NCBI RefSeq assembly: GCF_019456655.1
Contig: NZ_CP080332.1
Coordinates: 62,001-126,000 of the forward strand
Length of the DNA: 64,000 nucleotides
Direction of reading: 5' to 3'
From: Mycolicibacterium diernhoferi
GTDB taxonomy: Bacteria; Actinomycetota; Actinomycetes; Mycobacteriales; Mycobacteriaceae
Shown here: positions 1-64,000 of the stretch, in pieces
Numbering within the stretch: the stretch's first letter is position 1
How the letters are laid out: every line of letters begins with the position of its first letter
The notes under the pieces: model-generated
What the model was told of the DNA's origin: nothing
What the model saw: only the letters and a program-made list of their open reading frames with translations
Databases searched by the model: none
Position numbers and translations under genes: made by a program

Positions 1-613
1 TGCGCGGCGGATCCACGGCGATGGTCATCTCACCGGCGTACTCGCCGTAGGTACGGCACTCCACGTCCAGGATCGGCGACTCGTCCGATACGGTCAGCAG
101 TCCGACGGCGGCGCCGTCACCCGGAACCGCCGCCTGGGCCTTACGGCGCACGGTGGGCTGGTCGAAGATCTGTCCGGCGGCGTTCTGCGCCACCGCGATC
201 AACGCCGAGCGGCCCTGGCCGCTCTCGAGCAGAGCGGCCGCCATCTTCATGCCGAGCACGAATGCCGCGCAACCGCCGTTGTGTAGATCGATCACCCAGC
301 TCGGACTCATGCCCAGCCGGTGGGCCATCGCCCCGCCGCCGCCATAGAACGGCATATCGGGCATCTGGGTGTGAGTGATCAGCACATCGACGTCGGCGAG
401 GGCGTCCGGGCCGCGGCGGTCCAGCAGGCCGGCCGCGGCCCGCTCGACCATGTCGACGGCGGTTTCGTCCTGCGCGACGTGATGGCGGAACTTCGGAGCG
501 CGGAACATCAGATTGTCCCGCAGCTCATCGGATTCGGCGTACTGCGCGTAATGCTCCGCGGGCACCGGCGCACCGGGCAGGTAGGTGGAAAGGTCGATCA
601 GGCTGACAGTCAT
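1..613 (-). CDS. KASIII-like 3-oxoacyl-ACP synthase family protein, 3' part cut by window edge
   Basis: The reading frame starts at ATG 613 on the minus strand and is open to base 1, giving 204 N-terminal residues of a thiolase-fold enzyme. The start MTVSLIDLSTYLPG and the segment around Cys115 (HNGGCAAFVLG) resemble the N-terminal half of ketoacyl-ACP synthase III enzymes, where this cysteine is the acyl-accepting nucleophile. The His and Asn of the active site would lie beyond the window. It is the last visible gene of a minus-strand operon, 8 bases after the SRPBCC gene. Such enzymes condense an acyl-CoA with a malonyl unit or transfer acyl groups. With the ThDP and SRPBCC neighbours a small specialised-metabolite or lipid pathway is plausible, but the substrate is not visible. 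Confidence 0.8.
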   Translation of the reverse strand, partial: MTVSLIDLSTYLPGAPVPAEHYAQYAESDELRDNLMFRAPKFRHHVAQDETAVDMVERAAAGLLDRRGPDALADVDVLITHTQMPDMPFYGGGGAMAHRLGMSPSWVIDLHNGGCAAFVLGMKMAAALLESGQGRSALIAVAQNAAGQIFDQPTVRRKAQAAVPGDGAAVGLLTVSDESPILDVECRTYGEYAGEMTIAVDPPR

Positions 614-621
614 GGCGGTTC

Positions 622-1299
622 TCATCTCATCCAGTCGGGCTTGACGGGCAGCCCGTTGCGGTGGCGGTACTCGGCGATCGCCTTCAGGTTCAGCAGCTCC
701 AAGCGATGACCGGCGCCGAACATGTCCCAGAAGTCGCCGACCCACACGGGTCGCTCGGGCGGTGCGACCTCGGGGTACGGATTGTGGTCATAGAACGGGT
801 GGTGGCAGTTGGTCCACAAGACCACCGAGCCCGGCTTGTCGAGCACCACCTGTGCATCGACCACGCGCATCAGATAGATCATCCACAGGTGCCGGCCCTG
901 GTCCCAGGCGCAGTGATAGTCAACCGTGCGCGCCTCGGGCTGAGCCACTGTGCGAGTGTAGATTTCGGTCTCCGACCCCAGCCGGTCGTGGGCCACCCAC
1001 AATCCGTCGTCCTCGGTGGGGGTGAACCCGCGCAGGCTGTAGGTCCACTCCTCCAGGCTGCGGGTGTCGGCAAGGTACTCGTAGAGCTCATCGGGCGGAC
1101 AGTCGACGTACTCGTTGACGGTGCAGTACGGGCCGAACACCTCGTCGTGCGGATAAACAGACCGCATCATCTCCATGATGATCGGCGTCGCCTGCTCCCG
1201 TGGGGAGGTCTCGATGCGGATCACGCCCTCGATCGGGCCGGGGGTGTCGTCTCGGTCGAGCCGGTGGGCGGCGATATCCTCAAGCGCGGGCAATGACAT
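622..1299 (-). CDS. SRPBCC (START-like) family protein
   Basis: A 225-residue protein with the pattern of the SRPBCC/START hydrophobic-cavity fold: a CPPDELYEYLADTRSLEEW segment near residue 70, typical of polyketide cyclase/lipid-binding members, then alternating beta strands and a C-terminal helix (LELLNLKAIAEYRH). An AGGAGGA Shine-Dalgarno sits about 7 bases before ATG 1299. The first 20 bases overlap the end of the ThDP gene and the stop lies 8 bases before the KASIII gene, so the three are co-transcribed and probably translationally coupled. Members bind hydrophobic ligands or catalyse cyclisation or aromatisation; which applies here cannot be read from sequence. Confidence 0.75.
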   Translation of the reverse strand: MSLPALEDIAAHRLDRDDTPGPIEGVIRIETSPREQATPIIMEMMRSVYPHDEVFGPYCTVNEYVDCPPDELYEYLADTRSLEEWTYSLRGFTPTEDDGLWVAHDRLGSETEIYTRTVAQPEARTVDYHCAWDQGRHLWMIYLMRVVDAQVVLDKPGSVVLWTNCHHPFYDHNPYPEVAPPERPVWVGDFWDMFGAGHRLELLNLKAIAEYRHRNGLPVKPDWMR

Positions 1300-3028
1300 C
1301 TTCGGTCCTCCTGGTGGTGGTTTGAAACATGGGGTGGTCGAGAAACGGTGCGAAGGGCGGGATTTCGTCGGCTGAGCACTCGATGCTGACGACCGAAGGG
1401 CCGTCGGCGGCGAGCGCCGCGGACAGGGCCGGCGCCAGCGCGTCGGGGTCGGTCACGTCGACCGCGGGCAGCCCGGGAAACATCGCGGCCAACCCCGCGC
1501 CGAGGTTGCTCCGTGCGAACCGGTTGTAGCTGTATTCGCCGTTGTAGTAGAGCTGTTCGCGCGTCACGCACATGGCGTGGGCGTTGTTGTTGAACAACAC
1601 CAGCGTGATGGGCAGCCGGTGCTGGATGGCGGTGTGCAACTCGAGGCCGTGCATGTAGAACGACCCGTCGCCGGCCACGATCACGGTGCGGCGACGCCGG
1701 GCGAACGCCATGCCGATTCCGGCGCCGAAGCTGTAGCCCATGCCCCCCATCCCGAGTGCCACCACGAACCGGCCGTCGCGCCGGGCGGGCAGCTGGTGGA
1801 TCGCCGCCGCTCCGGAGTTGCCGGCGTCGACGATGATGTCCGCATCGTCGGGCAGCAGCGCGTCGAGCGCGGTGAGCGCCTCGCGGTACCGGATGCCCGG
1901 TCCATGCGGGGTCGGCGGCCTCAACTCGGTGGGGGAGGCCAAGTCGAGGGCCGGCGGCGTGTGTGGCGGGCGGCTCATGACCCTGCGGGTCAGCTCGGCA
2001 AGCGAGGACCGAAGGTCGTTGGTGTGCAGGTGATCAGCCGAGAGGTATGGCGCCGCGGACCCGATCGACAGTGTGCGGATCTGACTCAGCGCTTCATCCA
2101 GACCGGCCCGCGCGGTGACCGGCAGCCGGGTGCCCACAAGCAGGCAGACCGCACTGCCGCGGATTGCGTCGGCCACCCCGGTATGGCCCATCACCCCCGT
2201 TACGCCCAACGACGCCGATGCCATGGGGGCGCGGTTGACATCCTTGGCGTCGGGTACCGTCGCGATCCGGGCGTGCAGCGCCGCGCGGAGTCGCTCGAGC
2301 TCGTCACGGGCATCGTCTCGGGCCACCTGCTCACCGGCGATGATGGTGACCGGCCCCGAGGTTTCGCGCAGCGCCTGCAGGATCGGTTGGGGATCGTCGG
2401 CAGGGTGCCGGTCTCGGATCGCGGGCACCGTGCCGGTGCCTTGGACGGTAGCCTGCTGAACATCCTTGGGCAGCAACAACACCGCGGGACCGCCCGCCCG
2501 GGCTGCGGCCACCGCGTCGGGCAGCGCGGTCAGGATATCGGTGGGCTCGACGATGCGTCGGCAGTACACCGACACGGCCGAGAACAGCGCCTCCGCGTTG
2601 AGCGAGCCGTTGCGGCCGCTGGTGTCCTGGAAGGCACCGCATCCATCCAGCGGGGTCGGCGACTGGCCGACCAGAGCAAGCACGGGGACTCGACTGGTGT
2701 ACGACTCTCCCAGCCCGGCAACCAGATTCAGTGCGCCGCCACCCGAGGTCGCGGCCACCACACCCAGCCGCGCAGTGGCGCGACTGTAACCGTCGGCCAT
2801 GGTTGCCGCGGAGAACTCGTGTTTGGCCAGCACCGCGGTGATGCCCGGGCAGTAGAAGGCCGCATCGTAGAGATCCTCGACATTGGCTCCGTCCACACCG
2901 AAGACGTGGCCGACCCCCGCGAGGGCCAGGTGGTCGACGATGTGGTCGACGACCCGGACGCCTGCTGAGCGCGAGCCTGACCCGATGCTGGTTGCCCCGA
3001 TCGGCGGGCCCGGTAGGACGATCGCCAT
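1280..3028 (-). CDS. Thiamine-diphosphate enzyme, acetolactate synthase/benzoylformate decarboxylase-like
   Basis: A 582-residue ThDP enzyme of normal family length. The N-terminal PYR domain has the activating glutamate in LAKHEFSAATMADGYSR and the GGGALNLVAGL loop. The C-terminal PP domain carries the cofactor motif GDGSFYMHGLELHTA followed by LFNNN, which binds Mg-ThDP. ATG 3028 is chosen because GGAAGG lies about 8 bases upstream; the open frame continues to 3286 but that part has no family similarity. It heads the operon ThDP-SRPBCC-KASIII. Close relatives decarboxylate 2-oxo acids and ligate aldehydes. Amino-acid biosynthesis is unlikely because no IlvN regulatory subunit is present; a carboligase or decarboxylase for a secondary metabolite is my inference. 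Confidence 0.87.
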   Translation of the reverse strand: MAIVLPGPPIGATSIGSGSRSAGVRVVDHIVDHLALAGVGHVFGVDGANVEDLYDAAFYCPGITAVLAKHEFSAATMADGYSRATARLGVVAATSGGGALNLVAGLGESYTSRVPVLALVGQSPTPLDGCGAFQDTSGRNGSLNAEALFSAVSVYCRRIVEPTDILTALPDAVAAARAGGPAVLLLPKDVQQATVQGTGTVPAIRDRHPADDPQPILQALRETSGPVTIIAGEQVARDDARDELERLRAALHARIATVPDAKDVNRAPMASASLGVTGVMGHTGVADAIRGSAVCLLVGTRLPVTARAGLDEALSQIRTLSIGSAAPYLSADHLHTNDLRSSLAELTRRVMSRPPHTPPALDLASPTELRPPTPHGPGIRYREALTALDALLPDDADIIVDAGNSGAAAIHQLPARRDGRFVVALGMGGMGYSFGAGIGMAFARRRRTVIVAGDGSFYMHGLELHTAIQHRLPITLVLFNNNAHAMCVTREQLYYNGEYSYNRFARSNLGAGLAAMFPGLPAVDVTDPDALAPALSAALAADGPSVVSIECSADEIPPFAPFLDHPMFQTTTRRTEDVIARA

Positions 3029-3354
3029 GTTTCTTGCCTTCCATGCCGGCGCACGGGCGGTGCCGTGCGTGCACATCGAAAGGCATTCGGAAGCAGAGCC
3101 GGTTTGGATGGGCCGGATGTGAAAGAACTTCGGCGGGGTTGCGCGGCGGCTGGCATCGGAGCAGGTCGCGCCGCTGGAACAGATGCGGACACGCGTGGAG
3201 GGCTTCTCGGGTTTGGACCATCCGGTCGACGGGTAGCCCCGAATCGGTGCGGGGCGGTGTCGTGGCCGCCGCGCGGCCGCCGACACCCCCCCTTTTTCTG
3301 ACTAGTCGGCTACAGCACGGCGGATGACCAGCACCGTCCGACCGCGAACAACCG
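3029..3354. other. Gene-free spacer between ThDP operon and TetR gene
   Basis: No convincing gene was found in these 326 bases. The minus-strand frame continuing from the ThDP gene is Arg/Pro/Ser-rich and reads like GC-rich non-coding DNA. The promoter of the ThDP operon must lie here, but no clear -35/-10 pair was seen. The spacer ends with the strong hairpin listed separately. Confidence 0.5.
3256..3298. terminator. Strong GC hairpin with T-tract
   Basis: GGTGTCG and GGCCGC pair with GCGGCC and CGACACC, giving a long GC stem with a very short loop. On the plus strand it is followed by a C run and TTTTT. It lies just downstream of the minus-strand TetR gene. The T-tract would favour plus-strand termination; on the minus strand it acts at least as an insulator between tetR and the ThDP operon. 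Confidence 0.6.
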
Positions 3355-3933
3355 TCAGCGCACCCCGTCGAATGCGAGCTTCAGCAGTGCGTCGATGTAC
3401 TGGGGTTCGAGCGGCATCGCGTGAAACATCCGGTACTCGATGACCCCGTAGAGCACATCGCGCAGCGTCGGCGCGTCGGCGTCGGGGCGTATCTCGCCGC
3501 GCTGCTTGGCCAGGTCCGCTCGCGCACTGAACCCTTTGATGTTGGGTTCGATGACCTGGTCGAAGACGGCGCGGATCAGGCTGGGATCGGACTGACCGGC
3601 GGCGATCACGCCCCGGTACGCCGCTCCGAAACTCGTCGTCGTGATCAGGTCCAGGATTCCGATCAGCTGCTCCCGCATGTCGGCGACGATGTCGCCGGTG
3701 TCGGGGAACACGACGACCGGATTGAGACTCTGGGTTGCGGCTTCGAGCACCACCGCACCCTTCGATGGCCACCAGCGGTAGATCGTCTGTTTGCCGCAGC
3801 CCGCCCGCTTGGCGATTGCCTCGATCGAGACGTTGTCGTAGCCGAGTTCACCGACAAGGGCCAGGGACGCCTCGAGGATCGCCCGCCGCGAGTGTTCGTT
3901 ACGGCGGCTCGGGTCAGGTGGAAGCGGCGGCAT
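3355..3933 (-). CDS. TetR-family transcriptional regulator
   Basis: A 192-residue regulator. The N-terminal helix-turn-helix (about residues 17-62) includes VSIEAIAKRAGCGKQTIY and RWWPSKGAV, the typical TetR DNA-reading helix and following aromatic cap. The C-terminal ligand-binding domain (IRPDADAPTLRDVLYGVIEYR) resembles the TetR_C_33-like class. It is divergent from the GlxA-type gene at 4085. The 29-bp palindrome at 3975-4003 lies in the shared intergenic region, the usual place for an autoregulated operator. The same palindrome occurs at two more promoters in this window, so this is the best candidate for its regulator. The ligand is unknown. Confidence 0.88.
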   Translation of the reverse strand: MPPLPPDPSRRNEHSRRAILEASLALVGELGYDNVSIEAIAKRAGCGKQTIYRWWPSKGAVVLEAATQSLNPVVVFPDTGDIVADMREQLIGILDLITTTSFGAAYRGVIAAGQSDPSLIRAVFDQVIEPNIKGFSARADLAKQRGEIRPDADAPTLRDVLYGVIEYRMFHAMPLEPQYIDALLKLAFDGVR

Positions 3934-3974
3934 GACGGAAGACTAAGACCCACGAGCGCCAGATACAACACGAG

Positions 3975-4013
3975 ACGGCCCGTCTTGACGCGAGACGGGC
4001 CGTACCGTAGCGT
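3975..4013 (+). promoter_or_regulatory. 29-bp palindromic operator with embedded promoter (copy 1)
   Basis: Perfect 11-base arms ACGGCCCGTCT and AGACGGGCCGT flank the spacer TGACGCG (3975-4003). A -35 box TTGACG (3985-3990) lies inside the palindrome and, 17 bases on, TAGCGT (4008-4013) can serve as -10, reading toward the AraC gene at 4085. A repressor bound here would cover the -35 box. Copies 2 and 3 are at 11325-11363 and 12475-12503. Confidence 0.75.
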
Positions 4014-4084
4014 CAATTGATCGATCCAAGGGTGGCGGTCCCTCCCCTCGCTCGTGCGCTCCCGACCGGAAGGCGAAGACTCCC

Positions 4085-5074
4085 ATGGCCAACACCGGTC
4101 TCCGTCGATCGGATCGGAGTCAGGCGATGCAGCGACCGCACCGGGTGGTGGTCCTGGTACTCGACGGGGCGCTCCCGCTGGATGTCGGGATCCCGGCGGA
4201 GGTGTTCCATCCGGAGACCGGTTTCGGATACGAAGTATCGGCCTGTGGGGTCACCGCCGGAACGGTGCCGTCTCATGGGGGTTTCGGCTACGCGGTCCCG
4301 CGGGGACTGGACGCATTGGCCGACGCGGACACCATCGTCGTCCCGGGCTACGCGCCGGCGGGCCGGCAGATACCGGCGCAGGTGCGCGAGGCGCTGCGGG
4401 GCGCCGCGTCCCGCGGGACCCGCATCGCGTCGATCTGTTACGGCGCATTCGCCCTTGCGGAGGCCGGCCTGCTCGACGGCCTGCGAGCGACGACGCACTG
4501 GGACGCGGCGGTGGAACTCGCTCAGCGGCATCCGCGGATCACCGTCGAGCCGAACGTACTCTTCGTCGACGAGGGATCCGTCCTCACCTCGGCGGGCGCC
4601 GCCGCCGGTCTCGATCTGTGCCTGCACATCGTTCGGCGCGACCTCGGTGTGAGCGCGGCCAACGAGATCGCACGAGGACTCGTCACCGCGCCCTACCGAA
4701 CCGGGGGCCAGGCCCAGTACCTGCCGAAGACCAACACCGAAGTCCGCGGCCAATCCCTTGCTGCGACCCGCGAATGGGCCATGATGCGGCTCGACCAGCC
4801 GCTCACGATTGCCGGACTCGCGGCACACGCCCGGATGTCACCCCGCACGTTCCTGCGCCGTTTCGCCGAAGAGACCGGCAGCACCCCGCTGGAGTGGATC
4901 CTGCGGGCGCGGGTCGACACCGCCCGCGAACTCCTGGAGAGCACGAGGCTGCCGGTCGACCGCATCGCCGAACAGGTCGGCCTGGGAACCGGATCGAACC
5001 TGCGGCTGCATTTCCGCCGGCTCCTGGATGTGACCCCCACCGAGTACCGCGCCACCTTTGCCGGGCCGAGCTGA
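4085..5074 (+). CDS. GlxA-type AraC-family regulator with DJ-1/PfpI domain
   Basis: A 329-residue two-domain regulator. Residues about 20-190 form a DJ-1/PfpI (class I glutamine amidotransferase-like) sensor with the nucleophile-elbow cysteine in ASICYGAF (Cys118). Residues about 220-325 hold two AraC helix-turn-helix motifs: LTIAGLAAHARMSPRTFLRR, then VDRIAEQVGLGTGSNLRLHF and the terminal TPTEYR. The overall plan matches GlxA family regulators. It lies 151 bases from the divergent tetR, with the palindrome/promoter copy 1 between. ATG 4127 is an alternative start. It probably activates a nearby metabolic gene, perhaps the convergent MDR oxidoreductase; the effector is not known. Confidence 0.88.
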   Translation: MANTGLRRSDRSQAMQRPHRVVVLVLDGALPLDVGIPAEVFHPETGFGYEVSACGVTAGTVPSHGGFGYAVPRGLDALADADTIVVPGYAPAGRQIPAQVREALRGAASRGTRIASICYGAFALAEAGLLDGLRATTHWDAAVELAQRHPRITVEPNVLFVDEGSVLTSAGAAAGLDLCLHIVRRDLGVSAANEIARGLVTAPYRTGGQAQYLPKTNTEVRGQSLAATREWAMMRLDQPLTIAGLAAHARMSPRTFLRRFAEETGSTPLEWILRARVDTARELLESTRLPVDRIAEQVGLGTGSNLRLHFRRLLDVTPTEYRATFAGPS

Positions 5075-5107
5075 TACCGCGAGGGTCGCCCTGCCCGCAG
5101 CGTTGCA

Positions 5108-6115
5108 CTATGCGGCGCGCGGGGGAAGCTCGACAGTTTCGCCCGCGACGTCGATCGCGACCTTGCCGCGGAGCGCATAGGACCGCCTGTTCTCCAGGAG
5201 TTCATGAGCCTCGTCCATTCGAGCGAGCGGAAGAGTCGCGCCGATGACGGGCTTGACGAGACCGCGCTCGACCAGTGTGGTGAGCGCGTCCAGCTTTCCC
5301 CGGTTCTGTCGGGTGAAGACGAAGTGGTAGGCGGCGTTCCGGCCCCACGCCTCGATGAGGTTCTGCGGCTGGGCGATGTCGACGATGCTGACGACGCGTC
5401 CGGCGTCGGCGAGCGTCAGCGGGCTTCGGGTGAGCGCGTCGCCACCGATCGTGTCGAAGACGACATCGACTCCTCTGCCTCGCGTCATCGTGGTCACGGC
5501 ATCGACGTAGTCTGCCGACGTGAAGTCGATCGCCGCATCCGCGCCGAGCGAGCGCACGAACTCGTGGTCGCCGGCCTTCGCGGTGGTGATCACCTGTGCG
5601 CCCATCGCTTTCGCGACCTGGATCGCGATCGTGCCGACCCCGCCCGCGCCGCCGTGGATGAGGATCGTCTCTCCCACGGTGAGCTGAGCTCGCGTCACCA
5701 GGGACTCCCAGACCGTTCCGCCGACGAGCGTCAGGCTCGCCGCCTCCAGATGGCTGAGGTTCGCCGGTTTCCGGCCGACCAGGTCGACGTCGACGACGTG
5801 CTGCTCGGCGTAAGAGCCGGGGCCACCGAAGATCCGGGGGGTGTAGTACACCTCATCGCCGGTTCGGAACTCGGTCACGTGGGATCCGACTTCCTCGATC
5901 ACACCGGAGATGTCGTGCCCGATGATCGCCGGGAGCGGCACATGATCCGCGTAGTCTCCGCGACGGATCTGAAAGTCGAGTGGGTTGACCGCGGTCGCAT
6001 GGACACGCACCCGTACCTGGCGGGGTGCGACTTGCGGGACGCGGACCTCGCGCAACTCGAACGCATCGAACCCTCCGAACCGGGCGAGCACAACGGCTTT
6101 CATCGGATCTGTCAT
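5108..6115 (-). CDS. NADP-dependent MDR oxidoreductase (quinone oxidoreductase-like)
   Basis: A 335-residue medium-chain reductase of the zinc-free quinone oxidoreductase class. It has the GroES-like N-terminus ([12 protein letters not shown] near residue 70) and a Rossmann cofactor motif [19 protein letters not shown] near residue 150; the structural-zinc cysteine cluster is absent. ATG 6115 is preferred because GAGGA lies about 10 bases upstream; the longer frame would start at a GTG that itself overlaps that ribosome binding site. It is convergent with the AraC gene (33-base gap) and a likely target of it. Substrates in this family are quinones or alpha,beta-unsaturated carbonyls. Confidence 0.87.
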
Positions 6116-6418
6116 ATCGGTGTTCCTCACCGTGGTCGGGTATCGCGGCGCGCCAGGACGGCGGCCCTCTCAGTGTCGCCTCCAGAATCCACACATTCCA
6201 GTGGCCACGATGCCAATATTCGCGAGGATAGTGACACGGCTGTCGCGCGACGCCACAAAACCCCCGGCCACGGTCGGCACGGGAATGTGCCGGTACAGGC
6301 ACTGCGTTGACCAATCTGACAGCGCACCCAGATCTCCGAAATAAGGCTGTCGCAGCCGGTTTCGCGAGTCATCGCGCAGGCCACCATTCACCACCCAGAG
6401 GAAAGTAAGGGACCGAAC

Positions 6419-6670
6419 ATGGCATCGAATACCTTGACTCGTCGGCTCACAGCAGCGGTAGGCGGTGCCGCCATCCTCGCGATGATCGGCTTCACCGCAG
6501 CATGCAGCACCGACAGCGACAAGCCCGCAGAACCGACCACGACCACCACGGAGCCCTCGCTGACGCCGACCGAGAAGGTGGTCAAACCCACCGCCGAAGA
6601 CTTCACTCCGCCGGTGAAGGCACCGCAGCTGACGGTCAGGCCGCCGAACGGGCCCGTTCTCCGCGATTGA
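6419..6670 (+). CDS. Small Thr-rich lipoprotein (paralogue 1)
   Basis: An 83-residue predicted lipoprotein. An Arg-containing n-region and hydrophobic stretch end in the lipobox FTAAC, so Cys29 should be lipidated and the mature part anchored outside the membrane. The mature part is a flexible Asp/Lys then poly-Thr/Pro/Glu linker with the conserved end FTPPVKAPQLTV. A second copy with the same signal peptide, Thr run and FTPPV..APQ tail is at 18731, and both share the bases GGACCGAAC directly before the ATG. No enzymatic domain is visible. It is followed by a strong terminator. Function unknown. Confidence 0.82.
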   Translation: MASNTLTRRLTAAVGGAAILAMIGFTAACSTDSDKPAEPTTTTTEPSLTPTEKVVKPTAEDFTPPVKAPQLTVRPPNGPVLRD

Positions 6671-6686
6671 GTACGCGTGTCGCTGT

Positions 6687-6725
6687 GACGTCGCCGCCGA
6701 CAGAATACTGGTCGGCGGCGACGTC
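6687..6725. terminator. Bidirectional terminator
   Basis: A perfect 15-base stem (GACGTCGCCGCCGAC paired with GTCGGCGGCGACGTC) around a 9-base loop lies between the convergent lipoprotein gene and the Rieske-ThDP gene. No strong T-run follows, which is usual for mycobacterial terminators. Confidence 0.7.
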
Positions 6726-6730
6726 GTCTC

Positions 6731-8710
6731 CTAACGGGATTGGGGATCGGTGATGATCTCGACGAGCGCCGGCCCGCGATGGTCGAGGGCTCGGGTGATC
6801 GCCACGGAGAGGTCGGCGGGGTCCTCCACCCGGACACCGTGGGCCCCGCAGTTGCGGGCGAACGCCGCGAAATCGGGGTTGCGCAGCGAGGTCTGCCATA
6901 CCGCATACTCGGCGGCCCGCTGTTCGTCGCTGATCTTCGCGAGTTCACCGTTGTTGAGCAGGATGTGCGTGATGTTCATGCCGTACTTGACCGCCGTGGT
7001 GATCTCGGCAAGGTACTGGCCGAATCCGCCGTCGCCGGTGATCGCCACGACGGGCCGGTCAGGGTCGGCAGCCCAGGCTCCCATGGCGGCAGGGAACCCG
7101 AAGCCGATGGATCCCAGATAGCCCGACATCAGGACCGACTGCTGTTTGGTCTCGAAATACCGCCCGAACGAGTACGCGTGATCGCCGACGTCGACCGCGA
7201 GAACCGCGTTCGCCGGCACCAGGCCGTTGAGTGCCTCGATGACCGCCGCTGCAGCTACGCCGCGGTCGGAACGCGCCATCGCCCGGCGAGTCTTCTCGGC
7301 CCGCCAGATGCTCCATCGCGCCGCGATCTCGGAGCGCTGGTCGACCAGCTCCGGATGCGGACGCAGCCGAGCACTCAGTGCAGCGCAACTCATTCCGACG
7401 TCGCCGAGTAGCGGTACCGTCACCGGCTTGAACCGGCCGAGAGCGAGCGGGTCGGTGTCGACCTGGATTGTCGGCTTGTACGGCGAAATACCGGTGTGGT
7501 CGGAGAACGACGCGCCGAACACGAGCAGCAGATCGGCCTTGTTCATCATCCAGGACGCCACCGGGGTACCCGAGCGGCCCAGCACACCGCAGGCCAGGGG
7601 ATGCGCATCGGAGATCTGGCCCTTGGCCTTGAAGGTGGTCAGCACGGGGGCGTGCAGGGTCTCGGCGAGTGCGAGCACGGCATCCATGTCGTGTTTGGCG
7701 CCGGCGCCGACAATCACCACGGGGCGGGTCGCTGCCGAGATCTGTTCCAGGGCCTGCTGCAAAGGTGCCGTCGGGGGCCCGGTCCGCAGATCCGGCATGC
7801 GGCCCTGTGGTCCGGACGCCGGATGATCGGGAGCATCCAGCACCTGAACGTCGTCAGGTATGACCAAGTGGCCGACGCCGCGCTGCAGGATCGCGTGCTT
7901 GAGCGCCAGCGTCATCAGTTCGCCGTGTTCCGAACCGGCGCGCACCATTTGGGAGTAGACCGCCACATCGGCGAAGGCGGCGAGCAGGTCGATATCCTGA
8001 AATGCACCTTTGCCCGCCACCGAGGAGTTGACGTTCCCCGATATCGCCAGCACCGGCGCGCGATCAGATCTGGCGTCGTAGAGTCCGGTCAGCAGGTTCG
8101 TCGAACCCGGCCCGGCAATCCCGAAGCACGCCGCGGGCCGGCCGGTGAGTTTTCCATAGGCGGCGGCGGCGAAGGCCGCGGCTCCTTCGTGACGGACGCC
8201 GAAATACCTGAGCTTTCCCTCGGTTTCCGCGCGACGAAGCGCTTCGGCGACACCCAGGTTGGAGTGGCCGACCATGCCGAACACGGTGTCCACGCCCCAG
8301 TTGATCATCGTCTCGACGAGGACATCACTGACTGTGCGGGTGTGGGCGCCCGGCGGTGTTGCGGCGACGTAGACGCCGTCGTCACGGACCTGTACCGGGT
8401 AAGTGGGGACGTCGAAATCGGGTCCCCCGGCCGCCTGACCGGTGAACGGGTCGAAATCGAACCCATGCCAGGGACAGCGGATCTTGTCGTTCTCCACAGT
8501 CCCCTGGCCGAGTGGTCCTCCCTGGTGCGGGCAGCGGTTGTCGATGGCGCCGTAACGGCCATGCAGCCTGGTCACCGCGACGGTCTTCAGCCCCACCGGA
8601 CAGACCCGCACTTCGCCCTCGACGAGCTCGTCCGCATCGGCGACTTTGTGCCAGTGAGGGTTTCGCTGCCGGTTGTCGGCTGCGTCGGGGGTGTGGTTCG
8701 TACTGGTCAC
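6731..8710 (-). CDS. Rieske ferredoxin-ThDP enzyme fusion (pyruvate oxidase-like)
   Basis: A 659-residue fusion. Residues about 20-120 are a Rieske [2Fe-2S] ferredoxin domain with Cys60-x-His62 and Cys79-x2-His82 as cluster ligands. From about residue 130 a complete ThDP enzyme of the pyruvate oxidase/acetolactate synthase type follows, with the PYR-domain glutamate in GVRHEGAAAFAAAAYGK and the cofactor motif GDGGFGQYLAE ending in LLNNGE. The start is GTG 8710, whose GTGA overlaps the stop of the Rieske-FMN gene upstream. Longer frame to 8974 is rejected because it overlaps that gene. Electrons from a 2-oxo acid or aldehyde adduct on ThDP could pass to the Rieske cluster; the substrate is unknown. 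A plain ThDP oxidase would not have this ferredoxin module. Confidence 0.9.
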   Translation of the reverse strand: MTSTNHTPDAADNRQRNPHWHKVADADELVEGEVRVCPVGLKTVAVTRLHGRYGAIDNRCPHQGGPLGQGTVENDKIRCPWHGFDFDPFTGQAAGGPDFDVPTYPVQVRDDGVYVAATPPGAHTRTVSDVLVETMINWGVDTVFGMVGHSNLGVAEALRRAETEGKLRYFGVRHEGAAAFAAAAYGKLTGRPAACFGIAGPGSTNLLTGLYDARSDRAPVLAISGNVNSSVAGKGAFQDIDLLAAFADVAVYSQMVRAGSEHGELMTLALKHAILQRGVGHLVIPDDVQVLDAPDHPASGPQGRMPDLRTGPPTAPLQQALEQISAATRPVVIVGAGAKHDMDAVLALAETLHAPVLTTFKAKGQISDAHPLACGVLGRSGTPVASWMMNKADLLLVFGASFSDHTGISPYKPTIQVDTDPLALGRFKPVTVPLLGDVGMSCAALSARLRPHPELVDQRSEIAARWSIWRAEKTRRAMARSDRGVAAAAVIEALNGLVPANAVLAVDVGDHAYSFGRYFETKQQSVLMSGYLGSIGFGFPAAMGAWAADPDRPVVAITGDGGFGQYLAEITTAVKYGMNITHILLNNGELAKISDEQRAAEYAVWQTSLRNPDFAAFARNCGAHGVRVEDPADLSVAITRALDHRGPALVEIITDPQSR

Positions 8711-10335
8711 AGCGGCACCGCTCCTGCATAGGAGATTCCGCTCAAGTACGCGAAATCCCGGTCGAATGTTGTGAGATCGTCGAGGTCGAAGTCGGCCAGG
8801 CGGCGGTGTCCACACGCCCGGGCCAGCACCACCATCAAGTCCACGACGGAGCGCAAATAGCGATTCAGTCGCTGGGCGGCTGCCGGCACCGGGAGCCGCG
8901 CGCGCAGCCGCGGGTCTTGAGTGGCGATGCCCGCAGGGCACGCATTGGTATGGCAGGCGCGCATTCCCACGCACCCGATCGCCTGCAGTGCCGCGTTGGA
9001 CAAGGCGATCGCGTCGGCACCCAGTGCCAAGGCCTTGACCATGTCCGCCGGGGTGCGGATGCCACCGGTGATCACCAACGTGACGTGATCGGCGTCGGAC
9101 CGGTCCAGGTGTCGCCGGGCCCGTGCCAGCGCCGGGATGGTGGGTACGGAGATGTTGTCACGGAAGATCGTCGGTGTGGCTCCGGTCCCGCCACCACGGC
9201 CGTCGAGGATCAGGTAGTCCACGCCGATCTCCAGCGCGGCATCGATGTCCTGCTCGATGTGCTGTGCGCTCATCTTGTATCCGACCGGAATTCCGCCGGA
9301 CTCGTCACGCACCCGCGCGGCGAAATCCTTGAACTGTGCCAGGGTCTCCCACTCCGGGAACCGAGCCGGTGAGATGGCCGGCGTCCCCGGGACCAATCCC
9401 CGAACCTCGGCGATGCGTTCCACCACCTTATTTCCGGGCAGGTGTCCACCGGTGCCGGTCTTGGCGCCTTGCCCGCCTTTGAAGTGAAATGCCTGCACCT
9501 TGGGCAGATGCTCGAAGCTCCATCCGAACCGGCCGGAGGCCAGTTCGTAGAAGTATCTGGAGTTCAGCTGTTGTTCTTCGGGAAGCATGCCGCCCTCACC
9601 CGAGCAGATTCCGGTGCCGGCCAGTTCGGCTCCGGCGGCAAGTGCGGTCTTGGCTTCTTGGGACAGCGCGCCGAAGCTCATATCGCTGATGAACAGCGGG
9701 ATGTCGAGGGTCAGTGGTCGCCTGGCCCCGGGGCCGATCACGGTTTCGGTGCTGACCGGTTCGTCGTCCAACAGCGGCAGCCGACGCAGTTGGGCGGGCA
9801 ACAACTGGATCGAATCCCAAGAAGGGAGCCGATTGCGCGGAACTCCCATCGCGTCCACCGGGCCGTCGGGACCCACTCGGCTGAGCCCATGTGCGGCGAA
9901 TTCGTGAATCTGCGTGACGAAGGGTTCTTCGGACGTATCGGTGGGCGTGATCCAGGCGCCTTGATAGCCATCGTCGCCAGACGGTCGCGGGTTCGACGCG
10001 GCGAACGCGAACACTGCCGATTCGTCAACGTAGACTTCGCCGTCGGTCACCCAGGCGGGGAACATGGTGAGCGCCACCGACGGATTGACCGGCGCGATAC
10101 CGGTTTTCGTGTCATACCGCCACCCGTGGAGATCACATATCAAAGCGTCGCCCTCGATATGCCCGTCCGCCAATCGCGCGCCACGATGCGCGCAACGCCC
10201 GTGCAGCGCTGAGATGTCATTGCCCGAGCGGATCAGGACCAGGTCCACTCCCGCGACTTCAACCCCGTACGGTGCTCCCTCGGGTATGTCCGCCAGCGCT
10301 GCCGCGTGTACGGCTTTTCTCACCACCGCGCTCAC
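8707..10335 (-). CDS. Rieske ferredoxin-FMN/3Fe-4S glutamate synthase-like fusion
   Basis: A 542-residue fusion. Residues about 10-105 are a Rieske domain with Cys48-x-His50 and Cys67-x2-His70. The rest is the FMN-binding barrel of the GltB central domain: LFISDMSFGALSQEAKTAL, the GEGGM loop, FHFKGGQGAKTGTGGHLPG, GYKMSAQ, DGRGGGTGATP and VITGGIRTPADMVKALALGADA. The C-x5-C-x4-C motif of the [3Fe-4S] cluster (CVGMRACHTNAC) is kept. The glutaminase domain of true GltB is absent, so ordinary glutamate synthase activity is unlikely. GTG 10335 is supported by GAGGA about 10 bases upstream and by overlap with a 23-codon ORF. It probably couples flavin chemistry to Rieske electron transfer together with the next gene. 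Confidence 0.9.
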   Translation of the reverse strand: MSAVVRKAVHAAALADIPEGAPYGVEVAGVDLVLIRSGNDISALHGRCAHRGARLADGHIEGDALICDLHGWRYDTKTGIAPVNPSVALTMFPAWVTDGEVYVDESAVFAFAASNPRPSGDDGYQGAWITPTDTSEEPFVTQIHEFAAHGLSRVGPDGPVDAMGVPRNRLPSWDSIQLLPAQLRRLPLLDDEPVSTETVIGPGARRPLTLDIPLFISDMSFGALSQEAKTALAAGAELAGTGICSGEGGMLPEEQQLNSRYFYELASGRFGWSFEHLPKVQAFHFKGGQGAKTGTGGHLPGNKVVERIAEVRGLVPGTPAISPARFPEWETLAQFKDFAARVRDESGGIPVGYKMSAQHIEQDIDAALEIGVDYLILDGRGGGTGATPTIFRDNISVPTIPALARARRHLDRSDADHVTLVITGGIRTPADMVKALALGADAIALSNAALQAIGCVGMRACHTNACPAGIATQDPRLRARLPVPAAAQRLNRYLRSVVDLMVVLARACGHRRLADFDLDDLTTFDRDFAYLSGISYAGAVPL

Positions 10336-10403
10336 CGACCCGCATCCTCAGGTCCGCTTGATGGCTTGCCGGCCCAGGACCGGTCGTGGTTCACGGCGTG
10401 CAT
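10332..10403 (-). CDS. 23-residue small ORF coupled to the Rieske-FMN gene
   Basis: ATG 10403 has a good GGAG Shine-Dalgarno 7 bases upstream and opens 23 codons, MHAVNHDRSWAGKP then SSGPEDAGR. The stop TGA overlaps the GTG start of the Rieske-FMN gene as GTGA. It lies in the 130-base gap after the sigma-factor gene. The peptide is hydrophilic, without cysteines or a membrane segment, so it does not look like a ZAS anti-sigma factor. It may be a leader or coupling ORF. Too short for codon statistics; the support is the ribosome site and the overlap. Confidence 0.4.
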   Translation of the reverse strand: MHAVNHDRSWAGKPSSGPEDAGR

Positions 10404-10465
10404 CGATCTTCTCCGGTGTTGGTGCGGTGGAATGAGCGCGAAGGCGTGTTCGAGGCTGCTGTCGC

Positions 10466-11122
10466 TCAAGTCAGAGCCGGCGCCAGGTTACGCCGGCGAT
10501 GTCGGACCGTGGTCTCGGCGCCGGATGTGCTTGACGCCAGGAGGTATCCGCGTTCAGCGGCGAGCTCGGCGAGCAGAACCCGTAGCCGTGCTCTGCCGCG
10601 ATGAATTCGCGACATGACCGTGCCCGGCGGGGTTCCCATGATTTCGCAGATCTCTTTGTGGGGGAGGTTCTCGACATCGGCGTAGTACACCGCCATCCGA
10701 AACACCTCGGGCAATGCGTCCAAGGCCGCTTTGATGTCGTTGTCGGGTAGGGACTCCAAGACGATGAGTTCCGCGGAGCGCAGTGCTCTCGGTGACCGTT
10801 CGGCGTCGGCGGCCAGCTGCCGGTCGGGGAGCGAGCTCGTGAGGGTCTCCGCGGGCCGGCGTATCCGCTTGCGGTAAGCACTGATGTGCGCATTGGTCTG
10901 AATTCGAAGGAGCCACCCCATGAGATTCGTTCCGGGCTGGTAGCTCCGAAACCCTGCGTATGCCTTGATCATCGTCTCTTGCACCAGGTCTTCAGCGTCG
11001 GCGCGCTGCAGGGTCATCCGCATCGCCGCGGCGAAGAGCCCGTCCAAAAGGGGGATCACCTCGGTCTCGAAACGGGAGCCCAGTTCGTCGTCGGTGTCGT
11101 CGCGTCGATCAGGCATGCTCAT
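10466..11122 (-). CDS. ECF RNA polymerase sigma factor, SigH/SigR-like
   Basis: A 218-residue ECF sigma factor. Region 2 (about residues 35-90) reads [18 protein letters not shown] then [11 protein letters not shown], which binds core polymerase and the -10 element. Region 4 (about 145-195) reads [20 protein letters not shown] then [15 protein letters not shown], the -35 reading helix. Both are close to SigH/SigR, the disulfide- and heat-stress class. ATG 11122 is chosen because AGGA lies 8 bases upstream; ATG 11143 would add seven residues. No HxxxCxxC anti-sigma gene follows, unlike the usual sigH-rshA arrangement. Instead the Rieske fusion genes follow. The palindromic promoter at 11320-11363 points at this gene. 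The C-terminal tail after region 4 is Arg-rich and unusual. Confidence 0.88.
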
Positions 11123-11177
11123 GGCAGTGTTCCTAGGCTTCATCGGATGACGTCAGCTCCGCGCCATGGGCGAGAAA

Positions 11178-11297
11178 CTATGTCTCCCAACTGGTTTCGG
11201 TTATGGGTATAACGGCGTCATCGAGGTCGGTGGCACGCGGATCTCCCTTGTCGGGCATCGGGCGCTCAGGAGCAGGCGACTCCGCGAGGGACTGCAT
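11178..11297 (-). CDS. Possible 39-residue leader ORF upstream of the sigma gene
   Basis: ATG 11297 opens 39 codons (MQSLAESPAPERPMPDKG, then an acidic stretch ending ITETSWET), starting about 16 bases after the transcription start predicted from the palindromic promoter and ending 55 bases before the sigma gene. No Shine-Dalgarno is evident. The protein is acidic and hydrophilic. It could be a small protein or chance reading of a long 5' leader; chance is not excluded. Confidence 0.25.
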   Translation of the reverse strand: MQSLAESPAPERPMPDKGDPRATDLDDAVIPITETSWET

Positions 11298-11319
11298 GTT
11301 CTGAAATGGGGCAAACAAC

Positions 11320-11363
11320 ACGATACGAAACGACCCGTCTCGTGTCAAGACGGGGCGTTTCGT
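11320..11363 (-). promoter_or_regulatory. Palindromic operator with embedded promoter (copy 2)
   Basis: Arms ACGAAACGACCCGTCT (11325-11340) and AGACGGGGCGTTTCGT (11348-11363) pair over 16 bases with one mismatch around a 7-base spacer. Read on the minus strand, TTGACA (11348-11343) and TATCGT (11325-11320) are 17 bases apart and point at the sigma-factor gene. The plus-strand esterase gene starts 80 bases away on the other side, so one regulator could control both. Core and spacer match copies 1 and 3. Confidence 0.75.
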
Positions 11364-11443
11364 CTTGTGGGGATGTGGTCCGCTGAGCATCCAGTGCCAA
11401 GAGTCGGGCATTGGGGCGTGAACTAAACCGAGGAGCGGCGGCG

Positions 11444-12448
11444 TTGACCCCCTCGATGTCAACTACCAGCACTGGCGAGACACACCGCCGCCGACCTCGG
11501 GTGAAGCATCGGCGCAGACGTGCCGTCGCGGCCCTCGCGCTGGCGATGACCATGGCGCTGACGAGCGCGACAGCCGCCGTCCAGTTCGGCGCGCCGTGGC
11601 AGATGGGCGCCGGGGATCGCAATCATGTGTTCGTCGGCGACGGCGGGTATCAGCGCTACCAGGTGCACGTCCCGCCCCGCCACGACGGGGCCTCCGCGCT
11701 ACCGGTGGTCATGGCGATACACGGTTGCGGGATGACCGGATTCGGGTGGAACTCGATGAAAGCGACCACCCAGTTCAACCGCCTGGCCGACCGCGAAGGG
11801 TTCATCGTCGTGTATCCGACACAGCGACTGCTCCGCAGCGCGGTCAACTGCTGGAATTCGACCGAGCCGCGTGAACAACATCGCGGCAGTGGGGAGCCCG
11901 CACTGTTGGCCGGTGTCGCGCGACAGGTCGTCGAGGATTACGGCGCCGACCCGCGCCGGGTCCATGTCGTGGGCGCGTCCTCCGGGGCGGGTGCCGCCGT
12001 CATTCTCGCAGCCACCTACCCCGATGTATTCGCGACGGTCACGTCCGTCGCGGGCGGTGAGTACGGGTTGAATCAGGTGCGCCCGGACGATCCGGGCGCG
12101 ACGCCGCCGGAGTACACCGCGCGTCAGGCGTGGGTCCCGCCACTGGTCGCCAATCGCCTTGTCGCGCACTGGACCGCGGTGCACGATCTGGTCGACGACG
12201 GTCTGCTCAATGACAGCCTGGCTGTGGCGGAAGAAACGCACCACGTGCCGGCCGCATCCGGCGGCCACGCGTACACCCGGACCACCCGCACGGCGGCAGG
12301 GGGTGCGATGGTCATCGAGTCGTATCTCGTCGACGGCATGGGGCATGCCTGGCCCGGGCCTTTCGGGAGCGGCATGTTCACCGACGAAGCAGGGCCCGAC
12401 GCAAGCGCTCTCGCTTGGGATTTCGCGAGCCGATATGCACTCTCCTGA
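11444..12448 (+). CDS. Secreted PHB-depolymerase/LpqC-type esterase
   Basis: A 334-residue exported alpha/beta hydrolase. An Arg-rich n-region (HRRRPRVKHRRRRAV) and hydrophobic core ending TSATAA form a signal peptide. The mature part has AIHGCGMTGFGW (oxyanion loop), the nucleophile motif VVGASSGAGAAV, and the histidine in DGMGHAWPGP, as in poly(3-hydroxybutyrate) depolymerase and feruloyl-esterase type enzymes. TTG 11444 is favoured because AGGAG lies 8 bases before it; ATG 11456 is the alternative. It is divergent from the sigma-factor gene across operator copy 2. A role in hydrolysing extracellular esters or polyesters is likely; the exact substrate cannot be told. Confidence 0.85.
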   Translation: MTPSMSTTSTGETHRRRPRVKHRRRRAVAALALAMTMALTSATAAVQFGAPWQMGAGDRNHVFVGDGGYQRYQVHVPPRHDGASALPVVMAIHGCGMTGFGWNSMKATTQFNRLADREGFIVVYPTQRLLRSAVNCWNSTEPREQHRGSGEPALLAGVARQVVEDYGADPRRVHVVGASSGAGAAVILAATYPDVFATVTSVAGGEYGLNQVRPDDPGATPPEYTARQAWVPPLVANRLVAHWTAVHDLVDDGLLNDSLAVAEETHHVPAASGGHAYTRTTRTAAGGAMVIESYLVDGMGHAWPGPFGSGMFTDEAGPDASALAWDFASRYALS

Positions 12449-12474
12449 ACCCTGACGACACAAAACACCCCGAG

Positions 12475-12513
12475 ACGTACCGTCTTGACGCGAGACGATA
12501 CGGGTCGTATTGT
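12475..12513 (+). promoter_or_regulatory. Palindromic operator with embedded promoter (copy 3)
   Basis: Arms ACGTACCGTCT and AGACGATACGG match at 9 of 11 positions around the same spacer TGACGCG as copy 1 (12475-12503). TTGACG (12485-12490) and TATTGT (12508-12513) are 17 bases apart. The transcript would start at or next to ATG 12521, seven bases after the -10 box, as in leaderless mycobacterial mRNAs. Confidence 0.72.
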
Positions 12514-12520
12514 TCGTGCA

Positions 12521-12751
12521 ATGTCCACGGGCGGGCAGCACCGCGTCGCCGCCCGCGTTTCCCCATCAGAAGCCAGAACTCGCTGCGGAACAAGCTTTTG
12601 CGGCACAGAATCGGAGACTTCGATGTCCGCACTGAGAGGTAAGACCGCACTCGTCATCGGAGCCACATCGGGCATCGGCCTCGCCGCGGCCCGCGCGCTC
12701 GCCGAGGAAGGCGCCTACGTGTTTGTCGACGGCGGGAGCAGCCAGTTCTGA
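12521..12751 (+). pseudogene. SDR remnant: N- and C-termini joined by an internal deletion
   Basis: From ATG 12623 (GGAGACTTCG upstream) the frame reads MSALRGKTALVIGATSGIGL then AAARALAEEGAYVF, the first beta-alpha-beta unit of a short-chain dehydrogenase, and passes directly in frame into VDGGSSQF and a stop. VDGG followed by a hydrophobic end is the usual C-terminus of classical SDRs. About 200 central codons, including the catalytic Ser-Tyr-Lys, are missing. The promoter (copy 3) and ribosome site are intact, and the stop overlaps the next start (TGATG). In the same frame ATG 12521 would give a 76-residue leaderless product. The remnant cannot be an active dehydrogenase; it may still serve translational coupling. 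Confidence 0.75.
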
Positions 12752-14322
12752 TGCCAACGAAACGATCGGCGCTTCCGAAGACGAGCGGCGGCGCGAAGAC
12801 CCTTACTCCTGTGGTTCTCGCAGCGGCGATCACGATGGCGGGCTGCTCACCAGATGGATCGGCCGTCCACTCGTCATTTGACCTGGACCGGTTCTACTCA
12901 CAACAGATCGCCTGGGAGTCCTGCGAGAGCTACACCAATACCTCCATCGAAACCGCAGTCTTCGCCCTGGCGCCGACCATGGAGTGCGGGCACCTGAAAG
13001 TCCCGCTGAATTACCAAGAACCGCAGGGGAAGACGGCACTTGTCGCGGTCGCGCGAGTGCCGGCCCGCGGCCAGTCCATCGGCTCGTTGGTGATCAACCC
13101 CGGTGGGCCCGGCGGTTCCGGATTGTTCGCCACCGCGGCCACGGCACTGGCGCTTCCGGACGGTCGCCTGACCGAGAACTTCGACCTGGTCGGCTTCGAT
13201 CCGCGTGGGGTCGGCAGCTCGGAACCTGCCATCGAATGTTTCACCGACGCCGAAGCTGATCGAGGTGACTTCATGCTGAGCACCCAGGGCACCACGCAGC
13301 AATGGACAGAACAGGATACGAAGGGCTTTGTCGATCGGTGCGCGGAACGTTCGGGCGGGATCGAGGTGTTGACCAGCGTCGGCACCCGCGATGCGGCGCG
13401 TGACATCGACGTCCTGCGGGCCGTGCTTGGTGATGAGAAGCTGACCTTCCTGGGGCAGAGTTACGGAACGAGGCTGGGCGCGGTGTACGCCGAGCAGTTC
13501 CCGCAGAACGTGCGCGCGATGCTGCTCGACGGCGCCATCGATTCGACCCAGGGCACTGTCGAGCGTCGGATCGGCGCGTACGCGGGGTTCCAGCGCTCCT
13601 TCGAGCAGATGGCCGCATACTGCGCCACCGAGACCGACTGTCCGCTGGGCGACGACCCGGCCCGTGCAACCGAGCAGTTCCAGCAGATCGTGCGTCCGCT
13701 CTACGGACAGCCGGTGCCGGCGTTGAGCTCCGATCTCGGGTTCGACGAGGCGATCGGCGGGGTGATCTCCGGTCTCTACAGCGAAGCGGCGTGGCCACGA
13801 ATTATCAAGGGCATAAGCCAGTTACAGCAGGGCCGCGGCGATGAACTGCTGCAGTTGAGTTACGACTTCTCGCTCCGCGACACCGAGGGACGCTGGCCCA
13901 ACTTCGTCGAGGCGCTCTATGCCATCAACTGTATGGACGAGGAAAGGCTCACCGAGGAGCAGGGCAATGCGCTGCGTACCCGGATATTCGAGGACGCACC
14001 GTTCATGGATCCCGGAGTCGCGCTCACCGGCGCACGGGACGGCTGCGAACAGTGGCCGGTCGAGCCGACGCTGGGCATCCCGTACGCGACCGACATCGTG
14101 GGACTACCGCCCACACTGGTCGTATCGATCACCGGCGACCCCACAACCCCACATGCCGGCGGCCTCGCGCTGGCCGAAACGCTGGGCAGCACCTTGCTCA
14201 CCGTGGAGGGCGAAGGGCACACCATCGTCATGGCCGGAACCAATCAGTGCGTCAACGAGATAGCCGCCGACTACCTGATCGACCTCACGCTGCCGCCGGC
14301 CGGGGCGTCCTGCGAACTGTGA
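12751..14322 (+). CDS. Alpha/beta hydrolase lipoprotein, tripeptidyl-aminopeptidase-like
   Basis: A 523-residue exported hydrolase. Lipobox ITMAGC places the lipidated cysteine at residue 32. The oxyanion region NPGGPGGSG (116-124), the nucleophile elbow GQSYG (Ser237), the TAP-like C-terminal domain and the histidine in GEGHTIV (near residue 485) match the tripeptidyl aminopeptidase/CaeA (Hip1) family of actinobacteria. Cysteine-rich segments suggest disulfides outside the cell. ATG 12751 overlaps the stop of the SDR remnant (TGATG), so expression probably comes from promoter copy 3. Likely role: cell-wall-associated peptide or ester hydrolysis. Confidence 0.87.
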   Translation: MPTKRSALPKTSGGAKTLTPVVLAAAITMAGCSPDGSAVHSSFDLDRFYSQQIAWESCESYTNTSIETAVFALAPTMECGHLKVPLNYQEPQGKTALVAVARVPARGQSIGSLVINPGGPGGSGLFATAATALALPDGRLTENFDLVGFDPRGVGSSEPAIECFTDAEADRGDFMLSTQGTTQQWTEQDTKGFVDRCAERSGGIEVLTSVGTRDAARDIDVLRAVLGDEKLTFLGQSYGTRLGAVYAEQFPQNVRAMLLDGAIDSTQGTVERRIGAYAGFQRSFEQMAAYCATETDCPLGDDPARATEQFQQIVRPLYGQPVPALSSDLGFDEAIGGVISGLYSEAAWPRIIKGISQLQQGRGDELLQLSYDFSLRDTEGRWPNFVEALYAINCMDEERLTEEQGNALRTRIFEDAPFMDPGVALTGARDGCEQWPVEPTLGIPYATDIVGLPPTLVVSITGDPTTPHAGGLALAETLGSTLLTVEGEGHTIVMAGTNQCVNEIAADYLIDLTLPPAGASCEL

Positions 14323-14360
14323 GGCCGTTCGGCCGTCCGGCTCGACGCATTCATCAAGAC

Positions 14361-15065
14361 TCAGCCGAGCGATCCAAGCCCCGGCGTCGGCAACTGTCGT
14401 TTGACAACCGGGTCGAGGATTTCGATCTCGCCGGCTTCGAGACCGTCGAGCGCCAAGCGGACCAGATCGGCCGGGTCCATCACGGCGCCGTCCTCGAATG
14501 TGATTCCGTGGCGTTCTGCGAAGTCGAAGAGGGTCTGGGTGCCCACCAGGCCGGGCACCAGTGCAGCAACCTGAGTTCCCTGCGCGGCCAGTTCGAGTCG
14601 CACGCCGTTGGTGAGCCCCCACTGCGCGGACTTCGCGGCGGCGTAGGCCGTGTTGCCGTCGACGGTGGCCCATGCCGCCGCCGAGAGCACGTTGAGGATG
14701 GCCCCGCCGCCGTTGCGCGCGAGGATGGGTGCGAATGCCCGGATCATGGCGAGGGTGCCGTAGTAGTTCGAATCCATGGTCGACCGGATCGCGTTCAGGT
14801 CCCCGGTCACCAGGTTGCCGCCCGCGGTGTCGGCGGCATTGTTGATCAGCACGTCCACGTCTCCGGCCAACGCGGCGACCGCATCGACCGATGACTGGTC
14901 GGTGATGTCGAGGCGCAGCACCTCCGCGCCGGGAATGCGCACCAGTTCGGGACGACGTGCCGTGGCGTAGACCTTGGCCCCGCGTCGGATCAGGTCCACG
15001 CCGAACTGATGGCCGATCCCGCGGTTCGATCCGGTCACCAGGGCGGTGGCTCCATAGAGCTTCAT
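14361..15065 (-). CDS. Short-chain dehydrogenase/reductase
   Basis: A 234-residue classical SDR. It has the nucleotide-binding GSNRGIGHQ motif near the N-terminus, the structural NNAAD segment, a catalytic serine in LSAAAWAT and the Tyr-x3-Lys pair in AYAAAKSAQWG. Asp at the end of beta-2 is not seen and Arg follows, so NADP(H) is the more likely cofactor. It is divergent from a TetR gene at 15176; the 110-base gap holds two TetR-type palindromes, so substrate-induced expression is likely. The substrate is unknown. Confidence 0.88.
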   Translation of the reverse strand: MKLYGATALVTGSNRGIGHQFGVDLIRRGAKVYATARRPELVRIPGAEVLRLDITDQSSVDAVAALAGDVDVLINNAADTAGGNLVTGDLNAIRSTMDSNYYGTLAMIRAFAPILARNGGGAILNVLSAAAWATVDGNTAYAAAKSAQWGLTNGVRLELAAQGTQVAALVPGLVGTQTLFDFAERHGITFEDGAVMDPADLVRLALDGLEAGEIEILDPVVKRQLPTPGLGSLG

Positions 15066-15100
15066 TTGTCTCCCAGGGTCTTTCGCACACCTAAACTAAT

Positions 15101-15157
15101 ATGACCGATTGGTCATGTTGATCTGACCAGGCTCGCACAACATGACCAATCGGTCAA
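15101..15157. promoter_or_regulatory. Paired TetR operators between SDR and TetR genes
   Basis: ATGACCGATTGGTCAT (15101-15116) and ATGACCAATCGGTCAA (15142-15157) are the same near-palindrome in opposite orientations, 41 bases apart. They flank both divergent promoters. The likely regulator is the TetR protein starting at 15176. A CTAAACTAATATGAC segment in front gives an AT-rich -10 candidate for the SDR gene. Confidence 0.7.
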
Positions 15158-15175
15158 CTTGGTACTCTCGAGCCC

Positions 15176-15775
15176 GTGACCACCACCCGGCCGATCCGCG
15201 CGGACGCCGCACGCAACCGCGCCTTGTTGCTGGCCGCGGCCGAGGATGAGTTCGCCGAACGGGGTCCGTCGGCCTCGGTGGCCGACATCGCCCGCCGAGC
15301 CGGGGTGGCGAAGGGCACGGTGTTCCGTCACTTCCCGACGAAGGAAGACCTGATCGCCTCCATCGTCTGCGGGCATATCGCAGCGCTCGCAGACGCCGCA
15401 GGGCGGCTTGCCGACTCGCCGGACGCCGGTGCGGCGCTGCTGGAGTTCCTGACCATCGCTGCCGACCAGCGTCAGCGCCACGATCTGACTTTCCTGCAGT
15501 CCGCCAGCGACGGCGACCCCCGGGTGACCGAGGCTCGCGATGCGCTGCACGCGAACCTCGAAACGCTGGTTGACCGTGCCCGCGCCTCGGGCGCGATTCG
15601 TGCCGACATCACCGAGGCCGATGTCTTCCTGATGATGTGCGCACCGATTCACATCGTCGAAAACCTCGCGGCCCCAACGCCACTGCTCTGGCAGCGCTAT
15701 CTGGCGATCATCTTCGACGGGTTACGGCCCGACGGGGCGCATCCGTTGCCGCAACCGGCTCCCGTCATGCCGTGA
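15176..15775 (+). CDS. TetR-family regulator of the divergent SDR gene
   Basis: A 199-residue regulator starting at GTG 15176. The N-terminal HTH (about residues 12-58) includes SVADIARRAGVAKGTVF and RHFPTKEDL. The C-terminal domain has an IRADITEADVFLMM segment of the TetR_C_SACE-like class seen in regulators paired with small oxidoreductases. The two palindromes at 15101-15157 lie directly upstream. The last 11 bases overlap the end of the convergent MFS gene. Confidence 0.87.
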   Translation: MTTTRPIRADAARNRALLLAAAEDEFAERGPSASVADIARRAGVAKGTVFRHFPTKEDLIASIVCGHIAALADAAGRLADSPDAGAALLEFLTIAADQRQRHDLTFLQSASDGDPRVTEARDALHANLETLVDRARASGAIRADITEADVFLMMCAPIHIVENLAAPTPLLWQRYLAIIFDGLRPDGAHPLPQPAPVMP

Positions 15776-17234
15776 GCCGGCTGCTGGTCTTGCTCGGTGG
15801 TGCGGTCCGGCCGGCACCTCGAACCAGGATGATCGCAGGCACCGCGGCGAGGACGAACAGCCCGCCCGCCAATGCGACGTAGAGGTGCACGCCGGTCGCC
15901 GAGCTGACCGGAGCGCCACCGATGACGGCTCCCGGAATCTGAGTCGCCCTGAGCAACACCGCACCTGTGACGGTGAAGGTGGCCGAACCCAGGGCGACGA
16001 AGACCGACACCAAACCCGCTGTCGTGCCCTGCCGCTCGGGCACAGCCAGGCCGGCCGCGAGGTTGTACCCCGAGGCGCCGATCGCACCGGCCGCCAGGCC
16101 GAGCATGCCTCCGCAGGCGACGGCCAGCGGCAGCACCGACACGCCGGGCAGCATCGCGAAGGCCGCGACCGTCCCGACGGCGATGCCACCGAGAAGCGTC
16201 TTTGCCGGACCGATCCTGCCGGCCAGCCACCCGGAGCCGATGCCGCCCGCGGCGATGCCGAGGTTCGCGGTGGCGAACAGGGTCGCGATCGCCTCCCGGC
16301 TCCCCAGTCCGTAGCCGGCCCCCAGTTCGGGGGGCACATGGGCGATCAACCCCACCAGAGCCAGTAGGCTCCGGAACGAACCCGCCGCCAGGACCAGTGC
16401 CAGCAGTGTGAGCAGGATGGGACGGGTGATCGCGCCGATGTCGATGATGGGTTCGTCGATTCGCAGCGTGCGAAATGCCCAGCAGCTCAACGCGAGCATT
16501 CCGCCGCCGAGTAACAGAGCCATGCTCGGGGACAACCATCCAAGCTCGCCGCCGAGACTGATGTAGGCCAGTACTCCGCCCATGCCTGCACCGAGCAGGA
16601 GTGCCCCGCCCACGTCGATTCGACCGGCGCTGCGGATCGACGATTCCGGGATGGCCAGGCGGACACCGAGCGCGGCCGCCGCGGCCAGCACTGCCGCCGC
16701 GGCGAATACACCGCGATGGCCGAAGTGCTCGATCACCGGCATCATCAGAAATGGCTCGATGATCCCGACGACCGACGAACTGGACGTGACGAGCCCGACC
16801 ACGGCCATCGCGACCTGCGGCGTGCAGATCTGGAGGACGAGTGCCACGCTGAGAAAGACCGCGGCGAAGGCGGCGCCTTGAAAGAAGCGCCCCAGCAGAA
16901 AGATCCAGAATGCGGGAGCAGCGAGGCAGAGTAACGAGCCCGCGCAGGCCAGCAGCAACGTGCTGATCAGGACCCGGCGTTTGCCGTAGACATCGGCACT
17001 CTTGGCGAGCAGCGGTGACCAAATGGCACCGGCGAGCATCGCGCTGCCGTTCAACCAGGCGGCATTATCGGTGTCGAAGTGGTCCAGCAATCGGGGGATG
17101 ACCGTCATCGGCGAGCCGATGACGACATCGGCCAGCACATTCGCGAGTGTGAGAACCGCCGCCCAGAGAACGAGTCGCTTGCTCCACCGGTGCTGTCGAA
17201 CCTCTCCGGGGGACGCATTCGGCGGCGGAGTCAT
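15765..17234 (-). CDS. MFS drug/metabolite exporter
   Basis: A 489-residue major facilitator protein with about 14 hydrophobic segments. Motif A in the loop after the second helix reads LLAKSADVYGKRRVL, and RFFQGAAFAAVF follows as in motif B-like helices; the size fits DHA2-type exporters. ATG 17234 is chosen; its ATGA overlaps the stop of the FAD-monooxygenase remnant, so the two were once a coupled operon. The longer frame to 17510 is the antisense/remnant region. The set TetR, FAD monooxygenase, MFS is a common drug-resistance module; here the enzyme is broken and the pump is intact. Confidence 0.87.
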   Translation of the reverse strand: MTPPPNASPGEVRQHRWSKRLVLWAAVLTLANVLADVVIGSPMTVIPRLLDHFDTDNAAWLNGSAMLAGAIWSPLLAKSADVYGKRRVLISTLLLACAGSLLCLAAPAFWIFLLGRFFQGAAFAAVFLSVALVLQICTPQVAMAVVGLVTSSSSVVGIIEPFLMMPVIEHFGHRGVFAAAAVLAAAAALGVRLAIPESSIRSAGRIDVGGALLLGAGMGGVLAYISLGGELGWLSPSMALLLGGGMLALSCWAFRTLRIDEPIIDIGAITRPILLTLLALVLAAGSFRSLLALVGLIAHVPPELGAGYGLGSREAIATLFATANLGIAAGGIGSGWLAGRIGPAKTLLGGIAVGTVAAFAMLPGVSVLPLAVACGGMLGLAAGAIGASGYNLAAGLAVPERQGTTAGLVSVFVALGSATFTVTGAVLLRATQIPGAVIGGAPVSSATGVHLYVALAGGLFVLAAVPAIILVRGAGRTAPPSKTSSRLTA

Positions 17235-17645
17235 CGCGGATTGTCCGTTCCCGGGGATCGCCCGCCACGGTGCAGATCCGGGTCCGATAGCGACAGATCC
17301 TGTGCGGCGGTGCGGAGTCGGGTTTGCAGAAGTCGGAGGAGGCCGAGCCGTTGCAGCAGCGGCACCGCGCAGAGCTTGATGTTCCGGCACAGGAGTCGGG
17401 TGCTGGTGCGCACCAGCACGGTGCCATCGGTACGGAACGCAAGGTCCTGGTTCTTCTTCACGTAGGTGCGCATCCGACTGCCGTGCCGCGGACATCGACG
17501 GGATAGCCACTCGTGCGGAGTCGGCCGGCGCGTTCGACGATCGTGACGTTCCAGCCGGCTTCGGACAGCCAGTAACCGAGTACCGGTCCGGCGATGCTCG
17601 CTCCGGAGATGAGTGCGCTGCGACCAGCGATGGGAACCTCCAAAT
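17231..17645 (-). pseudogene. FAD-dependent monooxygenase remnant with internal deletion
   Basis: The first part reads IAGRSALISGASIAGPVLGY and VTIVERAGRLRTSGYPVDVRG, the FAD-binding GxGxxG and ERA motifs of TetX/PHBH-like monooxygenases. After GTAVG the frame is broken; in the next frame MRTYVKKNQDLAF to RTAAQDLSLSDPDLH is the matching C-terminal tail. Some 300 central codons are missing. A strong GGAGG sits five bases before an ATC codon where the start would be expected, so the start may also be lost. The C-terminal stop overlaps the MFS start (ATGA). It is divergent from a TetR gene across an imperfect palindrome. Confidence 0.72.
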
Positions 17646-17729
17646 GCTTTTGGCTGCAACCGATCACGCCCGTGCACGGCCAGGTGGGGAGTGTGCGTGC
17701 GGGCTGAACCCCGGCCGTTAGATACACGA

Positions 17730-17747
17730 GTGTTGCTTAAACGACAC
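17730..17747. promoter_or_regulatory. Candidate TetR operator between monooxygenase remnant and TetR gene
   Basis: GTGTTGCTTAAACGACAC is an 18-base imperfect palindrome centred on TTAA (14 of 18 positions symmetric). It lies 28 bases before the TetR start at 17775 and about 85 bases before the remnant of the divergent monooxygenase, the standard place for autoregulation. Confidence 0.55.
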
Positions 17748-17774
17748 GCTAGCGCGGTGGGATAAGCTACGCAA

Positions 17775-18416
17775 GTGTCTTCTAATCGCGCGACCCCGCG
17801 GCGCCGTCGGGGGGCAGCACTGGAGTCGGCGATTCTGGATGCCGGCTGGGATCAGCTCATCGAGGCCGGCTACGGAGGATTCACCATCGACGCGGTCGCA
17901 GCGCGGTCGGCAACCGCCCGTTCGGTGCTGTATCGGCGCTGGCCGACACGTACGGCACTGCTCGAGGCGGTCATCCGGCATCGGGGCGCGATCGATGCGA
18001 TCGAGGTCCCCGATACCGGGTCCTTGCGTGGTGACGTACTCACGGTGCTGACCGACTTCAACGATCGACGTGCCGGGATCATCGGGGGATTCGCGGCCCT
18101 GTTCGGTGCGTACTTCGATGAAACGGGCGGGTCTCCGCAGCAGCTACGCGCGCTGTTCATGAGCGACGGGCCCAAGGCGATGGAGACGATCGTCGAGCGC
18201 GCCGTCCGTCGCGGGGATTTGCCGGCCATGCCTCCGGCGCGCATCGTCGCGCTGCCGGCGGACCTGCTGAGGCATGAGTTGTTCATGACCATGGCGGCAG
18301 TGTCCCGGGAAACGATCGAAGAGATCGTCGACGACGTGTTCCTGCCGTTGGTGACCCGCCAGGTCGGTGAGGCCGAGACGGGTTCGTCCGGCAACCAGTC
18401 TCGGGCGGCAACGTGA
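17775..18416 (+). CDS. TetR-family regulator
   Basis: A 213-residue regulator starting at GTG 17775. The N-terminal HTH (about residues 15-62) has FTIDAVAARSATARSVLYRR followed by WPTRTALLEAVI. The C-terminal domain (VPDTGSLRGDVLTVLTDFNDRR) is of the TetR_C_16/AcrR-like type often found with multidrug pumps. It probably controlled the divergent monooxygenase-MFS operon through the palindrome at 17730. Since the monooxygenase is broken, the pump may be its only remaining target. Confidence 0.87.
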   Translation: MSSNRATPRRRRGAALESAILDAGWDQLIEAGYGGFTIDAVAARSATARSVLYRRWPTRTALLEAVIRHRGAIDAIEVPDTGSLRGDVLTVLTDFNDRRAGIIGGFAALFGAYFDETGGSPQQLRALFMSDGPKAMETIVERAVRRGDLPAMPPARIVALPADLLRHELFMTMAAVSRETIEEIVDDVFLPLVTRQVGEAETGSSGNQSRAAT

Positions 18417-18730
18417 GGCCGACGGTGCGACCTCAAAGATACTGGCGTGCAGATCGTTACCCGCGGCTCCACCGAGTCGTTCCTCCCCCGGCCGGTTGAT
18501 CGCTTGGAGCGCGCCCGTCGGCCGAGACGAGTCACCGCCGTCGGTGGAGCTACTCGACGTGTGCTGTCTCGAACTCGTCACGCGAACCCCGCGCAAGCGG
18601 ATGCGGCGCCAGAGGCGCTGCATTACCCTCTATTACCGAGGCACGTTCCACCGGGACTGGTGCAGAAGGCTTCCTCGGTGCCCGCGCGCAACGCAGTCTC
18701 GCCACATTGGTGACAAGCAGAGGACCGAAC
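18417..18730. other. Gene-free stretch before the second lipoprotein
   Basis: These 314 bases hold no reading frame with convincing codon use in either direction. The promoter of the lipoprotein gene should lie in the last 120 bases, but no clear -35/-10 pair is seen. Only the last few bases (GGACCGAAC) match the corresponding place before lipoprotein 1. Confidence 0.45.
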
Positions 18731-18979
18731 ATGGCATCAAATCGCTTGGCTCGTCGTCGGCTTCAAGCTGCGGTTGGCGGTGCCGCCGTGATCGCGATGA
18801 TCGGTTTCACCGCGGCGTGCACCAGTGAGAGCGACAAGCCCGAAGAGTCGCCGACCACCACGACCACCACGACAGAGCCCACGGTGTCCCCGACCGAGAA
18901 ATCGCTCAATCCCACCGGCGGTGTTTTCACTCCGCCGGTTACGGCGCCGCAGCAGACAGTCGAAGGGCCCAACGACTGA
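18731..18979 (+). CDS. Small Thr-rich lipoprotein (paralogue 2)
   Basis: An 82-residue lipoprotein starting at ATG 18731 (the earlier start at 18707 lacks a ribosome site). MASNRLARRRLQAAVGGAAV, MIGFTAAC, a TTTTTTTEP run and FTPPVTAPQQTV match paralogue 1 at 6419 almost segment by segment. Cys29 in the lipobox should carry the lipid anchor. The linker between anchor and tail differs in length of the Thr run. The two copies are 12.3 kb apart with unrelated neighbours, so they look like an old duplication. Function unknown. Confidence 0.82.
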   Translation: MASNRLARRRLQAAVGGAAVIAMIGFTAACTSESDKPEESPTTTTTTTEPTVSPTEKSLNPTGGVFTPPVTAPQQTVEGPND

Positions 18980-19048
18980 TCAACTCAAGAGGGCGGAGCG
19001 CCTCTCGGACCGCGAAAATCATTGCGGTGCCGTACAACCGGATGCGTA

Positions 19049-19966
19049 TCACCGCACTGCTTCGCTGAGCGGGAACGTCACGCCGGTGAGCTCCTCGGAG
19101 ACCGCCCACAGGCGCTGTTGAACCGCCTGGTCGTGCGAGTCGGGGCTGGAGGTGACCAGTTTCGGGTAGCCCCGTATCTCACCGAGCCCGTCCGGCCCCC
19201 AGTACTGCCCACCGAGGGCGGCCGGGTCGGTCGCGGCGCGGACGGTGGGCAGGGCACCCATGCCGGCGTCCTGGGTGACCAGGGGTGCGATCCGGGTCAA
19301 GAGCACGCGGAGCGCGGTGGGCGTGTTCCGTAGGAGTTCGGTGTTGGACATGCCGGGATGGGCGGCGACCGCGACAGTCGTCCCATGTGGTGCCAGTCGG
19401 CGCTGCAGTTCATAGGTGAACAGCAGGTTGGCAAGCTTGGACTGGCCGTAGGCGCCGGCGCGACTGTAGGACCGTTCCCACTGCAGATCGTCGAAGTGGA
19501 CGGCGGCCCGGATGCGGTGGCCGGTGCTGCTGACCGTCACGACCCGGGATCCGGGAACGGGCAGGAGCCGGTCCAGGAGCAGACCGGTCAAGGCGAAGTG
19601 GCCGAGGTGGTTGGTGCCGAACTGCAACTCGAACCCGTCGGCGGTGGTCTGTCGCGGGGTGTACATCACGCCCGCGTTGTTGATCAGTAGATCGATACGG
19701 GGGTGGGCGGCGCGCAGATCGTCGGCTGCCGACCGGATCGAGTCCAGGGAGGTCAGGTCCAGGGTCTGGACGGTGACGTCGCCGGTGATGGCGGCGGCCG
19801 CCTGGCGGCCCTTCTCGATGTCGCGGACCGCCAGGACGACCGTCGCCCCGTGTTCGGCGAGCATCCGCGCGGTCTCGAATCCCAGCCCGGTGTTGGCCCC
19901 GGTGACGATCGCGACCCGGCCGTGCTGATCGGGAATGTCCCGCTCGGTCCAGTTGGTGCTGCTCAT
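19049..19966 (-). CDS. SDR, retinol-dehydrogenase-like
   Basis: A 305-residue SDR of the longer, retinol/protochlorophyllide-reductase-like type. It has TGANTGLGFETARMLAEHGA (about residues 22-41), an Arg after beta-2 (AVRDIEKG) that favours NADP(H), LLINNAGVMYTP, the serine in TVSSTGH and the catalytic YGQSKLAN. It is divergent from TetR 20066; the gap holds three operator-like repeats. Such pairs usually detoxify or modify lipophilic alcohols or ketones. Substrate unknown. Confidence 0.88.
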   Translation of the reverse strand: MSSTNWTERDIPDQHGRVAIVTGANTGLGFETARMLAEHGATVVLAVRDIEKGRQAAAAITGDVTVQTLDLTSLDSIRSAADDLRAAHPRIDLLINNAGVMYTPRQTTADGFELQFGTNHLGHFALTGLLLDRLLPVPGSRVVTVSSTGHRIRAAVHFDDLQWERSYSRAGAYGQSKLANLLFTYELQRRLAPHGTTVAVAAHPGMSNTELLRNTPTALRVLLTRIAPLVTQDAGMGALPTVRAATDPAALGGQYWGPDGLGEIRGYPKLVTSSPDSHDQAVQQRLWAVSEELTGVTFPLSEAVR

Positions 19967-19979
19967 GCTGACTCCTTAT

Positions 19980-20046
19980 AGAACCGTCGGTCTGTTATGG
20001 GATGACCGTAAGAGACTGCCGGTCTCTTGTCAAGGGACCGGTGGTC
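19980..20046. promoter_or_regulatory. Three related operator-like repeats between SDR and TetR
   Basis: AGAACCGTCGGTCTGT (19980-19995), AAGAGACTGCCGGTCTCTT (20010-20028, perfect 7-base arms around TGCCG) and GACCGGTGGTC (20036-20046) share a GAC/ACC-N-GGTCT core. They cover the divergent promoters of the SDR (starts 19966) and TetR (starts 20066) genes. They are the likely binding sites of that TetR protein. Confidence 0.6.
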
Positions 20047-20065
20047 TGCAAGTTAGGGTGAGCGC

Positions 20066-20731
20066 GTGACTTTCCAGCGGGCGCGCAGCGAGGAGCAGCG
20101 TGAAATCCGCCGCCGGGCGATCCTCGATACCGCGGCGGCAATGCTCGGCGAGATGTCCGTGGCGGAGTTGAGTCTCAACGAACTCAGCCGACGGGTGGGC
20201 CTGGCCAAGTCGAACGTCCTGCGGTACTTCGAGTCGCGCGAAGCCGTGCTGCTCGAACTGTTGGACGACTTCCTGGGAACCTGGCTCGCCGACCTGGCCG
20301 ACGGCCTGGCCGCGGGCGTCGAGCCGCAAGCGTCGCCGGAAGTGCGGGCGGGTCAACTGGCCGAGGTTCTCAGCCGGTCGCTTGCGGAGCGGATGGTGCT
20401 CTGCGACCTCTTCGGCGCCCAAGGTGGCGTCCTCGAGCACAATGTCTCGGTCGAAGTGGTCAAGCGGCACAAGCGATCCTCCCTGGCGAGGCTCACAGAG
20501 ATGACCGATCTCATTCGCGGTCACCTGCCGGAAATCGGCGACGGCGCGCAGCTGTTCTGCCTGATGAGCCTGGTCTCGGCGGGTGCCCTGTCCGCGTACG
20601 TTCCGCCGCCACCCAGCCTCCTTGCCGCCTACGCGGAGGAGCCGGCCCTCTGCGTGCACCCCCTGGACCTGCGCGATGCCCTACGGGACTCCTTCACGGC
20701 GATGCTCGTGGGCGTCCTCCCGCGCGGATAG
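20066..20731 (+). CDS. TetR-family regulator of the divergent SDR
   Basis: A 221-residue regulator starting at GTG 20066. The HTH (about residues 12-58) has LSLNELSRRVGLAKSNVLRY and FESREAVLLELL. The C-terminal part (LADGLAAGVEPQASPEVRAG) matches the TetR_C class of YcdC/Mycobacterium regulators of small oxidoreductases. Three operator repeats lie just upstream. It is likely to repress both itself and the SDR gene at 19966. Confidence 0.87.
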   Translation: MTFQRARSEEQREIRRRAILDTAAAMLGEMSVAELSLNELSRRVGLAKSNVLRYFESREAVLLELLDDFLGTWLADLADGLAAGVEPQASPEVRAGQLAEVLSRSLAERMVLCDLFGAQGGVLEHNVSVEVVKRHKRSSLARLTEMTDLIRGHLPEIGDGAQLFCLMSLVSAGALSAYVPPPPSLLAAYAEEPALCVHPLDLRDALRDSFTAMLVGVLPRG

Positions 20732-20802
20732 GGCGACACCGTGCCCGAGAATGCGATATGCCGGCGTCCAGCCATATACGAATTGCAGGTAGCGGACCAC
20801 CG

Positions 20803-21291
20803 ATGACCAGTTCTGATGGCTACCCACTGACACCGGCGCAGCAGCGCGCGTGGATGACCTACATGCGCGTGTATCACCGGCTTGAGTACGAGATGAACCA
20901 TCACCTGCGCGCGGAGTGCGGTGTCTCCCTCGACGACTACACGGTGCTCAGCACGCTGTCGCGGGCCCCGGGGCGCCGCCTGCAGGTGACGGCCTTGGCG
21001 ACGACGATCGGGTGGGAGCGAAGCAGGCTGTCGCATCACCTCACGCGGATGACACGCCGTGGCCTCGTCGAACGCACCGCGTGTGAGACCGACCGCCGCG
21101 GAACGGTTGTCATCCTCACCGCCGAGGGGTGGCAGGTGCTCTCCGGTGCCGCCCCGGTGCACGCCGAGTGGGTACGGCAGGCGTTCTTCTCCGATCTGGA
21201 TCCCGGACAAGAAGAGGCCCTCGCCGACATCCTCGGCACGGTCCATGAGGGACTGCTGCGGGAGGGCACCCTGCCGCGCCCGGACCTCTAA
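20803..21291 (+). CDS. MarR-family regulator
   Basis: A 162-residue winged-helix regulator. The dimerisation helices flank LSRAPGRRLQVTALATTIGW, the recognition helix ERSRLSHHLTRMTRRGL, and the wing RTACETDRRGTVVILTAEG with the conserved Asp-Arg-Arg. ATG 20803 is chosen over the frame opening 45 bases earlier because a GCGGA-type ribosome site lies before it. Its stop overlaps by four bases the end of the convergent SDR gene. It may regulate that SDR or respond to phenolic compounds, which is common in the family; neither is proved here. Confidence 0.86.
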   Translation: MTSSDGYPLTPAQQRAWMTYMRVYHRLEYEMNHHLRAECGVSLDDYTVLSTLSRAPGRRLQVTALATTIGWERSRLSHHLTRMTRRGLVERTACETDRRGTVVILTAEGWQVLSGAAPVHAEWVRQAFFSDLDPGQEEALADILGTVHEGLLREGTLPRPDL

Positions 21292-22034
21292 ACCTGGTTG
21301 ATCCCACCGTCGACGACGATTTCGGACCCGGTCATGAAGCTGCTCGCATCGGACGCGAGGAACACCACGGCCGCGGCCAATTCGTCGGCATCACCGATGC
21401 GTTGCATCGGATTCGACGCCAAACTGTCAAATATGGCCTGGCGCTTGGCAACATCGGGTTCCAGGTCGGTGAGGCCGGGCGTCAGGATGGGACCGGGAAT
21501 GATGGTGTTGACCCGGATCTTGCGGTCGGCCAACTCGGTGGCCCAGGTGCGTCCGAGGGAGCGGATGGCGGCCTTGCTGGCCGCATAGGCGCCGAACGCC
21601 GGCAAGCCTCGGGTCGCCGCGGTCGAGCCGGCCAACACGATCGAGGCGCCGGGATTGAGCAGCGGCAGCGATTTCTGCACGGTGAACACCGTCCCGCCGA
21701 CGTTGCGGTTGAACGTGTCCAGCAGATGTTCGGGTGTCTCCTCCGCCAGGGTCACGTACTCGCCGCTGCCCGCGTTGGCGAAGACCACGTCGAGGCCGGC
21801 CCCCGAGGCGCGGATGACATCCATCAAACGGTCCAGATCCTCCAGACGCGTCACGTCGCCTGCGACACCCACCACGCCCGCACCGAGAGAGGCCGCGGCG
21901 TCCTCGACGCGCTGCTGGGTGCGGCCGGTGATGAACACTGTGGCGCCGGCCTCGGCGAACGCGCGGGCCGTGGCATAGCCGATGCCGGACGTGCCGCCGG
22001 TGACCAGTGCTGTCTTTCCTTTGAGATCAGGCAT
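21288..22034 (-). CDS. Short-chain dehydrogenase/reductase
   Basis: A 248-residue classical SDR starting at ATG 22034 with AGGAG upstream. It has TGGTSGIGYATARAFAEAGA, a basic residue after beta-2 (ITGRTQQR) that suggests NADP(H), the DVVFANAGSG segment, the serine in VLAGSTAATRG, the YAASKAAI catalytic pair and the C-terminal EIVVDGGINQV. This ending is the kind of C-terminus preserved in the SDR remnant at 12623. It is convergent with the MarR gene. Substrate unknown. Confidence 0.88.
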   Translation of the reverse strand: MPDLKGKTALVTGGTSGIGYATARAFAEAGATVFITGRTQQRVEDAAASLGAGVVGVAGDVTRLEDLDRLMDVIRASGAGLDVVFANAGSGEYVTLAEETPEHLLDTFNRNVGGTVFTVQKSLPLLNPGASIVLAGSTAATRGLPAFGAYAASKAAIRSLGRTWATELADRKIRVNTIIPGPILTPGLTDLEPDVAKRQAIFDSLASNPMQRIGDADELAAAVVFLASDASSFMTGSEIVVDGGINQV

Positions 22035-22140
22035 CTCATTCTCCTGTTGTCGGGGACCGCCTGTGGCGCTCCACACCCGACAACTGCGTGATATGTCACC
22101 TTATTCCGGAATGTCGCCCAGGCGGCAATCGACGGAGCGA

Positions 22141-23019
22141 CTAGCCAGGGTGGCCGCTGCTCAGTGCTTGCAGGACGAAGTCGTAGTGGGCGACGAGGAA
22201 AGGTTCGTCCACCTGCCGACCATCGGGGCCCGGACCCGCCGGATGCTCGATGAAGCTGACGACGAGTTCATCCTTGACGCCGAAGACGACGTCGGTGTCG
22301 AGGTGGTCGGAGCCGTGGCGAAACAGATGAGTGATCAGCTTGTGGTAGCCGGGTTCCTCGAACATGAAGTGGATATGGGCGGGCCGGTATTCACTGATGT
22401 CGGTGGCGCTGACCAGTTTTCCGACGGGACCGTCCATGGGGATGGTGTAACCGATTGGGGCGATGGTGCGCACGCAGTAGGTGCCGTCGGAGCGGGTGGA
22501 GTACTTGGCCCGTAGGCGGGCTTCGTCGACCTCGGTGTACTGGGCTTCATAGGTCCCGGTGGCGTCGGCCTGCCAGACGTCGAGGGTCGCATCGGCGATC
22601 GGGGTGCCCGCGGTGTCGGTGATGGTGCCGGTGATGAACAGCGGTGTTCCTTCGACGCCGTCGGACATGTCGAATCCGAACGACGCCGGCGGCGAGCCGT
22701 CGATGTGAAACGGGCCCAGAACAGTCGCCGGGGTGGCCGGCGCGGGGAGTCGGTTGTTCATCTGAACGACCAGCGTGCTCAAACCCACCACGTCGGAAGC
22801 CAGGATGAATTCCCGGCGGTTGTCGGTGCTGATCTTGCCGACCTCGGTGAGCCAGTCAATGGCGGCCATCCACTCCTCGGAGGTGAGGTTGACCTCGCGG
22901 GCGTAGTCGTGGATGTGTCGGACGAGGGCAGCCATGATCTCGGCCGTGCGTGGCGAGTGCGCAGACGCCCACTGTGCGACGGCCAAATCGGTGATGTTGT
23001 CCTCGGTGACGAAAGCCAT
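22141..23019 (-). CDS. Intradiol ring-cleavage dioxygenase (catechol/hydroxyquinol 1,2-type)
   Basis: A 292-residue non-haem Fe(III) dioxygenase. The N-terminal helical dimerisation domain is followed by the beta-sandwich catalytic domain starting at VLGPFHIDGSPP. Likely iron ligands are the tyrosines in GTYEAQY and SEYRPAHIHFM and the two histidines of the latter motif. The length fits catechol or hydroxyquinol 1,2-dioxygenases, which open aromatic diols to cis,cis-muconate-type acids. AAGGAG lies 5 bases before ATG 23019; ATG 23022 is also possible. A P450 remnant lies directly upstream, hinting that an aromatic hydroxylation step once preceded it. Confidence 0.88.
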   Translation of the reverse strand: MAFVTEDNITDLAVAQWASAHSPRTAEIMAALVRHIHDYAREVNLTSEEWMAAIDWLTEVGKISTDNRREFILASDVVGLSTLVVQMNNRLPAPATPATVLGPFHIDGSPPASFGFDMSDGVEGTPLFITGTITDTAGTPIADATLDVWQADATGTYEAQYTEVDEARLRAKYSTRSDGTYCVRTIAPIGYTIPMDGPVGKLVSATDISEYRPAHIHFMFEEPGYHKLITHLFRHGSDHLDTDVVFGVKDELVVSFIEHPAGPGPDGRQVDEPFLVAHYDFVLQALSSGHPG

Positions 23020-23037
23020 CATGACTCCTTCGGGTGT

Positions 23038-23238
23038 TCATGGTCGTGATGAGCGGGCGGTTCGACACGGGCGGTGCGTCTTCAACCGGGGATCGTCGAT
23101 CAACCGCCGGGCCCGCACTCGGTGCACCGCGCCGTGGCGGCGAAGTTCGGCATACACCGCGTGTGGGTGTTGAAGGTACGAACCATCCAGCGTCAGCGCT
23201 GTTGTCACGCATTGATCGTCGAACAGCTGCACGCTCAT
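23038..23238 (-). pseudogene. Cytochrome P450 N-terminal remnant
   Basis: The 66-codon frame reads DGSYLQHPHAVYAELRRHGA then VHRVR, typical of the P450 N-terminal region, and jumps directly to ARRLIDDPRLKTH, which in intact P450s follows some 15-20 residues later. The frame then ends after a short Arg/Ser-rich tail. The I-helix, ExxR and haem-cysteine regions are absent. It lies 15-18 bases before the intradiol dioxygenase start, in the same direction, so it is probably the degenerate first gene of that operon. Confidence 0.65.
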
Positions 23239-23427
23239 GACGCCATCCTGGGGTGGCTGGAACCCCGGGCCCAGGCCGGAGTTTTCCTAGTGCCAGGAGG
23301 GCCACCTATCGCCGCGGAGCATTCAGCACGGCCACCGTCGCAAATGAACGCACGTGGGATGCGATGTAGGCGAAGGCTCCAGACCGTCGCACTCCTCACG
23401 GTGTCGGCGCTGACCGGGTGACCGGGT

Positions 23428-24327
23428 TCAGATCTTGCCGCCCGGGAACATCGTCTTGACGGCTTGGGTGATGTTCGCGCGGGCAGCGGCGTCACTGGTG
23501 GGGTCCAGGGAACTGATCGCCATCACGTAGCGACGGTCGGACCCGATCACTCCGGTGGACACGTGCAACTGGTTGGCGCCGCTCCAGCAACAGAACCACC
23601 CCTGCTTGACCGCAACGGTCTCGCCGTAGAGACCCTCGGGGATCCCGAACCGCTGCGGGTAGCCGTCGGTTCCCGTCGGGGTGGATCGCGCGAGATTACC
23701 GAGGATGAAGTCGGCCTGCTCGGGGGGCAACCCGCCGGTGCCGTCCAGCAGCATGCCGTAGTACCGGACGAGATCGCCGGCGGTGCTCTGGGTGACGTCC
23801 CAGCGCTGGTTGTAGGGCGCCGTCGTGCCCGTCAACCCGTAGCGGGCCTTGATCCGGGCGATGACGGCGTTCTGACCGCCGCGGTCCCAGAACAGCTGGG
23901 CCGCGCTGTCATCGGAGGAACGCAGCATCAGGTCCAGCGCCTGGCGGTCGGCAACGGACAGCTCGGTCTTACCCTCCGCCTCCTGCAGCAGCAGGTCATC
24001 GGCGATGAACAGCTTCACCACCGATGCGATCGGAAAGGGTGTGTCGACCCCGTTCGACACGGTCTGGCCGGTGCGGCGGTCGAGCACAACCGCCTCGATG
24101 TCGGCCCCGTCCTCGGCGGCATCGGCGGTGGCCTGACGGATGCGGGCGTCGAGCCCGGCCAGCGACGCCGTCGCCGGCCGCGAGGGTGGGGCGACCTCCG
24201 TGGGGCGCGGGGTGTTCTCGGGCTCCGGCGGGGCACCCGATACCTGCGCAATACAACCGGTCGCGAGCAACGCCGCGCAGACCAGCACCGTACCCGTCAT
24301 CGCCCATGCCGGCCGCCGCCGATGCAT
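23428..24327 (-). CDS. lppW: LppW-like lipoprotein with serine beta-lactamase fold
   Basis: A 299-residue exported lipoprotein. Lipobox LLATGC places the lipidated cysteine at residue 25, followed by a Pro-rich linker. The rest resembles class A beta-lactamase/PBP-fold proteins: PIASVVKLFIADDLL gives the SxxK pair, RSSDDSAAQL stands at the SDN position and VAVKQGWFCCW at the KTG position. The last two motifs deviate from active beta-lactamases. The organisation matches mycobacterial LppW. It may act on cell-wall peptides or be catalytically weak; true beta-lactamase activity is doubtful. Confidence 0.78.
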   Translation of the reverse strand: MHRRRPAWAMTGTVLVCAALLATGCIAQVSGAPPEPENTPRPTEVAPPSRPATASLAGLDARIRQATADAAEDGADIEAVVLDRRTGQTVSNGVDTPFPIASVVKLFIADDLLLQEAEGKTELSVADRQALDLMLRSSDDSAAQLFWDRGGQNAVIARIKARYGLTGTTAPYNQRWDVTQSTAGDLVRYYGMLLDGTGGLPPEQADFILGNLARSTPTGTDGYPQRFGIPEGLYGETVAVKQGWFCCWSGANQLHVSTGVIGSDRRYVMAISSLDPTSDAAARANITQAVKTMFPGGKI

Positions 24328-24565
24328 ACGTCTCCTCCGAGTGGTCCGGACCGAGCCGGCGCGACCATCTGGGTGCCCGACCGGTGGGTTCCAGCCTAGT
24401 AGGGCGTCGGAACTGGCTCTACCTGGACGTTTGCGTTGAATGCCAGCAAACTTTGTGACCCTGTTCGGCTCGGGTGGACATCGCCGGTATCAGTTCGTAG
24501 CCTGTCCGAGATACAGAAGGCGGGGCCAGGATCGGTCCTTGAAGCGAAGGATCGTGACTATCCGT

Positions 24566-25666
24566 ATGACCCGGGTGCGCCACTGGTTGCGGCGAACGGT
24601 GTCCGGTTCGGCGGCCGCGTTCCTGGTCCTGACCGCTTCGATGGGTGCGGTGAATGCCGACCCGGCCGCAGACGCGCTGGCCAAGCTCAACGAGTTGTCC
24701 CGGCAGGCGATCGAGAGCCGCGAGGCCGTCACCGCCGCCCAGCGCGACGCCGACGCCCGAATGGCCGAGCAGACGGCCGCTCTGGACCGTCACCGCAGCG
24801 ACCTGGAGGTCCTCGCGGTCGCGAACTCCGAGCTCAAGCCCTTCCAGGACGCGGTCGACCGGGTGGCCTCGATGACCTATATGAGTGGGCGCACCGGTCA
24901 ACTGGCGGCGGTGCTGACCGCGGATTCACCGCAACAGCTGATCGACGGCCTGGCGCTGCAGCGAACGGTCACCGAACGAGCCGCCAGTCAACTCGCCGGT
25001 CTGCGAGCGGCACGTGAGCGTGCCGCCGCCGCCGCCGCGGCATCGGACTCCTCGGCTGCCGAAGCCCGCACGAAGGCCGAGCAGGCCGCCGCGGTGCGCG
25101 CCGAACTGCAGGCGAAGTGGAAGGACCTGCTGCGCCAGATCGCTGCCGCGGAGGCGCAGTACGCCGCGTTGACGCCGCAGCAGCAGGCGGTGGTCGACGC
25201 CGCACCGCCGCCGCCGAGCGCACCCGCACCGGAGGACCCGGCGATCGTCGCGATGCCCGGCCAGCAGCCCCCGGTCGACCCGGGACCGTCGCTCGCCGCC
25301 GCGGTCATGGACATTCCCGAGGCGCTGCCGGTCGGCGTGGCCCCCGAAGCGGGGTTGCAGCCCAAGGCGATCCTGGCGGCCCGGGCCGTCAGCGCACAGT
25401 TCCCGCAGATCTCGGAGATCGGTGGGGTCCGGCCGGACTCGAAGCCCTGGCATCCCAGCGGACTGGCGATCGACATCATGATCCCGAACCACACCAGTCC
25501 CGAGGGCATCGCGCTCGGCGACCAGATCATGGCGTTCGCGCTGAACAATGCGGGCCGCTTCGGGCTGCAGGATGTGATCTGGCGGGGCACCTACTACACG
25601 CCGGCCGGTCCGCAGGCGTCCGGTTACGGCCACTACGACCACGTGCACATCACCGTCACGCGCTGA
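24566..25666 (+). CDS. Secreted coiled-coil protein with C-terminal DD-peptidase-like domain
   Basis: A 366-residue secreted protein, with GTG 24554 as a nearby alternative start. After a signal peptide ending ASMGAVNA come about 190 residues of Ala/Glu/Arg-rich coiled coil (LAKLNELSRQAIESREAVTA and onward), as in RipA/NlpC-type proteins. A Pro-rich linker (APPPPSAPAPED) leads to a C-terminal domain with HPSGLAIDIMIPN and GYGHYDHVHITV. The His/Asp and HxH pattern matches zinc-dependent D-Ala-D-Ala peptidases of the hedgehog/M15 fold, and similar mycobacterial proteins exist. A role in peptidoglycan remodelling is likely. It is convergent with the molybdopterin oxidoreductase, 13 bases away. 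Confidence 0.8.
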   Translation: MTRVRHWLRRTVSGSAAAFLVLTASMGAVNADPAADALAKLNELSRQAIESREAVTAAQRDADARMAEQTAALDRHRSDLEVLAVANSELKPFQDAVDRVASMTYMSGRTGQLAAVLTADSPQQLIDGLALQRTVTERAASQLAGLRAARERAAAAAAASDSSAAEARTKAEQAAAVRAELQAKWKDLLRQIAAAEAQYAALTPQQQAVVDAAPPPPSAPAPEDPAIVAMPGQQPPVDPGPSLAAAVMDIPEALPVGVAPEAGLQPKAILAARAVSAQFPQISEIGGVRPDSKPWHPSGLAIDIMIPNHTSPEGIALGDQIMAFALNNAGRFGLQDVIWRGTYYTPAGPQASGYGHYDHVHITVTR

Positions 25667-25679
25667 GTTCGCCGGAACG

Positions 25680-27842
25680 TCACGCCGATTGGGCGACGTC
25701 CGGTTTCTCGAGCTTCTCCACCTCCACGAGATTGTCACCGTAGACACCGGCGTTGCCGAGACCGCAGTGCCGGTCCGCGGTGATCGCGTTGACGGTCGTG
25801 GCCGAGGACTTGCCCTGCCAGTGCCCGACGTTCGCCATCACCAGACCCGGCATCAGCCCCGACTCGTAGGCCGCCGGCCCCTGGAACGAACCGCGGTCGT
25901 TGAACACCCGCACGACGTCCCCCTCGGTGATGCCGCGTTCGGCCGCATCGGCGGGATGGATGAAGACCTGCTGACGGCCCTGCACCTTCTGCTTGTCCGC
26001 GGCGTTGCCGTACTGGCTGTTGAGGAACGCGTGTGGCTTGGGCGAGATGATCGACAGCGGATAGCGCTGTGCCAGTTCCGGGTTGGATTGCGGTGACTCG
26101 AACGGAGGCACGTAGTCGGGCACCGGGTCGACGTACCCGCCGGGTTGCATGTCCTCGTACATCGACCGCCACACCGGGACCACAAAGTTGCCGCCCGCGG
26201 CCAGACTGGACTTGAACTCACACTTGCCCGACGGTGTCGGGAAGTTGCCCTCGGCGTGCGGGGCGCGGGTGTCGGGGGTGCCGACGGCCAGGCGCATCCA
26301 GCCGACCTCTTCGAGCGTCTCGTAGGTGATGCCTTCCAGCGCCGGGGCGTCCCAGTCGTGGAAGTCGATCAACATCTGTCGATCGGTGCGATTCCAGTAC
26401 GCCATGGACTCCTCGTCGAACTCCATGGTCTTGGCGAGCCGCCGGAACAGCTCGACATTGGGCACGCACTCGCCGGGTGGATCGATTGCGGGCTGATTCA
26501 GTGAGATGTACAGATGCCCCCAGGTCACCATGATGTCGAGCTGTTCGGCCTGCATGGTGGCCGGCAGCAGCAGGTCGGCGAATCTGGCTGTGTCGGTGAT
26601 GAAGTGCTCACTGACGACGGTGAACAGGTCGTCACGCATCAGGCCGCGCATGGTCTTCTCCTGCGCCGGTCCCTGCGACACCGGGTTGGAGTTGTACACG
26701 AACAGCGACTTGATGGGTGGGTCCAGATCGAGCTCACCGGTCAGCGCCATGCCGAGGTCGAGTTCGTTGACCACGCGCGTGCCCTCGGGAATCCAGTCCG
26801 GTCGGCAGATCGCATCGAACCTGGTGGGGAACTCCCAGATCGGCATCTCCATGGTGCCGCCGCCGACGTGCCGCCACGCACCGACCAGCGCGGGCAGGCA
26901 GGTGATGGCCCGGATGGCTTGTCCACCACCGCGACTGCGTTCCAGGGCGACACCCTGGCGGATCGCCGCCGGTTGACTGGTGGCGTACTCGTAGGCCAAC
27001 TTACGCACGTCGTCGGCCGGGATGCCGGTGATCTCCTCGACCCGTTCGGGCGGATAGTTCGCGGCGCGCTCGGCGAGTTCGTCGTAGCCGACGGTGTAGC
27101 GCTCGACGTAGTCGGTGTCGACCAGGCCCTTCGCGATGATCTCATGGATGAGGCCCATCGCCAGGGCCCCGTCGGTGCCGGGCCGGATCGGGATGTGCCA
27201 ATCCGCCTGCCGCGCCGTGCGATTGCGGACCGGATCGATGACGACGATCTTGGCGCCGTGATTCTTGCGGGCTTCCAGCAGGAACGGCCAGCCGTGCAGA
27301 TTGGTGCTGGTCATGTTCATGCCCCAGACGATGATGTACTTCGAGTACGCCATCGACTCGACGTCCAGCCCGCCGCTGCCGCCCACCGTCATGTGCCAGG
27401 CGGTCGACGATCCGGACTCGCAGTAGGTCTTCTCGGCGACCGTCGAGCCGAGCCGGTTGAAAAACGCGTCCCCGGAGGTCAATCCGTTCAGCACGCCTTG
27501 ATGGCCCAGGTAGGCGTGCGGCATGATCGCCTGGCTGCCGTGCTTGGCGATGATGTCGGTCCACCGGGACTTGATCTCGGCGAGCGCCTCGTCCCAGGTG
27601 ATCCGCTCGAACTCCCCGGCACCCTTGGCGCCGACCCGGCGCATCGGGTAGAGCAGCCGATCGGACTGGTAGTGGTGCTCGTGGAAGTTCTTGACCTTGA
27701 CGCACAGGCCACCGCGCGTCATCGGATGATTCGGATCACCTTGGACGTCAACCAGTTTGCCGTCCTCGACGTGATACAGCATGGCGCAGGTATCCGGGCA
27801 GTCGTGGGGGCAGGCGCCGCGGACGATCTTGAGTTCCTTCAT
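25680..27842 (-). CDS. Molybdopterin oxidoreductase, formate-dehydrogenase/DMSO-reductase family
   Basis: A 720-residue enzyme. The N-terminal [4Fe-4S] site has Cys11, Cys15, Cys19 and Cys47 (CPHDCPDTC, then GGLC). The molybdopterin-binding domains follow: YIIVWGMNMTSTNLHG, VIDPVRNRTARQADWHIPIR and PGTDGALAMGLIHEI, and the C-terminal domain (RYPLSIISPKPHAFLNSQYG) is of the MopB type. No partner FeS or membrane subunit is adjacent. It may oxidise formate or reduce an S- or N-oxide; the family cannot be narrowed further. A formate/nitrite-type channel two genes upstream favours formate. Confidence 0.88.
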   Translation of the reverse strand: MKELKIVRGACPHDCPDTCAMLYHVEDGKLVDVQGDPNHPMTRGGLCVKVKNFHEHHYQSDRLLYPMRRVGAKGAGEFERITWDEALAEIKSRWTDIIAKHGSQAIMPHAYLGHQGVLNGLTSGDAFFNRLGSTVAEKTYCESGSSTAWHMTVGGSGGLDVESMAYSKYIIVWGMNMTSTNLHGWPFLLEARKNHGAKIVVIDPVRNRTARQADWHIPIRPGTDGALAMGLIHEIIAKGLVDTDYVERYTVGYDELAERAANYPPERVEEITGIPADDVRKLAYEYATSQPAAIRQGVALERSRGGGQAIRAITCLPALVGAWRHVGGGTMEMPIWEFPTRFDAICRPDWIPEGTRVVNELDLGMALTGELDLDPPIKSLFVYNSNPVSQGPAQEKTMRGLMRDDLFTVVSEHFITDTARFADLLLPATMQAEQLDIMVTWGHLYISLNQPAIDPPGECVPNVELFRRLAKTMEFDEESMAYWNRTDRQMLIDFHDWDAPALEGITYETLEEVGWMRLAVGTPDTRAPHAEGNFPTPSGKCEFKSSLAAGGNFVVPVWRSMYEDMQPGGYVDPVPDYVPPFESPQSNPELAQRYPLSIISPKPHAFLNSQYGNAADKQKVQGRQQVFIHPADAAERGITEGDVVRVFNDRGSFQGPAAYESGLMPGLVMANVGHWQGKSSATTVNAITADRHCGLGNAGVYGDNLVEVEKLEKPDVAQSA

Positions 27843-27961
27843 GGAGGTGTCCTCGTGACAGGGGCTGCGGACGCACTCCAGTAGAAGTCACGGGTATGGC
27901 ACACCAATTGCGCCGAGATTAAGGTGTTGTGACCTGGCCCGAGGTCAGGACTTCGGTGCGG

Positions 27962-28768
27962 CTACGGATGCAGGTTCCACTGACCCACATCCTGGGCCAG
28001 GACGTCGTTGACATCGACGCGGATCCCGCCGACGATCGGCCCCGGATTCGACGCGGTGTCGATGATGCGTTGGTAGAGCGTGGCGCCGGGGAAGATCTGC
28101 CCACCCGACCAGGACCGGGTCTGCCAGGCCCACACCTTGCCGGGGGTGCCCGACCGGCCGATGACGCCGTCGGCCGTCGCCCACTGGCAGGGCCGGATAC
28201 CGCCATAGATGCCGGTGCGCTGCACGCCGATCACCGAATTGATGCCGCGAAACCATGGCAGCACCACGGTGTCCCAGGTGTGGCGGTCGACATCGTCGTC
28301 GACGCTGAAGTAGATGGGCGCGCTCTGACCGCCCCCGGCGGCGGTGTGCAGTTGCCAGCCGGTGCGCGCATCGGCGACACCGCCGGGGTAGCCGCGGGTG
28401 AAGTCCGACGGTGCCGTCCCGCCCGGCTTTCCGTACTGGTAATTGCTGACGATCACCAGACCGGCCGTGGTCAGCGCCTGCGCGTACGGCAGCGTGATCG
28501 GTTTGGCGCCGAAGGACGAGCCGGGGCGCGAGGTGGATACGTAATTGATCACCCCGGCGTGCCCGGCCGCCCGGATGTCCTGGGCCGGGATTTGTTTCAT
28601 GGCGTAGTCGATCAGGGTGGGCGCTGCGGCAGACGCGGCAGGAGCGCCGGCGCCCACGGCCGCACCGAGCCCGGCCAGCGCCGACGCAGCGGTGGCGTAG
28701 CGCAGTGCGTCACGCCGGGAAATCCCACGTGCTGAAGGCAGGTCAGGGTTGCCGGGCGTAGCGCGCAT
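27962..28768 (-). CDS. Tat-exported DUF1906 protein (Rv2525c-like)
   Basis: A 268-residue protein with a twin-arginine signal (SRRDALRYATAASALAG, ending APAASA). The mature domain starts TLIDYAMKQIPAQDI and includes NYVSTSRPGSSFG, GVADARTGWQ, PIYFSVDDDVD and GIYGGIRPCQWA. This is the glycoside-hydrolase-25-like DUF1906 fold found in mycobacterial Rv2525c and related lysozyme-like proteins. The acidic residues of SVDDDVD sit at the end of a beta strand where the catalytic acid lies in the fold. It probably acts in the cell wall after folded export. Confidence 0.83.
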   Translation of the reverse strand: MRATPGNPDLPSARGISRRDALRYATAASALAGLGAAVGAGAPAASAAAPTLIDYAMKQIPAQDIRAAGHAGVINYVSTSRPGSSFGAKPITLPYAQALTTAGLVIVSNYQYGKPGGTAPSDFTRGYPGGVADARTGWQLHTAAGGGQSAPIYFSVDDDVDRHTWDTVVLPWFRGINSVIGVQRTGIYGGIRPCQWATADGVIGRSGTPGKVWAWQTRSWSGGQIFPGATLYQRIIDTASNPGPIVGGIRVDVNDVLAQDVGQWNLHP

Positions 28769-28833
28769 CGCGCGATGTTAACAAAGTGACGGCTGTTGTT
28801 GATGATGGCTTGCGGAGCCGTGGCCAACTCGTT

Positions 28834-29652
28834 TCAGGATGCGTCGGCCTCCGCGCGCTCCTCCTTGATCCGGTCCTTACCGCGCAACAGCCGCAACAAG
28901 GTGACCAGCCCCAGACCACCGACGACGTTCCCGACGATGACGTAACCGAACCAGCCGAGCCAGTCGAGATACCCGAACGGAGCATCACCGGTGGCGATCG
29001 CGCCGAAGATCAACAGCGAGTCCAGGATCGAGTGGAACATCTGCAGGCCCGCGAGAAGGAACGCGCCGGCGACGGCGGCGGCGATCTTGCCGAACATGGA
29101 GTCGGTCCCGTGCTGCATACGGGTCATCAACGTGATGGCCATCCCGCCCAGCAGGGACAACGCCACCGTCTCGGCGGATATCGGGGCGGTGACGTAATGG
29201 GTGGCGGACTCCACCGTCTGCTCGTGCAGCTTGGGGAAGGCCAGCATGATCAACCACATCAGAACCCACCCGCCGGCGAGGTTGGCCGCCAACGTGCCGG
29301 TCCAGAGTTTGAGCAGCTGCCGGCCACTCGCCCGCTTGGCGGCCACCGTGGTGATGGGTATGAGGAATCCCTCGGTGAAGAGCTCGCTGCGTCCGAGCAA
29401 CAGCGCCAGGAATCCGATCGAGAACGCCAGGCCGGCCAGCAGGGGATTGTCGGTGGCGTGCAGCACCGCCAGATACGCCAGGACGCCCATCGCCACCTCG
29501 GTGCCCCCGAAGAACCCGGTCACCAGCACCTCGCGCCAACTGCGATGCAGGCGCTGGGTGCCCTCGTCGACCATCCGGGTGAACGCGTCCTCCAGTTCGT
29601 CCTCGATCGGGCTACCGGAACTGCCCAGCTCGCGTTGGCTCGTCTGACTCAT
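28834..29652 (-). CDS. Formate/nitrite transporter (FNT) family channel
   Basis: A 272-residue membrane protein of the FNT family. The first helix follows a cytosolic N-terminal segment (FTRMVDEGTQRLHRSWREV). LVTGFFGGTEVAMGVLAYLA, LLLGRSELFTEGFLIPITTV and LAANLAGGWVLMWLI are characteristic FNT segments with six predicted helices. ATG 29652 has AAGGATC about 7 bases upstream; the longer frame is rejected. The family carries small monovalent anions such as formate, nitrite or hydrosulfide. It stands upstream of the DUF1906 and molybdopterin oxidoreductase genes in the same direction, a plausible formate module. Confidence 0.85.
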   Translation of the reverse strand: MSQTSQRELGSSGSPIEDELEDAFTRMVDEGTQRLHRSWREVLVTGFFGGTEVAMGVLAYLAVLHATDNPLLAGLAFSIGFLALLLGRSELFTEGFLIPITTVAAKRASGRQLLKLWTGTLAANLAGGWVLMWLIMLAFPKLHEQTVESATHYVTAPISAETVALSLLGGMAITLMTRMQHGTDSMFGKIAAAVAGAFLLAGLQMFHSILDSLLIFGAIATGDAPFGYLDWLGWFGYVIVGNVVGGLGLVTLLRLLRGKDRIKEERAEADAS

Positions 29653-29743
29653 GAAAGATCCTTTGCCTCGCCGACCGGATAGGCCGACGGAGTACCCGGC
29701 ATACGGGTTCCCAAGCGGGCACCGCCGGTCGCGTGCGGACGTG

Positions 29744-31033
29744 CTACCGAAAAAGTTGACGAGACCGAAGCGCTTGCTCCAACTGGATGCCGAGATCGAG
29801 CATCGCCGATTCAGATCCCGGCAGACCGATGATCTGCAGCCCCAGCGGTAGGCCCGACGGGGTCTGCGCACCGGGGACCACCACCACGGGTAGTCCGAGC
29901 AGTTGCCAGGCTCGGCTGAGCACGGAAACACCCGTCGCGTGCAGGCCCGCCGGAGCAGGCCCCGGCGTGGCCGGACCGACGATCAGTGTGTCCGCCCCCA
30001 AATGGTCGGACAGACGGGCCCGGGCGTCGTCGCGGTACCTCAGCACCGACGCATACCGCTGCGCCGATACTTCTTCACCGGCCCGAAGAAGTTCGAGCAG
30101 TGGCTCGCTGAGCTGTGCGGAATGGGCGCGGTACTCGTGGGCACGCTCTCGTAGTGCTTCGTAGGACATCACGTCCAGATGGTCATCGGTCAGCCGGCGG
30201 ACGTCGTCGGCCCATTCCAGAGGCCGGGATTCGAAACCGATAGCGTCAAGAATCCCGGGTACCGCCCCGACGAGTCCTGACATCGCAGGAGCAATATCGG
30301 CGAGCTCGCGACCATCCCATAGCCGCACGCCGTTCGACCGGGGCCGCTCCGGATCGGAGGCACACCTGGTGAAGGCGCGGTGCACGTAGCGCAGGTCGGC
30401 GACGGTCCGAGTCAACACGCCCAGGGCGTCCAGACTGGGGCTCAGGCCCAGGATTCCGGACATGTCCACGGAACCGGGTGGCAGCACCATCCCAGCCGTC
30501 CCGCAGTACGCCGCGGGCCGGGTGAGGGATCCTGCCGTTTGGCTCCCGAGGGCCACCGGAATCGTTCCGGCACCGACTGCCGCAGCGGACCCGCTCGAGG
30601 ATCCGCCTGGAGTGTGGTCCTGCGAGTGGGGATTACGGGTGGGGCCGGGGTTCAGATACGCGAATTCCGTTGTGACCGTCTTACCTTGGATCACCGCACC
30701 CAGCGACCGTAGTGCACTCACACACGCCGCATCAGAGGCGGCGGGTTCGGGGCTGGACAGTACCGTACCCGCGCGCGTGGGCAGGCCCGCCACGTCGATG
30801 ATGTCTTTGACGCCCACCGATATCCCGGCCAGCGGCAGACACGCCGGCTCAGCGTCCACCGCGTCTGCCTGCGTTTCGATGTCCGGAGCCAGTGCGACCC
30901 AGGCATGAATCCGTTGTTCTGCTTGTTCAACATCTCGGCGAACACCGGCCGCGAGATCACGCGCCGTGGTCTCATGTGACCGTAGCGCCCGAACCTGCTC
31001 GGCGATCGCGTGGTGACGGATGTGGTCGTGCAC
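29744..31033 (-). CDS. Amidase-signature hydrolase
   Basis: A 429-residue amidase starting at GTG 31033 with AGAGG about 10 bases upstream. The signature triad is visible: Lys in ISVGVKDIIDVAGLPTRAG (near residue 75), the cis-Ser in QTAGSLTRPAAYCG, and the Gly/Ser-rich loop TPGGSSSGSAAAVGAGTIPV. The family hydrolyses amides to acid and ammonia. It is 29 bases downstream of the IclR gene in the same operon and opposite to the ureide/peptide-type hydrolase operon. A role in the last hydrolysis step (for example half-amides) is inference. Confidence 0.86.
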   Translation of the reverse strand: MHDHIRHHAIAEQVRALRSHETTARDLAAGVRRDVEQAEQRIHAWVALAPDIETQADAVDAEPACLPLAGISVGVKDIIDVAGLPTRAGTVLSSPEPAASDAACVSALRSLGAVIQGKTVTTEFAYLNPGPTRNPHSQDHTPGGSSSGSAAAVGAGTIPVALGSQTAGSLTRPAAYCGTAGMVLPPGSVDMSGILGLSPSLDALGVLTRTVADLRYVHRAFTRCASDPERPRSNGVRLWDGRELADIAPAMSGLVGAVPGILDAIGFESRPLEWADDVRRLTDDHLDVMSYEALRERAHEYRAHSAQLSEPLLELLRAGEEVSAQRYASVLRYRDDARARLSDHLGADTLIVGPATPGPAPAGLHATGVSVLSRAWQLLGLPVVVVPGAQTPSGLPLGLQIIGLPGSESAMLDLGIQLEQALRSRQLFR

Positions 31034-31062
31034 AGACGTACGCCTCTGGTGATGCGGAAAAG

Positions 31063-31794
31063 TCACCCTAGTTCGACCTCGATTGCGCGCGCGGTGTCCT
31101 GGAGTAGGGGAAGGTACTTCATCAGTGCCTCGATGTCTTCGACGCTGGACACGGCCGTGACCGATACTGCGCCGACGATCCCCGACGGTCTGGAGATCGG
31201 CACAGCAAGACAGTTGATCAACATGTCCAGTTCTCGATCGTCCACCGCCCAGCCACGTTCGGCGGCCAACTCCAGTGCTTCGTCGAGCTGCGCCCTGTTG
31301 GTGAAAGTGTTGGGGGTGAACTGTTTCCACGGAACGGAGTCCAAGATCGCCTCCCGGCGATAGGGGTCGACCGCTGCCAGGATGACCTTGCCGACCCCAC
31401 TGCAGTAGGCCGGGGCTTCGCGGCCGATGCGGGAGTACATGCCGACGCCCGATGCACTCTCGACTTTGTCGACGTAGATCAGGCTGTCCCCGATCAGACT
31501 GACCAGCTGAATGGTGTGTCCGATCTTGGCGTGCAGTCTCCGCACATGCCGGTAGCCGGCCCGGCGCAGGTCCACGTCGTCGAAACTCAATCGGGCGAGC
31601 GCGATCAGCTTCGCGCCCACCACAAACCGGGCGTCCTCGCGCCGATGGACATAACCCACCTGTTCCAGTGACTTCAATTGCCGGAACATCGACGACCGGT
31701 GGACGTCAAAATCTTCCGCGAGTTCCGCCACTGACAGCGGTTCCTCCGCGATGCGTTCGATGATCTCCGCGATGCGGTGTGTTGTTCCCGTCAT
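31063..31794 (-). CDS. IclR-family transcriptional regulator
   Basis: A 243-residue IclR regulator starting at ATG 31794 with GGAG 7-8 bases upstream. The winged HTH (residues 1-65) reads LSVAELAEDFDVHRSSMFRQ and LKSLEQVGYVHRRED. The C-terminal effector domain includes GREAPAYCSGVGKVILA and the conserved ERGWAVDDRELDMLINCLAV and PSGIVGAVSV segments. It sits between the amidase (same operon) and the divergent M24-ABC-hydrolase operon. Paired TGCA/TTAC palindromes in the 288-base intergenic region and before the dioxygenase at 40972 are likely IclR sites. The effector could be the transported compound. Confidence 0.87.
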   Translation of the reverse strand: MTGTTHRIAEIIERIAEEPLSVAELAEDFDVHRSSMFRQLKSLEQVGYVHRREDARFVVGAKLIALARLSFDDVDLRRAGYRHVRRLHAKIGHTIQLVSLIGDSLIYVDKVESASGVGMYSRIGREAPAYCSGVGKVILAAVDPYRREAILDSVPWKQFTPNTFTNRAQLDEALELAAERGWAVDDRELDMLINCLAVPISRPSGIVGAVSVTAVSSVEDIEALMKYLPLLQDTARAIEVELG

Positions 31795-31895
31795 CCTTCT
31801 CCTTCGACGAGCTTCCCCCAGTGGTATCGGGCTGCGCACAGTGCTTTCGCTGTCTTGCCGTGCCGTCCATGAACGCCTCCCATTCTGGGAACTGT

Positions 31896-31937
31896 TGCAC
31901 GAAATGCACAGTCATGCGCGGAATTTACACACGGTAA
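31896..31937 (+). promoter_or_regulatory. Paired palindrome cassette (copy 1) upstream of the hydrolase/ABC operon
   Basis: TGCA-CGAAA-TGCA (31896-31908) and TTAC-ACACG-GTAA (31925-31937) are two symmetric elements whose starts are 29 bases apart. The following bases CCAGTCCGG...CGTAAC also resemble copy 2 at 40764. The cassette is 187 bases before the M24 start and 102 before the IclR start on the other strand. Likely bound by the IclR protein encoded at 31794. Confidence 0.65.
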
Positions 31938-32000
31938 CCAGTCCGGAACCGCATTCGTAACTTTGCACCTCCACTCTTTCCGTATTCAACAGCGCACAGG

Positions 32001-32021
32001 GTTGTGCAGAAAATGCACAAC
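32001..32021. promoter_or_regulatory. Perfect palindrome GTTGTGCA-N5-TGCACAAC
   Basis: Eight-base perfect arms around GAAAA, 62 bases before the M24 start. The inner part, TGCA-N5-TGCA, is the same core as the two cassettes, so this is a third and the most symmetric copy of the putative operator. Confidence 0.65.
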
Positions 32022-32082
32022 TCCGGTTGTCGAGACCGCCCGCCTCGCCACCCGTTGTCGAGCGGAGACAAGGAACCGGTAC

Positions 32083-33276
32083 ATGACGCAGACGATCAGC
32101 GATCATCGTTTCACCACAGACCGAGAACGCGCGCGCCGTACCGATGCGCTGCGGTCCGCGATGGCCGTCAATGGACTCGACGCGCTCGTGATCGCCGGGC
32201 GCGACGACATCAGGTATCGCGGCAGAGTTTTCTACCTCACCGACTACTGGCAGCTCTTCGCCGATTCGCATGTTGTGTTGACCCACTCGGCGGGCCCGAT
32301 CTTGATCGGCGGCACCGTCTGGGGCATATCGCAGGCGCGCCAGTCAGATTGGATCGCGGAATGCCGCCTCACCGGGACCCCGGGGGCAGAGATCGCGCAG
32401 GTGTTGTCCGAGCAGCAGCTGTCGGCGGCCCGGATCGGGATCGTAGGGCTCGACGACGGCGGATTCGCCTACAGCCACTACCGCGAACTCATCGATGGGT
32501 TGGAGCTAGCAGAGATCGTCGATGCCACAGAGATTTTCGAGCAGTGCCGACAGGTAAACAGTCTTGAGTCCCTCGCCGCCATGACCGACACCTCCGCGTG
32601 CTGGAACTCGATATATGCCGAACTCCAGCAGTACGTGCAACCCGGCATCACCGAGATCCAGCTGGCGGCCCAGGCTCACCGGATATGTCGTGAGCACGGG
32701 GTCCGCGATCCCCTGGTGGTCCTGGATTCGACACCGTTTACCGGCGCCACATCCTTCGGGACCAGGAAAGTGATCGAGCAGGGCGATGTGGTCACCGTTT
32801 GGATCGAATCGGCCGGCCCCAACGGGACTTGGCTGGAGTACCGGCGGATGTACTCGGTCGGCCCGGTCGCCCCGGAGTACCGGGACGCGTGGCAAATCTA
32901 CGCGGAGGCCCATCAGGCCGGCGTCGCGGCGATGACCCCGGGTTCGATGGCGAGCGAGTTCGTCGAAGCCGTGGCCAATGTATTCCGTTCTGGAGGAATC
33001 GAACTCGACTACACAGACCCGGCCGACAAGCACCGCTCGTTTCATCTTCACGGTATAGGCACAGACGCTATCCAGGGCGTCTGGGTCAGCGGGAACGACA
33101 GGGTTCTCCTGGACAACGAGGTCGTCAACATCCACCCGCACCGGCTGTTCCGGACGGACCAGGAAACCGCCAGGTTCGGACTCTTCGGACTCACCGACAA
33201 CATCCAGGTGACCACCAGTGGTGGCAGATGGATGACCAACGATCAACAACTCAACAGCGCATTCATCGAACTCTGA
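32083..33276 (+). CDS. M24 family (creatinase-like) hydrolase with altered metal ligands
   Basis: A 397-residue pita-bread protein of the M24 peptidase/creatinase family, with AAGGAAC upstream of ATG 32083. The N-terminal creatinase domain (residues 1-165) is followed by the catalytic domain. The five metal-ligand positions differ from peptidases: the first two Asp are Glu242 (WIESAG) and Glu252 (TWLEYRR), the histidine is kept (His323 in LHGIG), the first Glu is His351 (VVNIHPH) and the last Glu is Asp (TDNIQVT). Creatinase also lacks metals, so a C-N hydrolase for a small N-compound is more likely than a dipeptidase. It is first gene of the operon with the ABC transporter. Confidence 0.8.
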   Translation: MTQTISDHRFTTDRERARRTDALRSAMAVNGLDALVIAGRDDIRYRGRVFYLTDYWQLFADSHVVLTHSAGPILIGGTVWGISQARQSDWIAECRLTGTPGAEIAQVLSEQQLSAARIGIVGLDDGGFAYSHYRELIDGLELAEIVDATEIFEQCRQVNSLESLAAMTDTSACWNSIYAELQQYVQPGITEIQLAAQAHRICREHGVRDPLVVLDSTPFTGATSFGTRKVIEQGDVVTVWIESAGPNGTWLEYRRMYSVGPVAPEYRDAWQIYAEAHQAGVAAMTPGSMASEFVEAVANVFRSGGIELDYTDPADKHRSFHLHGIGTDAIQGVWVSGNDRVLLDNEVVNIHPHRLFRTDQETARFGLFGLTDNIQVTTSGGRWMTNDQQLNSAFIEL

Positions 33277-33310
33277 AACAACCCGAAACCAGTCGAAGGC
33301 AGGAATATTC

Positions 33311-34675
33311 ATGAAGCTCACGACTCGCCGCGGCATATCGCGTCCGGTCTCGTTCGCAGCATGTGTCGCGTTGTCCGGAGCGCTCGTCGCGTGCTCGGGC
33401 GATGCGGGCAGCAAGGCGCCCGCCGCTGCGGGCCCCAGCACTGTCACGGACAACGCACTGCTCGAGCAGTACGGCGTCGGCATACCGCAAGAAGTCGTCA
33501 ACATCGGCATGCTGCCCTACGCCGACAACATGATGTTGTCCATCGGCATGGCCAAGAATTGGTTCGAAGAGGTCGGTATCGATGTCGGACCACAGAAGTT
33601 CGCCAGTATCTCCGACGAACAGCAGATACCACTGACCCTCAACGGCGACTATGACGTGGTAGCCGCCTACGGCCCCAACATGGTCCGTAACGCGGAGGGC
33701 GCACCGTCGATCAAGGTATTCAACTTCATCGACGTCACCAGTGGACTGGCGATTCTCGCCGCACCGGGCTCCGGCAAATCCTCGGTGTCGGACCTCATGG
33801 GAGACGGCATGAACTTTGAGGATGCCGTCACCAGCGTCATGAACGATATGAAGGGATCACGGTTCGCCACCGACGATATCGGCGCACACCGCAGCTTTCT
33901 GGACGCTCTCTACGGAATCAGCGGATTCTCCCAGGGCGACTTCGGAAACGTCGCCGTGGTCGACGACTCTCAGACCCTGCTGCTGGCCCGCGGCGGAAAG
34001 CTGGACTACGCCAAGCCGATCGGCGCCGTCCAGACCGCGGAGTTGATCGAGGGCGGGTGGTACCCGGTGATCGGCCTTCAAGACCTGATCGAGAATCTGC
34101 CCGCCGGTGACCCCCGCGCGGTCTCCGGCCTCGGCCATGTCGGGCACGCGGCCGACGAGAAGTGGATCGAAGAGAACCACGACACGATGTTGAGGGTGTC
34201 ATCGGTGGCGTATCGGATCGTCGACGCGGTCCTCGCGGATATCGACAACGGCACCACCGACGCCATCGACTCACTGGTCCCGGTCATCGAGAGCGCCGCA
34301 TCCGTGGACACCTCGGCCGACGCCCTGCGGATCGTGTTCGAGGACATCGGCCCGTTCGCATCCTTCGAAGACCAGGCCGACTGGTGGGTGAACGTCGACT
34401 CCCCCTATTACTACAAGGCGACCTACAACCAGCAGGTCAAAGCCGCACAGGACGCCGGGGTCATCAAGAACGCCGAGCTGGACGCCTCCGACTTCATCAT
34501 CGCTGACGACGTCTACAAGGAGCTCGTCGACTACAAGGAGCAGTACGACGCACTGCTGCCCGAAGCCCAGGGGCTGTCCGGAGATCAGGCCAAGCTTGCC
34601 GAGCTCGCTGCGACCCAGTACGCACACCGCAACTACCTCGACGCCGCCCGCATCCTCCAGGCTGCGGTCAAGTGA
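33311..34675 (+). CDS. ABC transporter substrate-binding lipoprotein, NitT/TauT type
   Basis: A 454-residue exported lipoprotein. The lipobox ALVAC gives the lipidated cysteine at residue 28. The mature part follows the NMT1/SsuA fold: VVNIGMLPYADNMMLSIGMA then KNWFEEVGIDV, and SDEQQIPLTLNGDYDVVAAY. It is longer than most such proteins (about 320-350), with an Ala/Asp-rich C-terminal extension. It follows the M24 gene by 34 bases and precedes two permeases and an ATPase, so it delivers substrate to that transporter. The substrate is probably a small organic nitrogen or sulfur compound. Confidence 0.85.
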   Translation: MKLTTRRGISRPVSFAACVALSGALVACSGDAGSKAPAAAGPSTVTDNALLEQYGVGIPQEVVNIGMLPYADNMMLSIGMAKNWFEEVGIDVGPQKFASISDEQQIPLTLNGDYDVVAAYGPNMVRNAEGAPSIKVFNFIDVTSGLAILAAPGSGKSSVSDLMGDGMNFEDAVTSVMNDMKGSRFATDDIGAHRSFLDALYGISGFSQGDFGNVAVVDDSQTLLLARGGKLDYAKPIGAVQTAELIEGGWYPVIGLQDLIENLPAGDPRAVSGLGHVGHAADEKWIEENHDTMLRVSSVAYRIVDAVLADIDNGTTDAIDSLVPVIESAASVDTSADALRIVFEDIGPFASFEDQADWWVNVDSPYYYKATYNQQVKAAQDAGVIKNAELDASDFIIADDVYKELVDYKEQYDALLPEAQGLSGDQAKLAELAATQYAHRNYLDAARILQAAVK

Positions 34676-34696
34676 GTGCACCGAGAGGAGAATGAC

Positions 34697-35485
34697 ATGC
34701 GGGTCAGGACAATCGGTCCTCCCATTGCGGGCGGGATCGCCGGGGTCGTCACGCTCACCCTGATCTGGACGGCACTGTCAGCCAACAGCACGGCAGCGCG
34801 GTTCCCGAGCATTCCGGCCATCTTCGAAGCGGTCGTCGACAACTTCGATACGGCGCCGATTCTGGCCTACACCACATTTGGTGTGGGAGGTGTCTGGTCC
34901 AACGTGCTGTGGACCGCACAGAATGTGCTTCTCGGCGTGGCAACCGGCCTCGTCATAGGGTTCGGTACGGGCCTGGCCTTGGCCCGGGTCGGATGGTTCA
35001 ACCGGCTGGGAAAGCTACCCGTGGCGATCCTCGGTACGGTGCCGGTCCTTGCCGTCCTGCCGTTCCTCACACTGTGGTTCGGCAGCTCCGCGTTGGCGAC
35101 CAACGGTCTGGTCATCTTCTTCACGGCGCTCACCGTTGCGAGCACCGTCCAGTCCGCAGCGACCGCGGCGGAGATCAGATATGCCGACTACGCAGCCACA
35201 CTGGGTATTTCGAGGCGGCGTGCCACGATCTCGGTCATCCTTCCCGCCCTGGTGCCCTCCACCATCGGAGTCGTACGGGCGGCGGCCGCATTCGGGTGGG
35301 GTTTTCAGTGCATCGCCGAAGTGCTGGGTGGCAGCCAGGGTGCCGGCCGACTGATCCGATCGTTCTCTGATGCCACCCAGACGGCTGGAGCGATCGGTGT
35401 TCTGATCGCCGTCGGATGCGTGGCCGTGTTTGTCGATGCCCTGATCGGACTTGCCGGTCGTTGGATTGTGAGGTGGAACGAATGA
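34697..35485 (+). CDS. ABC transporter permease, NitT/TauT type (1)
   Basis: A 262-residue inner-membrane permease with about six helices. The EAA loop reads YADYAATLGISRRRATISVI and LPALVPSTIGVVRAAAAFGW. GAGAGGAGAATGAC precedes ATG 34697, which makes this start better than GTG 34676. Its last four bases overlap the ATPase start (ATGA). With the second permease at 36279 it would form a heterodimeric channel, while most NitT/TauT systems use two copies of one permease. Confidence 0.87.
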   Translation: MRVRTIGPPIAGGIAGVVTLTLIWTALSANSTAARFPSIPAIFEAVVDNFDTAPILAYTTFGVGGVWSNVLWTAQNVLLGVATGLVIGFGTGLALARVGWFNRLGKLPVAILGTVPVLAVLPFLTLWFGSSALATNGLVIFFTALTVASTVQSAATAAEIRYADYAATLGISRRRATISVILPALVPSTIGVVRAAAAFGWGFQCIAEVLGGSQGAGRLIRSFSDATQTAGAIGVLIAVGCVAVFVDALIGLAGRWIVRWNE

Positions 35486-36282
35486 CGGTCGAGATCGGAT
35501 CCGGATACACCGCGGGTGTGGAAGTGCGACTCCCAGCGATCGAGGTGGCGAACGTCTCCAAGCAGTTCCGGTTGGAGTCGGGGGAGGTGGTCAACAGTGT
35601 CAACTCGGTGTCGTTTCGCGTCGAGCCCGGCGAGTTCATCTGCGTGATCGGGCCGTCAGGGCACGGGAAGTCCACGCTACTCAACATGATCGCCGGCTTC
35701 ATTCCGCCGACCGACGGCACCATCACTGTGGGCGGCACCCCGGTGACCAAGCCGGGACCCGACCGCGGGGTGGTCTTCCAGCGGGACACGCTGTTTCTCT
35801 GGAAGACCGTGGCGCAGAACATCGAATTCGGATTGTCTGCCCGGGGTGTCCCGAAGAGTGAGCGCAAGGTCATCGTTGCCGAGTTGCTCAAGATCATCGG
35901 GCTGGAAAAGTTTGCGAACGCCTGGCCGAAGCAGTTGTCGGGTGGAATGCGGCGCAGAGTGGCGATTGCCGCGGTATTCGCCAACAAGCCCGAGGTGCTG
36001 CTGATGGACGAGCCGTTCGTCGGCATCGATTATCTCCGGCTCGCCCAGTTACACGAGGTGCTGCTCGACCTGTGGCAAGAGGGCGAGAAGCGGGCCGTGT
36101 TCATGGTCACGCACGATATCGACGAAGCACTGACCCTCGCGGACCGCATTTTCGTGATCAAGCACGGCAGTCTGGCTCTCGACATGCGGGTGGACCTCCC
36201 GCGGCCACGTCGCACCGACGCCATCACCGGACCCGCGGCCAACCAACTGCGCAGGCAGCTTCTCGAGGAGTTCTCGCGATGA
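35482..36282 (+). CDS. ABC transporter ATP-binding protein, NitT/TauT type
   Basis: A 266-residue ATPase. Walker A is GPSGHGKST (residues 57-65), the signature is LSGGM (152-156), Walker B is VLLMDEP (172-178) and the H-loop histidine is in FMVTHDIDEAL. ATG 35482 overlaps the permease stop and its own stop overlaps the second permease start at 36279, so the four transporter genes are translationally coupled. It powers import for the binding protein at 33311. Confidence 0.92.
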   Translation: MTVEIGSGYTAGVEVRLPAIEVANVSKQFRLESGEVVNSVNSVSFRVEPGEFICVIGPSGHGKSTLLNMIAGFIPPTDGTITVGGTPVTKPGPDRGVVFQRDTLFLWKTVAQNIEFGLSARGVPKSERKVIVAELLKIIGLEKFANAWPKQLSGGMRRRVAIAAVFANKPEVLLMDEPFVGIDYLRLAQLHEVLLDLWQEGEKRAVFMVTHDIDEALTLADRIFVIKHGSLALDMRVDLPRPRRTDAITGPAANQLRRQLLEEFSR

Positions 36283-37172
36283 CGGCGACACTCTTCCCCT
36301 CTGCGCGGGCTCGGCTCGAACTCCCCAAACCGACGTTCCGTTTTACGCGTGACAGGTCGGGGATGCTCTGGTCCGCTGCCTCGTTGGTTCTGGTGTTGGC
36401 GGTGTGGCAGCTCGCGTCGGTGCTCATCGGTGACGACGAGTCCGGTATGCGGCTCGTTCCCAGCATCACCGACGTCGTGTCCTCGTACATGGTCTTCGCC
36501 GACTACTGGCCGGGCGGACTCGGTGCCGAACGCACAGTCAGCGGTGCCGAACCCACCATCTGGGGAGCGACACTCGGAATGGTCTACAACGTCGCGATAT
36601 CACTGTCCCGCTTCACCGTAGGATTTCTTCTGGGCGCGGCGGTAGGAGTCGGTGCCGGCCTGCTGGTCAGTTGGTCACCGATAGCTCGGTGCACGGTGTC
36701 GTTTCCTGCGCACTTCCTTCGGATGATGCCACTGCTGGCGATGCTGCCTTTGTTCGGCCTCTGGTTCGGCAGTTCTGAGCTCGGAACGTACATGTTCACC
36801 GCATTCGCGGTTGCGGTCCTGCTGTTCGTTCTCACGGTCGCCGCGGTGAACAACGTGCCCCGCATCTACAGCGATTCGGCCACCTCCCTGGGGGCGAGCC
36901 GCGGTCGCATCTATCTGTCGGTGGTCGTGCCCTCGATAACGCCGAATCTGAAGGTCGGCATTCTGCTGGCAGTGCCTTTCGCATGGAGCGCCGTGCTGGC
37001 GGCGGAGGTGATAGGAAAGCAGTACGGTCTGGGCCGGATTCTCAACTTCGCATTGCTCTATGCCGCAACGGATATCGTCGCGGTCACCGCGTTGGTGGTG
37101 GTGATCGTCGCCGGATGCACCCACCTTCTTCTCTCGAAGGTCCTCAACCACCTGACCCGCTGGGTCGACTGA
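36279..37172 (+). CDS. ABC transporter permease, NitT/TauT type (2)
   Basis: A 297-residue permease with a short cytosolic N-terminus, about six helices and the EAA loop YSDSATSLGASRGRIYLSVV followed by VPSITPNLKVG. It is only distantly similar to permease 1 but has the same core, so the pair probably forms a heterodimer. An extra loop (YWPGGLGAERTVSGAEPTIW) after helix 1 is not in permease 1. It starts by ATGA overlap with the ATPase. Confidence 0.87.
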   Translation: MTATLFPSARARLELPKPTFRFTRDRSGMLWSAASLVLVLAVWQLASVLIGDDESGMRLVPSITDVVSSYMVFADYWPGGLGAERTVSGAEPTIWGATLGMVYNVAISLSRFTVGFLLGAAVGVGAGLLVSWSPIARCTVSFPAHFLRMMPLLAMLPLFGLWFGSSELGTYMFTAFAVAVLLFVLTVAAVNNVPRIYSDSATSLGASRGRIYLSVVVPSITPNLKVGILLAVPFAWSAVLAAEVIGKQYGLGRILNFALLYAATDIVAVTALVVVIVAGCTHLLLSKVLNHLTRWVD

Positions 37173-37208
37173 CCCGCGTCAAACATCACTTCTTTAGGAG
37201 CACGCTCA

Positions 37209-38114
37209 GTGGATATACCGACCGCCGGCACCGGTCTCATCCGGGACTTCATCGGTTACGGCAGGCAGATCCCGAAGGTCACGTGGCCGAACGGCGCAAA
37301 TGTGGCGGTCAACCTTGTGGTGAACTATGAAGAAGGGTCGGAGTATTCGTTCGATCGTGATGGTGAGAACGATGTGCCTGTCGAGGCGCCGTACGACTTT
37401 CCGGCCGATACCCGGGACCTTTCCCGCGAGTCGATGTACGAATATGGCAGCCGCGCCGGAATCTGGCGACTGATGCGTCTTTTCGATGATCTGGACGTGC
37501 CGTGCACCTTCTACGCCTGCGCTGAGGCGTTCGAAAAGAATCCTGAGGTTGCGAAGTACGCCCGCGCCGCCGGCTACGACCTGCTCAGCCACGGACTTCG
37601 GTGGAACGAGGTGTGGCGCTACACCCGCGACGAGGAGCGCCAGAACATCCGCAGGGCCATCGAATCCTTCGAACGGACCTGGGGTGAACGTCCCCGTGCC
37701 TGGTACTGCCGCTACGGCGCGTCGGTCAACACCCGCGAACTCGTGGTTGAGGAGGGCGGGTTCGTCTACGACTCCGACGCGTACAACGACGATCTGCCCT
37801 ACTACATCCCGATGGGTGATCACCGGCAGCTGGTGATCCCGTACAGCCTGACGTACAACGACCTTCAGGGCGACAAGAGTCCGTCCCTGTTCGCCGACTA
37901 CATCACTCGTGCATTCGACGAATTGTGGCGTGAAGGTGAGAACGGTTTCCCGAAAATGATGTCGATCGGACTGCACCCGCGGGTCGTCGGTCAGGCGGCA
38001 CGTGCCAATGCCCTGCGTCAGTTCATCGAGCATGCACAGGCGACTGGGAAAGTATGGTTCGCCCGCCGCATGGACATCGCCAGCCACTGGCTCGAGCACC
38101 ATCCGGCCTCGTGA
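37209..38114 (+). CDS. PuuE-like allantoinase/cyclic-imide hydrolase (polysaccharide deacetylase fold)
   Basis: A 301-residue NodB-fold hydrolase starting at GTG 37209 with AGGAG 9 bases upstream. It follows the PuuE/cyclic-imide hydrolase pattern: VAVNLVVNYEEGSEYS, the SMYEYGSRAGIWRLMRLFDD segment, CTFYACAEAFEKNPE, and the histidine motif GYDLLSHGLRWNEVWRYT. The acid in NYEEGSE and the C-terminal histidine in MSIGLHPRVVG complete the site. Family members open cyclic ureides or imides (allantoin, succinimide) and do not deacetylate sugars. The M20 gene that follows overlaps by four bases (GTGA), so the product is probably passed to it. Confidence 0.85.
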   Translation: MDIPTAGTGLIRDFIGYGRQIPKVTWPNGANVAVNLVVNYEEGSEYSFDRDGENDVPVEAPYDFPADTRDLSRESMYEYGSRAGIWRLMRLFDDLDVPCTFYACAEAFEKNPEVAKYARAAGYDLLSHGLRWNEVWRYTRDEERQNIRRAIESFERTWGERPRAWYCRYGASVNTRELVVEEGGFVYDSDAYNDDLPYYIPMGDHRQLVIPYSLTYNDLQGDKSPSLFADYITRAFDELWREGENGFPKMMSIGLHPRVVGQAARANALRQFIEHAQATGKVWFARRMDIASHWLEHHPAS

Positions 38115-39310
38115 CCAGTCCCTTCACAGAATTACTCGCCTCGAAGATCCGCACCGCACTCGAGCAAGACTGGCAGAACGTCATCGCGGTCAGCGAATTC
38201 ATCCACGCGAATGTCGAAGAGTCTTCGAAAGAATTCGCGTGCAGTGCACGCCTGACAACCGAACTGGAACATCACGGGTTCACGGTCGAACACGGAGTTG
38301 CGGGAATGGATACCGCGTTCCGTGCCTCGTTCGGGTCCCCCTCCGCTGCATCGACGGTGGCGTTCGTCTGCGAGTACGACGGACTTCCCCCGTACGGGCA
38401 AAGCTGCGGTCACAACGTCGTCGCCGCGGCATCCTACGGCGCAGCCCTGGCGTTGCGGCCGTTCGCCGACGACCTCGATCTGCGGGTGCTGGTGATCGGA
38501 ACACCGGCCGAGGAGGGAGTGGGAGGCAAGTACATCCTCGGTGACGCAGGCATATTCGATGATGTCGACTTCGCCGCGTCGATCTATCCGGGCATGGATG
38601 ACATCTCCGCCTCCCGGACACTTGCCGCTCACCGCCTGACCATCGAGGCATTCGGTGAACCGGCACATGGCGCAGCTCATCCAGAACTCGGTGTCAACGC
38701 CCTTGACGGGATCATCCTGGGGTTCTCCGCAATGGCTATGCTGCGCCCGAACCTGCCGCCCACCGCCAGAATCCACGGAATCATCGAAGAAGGCGGCATT
38801 CACCCACAGGTCGTGCCCGATTACGCGCGGGCGACGGTGGTCGTGCGGGCCGCAGATCTCATCGAGCTCGCAGAGGTTCGATCGCGTGTCACCCGCGCCT
38901 TCGAGCAGGCGATCGAGGCGGTGGGAGCGCGGAGCACGGTCACCCCCGCACAGCGATGCGCCGAAGCGGTACTCGGCATCGAGGCGCTGGCCGGTCTCTT
39001 CGACAACGCCCTGCGGGTAGTGGGACGTACGCCTCAATCGACCGACCAGGTCGCCGGCGCGTGGTCGACGGATGCGGGCGCGCTCAGCCGCCGCGTGCCC
39101 TACCTCCAACCACAGATCAAGATGACGACCCGTTCGGTCCCCCCGCATTCACACGCTTTCCACGCGGCTAGCGTCGGCCCCGACGCCGAGTCGTGCATCT
39201 CCGATTCGGCGATCGCTCTGGCCGCGATGGCCGCTGAGTACGCGAGTGATCCGATGGTTCGCGCGGAGGTGGGATCCCAGTTCCGCCAAGCGACAACGGG
39301 TAGGCCGTGA
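38111..39310 (+). CDS. M20 family amidohydrolase/peptidase
   Basis: A 399-residue M20 protein starting at GTG 38111. It resembles the AbgB/PM20D2-like branch: CEYDGLPPYGQSCGHNVVAA near residue 95 and GTPAEEGVGGKYI near residue 135 provide the metal and catalytic residues (Asp, His, Glu). HRLTIEAFGEPAHGAAHPEL forms the dimerisation domain with its catalytic histidine. The family cleaves amide bonds next to a carboxylate. It starts inside the PuuE-like gene and ends inside the MFS gene, so it handles the same substrate stream; likely an N-carbamoyl or N-acyl amino acid, by inference. Confidence 0.86.
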   Translation: MTSPFTELLASKIRTALEQDWQNVIAVSEFIHANVEESSKEFACSARLTTELEHHGFTVEHGVAGMDTAFRASFGSPSAASTVAFVCEYDGLPPYGQSCGHNVVAAASYGAALALRPFADDLDLRVLVIGTPAEEGVGGKYILGDAGIFDDVDFAASIYPGMDDISASRTLAAHRLTIEAFGEPAHGAAHPELGVNALDGIILGFSAMAMLRPNLPPTARIHGIIEEGGIHPQVVPDYARATVVVRAADLIELAEVRSRVTRAFEQAIEAVGARSTVTPAQRCAEAVLGIEALAGLFDNALRVVGRTPQSTDQVAGAWSTDAGALSRRVPYLQPQIKMTTRSVPPHSHAFHAASVGPDAESCISDSAIALAAMAAEYASDPMVRAEVGSQFRQATTGRP

Positions 39311-40530
39311 TCGATACCTTCGCGGGCAGAATCGGCGCTGCACGGCTGTTGGCCTTGTCGGTGGCCTGTGGCCTGACGGTCAGCGTCACCTACATTCCGC
39401 AGTCCCTACTCACGAGTATTGCCGGCGACCTTGGCGTATCGCCTGGGCTGGCCAGTGTGCTCGCTACGGTTGCGCAGATCGGCTACGCGATCGGCATCCT
39501 GCTTCTCGTCCCGCTCGCGGCACGTCTGGAGGTGCGGACGCAGGTGACCTACCAGGCGCTGGCGCTGACCTGCACGCTCTTGATGGTGGCGGTGGTCCCG
39601 AACATCCTCGGCGCCGCGGTGGCTTTCCTGGCTGTCGGATTGGTCGCAAACATCTCACAGGTGCTCATTCCAGCCGCGAACCGGATGAGTGCCGACTACC
39701 GAAGAGGACAGACGAACTCTGTGCTCGTCGGGTCGTTACTCGTGGGCATCTTCGGTGGCAGGGTGCTGGCCAGCCTGTGCTCGGAATGGATCGGGTGGCG
39801 TGCGACGGTGTGCGCCTTCGCGCTGGCGGTCCTCGCCACCATTCCCGCCACACGCTGGGCCCTGCGAGATGCACCGGCGCCGGAAGGTGGTGCGGGGGCG
39901 CATATTCAACTCGTGCTGACGACCGTGCGGCAAGCCGTTTGCAATCCCATACTGGTCCGTTCGGCACTGACCCAGGCATGTGTGCTGGCGACCTTCAACG
40001 CGCTGTGGACCGTGATGGTCCTGCATCTCACCGGGCCCGGCATAGCGTGGACGTTGGGGCAGGCAGGGCTGTTCGGGTTGGTGGGGTTGGCTGCGGGCTT
40101 CTTCACCCCTTATGCGGGTCGCCTCATCGACCGGTTCGGAGCCAGGCCGATGACCGGATGGTTCCTGTTGGTTCTCCTGACGGCGATGGTGGGCATATTG
40201 CTGACGAACAGCACGCCTGTCGCCTTCGGCATAGTCATGTTTGTTGCAACGTGGGCGAACCAGTCCGCGTTGTCGGGGAACCAGGTGCGAGCCCTCGCCA
40301 CCGATCCGCAGCGGTCCGCTCAGCTCAATACGGCATTCAGCTTCATCGTCTTCCTCGGCGGGGGGACCGGCGGCCTGCTGGGGCCGATCATGTACGCCTG
40401 GCAGGGGATCAACGCTGTTGCCACAGTGGCGATGGGGCTCATCGTCCTTGCCATCGCGCAATGGCGGGTGATACCCCGTACGGCCACCGACCGACTCCCG
40501 CTCAGCCAATTATCTGCTGCCAAGCCATGA
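39307..40530 (+). CDS. MFS transporter, last gene of the hydrolase operon
   Basis: A 407-residue 12-helix MFS protein starting at GTG 39307, coupled to the M20 gene by GTGA. LLLVPLAARLEVRTQVTYQA holds the helix 2-3 loop, VLIPAANRMSADYRRGQTNS and GRVLASLCSEWIGWRATVCA lie in the N-terminal half, and YAGRLIDRFGARPMTGWF is a good motif A in the C-terminal half. It may export a product or import a precursor. Having both an ABC importer and an MFS carrier in one operon suggests transport of substrate one way and product the other. Confidence 0.86.
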   Translation: MIDTFAGRIGAARLLALSVACGLTVSVTYIPQSLLTSIAGDLGVSPGLASVLATVAQIGYAIGILLLVPLAARLEVRTQVTYQALALTCTLLMVAVVPNILGAAVAFLAVGLVANISQVLIPAANRMSADYRRGQTNSVLVGSLLVGIFGGRVLASLCSEWIGWRATVCAFALAVLATIPATRWALRDAPAPEGGAGAHIQLVLTTVRQAVCNPILVRSALTQACVLATFNALWTVMVLHLTGPGIAWTLGQAGLFGLVGLAAGFFTPYAGRLIDRFGARPMTGWFLLVLLTAMVGILLTNSTPVAFGIVMFVATWANQSALSGNQVRALATDPQRSAQLNTAFSFIVFLGGGTGGLLGPIMYAWQGINAVATVAMGLIVLAIAQWRVIPRTATDRLPLSQLSAAKP

Positions 40531-40578
40531 ACGATCCTGATCCGACCGCGACGATGGGAGCATTATGTCCATACCGGC

Positions 40579-40740
40579 TCGCCGACTCCGCTGATCACCT
40601 CACGTATCGAGCGTGTCCGTGATTATGTTCTGGGTCTTGATGAGCAGGCGGCGTGGAGTGCCGAGGAGTTCGAACGCTGCTGTAGTACGAGGGATCTGGT
40701 TCTCACTGATGGTGAGAGTGCGATGCTGGGTGAACTGGCC
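40579..40740 (+). pseudogene. Truncated duplicate of the dioxygenase gene's 5' end
   Basis: These bases repeat the start of the dioxygenase gene at 40972 with about 15 mismatches in 156 aligned bases, counted by eye. Translated, it reads SPTPLITSRIERVRDYVLGL then DEQAAWSAEEFE and DGESAMLGELA, as in the intact copy. The ATG at 40565 is out of frame and the frame stops at TGA 40768, inside the operator cassette. It is a remnant of tandem duplication with no active-site residues. Confidence 0.8.
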
Positions 40741-40763
40741 CGCCGAGGTTCACACATCGGCGT

Positions 40764-40805
40764 TGCATGATATGCACAGCCCTGTTCGAATTTTACATAG
40801 CGTAA
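40764..40805 (+). promoter_or_regulatory. Paired palindrome cassette (copy 2) upstream of the dioxygenase
   Basis: TGCA-TGATA-TGCA (40764-40776) and TTAC-ATAGC-GTAA (40793-40805) have the same start-to-start spacing of 29 bases as copy 1 at 31896. TCAGACCAG...CCGTAAC after it also resembles copy 1. The dioxygenase starts 208 bases downstream. The two cassettes place the dioxygenase and the hydrolase/ABC operon under one regulator. Confidence 0.65.
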
Positions 40806-40971
40806 TCAGACCAGCGATCAATCCGTAACAGCTGCCGATCAAAATCGAGGGGAAACGTTTCGCGGGAAGTCACCGCGATCAAGGCGGCAGTTGTAACTAT
40901 CTGCGGCGCAGGTCGATCCGGGACGGCGTCGACGAACCGTATAACCGAAGAGCAAACAGGAGAGACCGACG

Positions 40972-42060
40972 ATGACCACTTCCTACAGCCCCACTCCGCT
41001 GATCACCTCGGGTATCGAGCGTGTTCGTGATTATGTTCTGGGTCTTGATGAGCCGGCGGCGTGGCGTGCCGAGGAGCTCGAAAGCCGGCGTAGTACCTGG
41101 GATCTGGCGCTCACTGATGGTGAGAGTGCGATGCTGGGGGAACTGGCCGAGGAGGCCACCGAGAAGTTCGGTCAGTGGTCGGCCGGTAACGGTTCCCGCG
41201 AGCAGTGGAAGCAGTTGGCGACGCCGTTGGCGAAGTACTTCTCCACGGTCGAGCATTCTCTGGAGGGCGGGACCGGGATCGCGCTGTTGCGCAACCTGCC
41301 GGTACGCACCGCCGACGCCGAACTGCCGTACAACGAGAACCTGTTGTGGCTGATCGGCGCCGCGATCGGGCAGCCGGTCAACCAGATGGGCGGCGGCACT
41401 CTGCTTGCCTCCCTCGCGCAGCGCGAGAAGGCCCGTCCGGACCACGTGCGCCCGGAGAACACCAACGAGGGTCTGGGTTTTCACACCGATGGTTCGGATC
41501 TGTTGATGCTCATGTGTATCCGGCAGGCGATGGTGGGTGGCAACTCGGTGGTGTCCAGCTCGGCGCGCACCGTCAAGGAGATCGCCCGCCGCTACCCCGA
41601 ACTGCTGCCCGCGCTGTTCGAGGACTATTTCCCCTTCGACCGGCAGATGGAGATTCTCGACGGCGACACCACCTACTACCTGAGCCGGCTGTGCACGATC
41701 GTCGACGGCAAGATCACCACCCGCTACGTGCGCTCGCTCATGGACGGCGCCCTGTACCGGGGCGATTGCCCTCCGCTGACCGAGCGGCAGATGCGCCTGA
41801 TGGACGTGTTCGACGAGATCTCCAATGAAGGTGGTATCGAGGTCGGATTCGGGTCGGGGGACATGGTGATCGCCAACAATTACAGCGTGATGCACGGCCG
41901 TTCCGAGTTCATCGATTCCGAGGACGAGACACAGCGTCGCCTGCTCGTACGACTTTGGCTGGCAATGGAAAACGGACGCCCGCTGCCGTTCGACTTCGAC
42001 CGCGGTGTCAACCACGACGGCGTCGCTCGCGGTGGCGTCCCGTACATCAATGTCTGCTGA
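40972..42060 (+). CDS. TauD/TfdA-type Fe(II)/2-oxoglutarate dioxygenase
   Basis: A 362-residue dioxygenase starting at ATG 40972 with AGGAGAG upstream. The iron site is HTDGSD (His-x-Asp, near residue 171) and a distal histidine in NYSVMHGRSEF; Arg in RRLLVRLWLAM can bind the 2-oxoglutarate carboxylate. The fold matches the TauD/TfdA (clavaminate synthase-like) family, which hydroxylates alkyl or amine carbons next to a heteroatom. It is downstream of regulatory cassette copy 2 and so probably works with the hydrolase/ABC operon. The first residues (MTTSYSPTPLITSGIERVRD) are duplicated in the remnant at 40579. Confidence 0.86.
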   Translation: MTTSYSPTPLITSGIERVRDYVLGLDEPAAWRAEELESRRSTWDLALTDGESAMLGELAEEATEKFGQWSAGNGSREQWKQLATPLAKYFSTVEHSLEGGTGIALLRNLPVRTADAELPYNENLLWLIGAAIGQPVNQMGGGTLLASLAQREKARPDHVRPENTNEGLGFHTDGSDLLMLMCIRQAMVGGNSVVSSSARTVKEIARRYPELLPALFEDYFPFDRQMEILDGDTTYYLSRLCTIVDGKITTRYVRSLMDGALYRGDCPPLTERQMRLMDVFDEISNEGGIEVGFGSGDMVIANNYSVMHGRSEFIDSEDETQRRLLVRLWLAMENGRPLPFDFDRGVNHDGVARGGVPYINVC

Positions 42061-42259
42061 GTGGACCTGACGACTTCTCTGACTCGATCGCGGTGGCTGG
42101 CCGGGGGATCTATCGGCCGGTCAGCCCCCAGGCCGAGTAGCGCCACTCCGCCACTTCGACGGAGGTTCTGGATCGCCGGTGTGCCAGCCACAACAGCGCG
42201 GACCGTGACTCGGTGACCCTCGGCCCGCGCTATCGACCGAGCGGGGTTGACCGGTGGCG

Positions 42260-42862
42260 CTACGAGACGTTGAAGACCCCGGAGTCAATCGCTGCCTGGA
42301 TTGTCGCGACGAGCTTGTCCGCCTGCTTTGACGACTGTCTGGTCTGCAGCATTTGGTGCTGAATGATGAACCCGTCGATCAGTGTCAGCAGCATCCGACC
42401 TAGTGCGTCATAGTCGTACTCGGGCTCGTCGTCGCGCCTCGCCTGGCGGCACAGGCCGCCCAGGTGTTTTATCCAGGTGCGGTAGGTCTTCTTGGGTATG
42501 TGTGCGAACTCGCCGGACCGGATGGCCCAGATGGAAACCTCGTAATCGGTGAGCCGATCTTCGAAGGTGTGCAGCGCCCAGGCCGCGGTTTCCCGCAGAA
42601 TCGCCGCGGCGGCCGCGCTAACGCCCATACCGGGGGAGACGGACTCCTCCAAGCGGGTCCTGCCTTCGACTCCGAGGGTCTCCATGACCATCTCGTAGAG
42701 TTCATCCTTACCGCGGAAGCAGTAGTGCAGACTGGCGAGCGGAGCGCCGGCTTCGTCCGCGATACGCCGGGTGGTTGCGTTGGTGACTCCGTGTTCGCGG
42801 ATAACCCGCGTCGCAGCAGCCACTAACTGTTTTCTGCGCTCTTCCGTCGACACATAAGCCAC
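42260..42862 (-). CDS. TetR-family regulator next to pntAB
   Basis: A 200-residue regulator starting at ATG 42862. The HTH (about residues 10-56) has NATTRRIADEAGAPLASLHY and CFRGKDELYEMVM. The C-terminal domain (ALGRMLLTLIDGFIIQHQML) is of the BetI/RutR-like type. It is divergent from pntA. The TGGTCA-GA-TGACCA palindrome lies 105 bases upstream of its start, between the two genes, and variants of it occur at five more promoters up to 62 kb. It is the nearest candidate regulator for all of them. Confidence 0.87.
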   Translation of the reverse strand: MAYVSTEERRKQLVAAATRVIREHGVTNATTRRIADEAGAPLASLHYCFRGKDELYEMVMETLGVEGRTRLEESVSPGMGVSAAAAAILRETAAWALHTFEDRLTDYEVSIWAIRSGEFAHIPKKTYRTWIKHLGGLCRQARRDDEPEYDYDALGRMLLTLIDGFIIQHQMLQTRQSSKQADKLVATIQAAIDSGVFNVS

Positions 42863-42967
42863 AGCACGAGTTTACGGGCAAATCTCCGAGAACCGACCAC
42901 TGACTGGGTCAGGCGTCCGCCGAATCGTGCCGTGTGGGTCCGCCATCCGAGTCATGGTCAATCAACC

Positions 42968-42990
42968 TGGTCAGATGACCATGTTACTGT
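42968..42990 (+). promoter_or_regulatory. TGGTCA-N2-TGACCA palindrome and -10 box of leaderless pntA (site 1)
   Basis: TGGTCA-GA-TGACCA (42968-42981) is a perfect palindrome. TACTGT (42985-42990) is a -10 box whose end lies only six bases before the pntA ATG at 42997, so the mRNA should be leaderless; no ribosome site is present. The palindrome covers the -35/-10 spacer, so binding would block transcription. Confidence 0.72.
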
Positions 42991-42996
42991 GTCGCG

Positions 42997-44523
42997 ATGA
43001 TCGTCGGGATACCGCGTGAGTCCCTACCTGGTGAGACGCGCGTCGCTGCGACACCGCAGAGCGTCGGGCAGATTATCAAGCTCGGCTACACAGTAGTCGT
43101 CGAAAGTGGAGCGGGCGCCGCGTCCAGCTTCTCCGACGCCGCCTATGTGGAGGCCGGGGCCACCATCGGATCGCCCTGGAACGCCGATGTGGTGCTGAAG
43201 GTGAATGCGCCGGATGACTCCGAGATCGCCGCGGTGCGTGACGGGGCGACGGTGGTCGGTCTGATTTCGCCGGCGCTGCGTCCGGATCTGGTGGAGAAGT
43301 TGTCGTCCCGGCCGATCACGGTGCTGGCGATGGATGCGGTGCCGCGGATCTCGCGGGCGCAGTCGTTGGATGTGTTGTCCTCGATGGCCAATATCGCCGG
43401 CTACCGGGCGGTGGTGGAGGCCGCGCACGCCTTCGGCCGGTTCTTCACCGGTCAGGTCACCGCGGCGGGCAAGGTGCCCCCGGCCAAGGTGCTCGTCGTC
43501 GGCGCCGGGGTGGCCGGGCTGGCCGCCATCGGCGCCGCGGGCAGCCTGGGTGCGATCGTGAAGGCCACCGACCCGCGCCCGGAGGTGGCCGATCAGGTCG
43601 CCTCACTCGGTGGGGAGTACGTGTCGGTGGATCCGGCTGCGGCCGAGGTGTCGGCCACCGGCTACGCCAAGGAGATGGACGACGATTACAAGGCCCGCGA
43701 AGCCGCCTTGTATGCCGAGCTGGCCGCCGACGTCGACATCATCATCACCACCGCGTTGATCCCGGGCCGGCCCGCGCCGCGCATCATCACCGCCGAGATG
43801 GTGGCCTCGATGAAACCGGGTTCGGTGATCGTGGACATGGCCGCGGCCAACGGCGGCAACGTCGAGGGCACCGTCAAGGATGAGGCGATCCTCACCGACA
43901 ACGGGGTGCGGATCATCGGCTACACCGATCTGGCCGGCCGGCTGCCCGCCCAGGCCTCCCAGCTCTATGGCACCAACCTGGTGAACCTGCTCAAGCTGCT
44001 CACCCCGGAGAAGGACGGGGTGCTCACCCTCGACTTCGACGACGTGGTGCAGCGCTCGATCACCGTGGTCCGCGACGGGCAGAGCACCTGGCCCCCGCCG
44101 CCGGTGCAGGTCTCCGCGGCTCCTGCCGCCGCGACCGCGGCCGCGGCCCCGGTGGTCAAAGAACCCAAGAAGCCGATGAGCACCGCACGTCGGCTGGGGT
44201 TGACGTTCGCCGCGGCGGCGGCGCTGTTCGCGTTCATCGCGATCTCGCCGGCCGCGCTGCAGGTGCACCTGGTGGTGTTCGCGCTGGCGATCGTCATCGG
44301 CTACTACGTGATCGGCAATGTGCACCACGCCCTGCACACCCCGCTGATGTCGGTGACCAACGCGATCTCCGGGATCATCGTCGTCGGCGCGCTGCTGCAG
44401 ATCGGCCAAGGCGATACCGCCATCACCGCGCTGGCGTTCGTGGCCATCCTGCTGGCCAGCATCAACGTCTTCGGTGGCTTCGCGGTGACCCGCCGCATGC
44501 TCGCGATGTTCTCCCGCAGCTAG
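42997..44523 (+). CDS. pntA: NAD(P) transhydrogenase subunit alpha
   Basis: A 508-residue single-chain alpha subunit. Residues 1-365 are the NAD(H)-binding domain I, with the Rossmann motif [20 protein letters not shown] and [17 protein letters not shown]; after an Ala/Pro linker ([16 protein letters not shown]) come four membrane helices from [20 protein letters not shown]. Many mycobacteria have this as two genes (pntAa, pntAb), so a single ORF is noteworthy. With PntB it uses the proton gradient to reduce NADP+ with NADH. NADPH supply for the monooxygenase and reductases of the neighbouring catabolic genes is the likely reason for co-regulation. Confidence 0.93.
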
Positions 44524-44538
44524 AACGGAAACTGTCTG

Positions 44539-45960
44539 ATGTTCAGGATTGAAAACGTTGCCACCGCAGCGTATCTGGTTGCAGCTTTGCTGTTCATTCT
44601 TGCCTTGGCAGGCCTCTCAAGGCATGAGACATCAAGAGCTGGAAATACTTTCGGTATGGCGGGGATGGTGGTGGCGCTCATGGCGACCATCATCCTGGCG
44701 GTACACGGGCAGATCGAGCCGCTGGGTCTGGGCCTGCTGATCGGCGCGATGATCGTCGGTGCGGCGATCGGGCTGTGGCGGGCGCGGGTCGTGGAAATGA
44801 CCGGCATGCCCGAACTCATCGCGCTGCTGCACTCGTTTGTGGGCCTGGCCGCGGTCCTCGTCGGCTGGAACGGCTACCTGCACATCGAGGCCCACCCCGA
44901 CGGCGCGGACACCGCCGCGATGGCCGCCGAGGGCATGCTCGGCATCCACTCGGCCGAAGTCTTCATCGGCGTGTTCATCGGCGCGGTCACCTTCACCGGG
45001 TCGATCGTGGCCAACCTGAAGCTCTCGGCGCGGATGAAGTCCTCCCCGCTGATGCTGCCCGGCAAGAACTACCTCAACATCGGCGCCCTGCTGGTGTTCT
45101 TCGCCCTCACCGTCTGGTTCGTCATCGACCCGCAACTGTGGCTGCTCATCGTGGTCACCGTGCTCGCCCTGCTGCTGGGCTGGCACCTGGTCGCGAGCAT
45201 CGGCGGCGGCGACATGCCGGTGGTGGTGTCGATGCTCAACAGCTACTCGGGCTGGGCCGCGGCGGCATCGGGGTTCCTGCTCGGCAACGACCTGCTGATC
45301 ATCACCGGCGCGCTGGTCGGCTCCTCCGGTGCCTACCTGTCCTACATCATGTGCAAGGCGATGAACCGCTCGTTCCTCTCCGTCATCGCCGGCGGCTTCG
45401 GGATCGAGGCCGGCCCGGCCGAGGACAAGGACTACGGCGAGCACCGCGAGATCACCGCCGAAGCCGCCGCCGAACTGCTGGCCTCCGCCTCCTCGGTGGT
45501 CATCACCCCCGGCTACGGCATGGCCGTCGCCCAGGCCCAGTACGGGGTCGCCGATCTGACCCGCAAGCTGCGCGAACGCGGCGTCGACGTGCGGTTCGGC
45601 ATCCACCCCGTCGCCGGCCGGCTGCCCGGGCACATGAACGTGCTGCTGGCCGAGGCCAAAGTCCCCTACGACATCGTGCTGGAGATGGACGAGATCAACG
45701 ACGACTTCGAGGCCACCTCGGTCGTGCTCGTCATCGGCGCCAACGACACCGTCAACCCCGCCGCCTCCGAAGACCCCAGCTCCCCGATCGCCGGCATGCC
45801 CGTCCTGACCGTGTGGAACGCCGAGAACGTCATCGTCTTCAAACGCTCCATGGCCTCCGGCTACGCCGGGGTGCAAAACCCGCTGTTCTTCCGGGACAAC
45901 ACCCAGATGCTCTTCGGCGACGCCAAGGACCGCGTCGACGCCATCAACGCCGCCCTCTGA
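44539..45960 (+). CDS. pntB: NAD(P) transhydrogenase subunit beta
   Basis: A 473-residue beta subunit. The first part has about nine membrane helices ([38 protein letters not shown] and others). The NADP(H)-binding domain III follows with [54 protein letters not shown] and [14 protein letters not shown]. It starts 15 bases after pntA. It completes the proton-translocating transhydrogenase. A strong bidirectional terminator follows. Confidence 0.93.
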
Positions 45961-45979
45961 TCACCGACTGATCGTCGAT

Positions 45980-46021
45980 GAAGAAGGGCCGCCCCGAAAC
46001 AGATCGGGGCGGCCCTTCTTC
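45980..46021. terminator. Bidirectional terminator after pntB
   Basis: A perfect 17-base stem (GAAGAAGGGCCGCCCCG paired with CGGGGCGGCCCTTCTTC) around a short loop lies between pntB and the convergent aldehyde dehydrogenase. TCTTTT follows on the plus strand. Confidence 0.85.
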
Positions 46022-46052
46022 TGGTCTTTTCGGTAGTTGGCCCGGTCGGGCC

Positions 46053-47531
46053 TCAGCGCATTACGAAGGGGCTGGCGGTCGGAGCTCCGGTGTTGATCCA
46101 GACCGACTTTGTGTCGAGGTACTCGTCGATGGCATGCAGCCCGTTCTCACGTCCGATCCCGGAATCCTTCATGCCGCCGAACGGTGCCATGAAGCTGACC
46201 GCCCGGTAGGTGTTGACCCAGACCGTCCCCGACGTAATACGTTCGGACATCCGGAATGCGCGCGCGATGTCGGACGTCCACACCCCTGCGCCGAGGCCGA
46301 AGCGTACGTCGTTGGCGATGGCGAGCGCGTCTTCCTCGTCGTGGAACGGGATGACCGACAGGACCGGGCCGAACACCTCTTCCTGGGCGATGCGCATCCC
46401 ATTGCGCACATTCGTCAGAATCGTCGGCTCCACGAACCGGCCCCGGCCACATTCCGGTCGATCTGCTGCGCGGCCGCCGAGTGCAACGTCGGCACCCTCG
46501 CTCTTGGCGATGGCGATGTAGTCGAGCACCTTGGCGTACTGCGGCTCGGTGGTGATGGGTCCGACGTCCGTGGATTCGTGCATGGGATCTCCCATGCGTG
46601 CAGACCGGGCGAGTTCGACCAAGCCGCTGACGAATTCGTCATGGATGGTGTCCTGGACGAGTAGACGGGATCCGGCGATGCAGGTCTGACCGGTGGCCGC
46701 GAAGATTCCGGAGATCACCCCGTTCTTCGCCGCGTCCAGGTCGGCGTCGGCGAAGACGATGTTCGGTGACTTGCCGCCGAGTTCGAGACTGACGTGCTTC
46801 AACTTCTCGGCGGCCGCGACGTTGATCTGGCGGCCGGTCACATCGGAACCGGTGAAGCTGACCGACGCAATCAGGGGGTGCTCCACCAGCGGCGCGCCGA
46901 CGTCCCGGCCGTATCCGCTGACGACGTTGACCACGCCCGGCGGAAGTCCTGCGTCATTCAGCAGGGCGGCGAACTCCAGAGTGGACGCCGACGTGAATTC
47001 GGACGGCTTGATCACCGCCGTGCAACCGGCGGCCAAGGCCGGCGCCAGCTTCCAGGCGAGCAGCATGAGCGGACTGTTCCACGGGGTGATGATCCCGACG
47101 ACTCCGCGTGGTTGCCTCTGGGTGTAGAGGAAGTAGCCCTTCTTGTCCACGGGCACAACGGTGCCCTCGATCTTGTCCGCGAGTCCACCGAAGTAGTAGA
47201 ACCATTGCGGTAGATAGGCCAACTGGCCGTACATCTCGCTGAACAGCTTGCCGTTGTCCAGGACTTCGACCTTGGCCAGCTGCTCAGCGCGTTCAGCGAT
47301 GACGTCACCGATCCGACGCAGGATTGCTCCGCGCTGGGTCGGAGTCATGTCGGACCACGGCCCGTTGTGGAACGCGTCGTGTGCGGCTCTGGCCGCCTTG
47401 TCCACATCTTCGGCGTTGCCCTCGGGGATCTGTGCCCACGGTTCGGCGGTGTACGGATTCTCGCTATCGAACCAGCTTCCCGACGCCGGGGTGACGTGTT
47501 CCCCGCCAATGAATAGATCGTATTTCTTCAC
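46053..47531 (-). CDS. NAD(P)-dependent aldehyde dehydrogenase
   Basis: A 492-residue ALDH of normal length. Motifs in order: WNSPLMLLAWKLAPALAAG, FTGSDVTGRQI, the general base Glu in VSLELGGKSPN, the nucleophile Cys in ATGQTCIAGSRLL and EEVFGPVLSVIPF, ending in NGLHAIDEYLDTKSVW. The Rossmann domain and active-site motifs are intact. It oxidises an aldehyde to the acid, possibly from the FAD amine oxidase at 62 kb. The palindrome at 47644 and a TTGACA box form its upstream control region. Confidence 0.9.
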   Translation of the reverse strand: MKKYDLFIGGEHVTPASGSWFDSENPYTAEPWAQIPEGNAEDVDKAARAAHDAFHNGPWSDMTPTQRGAILRRIGDVIAERAEQLAKVEVLDNGKLFSEMYGQLAYLPQWFYYFGGLADKIEGTVVPVDKKGYFLYTQRQPRGVVGIITPWNSPLMLLAWKLAPALAAGCTAVIKPSEFTSASTLEFAALLNDAGLPPGVVNVVSGYGRDVGAPLVEHPLIASVSFTGSDVTGRQINVAAAEKLKHVSLELGGKSPNIVFADADLDAAKNGVISGIFAATGQTCIAGSRLLVQDTIHDEFVSGLVELARSARMGDPMHESTDVGPITTEPQYAKVLDYIAIAKSEGADVALGGRAADRPECGRGRFVEPTILTNVRNGMRIAQEEVFGPVLSVIPFHDEEDALAIANDVRFGLGAGVWTSDIARAFRMSERITSGTVWVNTYRAVSFMAPFGGMKDSGIGRENGLHAIDEYLDTKSVWINTGAPTASPFVMR

Positions 47532-47643
47532 TAGCTGCCCCTTAGATGTTGGGAATTCGGTCGGGTGAAGCGAGCCCAGGGTTCTGCCTTATCAGTCGCA
47601 TGCGTCGCGAAACAGCAATGAAATGGCCGATGCTCGTCGAATC

Positions 47644-47703
47644 AGGTCAAATGACCAACTCCGCTTCGGCGTCATTCAAGTCGACTCTCGCACTGCTGTC
47701 AAG
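47644..47703 (-). promoter_or_regulatory. TTGACA promoter plus AGGTCA-AA-TGACCA palindrome (site 2)
   Basis: On the minus strand TTGACA (47703-47698) is followed, 17 bases on, by TTGAAT. The palindrome AGGTCA-AA-TGACCA (47644-47657) starts 40 bases after the -35 box, so it would sit just after the transcription start of the aldehyde dehydrogenase gene (start 47531). Confidence 0.7.
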
Positions 47704-47753
47704 GGATGCGGCAGCAATTTTGGATCCTCGCGAACCAGGGCGTGCCACCACGC

Positions 47754-47812
47754 AGAAGAGGCGTCGCCGCCGCCCGGGCAGGGCGGCGACGACGCCTCTT
47801 CTCGTTCGGCCT
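47754..47812. terminator. Terminator after the SDR gene
   Basis: AGAAGAGGCGTCG and CGCCGCCC pair with GGGCGGCG and CGACGCCTCTTCT, a stem of over 20 pairs with one bulged base, 15 bases beyond the minus-strand SDR stop. It insulates the SDR from the aldehyde dehydrogenase control region. Confidence 0.75.
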
Positions 47813-47826
47813 GGGTTGCGACAGAT

Positions 47827-48687
47827 TCAGTCGACCGGAGACTGGTTCACGCGGTTCATGATGGAGTGCCCGGCATCAACCGGCATGATGACACCGGTCA
47901 GGATCGAGGCCGCGCCGGACAGCAGGAAGGCGACAACCTTGCTGACCTCGTCTGACTGAATCCCCTTGTTCCCCTTCAGGATGGCGTAGTGGCGCGCGGC
48001 CTGAATCAGGTCGTCGGGAGATCCGTTCGGCTGGCCGGACATCACGTCGTAGGCATCCTGCCAATGGTGCATGTCCGTATCGATGAATCCGGGGCAGATG
48101 GCGTTGACGGTGATGCCATGCGGGCCGAGTTCGAGTGCGGCGTTCCGCAGTAGTCCGATGATGCCGTGCTTGGTCACCGAATAGGGCGCACCCCCCGCCA
48201 TACCCTCGTCCAGCCCGAGCACCGACGACACCAGAACGATCGAACCCTTGTTGCGTTCGATCATGCGGGGGATGGCTGCTTGAATCGTATTCCACGGACC
48301 GGTCAGATTGATGGCCAGTGTCTCGGACCACGCGACCTCGGTGGTGTCCTCGATGGATGCGATCTCGCCCCAGATGCCGGCATTCGCGACGACCATGTCC
48401 ACCGGCCCGAACTCGGACTCGGCCGCCTGCACCGCCTTGTCGAGATCGGCTCGGGAGCGCACGTCACCGGCAATGGCGATGGCGCGGCCACCGTCACGGC
48501 GGATCTGGGCGGCAACCTCTTCGGTCTGCTCGGCGGTCGCCAACGGGTACTTGACCGATTGCACCGCCTGAGGTCCGTCGAAGAGGGCCACCGCAGCGCC
48601 ACGTGCCGCGAGTTCGCGCGCGTGGGCCGCACCCTGTCCGCGTCCGGCCCCGGTGATGAGCGCTGTGCTTCCGATCAGATCATTCAT
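47827..48687 (-). CDS. SDR, mycofactocin-type oxidoreductase
   Basis: A 286-residue SDR starting at ATG 48687 with AAAGGAG upstream. TALITGAGRGQGAAHA is the cofactor motif; the extra segment DGPQAVQSVKYPLATAEQTE after beta-2, then DVRSRADL, is typical of mycofactocin-coupled SDRs, which keep NAD(H) bound and pass electrons to mycofactocin. NAGIWGEI, VSSVLGL and YSVTKHGI are the structural and catalytic motifs. Mycofactocin coupling is inferred only from this insertion; no mycofactocin biosynthesis gene is in the window. Site 3 of the TGGTCA palindrome is upstream. Confidence 0.83.
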   Translation of the reverse strand: MNDLIGSTALITGAGRGQGAAHARELAARGAAVALFDGPQAVQSVKYPLATAEQTEEVAAQIRRDGGRAIAIAGDVRSRADLDKAVQAAESEFGPVDMVVANAGIWGEIASIEDTTEVAWSETLAINLTGPWNTIQAAIPRMIERNKGSIVLVSSVLGLDEGMAGGAPYSVTKHGIIGLLRNAALELGPHGITVNAICPGFIDTDMHHWQDAYDVMSGQPNGSPDDLIQAARHYAILKGNKGIQSDEVSKVVAFLLSGAASILTGVIMPVDAGHSIMNRVNQSPVD

Positions 48688-48862
48688 CTTTGTTGTAACT
48701 CCTTTACTAGTGGAGGATCGGAATCGCTGGTCCGATCGTGGACGGCCTTTTCGGGACAGGTTGCTGTCGTCTGAACCGACGATGACGTCGGACCTCAAAG
48801 CGCATACGTGGCCGGCGCCCTGCTCGCCGACGGCGCCGATTCCGGCCGACGGAACACCAACT

Positions 48863-48920
48863 TGGTCAAGTGACCTAATCGGGTGAACTGGACGATGCCC
48901 CACGTGGTGTCGTCTGTCAA
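48863..48920 (-). promoter_or_regulatory. TTGACA promoter plus TGGTCA-AG-TGACCT palindrome (site 3)
   Basis: On the minus strand TTGACA (48920-48915) is followed 38 bases later by AGGTCA-CT-TGACCA (48876-48863). This repeats the arrangement of sites 2, 4, 5 and 6 and lies about 180 bases before the SDR start at 48687. Confidence 0.7.
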
Positions 48921-49027
48921 GCGGAAGGACTCGCCGTCTGGGGGAGGCGAAGCGCAGGACTGTGTGGCGCGCACCTGTGGCGATTGTTTCGGCCATGTTG
49001 CAGGTGTTCGGGCGACCAACTTTTCTC
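48921..49027. other. Core of a 532-base gene-free divergent region (48688-49219)
   Basis: The region between the SDR start (48687) and the monooxygenase start (49220) has no credible gene. It holds two divergent TTGACA promoters (sites 3 and 4), each with its own palindrome, and long 5' leaders of about 180 and 140 bases. No riboswitch-like structure was recognised in the leaders. Confidence 0.45.
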
Positions 49028-49082
49028 TTGACAGTGATCCGCACCGCAGTGAAGATGGTCGAACAACATAGTCAATTGACCG
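49028..49082 (+). promoter_or_regulatory. TTGACA promoter plus TAGTCA-AT-TGACCG palindrome (site 4)
   Basis: TTGACA (49028-49033) is followed, 35 bases on, by TAGTCA-AT-TGACCG (49069-49082). The site is also nested in a larger inverted repeat, CATAGTC and GACTATG. It lies about 140 bases before the flavin monooxygenase start at 49220. Confidence 0.7.
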
Positions 49083-49219
49083 ACTATGGCGAGAACTTCC
49101 TCGTCAGAAGAGCGAGGGGTGCGATGCCGAGTGAAGGTCGACCAAAACGATCGGGATCGGCGATTGCTGTCCCACGTCGAACCATCCTGTCCACGCCTAT
49201 CTGAATACGAAGGACCACG

Positions 49220-51100
49220 ATGACCATCCTTGAATCCACCGTCGAAGAAGCCGCGGATACGCCGCAGTTGCGCGCTGTCGGTTGGCTGGAATCATTCGGC
49301 AATGCGCTCGCGACGCAGTCCCGACCCGCATTGCAGGACCTGTTCGAGCCCGCGGCCGGTTGGCGCGACCTGGTGGCCTTCACCTGGAACCTGCGGCAGG
49401 CGCATGACCGCGATGCGATCGTGGATCTTCTGTTGGGGACCAACCCGGGTATCGCGGCCGAGGGTTTCCGGATCGATGAGTCGCGGCCGGCGCCGACCGA
49501 GCTGCCCGCGGCCGACGGTGGGCTACCGACTGTCGAGATGTTCTTCCGTTTCAACGTCGAAGCCGGGGAGGCCGACGGCTATGTCGTCCTGGTTCCCGAT
49601 GCCGACCAGCCTGAGGTGCTGCGGGCCCGCACACTGCTCACCCGGCTGGTGGCCCTCAAGGATGGGCCGTCGCTGTGGCCCCCACACGGGCGATTCGACG
49701 CGGAGCATCCGGACGTGCGGTGGGGCGAGTTTGTCCGCCGCCAGCAGGCGTTCGAGGATCGCGATCCCGAGGCCCTGATCGTCGGTGGCGGCCAGTTCGG
49801 CGTGATGACGGCGGCCAACCTCGCCAAGCTGGGTGTCGAGGCTCTGATCATCGACAAGAATCCGCGTGTCGGTGACGCGTGGCGCCTTCGCTACGAGTCG
49901 CTGTGCCTGCATCAGCCGAACAACATGCTGCACTTTTCGATGATGCCGTTCCCGCAGAACTTCCCGGAGTATCTGCCGAAGGACAAGCTGGCGCAGTGGT
50001 TCGAGAGCTACGTTGCCAGTTTCGACCTGAACTTCTGGACCAGCACCGAGTTCGTCGGTGCCACCTATGACGAAGAACGTGGTGAATGGGAGGTCACCCT
50101 CAGGCTGGCCGACGGAAGCACACGGGTCATGCGCCCCAAGCATCTGCTGATGGCCACCGGCGGCAGTAGGATCCCGATGATTCCGGATCTTCCAGGTCTG
50201 GAGGACTTCGCCGGCACCACACTGCACGGCGACTACTACCGTGACGGTGCGGACTACAAGGGCAAGCGGGTCCTGATCATTGGCACCGGCACCTCGGCGC
50301 ACGACTTCGCGCATGACATCGTGCGCGCGGGTGGCACCTCGACCATGGTGCAGCGCAGTCCGCTGATCGTGATCGACCAAGCGACGGCCAACGTGATGTT
50401 CGGTGACTACACCAACCATGATGTGCCGACCGACCTCGTCGACCTGAGGTTCCTGGCCGGTGGTGTCTACCACCAGGAGCGCAGTGCTTTCATCGAGTTC
50501 CAGAAGTACGCCGATGAAGCAGACAGTGAACTGCACGAGGGCCTGAGAAAGGCCGGCCTGAAGGTGTGGTCGGGTGAGGACAACACCGGCTTCTACTACA
50601 CCTACCTCAGCAAGAACAAGGGCGGGTACTACCTCAACGTGGGTGCCTCCAACGCGATCGCACGAGGCGAGATCGACATCCTTCAGCTGGACACCATTGA
50701 GAAGTTCGACGCTGCCGGCATTGTGCTCGACGACGGCAGTCGGCGTGACTTCGACGTGATCATCTTCGCCACCGCACAGGAGTCGCATCTCAAGGGCATC
50801 GAGCGGATGTTCGGGAGTGAGTTCGCCGAGAAGCTGGGCCCCATCTGGGGATTCGACAACGACGGTGAGATGCGCAATGTCCTCAAGCCGACCGCCCATG
50901 AGGGATTCTGGATTCTCGACGGCAGCATCCCGATGGCGCGTTGGCATTCGCCGTTGGTCGCGCTCTTGGTGAAGGCCGAGTTGATCGGTGCGATCCCAGC
51001 GGACTTCAAGGCGGAGGGGCACATCAGCCGTACGCCCGTCGAGCCGATGCCTGCTCTGGAGATCGAGATCCGCAACCGCGAGGGCGCACGATCGGCGTAG
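49220..51100 (+). CDS. Flavin-containing monooxygenase with N-terminal NTF2-like domain
   Basis: A 626-residue class B flavin monooxygenase. About residues 1-170 resemble a SnoaL/NTF2-like domain (MFFRFNVEAGEADGYVVLV). The FAD motif is GGGQFG at 189-194. The fingerprint FAGTTLHGDYY fits FxGxxxHxxx(W/Y) and the NADPH motif is GTGTSAHDFAHDI. Such enzymes oxygenate N or S atoms or perform Baeyer-Villiger reactions. ATG 49220 is preceded by GAAGGACC. It is controlled by site 4 and ends at a strong terminator. The substrate may be a tertiary or secondary amine, by inference from neighbours. Confidence 0.87.
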   Translation: MTILESTVEEAADTPQLRAVGWLESFGNALATQSRPALQDLFEPAAGWRDLVAFTWNLRQAHDRDAIVDLLLGTNPGIAAEGFRIDESRPAPTELPAADGGLPTVEMFFRFNVEAGEADGYVVLVPDADQPEVLRARTLLTRLVALKDGPSLWPPHGRFDAEHPDVRWGEFVRRQQAFEDRDPEALIVGGGQFGVMTAANLAKLGVEALIIDKNPRVGDAWRLRYESLCLHQPNNMLHFSMMPFPQNFPEYLPKDKLAQWFESYVASFDLNFWTSTEFVGATYDEERGEWEVTLRLADGSTRVMRPKHLLMATGGSRIPMIPDLPGLEDFAGTTLHGDYYRDGADYKGKRVLIIGTGTSAHDFAHDIVRAGGTSTMVQRSPLIVIDQATANVMFGDYTNHDVPTDLVDLRFLAGGVYHQERSAFIEFQKYADEADSELHEGLRKAGLKVWSGEDNTGFYYTYLSKNKGGYYLNVGASNAIARGEIDILQLDTIEKFDAAGIVLDDGSRRDFDVIIFATAQESHLKGIERMFGSEFAEKLGPIWGFDNDGEMRNVLKPTAHEGFWILDGSIPMARWHSPLVALLVKAELIGAIPADFKAEGHISRTPVEPMPALEIEIRNREGARSA

Positions 51101-51108
51101 ACCGCACC

Positions 51109-51148
51109 GAGATGCTGGGGCGAAGAGATCAAACCGTCCCAGCATCTC
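51109..51148. terminator. Terminator after the flavin monooxygenase
   Basis: GAGATGCTGGG pairs perfectly with CCCAGCATCTC around an 18-base loop, starting 8 bases after the stop. No T-run follows. Confidence 0.7.
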
Positions 51149-51246
51149 CGCGGTTATACCCGCTATAAACGCGAAACCGATTGAACACCTGGGCTTTAAA
51201 CGTAATCCCGCCCGGGAATGATACTCCGAGAATAGGAACCACAGCT

Positions 51247-51885
51247 TTGTCTGACCTGTACGAGCGCCATGCATTGATCGTTACTGCCCTCCCTGATCCG
51301 CAGTCGGTAACCGGAGAGGTCGTGCGGGCACTGGCGTCCGGGCTCGCCGCGGACGGCCACACCAAAGTCACTGTGCACGACCTGATCAGTGCAGGGTTCA
51401 ACCCGGTGTTCGGTCCTGCCGACCTACAGCGGTACCGGTCGTCAGGGAGCGGCGGGGAGATCCCGGTCCCCGATGATGTGCTTGCCGAGCAGAAACTCAT
51501 CGAATCCGTCGACACCGTGGTGCTGGCGTTCCCGGTGCACTGGTGGACGCTGCCTGCGGTTCTCAAAGGCTGGATTGATCGGGTGTTCATCCGCGGCTGG
51601 GCCTACGGGCCCACCGTCCAGGGTGAGCCCCCGGTCCGGGGGTTGCACTTCGTGGCAATGGCTGCGTTCGGCCAGGAACCGTTCGAACGGCGCGGCTACA
51701 AGCAGGCACAGGAGAAGCAGTGGATCGAAGGGCTTGCCGAGTACCTCAATATTCCGCATTCCGGCGTTTACAACTTGTACGAAAGTGAATCAACCGACCC
51801 GGCCGTGCACGCGAAGATCGTGGATCAAGCGCGCGAGGCCGGCGTCACCATCGCGCGGTCGATCGCTGCTCGCTCCGAAGCATGA
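51247..51885 (+). CDS. NAD(P)H oxidoreductase, flavodoxin-like fold (NQO1/MdaB family)
   Basis: A 212-residue flavoprotein. It starts HALIVTALPDPQSVTG, the phosphate loop of NQO1-type enzymes, and has FPVHWWTLPAVLKGWIDRVF, the flavin-binding segment. TTG 51247 is chosen because AGGAACC lies upstream and the family starts here; the frame opens at 51181 without a ribosome site. It may supply reduced flavin or reduce quinones for the monooxygenase upstream, from which it is separated by a terminator. Confidence 0.85.
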   Translation: MSDLYERHALIVTALPDPQSVTGEVVRALASGLAADGHTKVTVHDLISAGFNPVFGPADLQRYRSSGSGGEIPVPDDVLAEQKLIESVDTVVLAFPVHWWTLPAVLKGWIDRVFIRGWAYGPTVQGEPPVRGLHFVAMAAFGQEPFERRGYKQAQEKQWIEGLAEYLNIPHSGVYNLYESESTDPAVHAKIVDQAREAGVTIARSIAARSEA

Positions 51886-52009
51886 CCGGCGTTCTTCAGC
51901 CCTGAGCACGACAAGCACAGTTCGATTCCAGTCCGTATAGCCCCGCGGCTTAGCATCATCACCCCCGGCTGCCCAGCCGAACGGACCCGATAGCACAGAA
52001 AGGTTTGGT

Positions 52010-53470
52010 ATGTCTGACCTCCAGTCGGTGTCCGACTCGACTTCGACGTCGCAAAGCTCATCGAAACCGGGACTCACCGGCCATATGGGAACAGCGGCAC
52101 TGATTTTCACGGTGCTGGCCGTGGGAGCTCCGCTGGCGAGTGTTTCCGGTGTGTTCCCGGTGGTGATCAGCTTCGGCGGTTCGGCCGCGCCGATCGCGTA
52201 CGGGATTGCCACGGTGATCTTGCTGGCCTTCGCCGCAGGGCTGGCCACCATGTCGAAGTTCGTGCCCAACCCGGGCGCGTTCTACGCGTATGTGACGTCC
52301 GGCCTCGGCAAGCACGCCGGCCTGGGCGGGGCGTTTCTCGCGATCTTCGCCTACTGGTTGATCGCGACCGCCACCTATGCGTTCTTCGGCTCTGCTACCA
52401 ATAGGCTCCTCTTGGCGTTCGGTGGACCCGATGTTGCCTGGTATTGGTGGCAGATCCTCGGTTGGGTCATCGTCGGGTTCATCGGTTACCGAAACGTCGA
52501 ATTGTCGGCCAAGGTACTGACCGTCGCCATGGTGCTCGAGGTCGCGATCGCAGTTGTCTTCGACGTCAGCATCATTGCGCGGGGCGGCGCCGAGGGACTG
52601 TCCCTTCCGACAATTGACTCCGATGTAATCAACTTGGGCGGCCTCGGCATCGCCGTGTTGTTCAGCGTCCTGTGCTTCATCGGTTTCGAATCGACGGCGA
52701 TCTTCCGTGAGGAAGCCAAGGATCCCGAAAAGACTGTTCCCCGTGCTATGTACCTGTCGGTGTTGTTGGTCGGTGTCTTCTACGCGATCAGCATTGCACT
52801 CATGATTCTCGCCTACGGCCAGGACAATGCCCAGGACGTTGCAGCTGAAAATGCCGCCGGGATGTTCGACGAGGCCCTCGGTACCTACGCCGCACCGATC
52901 TTCAGGGATATCTGCGCGATACTGTTGGTGAACTCGGTGCTGGCTTCACTGATCGCGTTGACGAACATGCTCTCGCGCTACCTCTACGCGCTCGGTAACG
53001 ACGGTGTGCTTCCCAAGGCGCTCGGCCAGGCACACCCCAAGCACGGTTCACCGTACCGTGCTTCGTTGGTGGTGACCGCAATGATCGGACTGCTCGGAGC
53101 ACCGTTCATGTTTGTAGCGGCCGAGCCGATGGATCTGTACGCCAAGATGGTCGGCGTCGGGATATACGCCCTCATGGTGCTGATGACGCTCGCCAGCGTT
53201 GCGGTACTGATCTTCTTCCGTCGCAACCCGCAACCCGGAACGTCGCCGCTGAAGACCACCATCGCACCTATCGTCTCGATCGTCAGTTTCGCGGTCGTGC
53301 TCTATCTTGCGACCACGAACATGGATCTGGTCAGCGGGCTGACCGGTGGTCTGGCAGTCGGCCTGGTGGTGCTCACGTATCTCGTCATTGTGGCCGGCGC
53401 CGTCGCAGCGGCGATCTACCGGAAGAACAAGCCGGAAACGTTCGAACGGATCGGTCGCCAAGACCTCTGA
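52010..53470 (+). CDS. APC-family amino acid/amine permease
   Basis: A 486-residue permease with about 12 helices. The APC signature is GAPLASVSGVFPVVISFGGS in helix 1 and ATMSKFVPNPGAFYAYVTSG in helix 2-3, with GFESTAIFREEAKDPEKTVP in helix 6-7. AAAGG lies 10 bases before ATG 52010. It imports an amino acid, polyamine or amine, probably the carbon/nitrogen source of this catabolic region. A terminator follows. Confidence 0.87.
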   Translation: MSDLQSVSDSTSTSQSSSKPGLTGHMGTAALIFTVLAVGAPLASVSGVFPVVISFGGSAAPIAYGIATVILLAFAAGLATMSKFVPNPGAFYAYVTSGLGKHAGLGGAFLAIFAYWLIATATYAFFGSATNRLLLAFGGPDVAWYWWQILGWVIVGFIGYRNVELSAKVLTVAMVLEVAIAVVFDVSIIARGGAEGLSLPTIDSDVINLGGLGIAVLFSVLCFIGFESTAIFREEAKDPEKTVPRAMYLSVLLVGVFYAISIALMILAYGQDNAQDVAAENAAGMFDEALGTYAAPIFRDICAILLVNSVLASLIALTNMLSRYLYALGNDGVLPKALGQAHPKHGSPYRASLVVTAMIGLLGAPFMFVAAEPMDLYAKMVGVGIYALMVLMTLASVAVLIFFRRNPQPGTSPLKTTIAPIVSIVSFAVVLYLATTNMDLVSGLTGGLAVGLVVLTYLVIVAGAVAAAIYRKNKPETFERIGRQDL

Positions 53471-53481
53471 GGCAAGGGGAC

Positions 53482-53512
53482 GGCCCCACGAGCTGTGAAA
53501 GCTCTTGGGGCC
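53482..53512 (+). terminator. Terminator after the APC permease
   Basis: GGCCCCA and GAGCT pair with AGCTC and TGGGGCC around a GTGAA loop, 11 bases after the permease stop. Confidence 0.75.
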
Positions 53513-53623
53513 GGCCCAGTTCAGCCTCGGTATCCGGATCCCACGTTCGACACTGCCGGCATTTCTTGGATGCCGAACTCATAACTTCCGAGAAGATTTT
53601 CTATAGAGAACGGAGCTGCAGCA

Positions 53624-54778
53624 ATGGTGCTGTCCGCAGAAGAGAAGTCACTGATCGAGACGGTTCGCGACTTCGTCGAGAAGCAGGTCAAACCCGTCGT
53701 GCGAGACCTCGAACACACGAACACCTATCCCGAGGAACTCATCGAAACGATGAAAGACATCGGGATCTTCGGGTTGGCGATCCCGGAGCCCTACGGGTTC
53801 GGGCAGGTGTCCATGCCGTGTTATGTAGCGGTGACCGAGGAACTCGCCCGCGGGTGGATGAGCCTGGCCGGCGCGATGGGCGGGCACACCGTGGTGTCCA
53901 AGCTGATCATGCAGTTCGGCACGGAGGAACAGAAGCAGCGTTACCTGCCCCGGATGGCAACGGGCGAGTTGCGCACGACGATGGCACTCACCGAACCGGG
54001 TGGCGGGTCCGATCTGCAGGCCATGCGTACGGTGGCCCGCCGGGACGGCGACGAATACGTCATCAACGGCAGTAAGACCTGGATCACCAACGCCCGCCGG
54101 GCCGGCCTGATTGCCCTGATGTGCAAGACCGATCCCGCCGCCGAGCCCGCGCATCGCGGGGTATCGATCCTGTTGGTGGAGAAGCTCCCCGGCTTCACCG
54201 TATCCAAGGATCTGCCCAAGCTCGGCTACAAGGGTGTGGAGAGTTGTGAACTGAACTTCGCCGACTGTCGGGTACCCGCGGACGCCCTCCTCGGGTCCGC
54301 TGAGGGAAGCGGCTTCACCCAGATGATGAAGGGTCTGGAAGTGGGGCGGCTGCAGGTGGCCGCCCGGGCTACCGGTGTCGCGCGGGCGGCGTTCGAGGAT
54401 GCGCTGCGCTATGCCCAGGAACGCGAAAGCTTCGGAAAGCCCATCTGGGAGCATCAGTCGGTGGGCAACATGCTCGCCGACATGGGCACCAAACTGTCGG
54501 CCGCACGTGCGCTCCTGCAGAGTGCCGCAGCGAAATTCGACTCCGGCGCGCGCTGTGACATGGAGGCTGGGATGGCGAAACTGTTCGCCTCCGAGGTCGG
54601 GATGGAGATCGCACTGGATGCGGTGCGCGTGCACGGTGGCTACGGCTATTCCACCGAGTACGACGTCGAACGTTACTTCCGCGACGCCCCGCTGATGATC
54701 GTCGGTGAGGGCACCAACGAGATCCAGCGCGGCGTGATCGCCAAGCAGCTCGTCAAGCGCGGTGGCCTGGATCAGTGA
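53624..54778 (+). CDS. Acyl-CoA dehydrogenase
   Basis: A 384-residue ACAD. The FAD-binding segments are TTMALTEPGGGSD and VINGSKTWITNA; the catalytic Glu is in MIVGEGTNEIQRGV near the C-terminus (about residue 365). The N-terminal helical domain and C-terminal four-helix bundle are complete. It introduces a 2,3-double bond in an acyl-CoA. It leads the operon with CoA-transferase, MaoC-like and CitE-like genes, so its product should be hydrated and cleaved next. Branched C4/C5 substrates such as methylsuccinyl- or isobutyryl-CoA fit, but this is inference. Confidence 0.9.
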   Translation: MVLSAEEKSLIETVRDFVEKQVKPVVRDLEHTNTYPEELIETMKDIGIFGLAIPEPYGFGQVSMPCYVAVTEELARGWMSLAGAMGGHTVVSKLIMQFGTEEQKQRYLPRMATGELRTTMALTEPGGGSDLQAMRTVARRDGDEYVINGSKTWITNARRAGLIALMCKTDPAAEPAHRGVSILLVEKLPGFTVSKDLPKLGYKGVESCELNFADCRVPADALLGSAEGSGFTQMMKGLEVGRLQVAARATGVARAAFEDALRYAQERESFGKPIWEHQSVGNMLADMGTKLSAARALLQSAAAKFDSGARCDMEAGMAKLFASEVGMEIALDAVRVHGGYGYSTEYDVERYFRDAPLMIVGEGTNEIQRGVIAKQLVKRGGLDQ

Positions 54779-54805
54779 GCCGCCGACTGGTCGTGAGGCG
54801 ATGAC

Positions 54806-55990
54806 ATGTTGCCTCTGAATGGAATCACCGTGCTGTCGCTGGAGCACGCGGTCGCGGCACCCTTCGCCACCCGGCAGCTCGCCGATCTCGGGGCACGGGT
54901 GATCAAGGTCGAACGTCCAAGATCGGGCGACTTCGCCCGCCAGTACGACAATTCCGTCCATGGCGAATCGAGCTACTTCGTATGGCTCAACCGGTCGAAG
55001 GAATCCATCGCGCTGGACCTCAAATCCGAGCACGGACACCTGGTACTCCACAAACTGGCCGACCGCGCCGACGTGATCGTGCAGAACCTCGGTCCCGGGG
55101 CAGCCGCCCGGCTGGGTTTGTCGGCCGAGGACGTCCGTGACCGGGACCCGAGCAAGATCGTCGTATCGGTGACGGGGTGGGGCAGCTCGGGGCCATGGGC
55201 CGACCGCAAGGCCTATGACCTCCTGGTGCAGTGCGAAACCGGCCTCGTGTCCTTGACCGGTACCCCTGACCAGGTCGCCAAAGTCGGCGTATCGATCGCA
55301 GACATCGCCGCGGGTATGTATGCGTTCAGTGGCACACTGGCCGCCCTGTACCGTCGCCAAGCCACCGGCGAAGGCGCCACCATCGAGGTCTCGCTGTTCG
55401 AAGCGCTCGCTGAATGGGTGGGGCAACCGGCTCACTTCACCGCAGGAGCTGGGCAACAACCCGGCCGGTTCGGCGCCCAGCACGCCACCATCGCACCCTA
55501 TGGTCCTTTCCAGGCCGGCGACGGACACACCGTACTGATCGCCATCCAGAACGAACCGGAATGGTCGCGGTTCTGCACTGTTGTGCTGCAGCGTCCCGAG
55601 GTCGCCGAGGATTTCCGATTCACCTCCAACACACTGCGTGTGGCGAACCGGTCCGACGTGAACGCCGTCATCACCGAGGTCTTCACCGCACTGCCGACCG
55701 CGGAATTGGAGTCACGGCTGGCAGCCGCGCGCATCGCTTTCGCCGGCGTCAACACCGTCAGCGAATTTCTCGACCACCCGGTGCTTGCCGCGCGGGACCG
55801 CTGGCGGATGGTCGACACCGAGAGCGGGCCCGTGCGAGCACTGCTTCCACCGATCGACATGGGCGCCGAGGCGCGCATGGGCCCAGTGCCCGCACTCGGC
55901 GATCACACTGCGGCGATTCTGACCGAGCTCGGATTCGATCCGGCGGAGCACCCGGGATCTGTGCATTCACACCATGAAGCGAGGAACTGA
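54806..55990 (+). CDS. CaiB/BaiF family (class III) CoA-transferase
   Basis: A 394-residue class III CoA-transferase. It begins LNGITVLSLEHAVAAPFATR, followed by ADLGARVIKVERPRSGDFAR and YFVWLNRSKESIALDLKSEH. The catalytic aspartate is in the KVGVSIADIAAGMYAFSG segment. It moves CoA from a donor such as succinyl-CoA to an acid. It is 27 bases after the acyl-CoA dehydrogenase and is followed by the hydratase after one base, so it activates the acid processed by this operon (for example mesaconate, itaconate or methylsuccinate). Confidence 0.9.
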   Translation: MLPLNGITVLSLEHAVAAPFATRQLADLGARVIKVERPRSGDFARQYDNSVHGESSYFVWLNRSKESIALDLKSEHGHLVLHKLADRADVIVQNLGPGAAARLGLSAEDVRDRDPSKIVVSVTGWGSSGPWADRKAYDLLVQCETGLVSLTGTPDQVAKVGVSIADIAAGMYAFSGTLAALYRRQATGEGATIEVSLFEALAEWVGQPAHFTAGAGQQPGRFGAQHATIAPYGPFQAGDGHTVLIAIQNEPEWSRFCTVVLQRPEVAEDFRFTSNTLRVANRSDVNAVITEVFTALPTAELESRLAAARIAFAGVNTVSEFLDHPVLAARDRWRMVDTESGPVRALLPPIDMGAEARMGPVPALGDHTAAILTELGFDPAEHPGSVHSHHEARN

Positions 55991-55991
55991 C

Positions 55992-56858
55992 ATGTCGCTC
56001 TCGGTCGACGGACTCGATCAGTATGTGCAGGACTGGCACCCTGACCCGGTCAGCGACACCGAACTGCTGAGCGCACGTCCTGCCGCTGCGCTCGCGGCCA
56101 CACTCGATCTCGACTGCGAGCTCGACGTGGGCGACGCGCTGCCGGCGATGTGGCACTCGGTGTACTTCGCGGAGTGGTCGCCGACATCGGCGCTCGGCGC
56201 CGACGGACACCCCGGTGAGGGCCGCTTCATGCCGCCGATTCCCAACCGCCGCAGAATGTTCGCCGGCGGCCGGCTCGTCGTCCACGAACCCCTGGTCCTC
56301 GGCAGGGAGGCGACCCGGCGAGCTGAGGTCGTGTCCACGGCAGTCAAGAACGGCAAGACAGGGCAACTGCTCTTCGTCACGGTGCGATACGAATACAGCC
56401 AGGACGGCCAGCCCAGGCTGACCGAGGAGCATGATCTCGTCTACCGCAGTGACACCGGATCCTCGACCCCGTTCACACGCGTTGACGAGGCATTGTCAGC
56501 CCGCAGTGCGCCGTGGGCTGTCGAACCCACCACGCATCCGGCGTTGCTGTTCAGGTTCAGTGCCCTCACCTCGAACGCCCACCGCATCCACTATGACACC
56601 GAGTACGCCCGAGAGGTCGAAGGATTCCCGGCGTTGGTGGTACACGGGCCGTTGTTGGTGCTCTACATGGCGGAGCTGGCGCGTATCAACTGCCCGCGGC
56701 CACTGCAGCGGTTCCGATACCGCTTGATGAAGCCGGTCTTCCTCGGCGATGCGATCCGCGTCCAAGGCGATCCCGCTGTCGACGGTGACTCCGTCGAACT
56801 GTCGGTGGTGTCTGGCGCCGGAACCATCCATGCAAGTGCACAGGCCGACTACGCATGA
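55992..56858 (+). CDS. MaoC-like/FAS1-like dehydratase, mesaconyl-CoA hydratase type
   Basis: A 288-residue double hot-dog protein starting at ATG 55992, with GAGGAA 7 bases upstream; the earlier ATG lies inside the CoA-transferase gene. RFMPPIPNRRRMFAGGRLVV marks the N-terminal FAS1-like half. The C-terminal half has FSALTSNAHRIHYDTEYARE and FPALVVHGPLL, the Asp/His hydratase motif. This architecture is found in mesaconyl-C4-CoA hydratases and 3-hydroxyacyl dehydratases. Its stop overlaps the CitE-like start (ATGA). The product would be a hydroxy-acyl-CoA suitable for lyase cleavage. Confidence 0.85.
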   Translation: MSLSVDGLDQYVQDWHPDPVSDTELLSARPAAALAATLDLDCELDVGDALPAMWHSVYFAEWSPTSALGADGHPGEGRFMPPIPNRRRMFAGGRLVVHEPLVLGREATRRAEVVSTAVKNGKTGQLLFVTVRYEYSQDGQPRLTEEHDLVYRSDTGSSTPFTRVDEALSARSAPWAVEPTTHPALLFRFSALTSNAHRIHYDTEYAREVEGFPALVVHGPLLVLYMAELARINCPRPLQRFRYRLMKPVFLGDAIRVQGDPAVDGDSVELSVVSGAGTIHASAQADYA

Positions 56859-57685
56859 CCGCTGGGTACGATGCCGACGTCATCAGGTCCGCGCGGTCGT
56901 TGTTATTCGTGCCGGGGAACCGACCCGGACGTTTCCCGAAAGCCATGGCGGCACAGCCCGATATCGTGATTCTCGACCTAGAGGACGCGGTTGCCGCCGA
57001 CGAGAAGGCCACTGCACGTGAACACATCGCCGAGTGGTTCGCCGCAGGACGACCTGGGATGGTTCGCATCAATGCGGCCGATACCCCCTGGCATGAAGCG
57101 GATCTGGAGTTGATTCGCCGGCACCGAGTTCCGGTCATGCTTGCCAAGGCGGAATCCGTTGAGCAGATCCGCCACATCACCGACCTGGCTCCGGGTGTGT
57201 CCATCATCCCACTGATCGAGACAGCGGCGGCAGTGGCGGCCGTCGGGAAGCTGTGCACGGTCGAGGGAGTGGTGCGACTGGCCTTCGGCAGTATCGACTT
57301 CGCGAACCAGATCGGCGTCGACCCCGATGACCGGGACGCACTGCTGCTGCACCGGTCGATGTTGGTGCTGGGGTCCGCAGCAGCCGGACTGCCGGCACCT
57401 ATCGACGGCGTGACCACCTCGCTCACCGACAGTGACGCTGTGACAGGTGATTTCACCTATGCGAGGAGACTTGGCATGGGAGCGAAGCTCTGTATCCATC
57501 CCGCCCAGGTTGCCGCTGTGCATGCCGCCGCGACAACGACGGAAGCCGACGTGCAGTGGGCACAAAAGGTGATCAGGTCGTTCGACGCCGCCAACGGTTC
57601 CGCGGCCGCCGTCGACGGTCAGATGATCGACGTGCCGGTGGTCGAGCGCGCCCGGCACATCCTGGCGACCGCCGCCGACCGCTGA
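56855..57685 (+). CDS. CitE/HpcH-type (citramalyl/malyl-CoA) lyase
   Basis: A 276-residue TIM-barrel lyase. It starts ARSLLFVPGNRPGRFPKAMA, has VILDLEDAVAADEKATAREH with the Mg-binding acids, the VRINAADTPW segment, and PLIETAAAVAAVGKLC and RLAFGSIDFANQIG. The length matches CitE-like proteins that cleave citramalyl- or malyl-CoA-type thioesters to pyruvate or glyoxylate plus acyl-CoA. ATG overlaps the hydratase stop. With the pyruvate carboxylase opposite, cleavage to pyruvate is attractive but not proved. Confidence 0.88.
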   Translation: MTAGYDADVIRSARSLLFVPGNRPGRFPKAMAAQPDIVILDLEDAVAADEKATAREHIAEWFAAGRPGMVRINAADTPWHEADLELIRRHRVPVMLAKAESVEQIRHITDLAPGVSIIPLIETAAAVAAVGKLCTVEGVVRLAFGSIDFANQIGVDPDDRDALLLHRSMLVLGSAAAGLPAPIDGVTTSLTDSDAVTGDFTYARRLGMGAKLCIHPAQVAAVHAAATTTEADVQWAQKVIRSFDAANGSAAAVDGQMIDVPVVERARHILATAADR

Positions 57686-57897
57686 CAACGACGGCCTCGC
57701 CCGCTCAGCCGGGGGTTCCACTGGGGGCGAGATGTTCGGCCGGCACTGCACCGGCGGCCCTGCGGATGTCCTGCGCCATGGCCGACCCCGACACGGTGAG
57801 TGCACCCACCTGAGCGGCCGTGAGATCGCCGAGCCGAAGTGGCGCTACGCGGTTGCGGGCAGCCGCAGCGGTCGGTTTCACGGCGTGGATATCGTCA

Positions 57898-58233
57898 CTA
57901 TTCTGCGTGCACAGGCCGGGGGCTCCGAGGCCGAGGCGTCGCGACCAGTCGGGCCGAGTGGATGCGATGGGTATTGTCGATCGCTTCGTCGAGGAGCGCG
58001 CTCACGGCGGTGCCGTATTCGTACACCCTGATGACCTCGGCCAGTCGCTGTGCGGATGCCGCTGTGATCGGCTCCCGCTCGCGGACCACCGCGGTGAGGA
58101 TGTCGTGCACGGCCATCTGGTGTTCCCCGATCGCCAGATTGATCGAAACCGCATGCCATTCAGCCACCGTCAAGCATTGTCGGTGACAGGCGAGCAGCTC
58201 CCACGCGACCTCGGTCTCGGACACGGACGTCAC
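57898..58233 (-). CDS. Hypothetical protein downstream of pyruvate carboxylase
   Basis: A 111-residue protein starting at GTG 58233 with a strong GAGGAGG 8 bases upstream, 54 bases after the pyruvate carboxylase stop. It looks mainly helical (WELLACHRQCLTVAEWHAVS, EHQMAVHDILTAVVRERE, SAQRLAEVIRVYEYGTAVSA), with an Arg/Pro-rich tail. It has two Cys and several His residues near the start. I do not recognise the family. The codon choice is GC-rich at third positions as in the neighbours. As the second gene of the pyruvate carboxylase operon it might affect that enzyme; this is a guess. Confidence 0.62.
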   Translation of the reverse strand: MTSVSETEVAWELLACHRQCLTVAEWHAVSINLAIGEHQMAVHDILTAVVREREPITAASAQRLAEVIRVYEYGTAVSALLDEAIDNTHRIHSARLVATPRPRSPRPVHAE

Positions 58234-58287
58234 CCGCAGTACCTCCTCAGAGCGTCGGTGTCCTCGTCGAGCAGTGCAGCGCGCATG

Positions 58288-61200
58288 TCATGCCAACTCG
58301 ACCAACAGGTCGCCACCGTCGACCTGGGCGGTGGCGGTGACGGCGACCCGGGCGACGGTGCCCGCCTTGGGGGCGGTGATCGCGGCCTCCATTTTCATCG
58401 CTTCGATGGTGGCAATCGTCTGGCCGGTTTCGACCGCGTCACCCTCACTGACGGTGACGGTGACGACACCGGCGAATGGTGCGGCCACGTGGTCGGGGTT
58501 GGTGCGGTCGGCTTTTTCCGCGGTGGGCACCGCCGAGGCGATACTCCGATCGCGCACCAGTATCGGACGGAGTTGTCCGTTCATGGTGCACATTGCGGTA
58601 CGCATTCCCCGTTCGTCAGGGTCGGATACCGCTTCCAGCCCGATCAGCAGTTCGACACCCTTCTCCAGTCGCACCCGGTGTTCGTCACCCTGACGCAACC
58701 CGTAGAAGAACTGATTGGCACTGAGTGAGCTGGTGTCGCCATAGGTATCGCGGTGGGTCTCGAACTCCTTGGTCGGACCGGGGAACAGCAACCGATTCAG
58801 TGCCGCCTGGCGCTTGCCGCCCGGTTGCGCCAGTACCGCCTCGTCCTCGTTGGACAATTCTCGTTGCGGCCGGGCCGCGCTGCGGCCGTGTAACGCCTTG
58901 GTGCGTAGCGGCTCCGGCCATCCGCCGGCCGGATCACCGAGCTCACCGCGCAGGAAGCCGATCACCGACTCCGGGATGTCATAGCGGTCGGGGTCGGCGG
59001 CGAACTCCTCGGCGCCGATGCCGGCGCCGAGCAATGCCAGGGCCAGGTCGCCGACCACCTTGGAACTCGGGGTCACCTTGATCAGTCGGCCCAGCATGCG
59101 GTCGGCTGCCGCGTAGTTGCTCTCGACTTCCTCGAACCGGTCGCCGAAGCCGAGTGCGATCGCTTGCTGGCGCAGGTTGGACAGCTGCCCGCCGGGGATC
59201 TCATGGGTGTACACCCGCCCCGTCGGCGCGGAGGGCCCGGCTGCGGCAACATCGAAGGGACCGTAGACCTTTCGCAGCGCTTCCCAGTACGGCTCGAGGT
59301 CGCACACGGCTTGCAGGTCCAGCCCGGTATCACGGTCGGTATACGCCGCGGCCGCGACGATGGAACTCAACGCGGGCTGACTGGTGGTGCCGGCGAGCGG
59401 CGCGGACGCACCGTCCACGGCATCGGCACCGGCGGTCCACGCCGCGAGATAGGTGGCCAGCTGTCCGCCGGGGGTGTCATGGGTGTGTACGTGCACCGGT
59501 AGGTCGAACCGTGATTTGAGTGCGCTCACCAGCGTTGCGGCCGCAGCGGGCCGCAGCAGGCCGGCCATGTCCTTGATGGCCAGCACATGTGCACCGGCCT
59601 CGACGATCTGCTCGGCCAGACGTAGGTAGTAGTCCAGCGTGTACAACGATTCGACGGGATTGGACAGATCCCCTGTGTAGGACATCGCCACCTCGGCCAC
59701 TGTGGTGTTGGTGGCGCGGACCGCATCGATGGCCGGTCGCATCGAGTCGACGTTGTTCAGTGCGTCGAAGATCCGGAAGATGTCGACGCCGGTGCTAGCG
59801 GCTTCGTCCACGAACGCCGTGGTGACGGTCTCTGGGTAGGGGGTGTAGCCCACGGTGTTACGGCCGCGGAGCAGCATCTGCAGGCAGATGTTCGGCATGG
59901 CCTCCCGCAGTGCGGCCAGGCGTTCCCAGGGATCCTCCTTGAGGAACCGCAGTGCGACATCGTAGGTGGCCCCGCCCCAGCACTCGACCGACAGCAGCTG
60001 CGGCATCATCCGCGCCACGTAGGGTGCGACCGTGAGCAGGCCGTTGCTGCGCACCCGCGTCGCCAGCAACGACTGATGCGCATCACGGAATGTGGTGTCG
60101 GTGACGCCGAGTGCCGGTGAGTCCCGCAGCCACCGCGCGAATCCCTGCGGGCCCAGGTCGGTCAGCTTCTGCTTACTGCCCGCGGGCGGTGTCGCGCGCA
60201 GATCGATACCGGGAAGCTTGCTGCTGGGGTACACGGTCGACGGCCGATCACCATACGGCTTGTTCACCGTCACGTCGGCCAGGTAGTTCAAGATCTTGGT
60301 GCCCCGGTCCGCGCTGCCATGCGTGGTCAACAGTTGCGGCCGCTCGTCGATGAAGCTCGTGGTGATCCGACCGGCGACGAAATCCGGATCTTCCAGAACC
60401 GCCGCCAGGAAAGGAATGTTGGTCGACACCCCGCGGATCCGGAACTCGGCGACCGCGCGGCGCGCCCGGCGTACCGCGGTTTCGAAGTCGTACCCCCGAC
60501 ACGTCAGCTTCACCAGCATGGAGTCGAAATGCGCCGACACCTCGGCGCCCACATGAGCACCACCATCCAATCGGATACCGGCACCACCGGGCGAGCGGTA
60601 CGCCGTGATCCGCCCGGTGTCCGGCCGGAACCCGTTGGCCGGATCCTCGGTGGTGATCCGGCACTGTAGAGCGGCGCCGTGGGTACCGACCCGGTCTTGG
60701 CTCAAGCCGAGCTCGGCCAGCGAAGCTCCCCCGGCGATCCGGAGTTGGCTCGACACCAGGTCGACGTCGGTGATCTCCTCGGTGACGGTGTGCTCGACCT
60801 GGATACGGGGGTTCATCTCGATGAAGACGTGATTGCCCCGCTCGTCGAGCAGGAACTCCACCGTGCCGGCGCAGCTGTATCCGATCTGGCGGGCGAACGC
60901 GACGGCGTCGTCGCAGATACGTTGACGCAGAGTGGGATCCAGGTTCGGGGCGGGGGCGAGCTCGATGACCTTCTGATGCCGGCGCTGCACGCTACAGTCA
61001 CGCTCGTACAGGTGGATGACATTGCCGTAGTTGTCGGCGAGAATCTGCACCTCGATATGGCGTGGATTGATCACCGCCTGCTCGAGGAACACGGTGGCGT
61101 CACCGAATGCTGCCGCAGCCTCCCGGCTGGCGGCCTCGATGGCGTCCCTCAGCTGCTCCCGTTCGGCAACCCGGCGCATTCCGCGGCCGCCCCCGCCGGC

Positions 61201-61680
61201 GACCGCTTTGACGAATACCGGGAACTGCATGTTCTGTGCCGCCGCCAGCAGCTCATCGACATCGGCGGAGGGCGCGGTGGAGTCCAGCACCGGCAGTCCG
61301 GCCGCCCGCGCGGCGGCGATCGCGCGCGCCTTGTTCCCGGTGAGTTCCAGCACCTCGGCGGAGGGGCCCACAAAGGTGATTCCCGCTGCGGCGCACGCCG
61401 CCGCCAGTTTCGGGTTTTCCGAGAGGAATCCGTAACCCGGGTACACGGCATCCGCGCCCGAAGCGACAGCGGTGCGGACGATCTCATCGACGGCCAGATA
61501 GGCCCGGACGGGATGGCCCACCTCGCCGATCTGGTACGACTCGTCGGTCTTCAGGCGGTGGACCGAGTTGCGATCCTCGTATGGATAGACAGCGACCGTG
61601 TCGACACCGAGTTCGTACGCTGCTCGGGAGGCCCGAATCGCGATCTCACCGCGATTGGCGATCAAAACCTTGGAGTACAT
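58288..61680 (-). CDS. pyc: Pyruvate carboxylase
   Basis: A 1130-residue single-chain enzyme of full length. Domains in order: biotin carboxylase (MYSKVLIANRGEIAIRASRA, ATP loop GGGGRGM, ERDCSVQRRHQKV), carboxyltransferase (DTTFRDAHQSLLATRVR near residue 540, CWGGATYDVALRFL, HVHTHDTPGG metal site), and the biotin carrier domain with EAMKME near the end (lysine about 35 residues from the C-terminus). ATG 61680 has AGAGGTGA upstream; the longer frame to 61803 is rejected. It makes oxaloacetate from pyruvate. Palindrome site 5 is upstream. It probably refills the TCA cycle when the catabolic operon delivers pyruvate. Confidence 0.94.
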   Translation of the reverse strand: MYSKVLIANRGEIAIRASRAAYELGVDTVAVYPYEDRNSVHRLKTDESYQIGEVGHPVRAYLAVDEIVRTAVASGADAVYPGYGFLSENPKLAAACAAAGITFVGPSAEVLELTGNKARAIAAARAAGLPVLDSTAPSADVDELLAAAQNMQFPVFVKAVAGGGGRGMRRVAEREQLRDAIEAASREAAAAFGDATVFLEQAVINPRHIEVQILADNYGNVIHLYERDCSVQRRHQKVIELAPAPNLDPTLRQRICDDAVAFARQIGYSCAGTVEFLLDERGNHVFIEMNPRIQVEHTVTEEITDVDLVSSQLRIAGGASLAELGLSQDRVGTHGAALQCRITTEDPANGFRPDTGRITAYRSPGGAGIRLDGGAHVGAEVSAHFDSMLVKLTCRGYDFETAVRRARRAVAEFRIRGVSTNIPFLAAVLEDPDFVAGRITTSFIDERPQLLTTHGSADRGTKILNYLADVTVNKPYGDRPSTVYPSSKLPGIDLRATPPAGSKQKLTDLGPQGFARWLRDSPALGVTDTTFRDAHQSLLATRVRSNGLLTVAPYVARMMPQLLSVECWGGATYDVALRFLKEDPWERLAALREAMPNICLQMLLRGRNTVGYTPYPETVTTAFVDEAASTGVDIFRIFDALNNVDSMRPAIDAVRATNTTVAEVAMSYTGDLSNPVESLYTLDYYLRLAEQIVEAGAHVLAIKDMAGLLRPAAAATLVSALKSRFDLPVHVHTHDTPGGQLATYLAAWTAGADAVDGASAPLAGTTSQPALSSIVAAAAYTDRDTGLDLQAVCDLEPYWEALRKVYGPFDVAAAGPSAPTGRVYTHEIPGGQLSNLRQQAIALGFGDRFEEVESNYAAADRMLGRLIKVTPSSKVVGDLALALLGAGIGAEEFAADPDRYDIPESVIGFLRGELGDPAGGWPEPLRTKALHGRSAARPQRELSNEDEAVLAQPGGKRQAALNRLLFPGPTKEFETHRDTYGDTSSLSANQFFYGLRQGDEHRVRLEKGVELLIGLEAVSDPDERGMRTAMCTMNGQLRPILVRDRSIASAVPTAEKADRTNPDHVAAPFAGVVTVTVSEGDAVETGQTIATIEAMKMEAAITAPKAGTVARVAVTATAQVDGGDLLVELA

Positions 61681-61839
61681 CAGGGTCACCTCTGCTGCTC
61701 TGGGTATGAAGTGGGTGGCGGGCTTGGCGGAGCGGGTATTCACACTGCTCGATGTGCGATCGGTGGGTCGTGGCCACCGAGGTGTCATTGTCGATCGACC
61801 CACAAGGCGAGGGCTGTTCAGTCAGGAGTTCGAACAACT

Positions 61840-61889
61840 GGGTCAATTGACTAAGTTGAGATATTCAAGCACGCGACCAGTGCTGTCAA
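61840..61889 (-). promoter_or_regulatory. TTGACA promoter plus TAGTCA-AT-TGACCC palindrome (site 5)
   Basis: On the minus strand TTGACA (61889-61884) is followed 30 bases later by TAGTCA-AT-TGACCC (61853-61840). The pyruvate carboxylase start is 160 bases further on. A TTGAATAT segment in between could be the -10 region. Confidence 0.68.
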
Positions 61890-61959
61890 GAGATTCGGAA
61901 CCAGATTTTCTTGTCGGCTGGAGTTTCCATCCCCGCAGTCCGGGGGGTTTTCGGATCGC

Positions 61960-62017
61960 TTGACACCGGATGCGCTGTGCGGCATGGTATGGGTCATCGA
62001 CCTGAGTCATATGACCA
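61960..62017 (+). promoter_or_regulatory. TTGACA promoter plus GAGTCA-TA-TGACCA palindrome (site 6)
   Basis: TTGACA (61960-61965) is followed 38 bases later by GAGTCA-TA-TGACCA (62004-62017), reading toward the FAD oxidase at 62146. Sites 5 and 6 lie back to back in the 465-base gene-free region 61681-62145 between divergent genes. Nothing else was recognised in that region. Confidence 0.68.
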
Positions 62018-62145
62018 ACTTCAAATCGCGCGTCGGCGTGCGAGGTGTTGCCTCTTTGTCTCGCAGGCGAGTCTGCCAACGGGGTGTTGCCGTCAGCGCC
62101 CCGAGCGTTCGTGAATCACCCGCCACTCGTTAGAGGAATCAAAGA

Positions 62146-63522
62146 ATGAAGCGCGGAGAAATCTCATTCTGGTTGACGCACCCCGGTGCCCCGACCGCAC
62201 CGCCGACTCAGACGCTCGCGCGAGATATCGACTGCGACGTCGCCATTGTGGGTGGCGGCCTGTCCGGACTGTGGGTGGCATGGGCACTGGCGCAGGTGCG
62301 GCCCGAATTGTCCGTCGCGGTCCTGGAGGCCGAGTGCCTCGGGTTCGGGGCCTCCGGCCGCAACGGCGGCTGGATGTCGGCAAAGCAGGTCGGCGTCCGT
62401 CGGGCGTTGGCCCGAGGCGCCGGCGGCGCGAAGGCCGTCACCGATATGCAGGACCGGCTCGCGAGTGCCTGTAACGAAGTGGTCGACATCCTGGGTGCCG
62501 ACGAAATCGATGCTCGTCGAGGTGGCTGGACCCAACTCGCCCGGTCGGCGAGTGAGCTCCGTCGTGCCGAGAACTACGTCGCCGAGTCCCGCCGGTGGGG
62601 CCTGGACGAATCCTCGATTCGTATGATGTCCGCCGAGGAAACCTACGAGCGCATTCACGCGAGCGGGATCGTGGGTGCGATTCACAGTCCGCACAATTAC
62701 TGCGTCGACCCGGTCAAGATGGTGTTCCGGCTGGCGTCACTGGCCATCGATGCCGGCGCAGCGGTATACACCGGCGCACGCGTGACGAACATCGAGCCGG
62801 GACAACTGACGGTCGGACCGCACCGGGTCAAAGCTTCCCAGATCGTGGTGGCAACCGAGGGTTATACCGCTGCGCAACCCGGTCAGCGGCGCCGCATGCT
62901 GCCGCTCAACAGCAGCATGTTGGTGACCGAGCCCCTGACCCAGGATCAGTGGGCGAGGGTGGGATGGGACCACCACGACGGGGTGTCTGCCACCGCGCAC
63001 ACGTATTTTCATAGTGAACGTACGCCCGATGGCCGGATCGCCATCGGTGGTCGCGGCAGGCCCTACCGCTTCGGGTCGCGAACCGATCGAAACGGTATGA
63101 CCGACGAGGCCACCGTGCGGTCTCTGATGCAGGTCATCGAAGATCTGTTCCCGGGGTTGGGCGCCCGGCCGGCGCACGCCTGGTGCGGTGTCATCGGGGT
63201 GACCCGTGACTGGTCGCCTTTCCTCGACTACGACTCGGCCGGACAGGTGTTGCGGATGGGTGGTTACGCGGGGCAGGGACTGACGGCAAGCTACCTGGCG
63301 GGCCTGGCCGCCGCCGACCTGCTGACGGGGCGCAAGAGCTTCCTGTCCACATCCGCCTGGGTCCGTCCGGTTCCACGACGCTGGGAGCCGGAACCGCTCC
63401 GGTGGATCGGTGCCAACGGCTTCTATCTCGCCTACTCCCTGGCCGACCGTCTGGAAGCCCTCTCCCGTTCGGACCGAACGTCGAGGATTGCACGCATCGC
63501 CGACAAGATCGCCGCCCGCTGA
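62146..63522 (+). CDS. FAD-dependent amine/amino-acid oxidoreductase (DAO fold)
   Basis: A 458-residue flavoenzyme. The FAD motif CDVAIVGGGLSGLWVAWALA is at residues about 29-48, followed by EAECLGFGASGRNGGWMSAK, typical of the gamma-glutamylputrescine oxidase/DadA group. The C-terminal part has GGYAGQGLTASYLAGLAAAD, the second flavin-binding segment. It should oxidise a C-N bond to an imine and aldehyde, feeding an aldehyde dehydrogenase. The next gene at 63627 is one, 104 bases on. The exact amine is unknown. Confidence 0.87.
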   Translation: MKRGEISFWLTHPGAPTAPPTQTLARDIDCDVAIVGGGLSGLWVAWALAQVRPELSVAVLEAECLGFGASGRNGGWMSAKQVGVRRALARGAGGAKAVTDMQDRLASACNEVVDILGADEIDARRGGWTQLARSASELRRAENYVAESRRWGLDESSIRMMSAEETYERIHASGIVGAIHSPHNYCVDPVKMVFRLASLAIDAGAAVYTGARVTNIEPGQLTVGPHRVKASQIVVATEGYTAAQPGQRRRMLPLNSSMLVTEPLTQDQWARVGWDHHDGVSATAHTYFHSERTPDGRIAIGGRGRPYRFGSRTDRNGMTDEATVRSLMQVIEDLFPGLGARPAHAWCGVIGVTRDWSPFLDYDSAGQVLRMGGYAGQGLTASYLAGLAAADLLTGRKSFLSTSAWVRPVPRRWEPEPLRWIGANGFYLAYSLADRLEALSRSDRTSRIARIADKIAAR

Positions 63523-63626
63523 CCGGACGACTGTCCGAACATCCACCACATCCCAATGCCCACAGCGCTACTGGCCAATGACCACGCTTTCGTCATCGCG
63601 GCAGTAGAGAAGGAGAAACACGAGTC

Positions 63627-64000
63627 ATGACCACCTATGCCGTCACCAACCCGGCCACCGGCGAGACCCTCAAGGGGTTCCCGGGTATCACCGACGAGGA
63701 TCTGGCCACCGCCATCGGCCAGGCCGCCTCCGCCCAGGCCGCGTGGAGTGCAAGCAGCATCGCCGAGCGCGTCGAGGTGCTGCGCAAGGTCGCCGCGATC
63801 TACGACGAACGAGCCGAAGAACTCGGCGCGATCATCAGTCGTGAGATGGGTAAGCCGATCGGATCGGCCATCGGAGAGGCCCAGTTCTCGGCGTCGATCT
63901 ACCGCTACTACGCCGACAGCGCCGAAGAATTCCTGGCCGACGAGCCGATCAAACTGCGGGGAGGTAGCGGCACCGGTGTGATTCGGCGCGCGCCACTGGG
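63627..64000 (+). CDS. Aldehyde dehydrogenase, succinate-semialdehyde type, cut by window edge
   Basis: The frame is open from ATG 63627 to the window end and gives 124 residues. AAGGAG lies about 11 bases upstream. MTTYAVTNPATGETLKGFPG, ERVEVLRKVAAIYDERAEEL and IISREMGKPIGSAIGEAQFS are typical of the NAD(P)-dependent succinate-semialdehyde dehydrogenases (GabD-like). The catalytic Cys and Glu lie beyond the window. It follows the FAD oxidase and should oxidise the aldehyde that enzyme releases. Confidence 0.87.
   Translation, partial: MTTYAVTNPATGETLKGFPGITDEDLATAIGQAASAQAAWSASSIAERVEVLRKVAAIYDERAEELGAIISREMGKPIGSAIGEAQFSASIYRYYADSAEEFLADEPIKLRGGSGTGVIRRAPL

Follow-up and report, generated by a model that had tools for sequence, protein, structure and literature searches.

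The 2-oxoacid:ferredoxin oxidoreductases are ThDP enzymes with a [4Fe-4S] cluster, acting on 2-oxo acids. In glutamate synthase, electrons pass from a [4Fe-4S] cluster through a [3Fe-4S] cluster to FMN, with ferredoxin as the donor in the ferredoxin-dependent form, as outlined in PMC8097209, and the type 5 CISD proteins are described in PMC3174974 as tandem CDGSH domains fused to a glutamate synthase FMN domain. The window analysed here, a stretch of 64,000 nucleotides from Mycolicibacterium diernhoferi, encodes on its minus strand a Rieske-FMN/[3Fe-4S] enzyme (P0002) and a Rieske-ThDP enzyme (P0001). Searches of the literature, mainly open access, returned neither a described counterpart of this pair nor a characterised homologue, in line with the initial annotation, whose author knew of no pathway with such a pairing. 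Where the sources name proteins of either kind, they use labels such as glutamate synthase, glutamate synthase-related protein, pyruvate oxidase or thiamine pyrophosphate-dependent enzyme, under which the conserved pair and the electron carriers built into it go unnoticed.

P0002 (542 aa; 8707..10335, minus strand) contains a Glu_synthase FMN domain (residues 204-509; 8809..9726; Pfam, 292.7 bits), which is supported by its translation and by alignment with GltB, and carries the [3Fe-4S] ligand motif C-x5-C-x4-C (CVGMRACHTNAC; residues 455-466; 8938..8973), where the cysteines align with those of GltB in solved structures and are present in all 42 FMN-enzyme rows of the alignment. Lys292 and Arg312 align with GltB residues, and the Gln of the GltB motif GGQLPG is replaced by His298, each in 42/42 rows; the Lys, Gln and Arg at these positions of GltB are presumably contacts of 2-oxoglutarate. 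The FMN domain, the [3Fe-4S] motif, Lys292 and Arg312 are common to P0002 and the glutamate synthase alpha subunit or Fd-GltS, whereas P0002 differs from these in having no glutaminase domain (Pfam), no central or beta-helix domain, the Gln to His replacement and a fused Rieske domain. This N-terminal Rieske [2Fe-2S] domain occupies residues ~8-104 (10024..10314; Pfam match at residues 10-86) with the ligand pairs C48xH50 and C67xxH70, which are intact in 39 of the 42 rows; two of the other three rows have tandem CDGSH domains and one is truncated at a contig end. A second FMN paralogue, 70% identical, lies in this genome at an unrelated locus beside pnp.

P0001 (659 aa; 6731..8710, minus strand) is an enzyme of the pyruvate oxidase/PoxB type according to its translation, Pfam domains and structural matches. 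Its N-terminal Rieske [2Fe-2S] domain (residues 19-105; 8396..8656) contains the ligand pairs C60xH62 and C79xxH82, kept in 81/81 ThDP-enzyme rows, and the Rieske domains of the two proteins score 63.8 and 63.4 bits against a Pfam cut-off of 20.3. The ThDP-enzyme body (residues ~125-657; 6740..8338) comprises TPP_enzyme N, M and C domains falling between residues 126 and 652, and its structure model (pLDDT 88.2) is closest to AHAS and pyruvate oxidases, with a TM score normalised to target length of up to 0.92 against the PoxB core. The best NCBIfam match is pyruvate oxidase PRK08611 (397.7 bits, below the cut-off of 742), and PRK09124 scores 319.6 bits (below the cut-off of 792). The whole ThDP body, the catalytic Glu (E175) and the GDG motif are shared with pyruvate oxidase, PoxB and pyruvate:quinone oxidoreductase, but P0001 differs from PoxB in the added Rieske domain, the absent C-terminal tail and a Lys at position 592. 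The alignment ends at PoxB residue 527 of 572, only 5 residues before the end of P0001, and the missing tail is what we take to be the membrane-binding part of PoxB. Lys592, found in 81/81 rows, aligns with F479 of the pyruvate oxidase of L. plantarum, and the solved POX and PoxB structures both have Phe at this position, so POX-like FAD chemistry is not assured; the nearest relatives bind FAD. The 2-oxoacid:ferredoxin oxidoreductases likewise combine ThDP with iron-sulfur chemistry on 2-oxo acids, but belong to another ThDP family and use a [4Fe-4S] cluster. The architecture proposed by the initial annotation is thereby borne out in all its parts, namely a Rieske domain of its own at the N-terminus of each protein, a GltB-type FMN/[3Fe-4S] body without glutaminase in the first, a pyruvate-oxidase-like ThDP body in the second, and a GTGA overlap between the P0002 stop and the P0001 start (8707..8710, minus strand, from the translations).

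The two genes are kept together well beyond this genome. In the genus sample of 148 genomes the two genes turn up in the same 14 and are adjacent in all of these. Of 80 named loci of the ThDP fusion, 45, in 11 phyla by title, have an FMN gene no more than 4 kb away, which is upstream and on the same strand in 38. If the count is confined to the 49 named loci flanked on each side by 3 kb or more, 30 have the FMN gene within 4 kb; 14 of the remaining 19 genomes have an FMN gene elsewhere, and a close one is missing in five, three of which are cyanobacteria. Both genes were found in 5 of the 296 genomes of the phylum sample, the FMN gene only in 2 and the ThDP fusion only in 4 (Fisher p 1.4e-7, with G423, G444 and G486 excluded, as their matches of 41-42% identity begin after the Rieske domain). 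The divergences of the two proteins are correlated (r 0.76 over 40 loci; 0/2000 shuffles as high), a value to which species relatedness contributes. Of 185 gammaproteobacterial genomes, 27 have a member of the FMN family and 3 have the ThDP fusion, and each of these 3 also has an FMN gene of the Rieske type; the FMN enzyme is thus often found alone and does not need the ThDP partner. These counts support a conserved pair of two components whose cluster ligands are intact, and the outcomes that the initial annotation had named as damaging to its proposal, rare adjacency of the genes and loss of cluster ligands in relatives, are not what was observed. Chance adjacency is rejected on the genus and named-locus counts, and wrongly assigned start codons are rejected as a source of the fusions because these recur in 81 ThDP rows and in 39 of the 42 FMN rows.

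In the relatives L116, L153 and L219, tandem CDGSH [2Fe-2S] domains stand in place of the Rieske domain of the FMN enzyme, a natural exchange of one cluster domain for another. In a tree of 58 rows the 18 CDGSH rows group as a single clade, either adjoining the Rieske rows or nested within them; its rooting is unsure, as the sole outgroup row has a very long branch, and the short rows L125 and L220 and four outgroup rows lacking the trimming motif were omitted. The FMN body thus appears, judging from this tree of unsure rooting, to be common by descent to the type 5 CISD proteins and the Rieske-FMN enzyme. In both, the same FMN/[3Fe-4S] body is preceded by a small N-terminal [2Fe-2S] domain with His ligands, whereas the window pair has Rieske for CDGSH, with no tandem CDGSH motif in its FMN protein, and a Rieske-ThDP partner in addition. 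The ThDP fusion is absent from all 20 gammaproteobacterial genomes whose FMN match is at body level only, 7 of which read as tandem CDGSH, and no conserved cluster was seen around the CDGSH types among the neighbours of gammaproteobacterial FMN genes; loci L235 and L242 gave no class in this assignment. The exchange on one FMN body offers a way to ask about the role of mitoNEET-type clusters in bacteria, as gene order gives the Rieske version a partner and so makes its electron source testable. The body shared with type 5 CDGSH proteins, and the frequent presence of the FMN enzyme in genomes lacking the ThDP enzyme, were absent from the initial annotation.

The reading we prefer, with a probability of about 0.4, is that the products of the two genes form a pair dedicated to electron transfer, in which the ThDP enzyme is the donor and the FMN enzyme the acceptor via their Rieske clusters. 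A 2-oxo acid would be decarboxylated and oxidised on ThDP by the PoxB-like enzyme, probably with FAD, and since the PoxB C-terminal tail is missing, single electrons may be handed to its own N-terminal Rieske cluster rather than to the quinone pool. Through direct contact of the two proteins, the Rieske cluster of the FMN enzyme would accept them in place of the ferredoxin or GltD of glutamate synthase and feed the [3Fe-4S] cluster and then FMN, which may reduce an imino or oxo acid at the GltB-like site, with ammonia-dependent reductive amination as a first guess; the putative route is therefore 2-oxo acid > ThDP(/FAD) > Rieske > Rieske > [3Fe-4S] > FMN > imino or oxo acid. Of the two-component redox relay put forward by the initial annotation, the conserved pair with intact ligands stands, while the relay itself and its start from a 2-oxo acid, like the direction of flow, are what we infer. 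Such a relay would link keto-acid oxidation to GltB-type reduction with neither nicotinamide nor free ferredoxin, in environmental mycobacteria (probably including M. smegmatis), cyanobacteria, acidobacteria, planctomycetes and others. A bolder form, which we consider doubtful, is a soluble keto-acid-driven reductase, where PoxB-like oxidative decarboxylation drives a GltB-like synthase via two matched Rieske domains without recourse to NAD(P)H, ferredoxin or quinones; if true, it would mean that bacteria of many phyla have a redox shunt that has gone unrecognised, and it would provide the first function for the uncharacterised Rieske- and CDGSH-linked glutamate-synthase-like enzymes. Counted against the relay are the FMN enzyme without its partner in many gammaproteobacteria, the second paralogue, the five non-adjacent genomes that lack a close FMN gene, the four ThDP-only genomes of the phylum sample and Lys592.

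The two enzymes may instead serve the same pathway, on successive or parallel substrates, with each Rieske domain exchanging electrons with a third carrier such as a ferredoxin reductase or a membrane protein, which we regard as possible at odds well below even. A membrane protein combining an MsrQ/ferric-reductase-like part with a Rieske domain recurs nearby in other phyla (cluster c4, 10 loci), some ThDP fusions lacking an FMN neighbour have a flavin-reductase-like gene next to them (cluster c9, 7 loci, one of its members annotated; 3 of the 49 well-covered loci, none of the three with an FMN gene), and the frequent occurrence of the FMN enzyme without the ThDP enzyme also fits. However, among well-covered loci with an FMN gene (27 by gene-call count, 30 by search), c4 lies within 4 kb in 6 of the 27 and c9 in none. 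Flow might also run the other way, from an amino or hydroxy acid oxidised by the FMN enzyme to a non-oxidative or reductive, AHAS-like C-C bond enzyme whose redox state is set by Rieske. The FAD of AHAS is not used for net oxidation, and AHAS is among the best structural matches of the ThDP body, in which Lys592 stands where solved POX and PoxB have Phe. This reversal is nonetheless improbable, as the top NCBIfam score belongs to pyruvate oxidase PRK08611, well below its cut-off as it is, and GltB-type sites act reductively in glutamate synthase (PMC8097209). Still more improbable is a role of the Rieske domains as sensors or structural parts, that is, redox or pH switches off the catalytic electron path: the CDGSH clusters that substitute for Rieske in some relatives are pH-sensitive via their His ligand (PMC3174974), but exchange for a second kind of redox-active [2Fe-2S] domain is at least as compatible with a carrier, and the [3Fe-4S] ligands, where electrons enter glutamate synthase, are retained in the FMN body.

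The initial annotation had in addition read the pair as made under stress behind a SigH-like ECF sigma factor. The gene in question (P0003; 10466..11143, minus strand, with an in-frame ATG at 11122 corresponding to the start implied earlier) does lie on the same strand 130 bases upstream of the FMN start, and belongs to the four strong SigH-like matches, out of 13, in this genome, but it falls just short of the curated cut-off of TIGR02947 SigH_actino (237 against 251.55 bits). SigH is associated with a nearby ZAS anti-sigma partner, and the best SigH of the genome has an HxxxCxxC frame in its own locus; the reported lack of a visible partner here holds, as open frames of at least 50 codons between positions 5000 and 14500 include no credible HxxxCxxC frame, the sole match being a frame of 65 codons within the ThDP gene. 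It is very improbable that the pair forms a stress operon of this lineage under the control of the sigma factor. Same-strand SigH-like genes do occur upstream of the pair in two other genus loci and three named mycobacteria, but 11 of the 14 genus stretches showed no such gene, no SigH-type promoter (GGAAY-N15-20-GTT; 16 matches window-wide) was found upstream of the sigma or FMN gene, TetR-cluster genes are commoner neighbours (7/14 genus stretches, two members annotated), and the likely M. smegmatis pair, for which MSMEG_5593/5594 of strain mc2 155 are the candidates, borders on a MarR gene. Cholesterol is the condition for which one study lists their highest expression. With a SigH-like gene near the pair in only 3/14 genus stretches and 3/7 named mycobacterial loci, and no sigma homologue above 28% identity in the examined stretches of the other 73 named loci, the sigma factor is rejected as a defining part; being a local neighbour, it leaves the stress reading without support.

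Among other neighbours, a DUF5996 gene lies directly upstream of the pair in 4/14 genus loci, and a DUF5996-like single-linkage cluster is found near 15 of the 49 well-covered named loci, with strong Pfam matches in L117 and L061 and weak or no matches in L142, L157, L169 and L108. As the gene is absent from this genome and present in only those 4/14 genus loci, DUF5996 was rejected as a universal third part. No mention of DUF5996 was found in the literature searched, and the model of the member from L157 (pLDDT 91.4) has no good PDB match (best E 0.18), hence no functional hint. A DUF5996-like gene also accompanies L258, a gammaproteobacterial Rieske-type FMN gene with no ThDP neighbour. DUF5996-like genes and MsrQ-like/Rieske genes recur near the pair in other phyla, a feature absent from the initial annotation. 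In the window itself, a zinc-type alcohol dehydrogenase/quinone oxidoreductase-like gene (5108..6130, minus strand) is a recurrent genus neighbour, present at 6/14 loci.

On the minus strand of the window, two genes overlapping by GTGA encode the FMN enzyme (8707–10335; 542 residues), in which an N-terminal Rieske domain precedes a Glu_synthase (GltB FMN) domain, and the ThDP fusion (6731–8710; 659 residues), in which it precedes three ThDP-enzyme domains. The ligand pairs are complete in both Rieske domains, as is the [3Fe-4S] motif C-x5-C-x4-C of the FMN enzyme, whose alignment matches solved GltB structures, and the two Rieske-fused enzymes with overlapping genes described in the initial annotation are thus borne out. 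As the M. diernhoferi genome contains 26 Rieske matches in total, Rieske domains per se are common here, and what is unusual is the two fusions. An AHAS-like ThDP gene without a Rieske domain (1280–3286, minus strand), sharing 27% identity with the ThDP body, follows the pair at a distance of some 3.4 kb on the downstream side. A small ORF of 83 amino acids (6419–6670, plus strand), convergent with the ThDP gene, has no match in NCBIfam, and its start resembles a signal peptide by eye.

The structure model of the ThDP fusion (pLDDT 88.2) matches AHAS and pyruvate oxidases, with a TM-score of up to 0.92 (target length) for the PoxB core, and the protein ends approximately at the onset of the PoxB C-terminal tail. 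The catalytic Glu175 and the GDG motif are kept. Lys592, which aligns with Phe479 of Lactobacillus plantarum pyruvate oxidase and is lysine in 81 of 81 rows, is a family mark of uncertain significance. In the FMN protein, Lys292 and Arg312 are kept and a GltB glutamine is replaced by His298 (all in 42 of 42 rows); the residues aligned with Lys292, His298 and Arg312 bind 2-oxoglutarate in GltB. In glutamate synthase, GltD or ferredoxin supplies electrons, which iron-sulfur clusters carry to [3Fe-4S] and from there to FMN (excerpt of PMC8097209). A fused Rieske domain would be a natural substitute for this GltD or ferredoxin donor.

The Rieske ligands noted in the initial annotation recur in relatives, all four being kept in 81/81 ThDP rows and 39/42 FMN rows. 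Among the three exceptions, L125 is cut by a contig end, while L116 and L153 contain two CDGSH motifs instead of the Rieske domain, as does the FMN gene (L219) of genome G637. This CDGSH-GltB fusion is the type 5 CISD (excerpt of PMC3174974), and the combination is also mentioned in PMC5859297 (excerpt). A tree was built from 58 bodies, and its root is unsure as the sole remaining outgroup sits on a very long branch; all 18 CDGSH rows group in a single clade (100/99) beside or within the Rieske rows. The CDGSH architecture is widespread among database relatives of this version (best 120 of 8000 scored). The presence of a different His-ligated [2Fe-2S] module at the same place in one lineage argues that the FMN body needs a carrier of this kind.

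Among 148 genomes of the genus, 25 have FMN-protein matches at 1e-60, of which 14 are of Rieske type (72–100% identity, best match per genome) and 11 are relatives of 38–39% aligned only beyond the Rieske domain; the ThDP fusion (at 1e-100) occurs in the identical set of 14 genomes. The neighbourhoods otherwise vary, with a zinc-type dehydrogenase in 6 and a TetR cluster in 7 of the 14 stretches, and DUF5996 directly upstream in 4 genomes; a search of the M. diernhoferi genome finds no DUF5996. This genome also encodes a second Rieske-FMN paralogue (L064:8631–10256, C1:2532648–2534255; 70% identity) located between pnp and an M16 peptidase gene, near a class A beta-lactamase gene and with no ThDP fusion beside it, and genome G073 has a further FMN paralogue about 5 kb from its pair. 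In G014, the FMN gene (L063:7357–8965) is split across two frames at about 8672, owing to a frameshift or an assembly error.

The SigH-like ECF gene (10466–11143) ends 130 bases upstream of the pair, and, as initially described, no convincing ZAS partner lies close to it; its score falls slightly short of the SigH cut-off, and the genome contains four strong SigH-like matches, this one included. It is found in only 3 of the 14 genus stretches carrying the pair, and the proposal of stress-induced production under this factor therefore falls. In two relatives (L062:4062–5123 and L099:5310–6404) a SnoaL-like gene, scoring just below the Pfam cut-off, directly precedes the SigH-like gene, an arrangement that resembles ECF factors with SnoaL partners.

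A scan of named-species genomes with the ThDP family alignment gives at least 591 stretches matching a pattern, at least 555 of which encode relatives, and the best 80 loci were kept. The co-occurrence implied by a two-component system is confirmed: the genes are adjacent in all 14 genus genomes (local searches), and an FMN gene is found at most 4 kb from the ThDP fusion in 45 of the best 80 named loci (30 of the 49 with at least 3 kb of sequence on both sides); of these 45, it is upstream on the same strand in 38, downstream in 6 and opposite in 1. Conservation of the pair extends over many phyla: these 45 loci, many from metagenome bins, span 11 by our assignment from record titles, with one locus lacking a taxon: Actinomycetota, Acidobacteriota, Bacteroidota, Cyanobacteriota, Gemmatimonadota, Ignavibacteriota, Myxococcota, Nitrospirota, Omnitrophota, Planctomycetota and Pseudomonadota. 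Among the well-covered loci, 19 lack an FMN neighbour; searches of their genomes locate an FMN gene elsewhere in 14 (two partial at contig ends, one of CDGSH type) and no close one in 5. In a phylum sample of 296 genomes, 5 contain both genes, 2 the FMN gene only and 4 the ThDP fusion only (Fisher p 1.4e-7, leaving out three 41–42% hits without Rieske). Distances among the ThDP proteins correlate with those among the FMN proteins (r 0.76, 40 loci; 0 of 2000 shuffles as high), also without mycobacteria (0.64, 33 loci), and species relatedness contributes to this correlation. The two proteins are very probably functionally linked.

The dependence between the partners is one-sided. An FMN partner is present in the same genome for 44 of the 49 well-covered named ThDP-fusion loci (among the best 80), while 27 of 185 gammaproteobacterial genomes encode the FMN family at 1e-120 (7 matching over the Rieske part, 20 over the body only) and 3 encode the ThDP fusion, all three among those 7 and one of them (G634) being the seed of the sample. 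Thus, most ThDP fusions examined have an FMN partner, and many FMN enzymes have no ThDP fusion. In cyanobacterial L105, L112 and L133, from genomes without a close FMN partner, the ThDP fusion adjoins a flavin-reductase-like gene (annotated in L105), a possible alternative partner.

With the parts, ligands, fold and association of the pair established, the pair is most economically read as a relay, to which as a whole we assign a probability of roughly 0.4. A 2-oxo acid would be oxidised at ThDP, probably with FAD involved, and electrons would pass through the Rieske domain of the ThDP fusion to that of the FMN enzyme, and then through [3Fe-4S] and FMN to an imino or oxo acid. Given the wider distribution of the FMN enzyme, the ThDP fusion may have been added, as a dedicated source of electrons, to a reductase of more general use.

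A third Rieske fusion, with an MsrQ/ferric-reductase-like membrane domain, occurs in the vicinity of the pair or of the ThDP fusion in 10 loci (L119, L126, L140, L142, L143, L145, L148, L159, L163 and L165; three annotated), followed in 8 by an unnamed protein with a length of about 265 amino acids and in three by a GNAT gene, one annotated as an OlsB-like ornithine acyltransferase. DUF5996-like proteins accompany the pair or the FMN gene in 22 loci (L157:8075–8950 and 21 others, cluster c2); the confident structure model of the L157 protein has no good fold match in the PDB. These neighbours in some phyla point to a possible wider Rieske network.

The FMN enzyme is also encoded in M. smegmatis (protein records P0057 and P0039). 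MSMEG_5593 (‘pyruvate dehydrogenase’), MSMEG_5594 (‘ferredoxin-dependent glutamate synthase’) and MSMEG_5595 (MarR regulator) are ordered genes, downregulated in the altRP mutant and in the wild type in ZRM (excerpt of PMC8866557), taken to be zinc-replete medium; from gene names and order, we infer that the first two are the pair. Both are listed in two proteomics tables (PMC8525676 and PMC8281650, excerpts), and no study of the pair itself appears in the excerpts of these three papers or of PMC4881515. The last gives MSMEG_5594 values of 22.86, 82.38 and 26.82 in three conditions, in our own reading androstenedione, cholesterol and glycerol, respectively.
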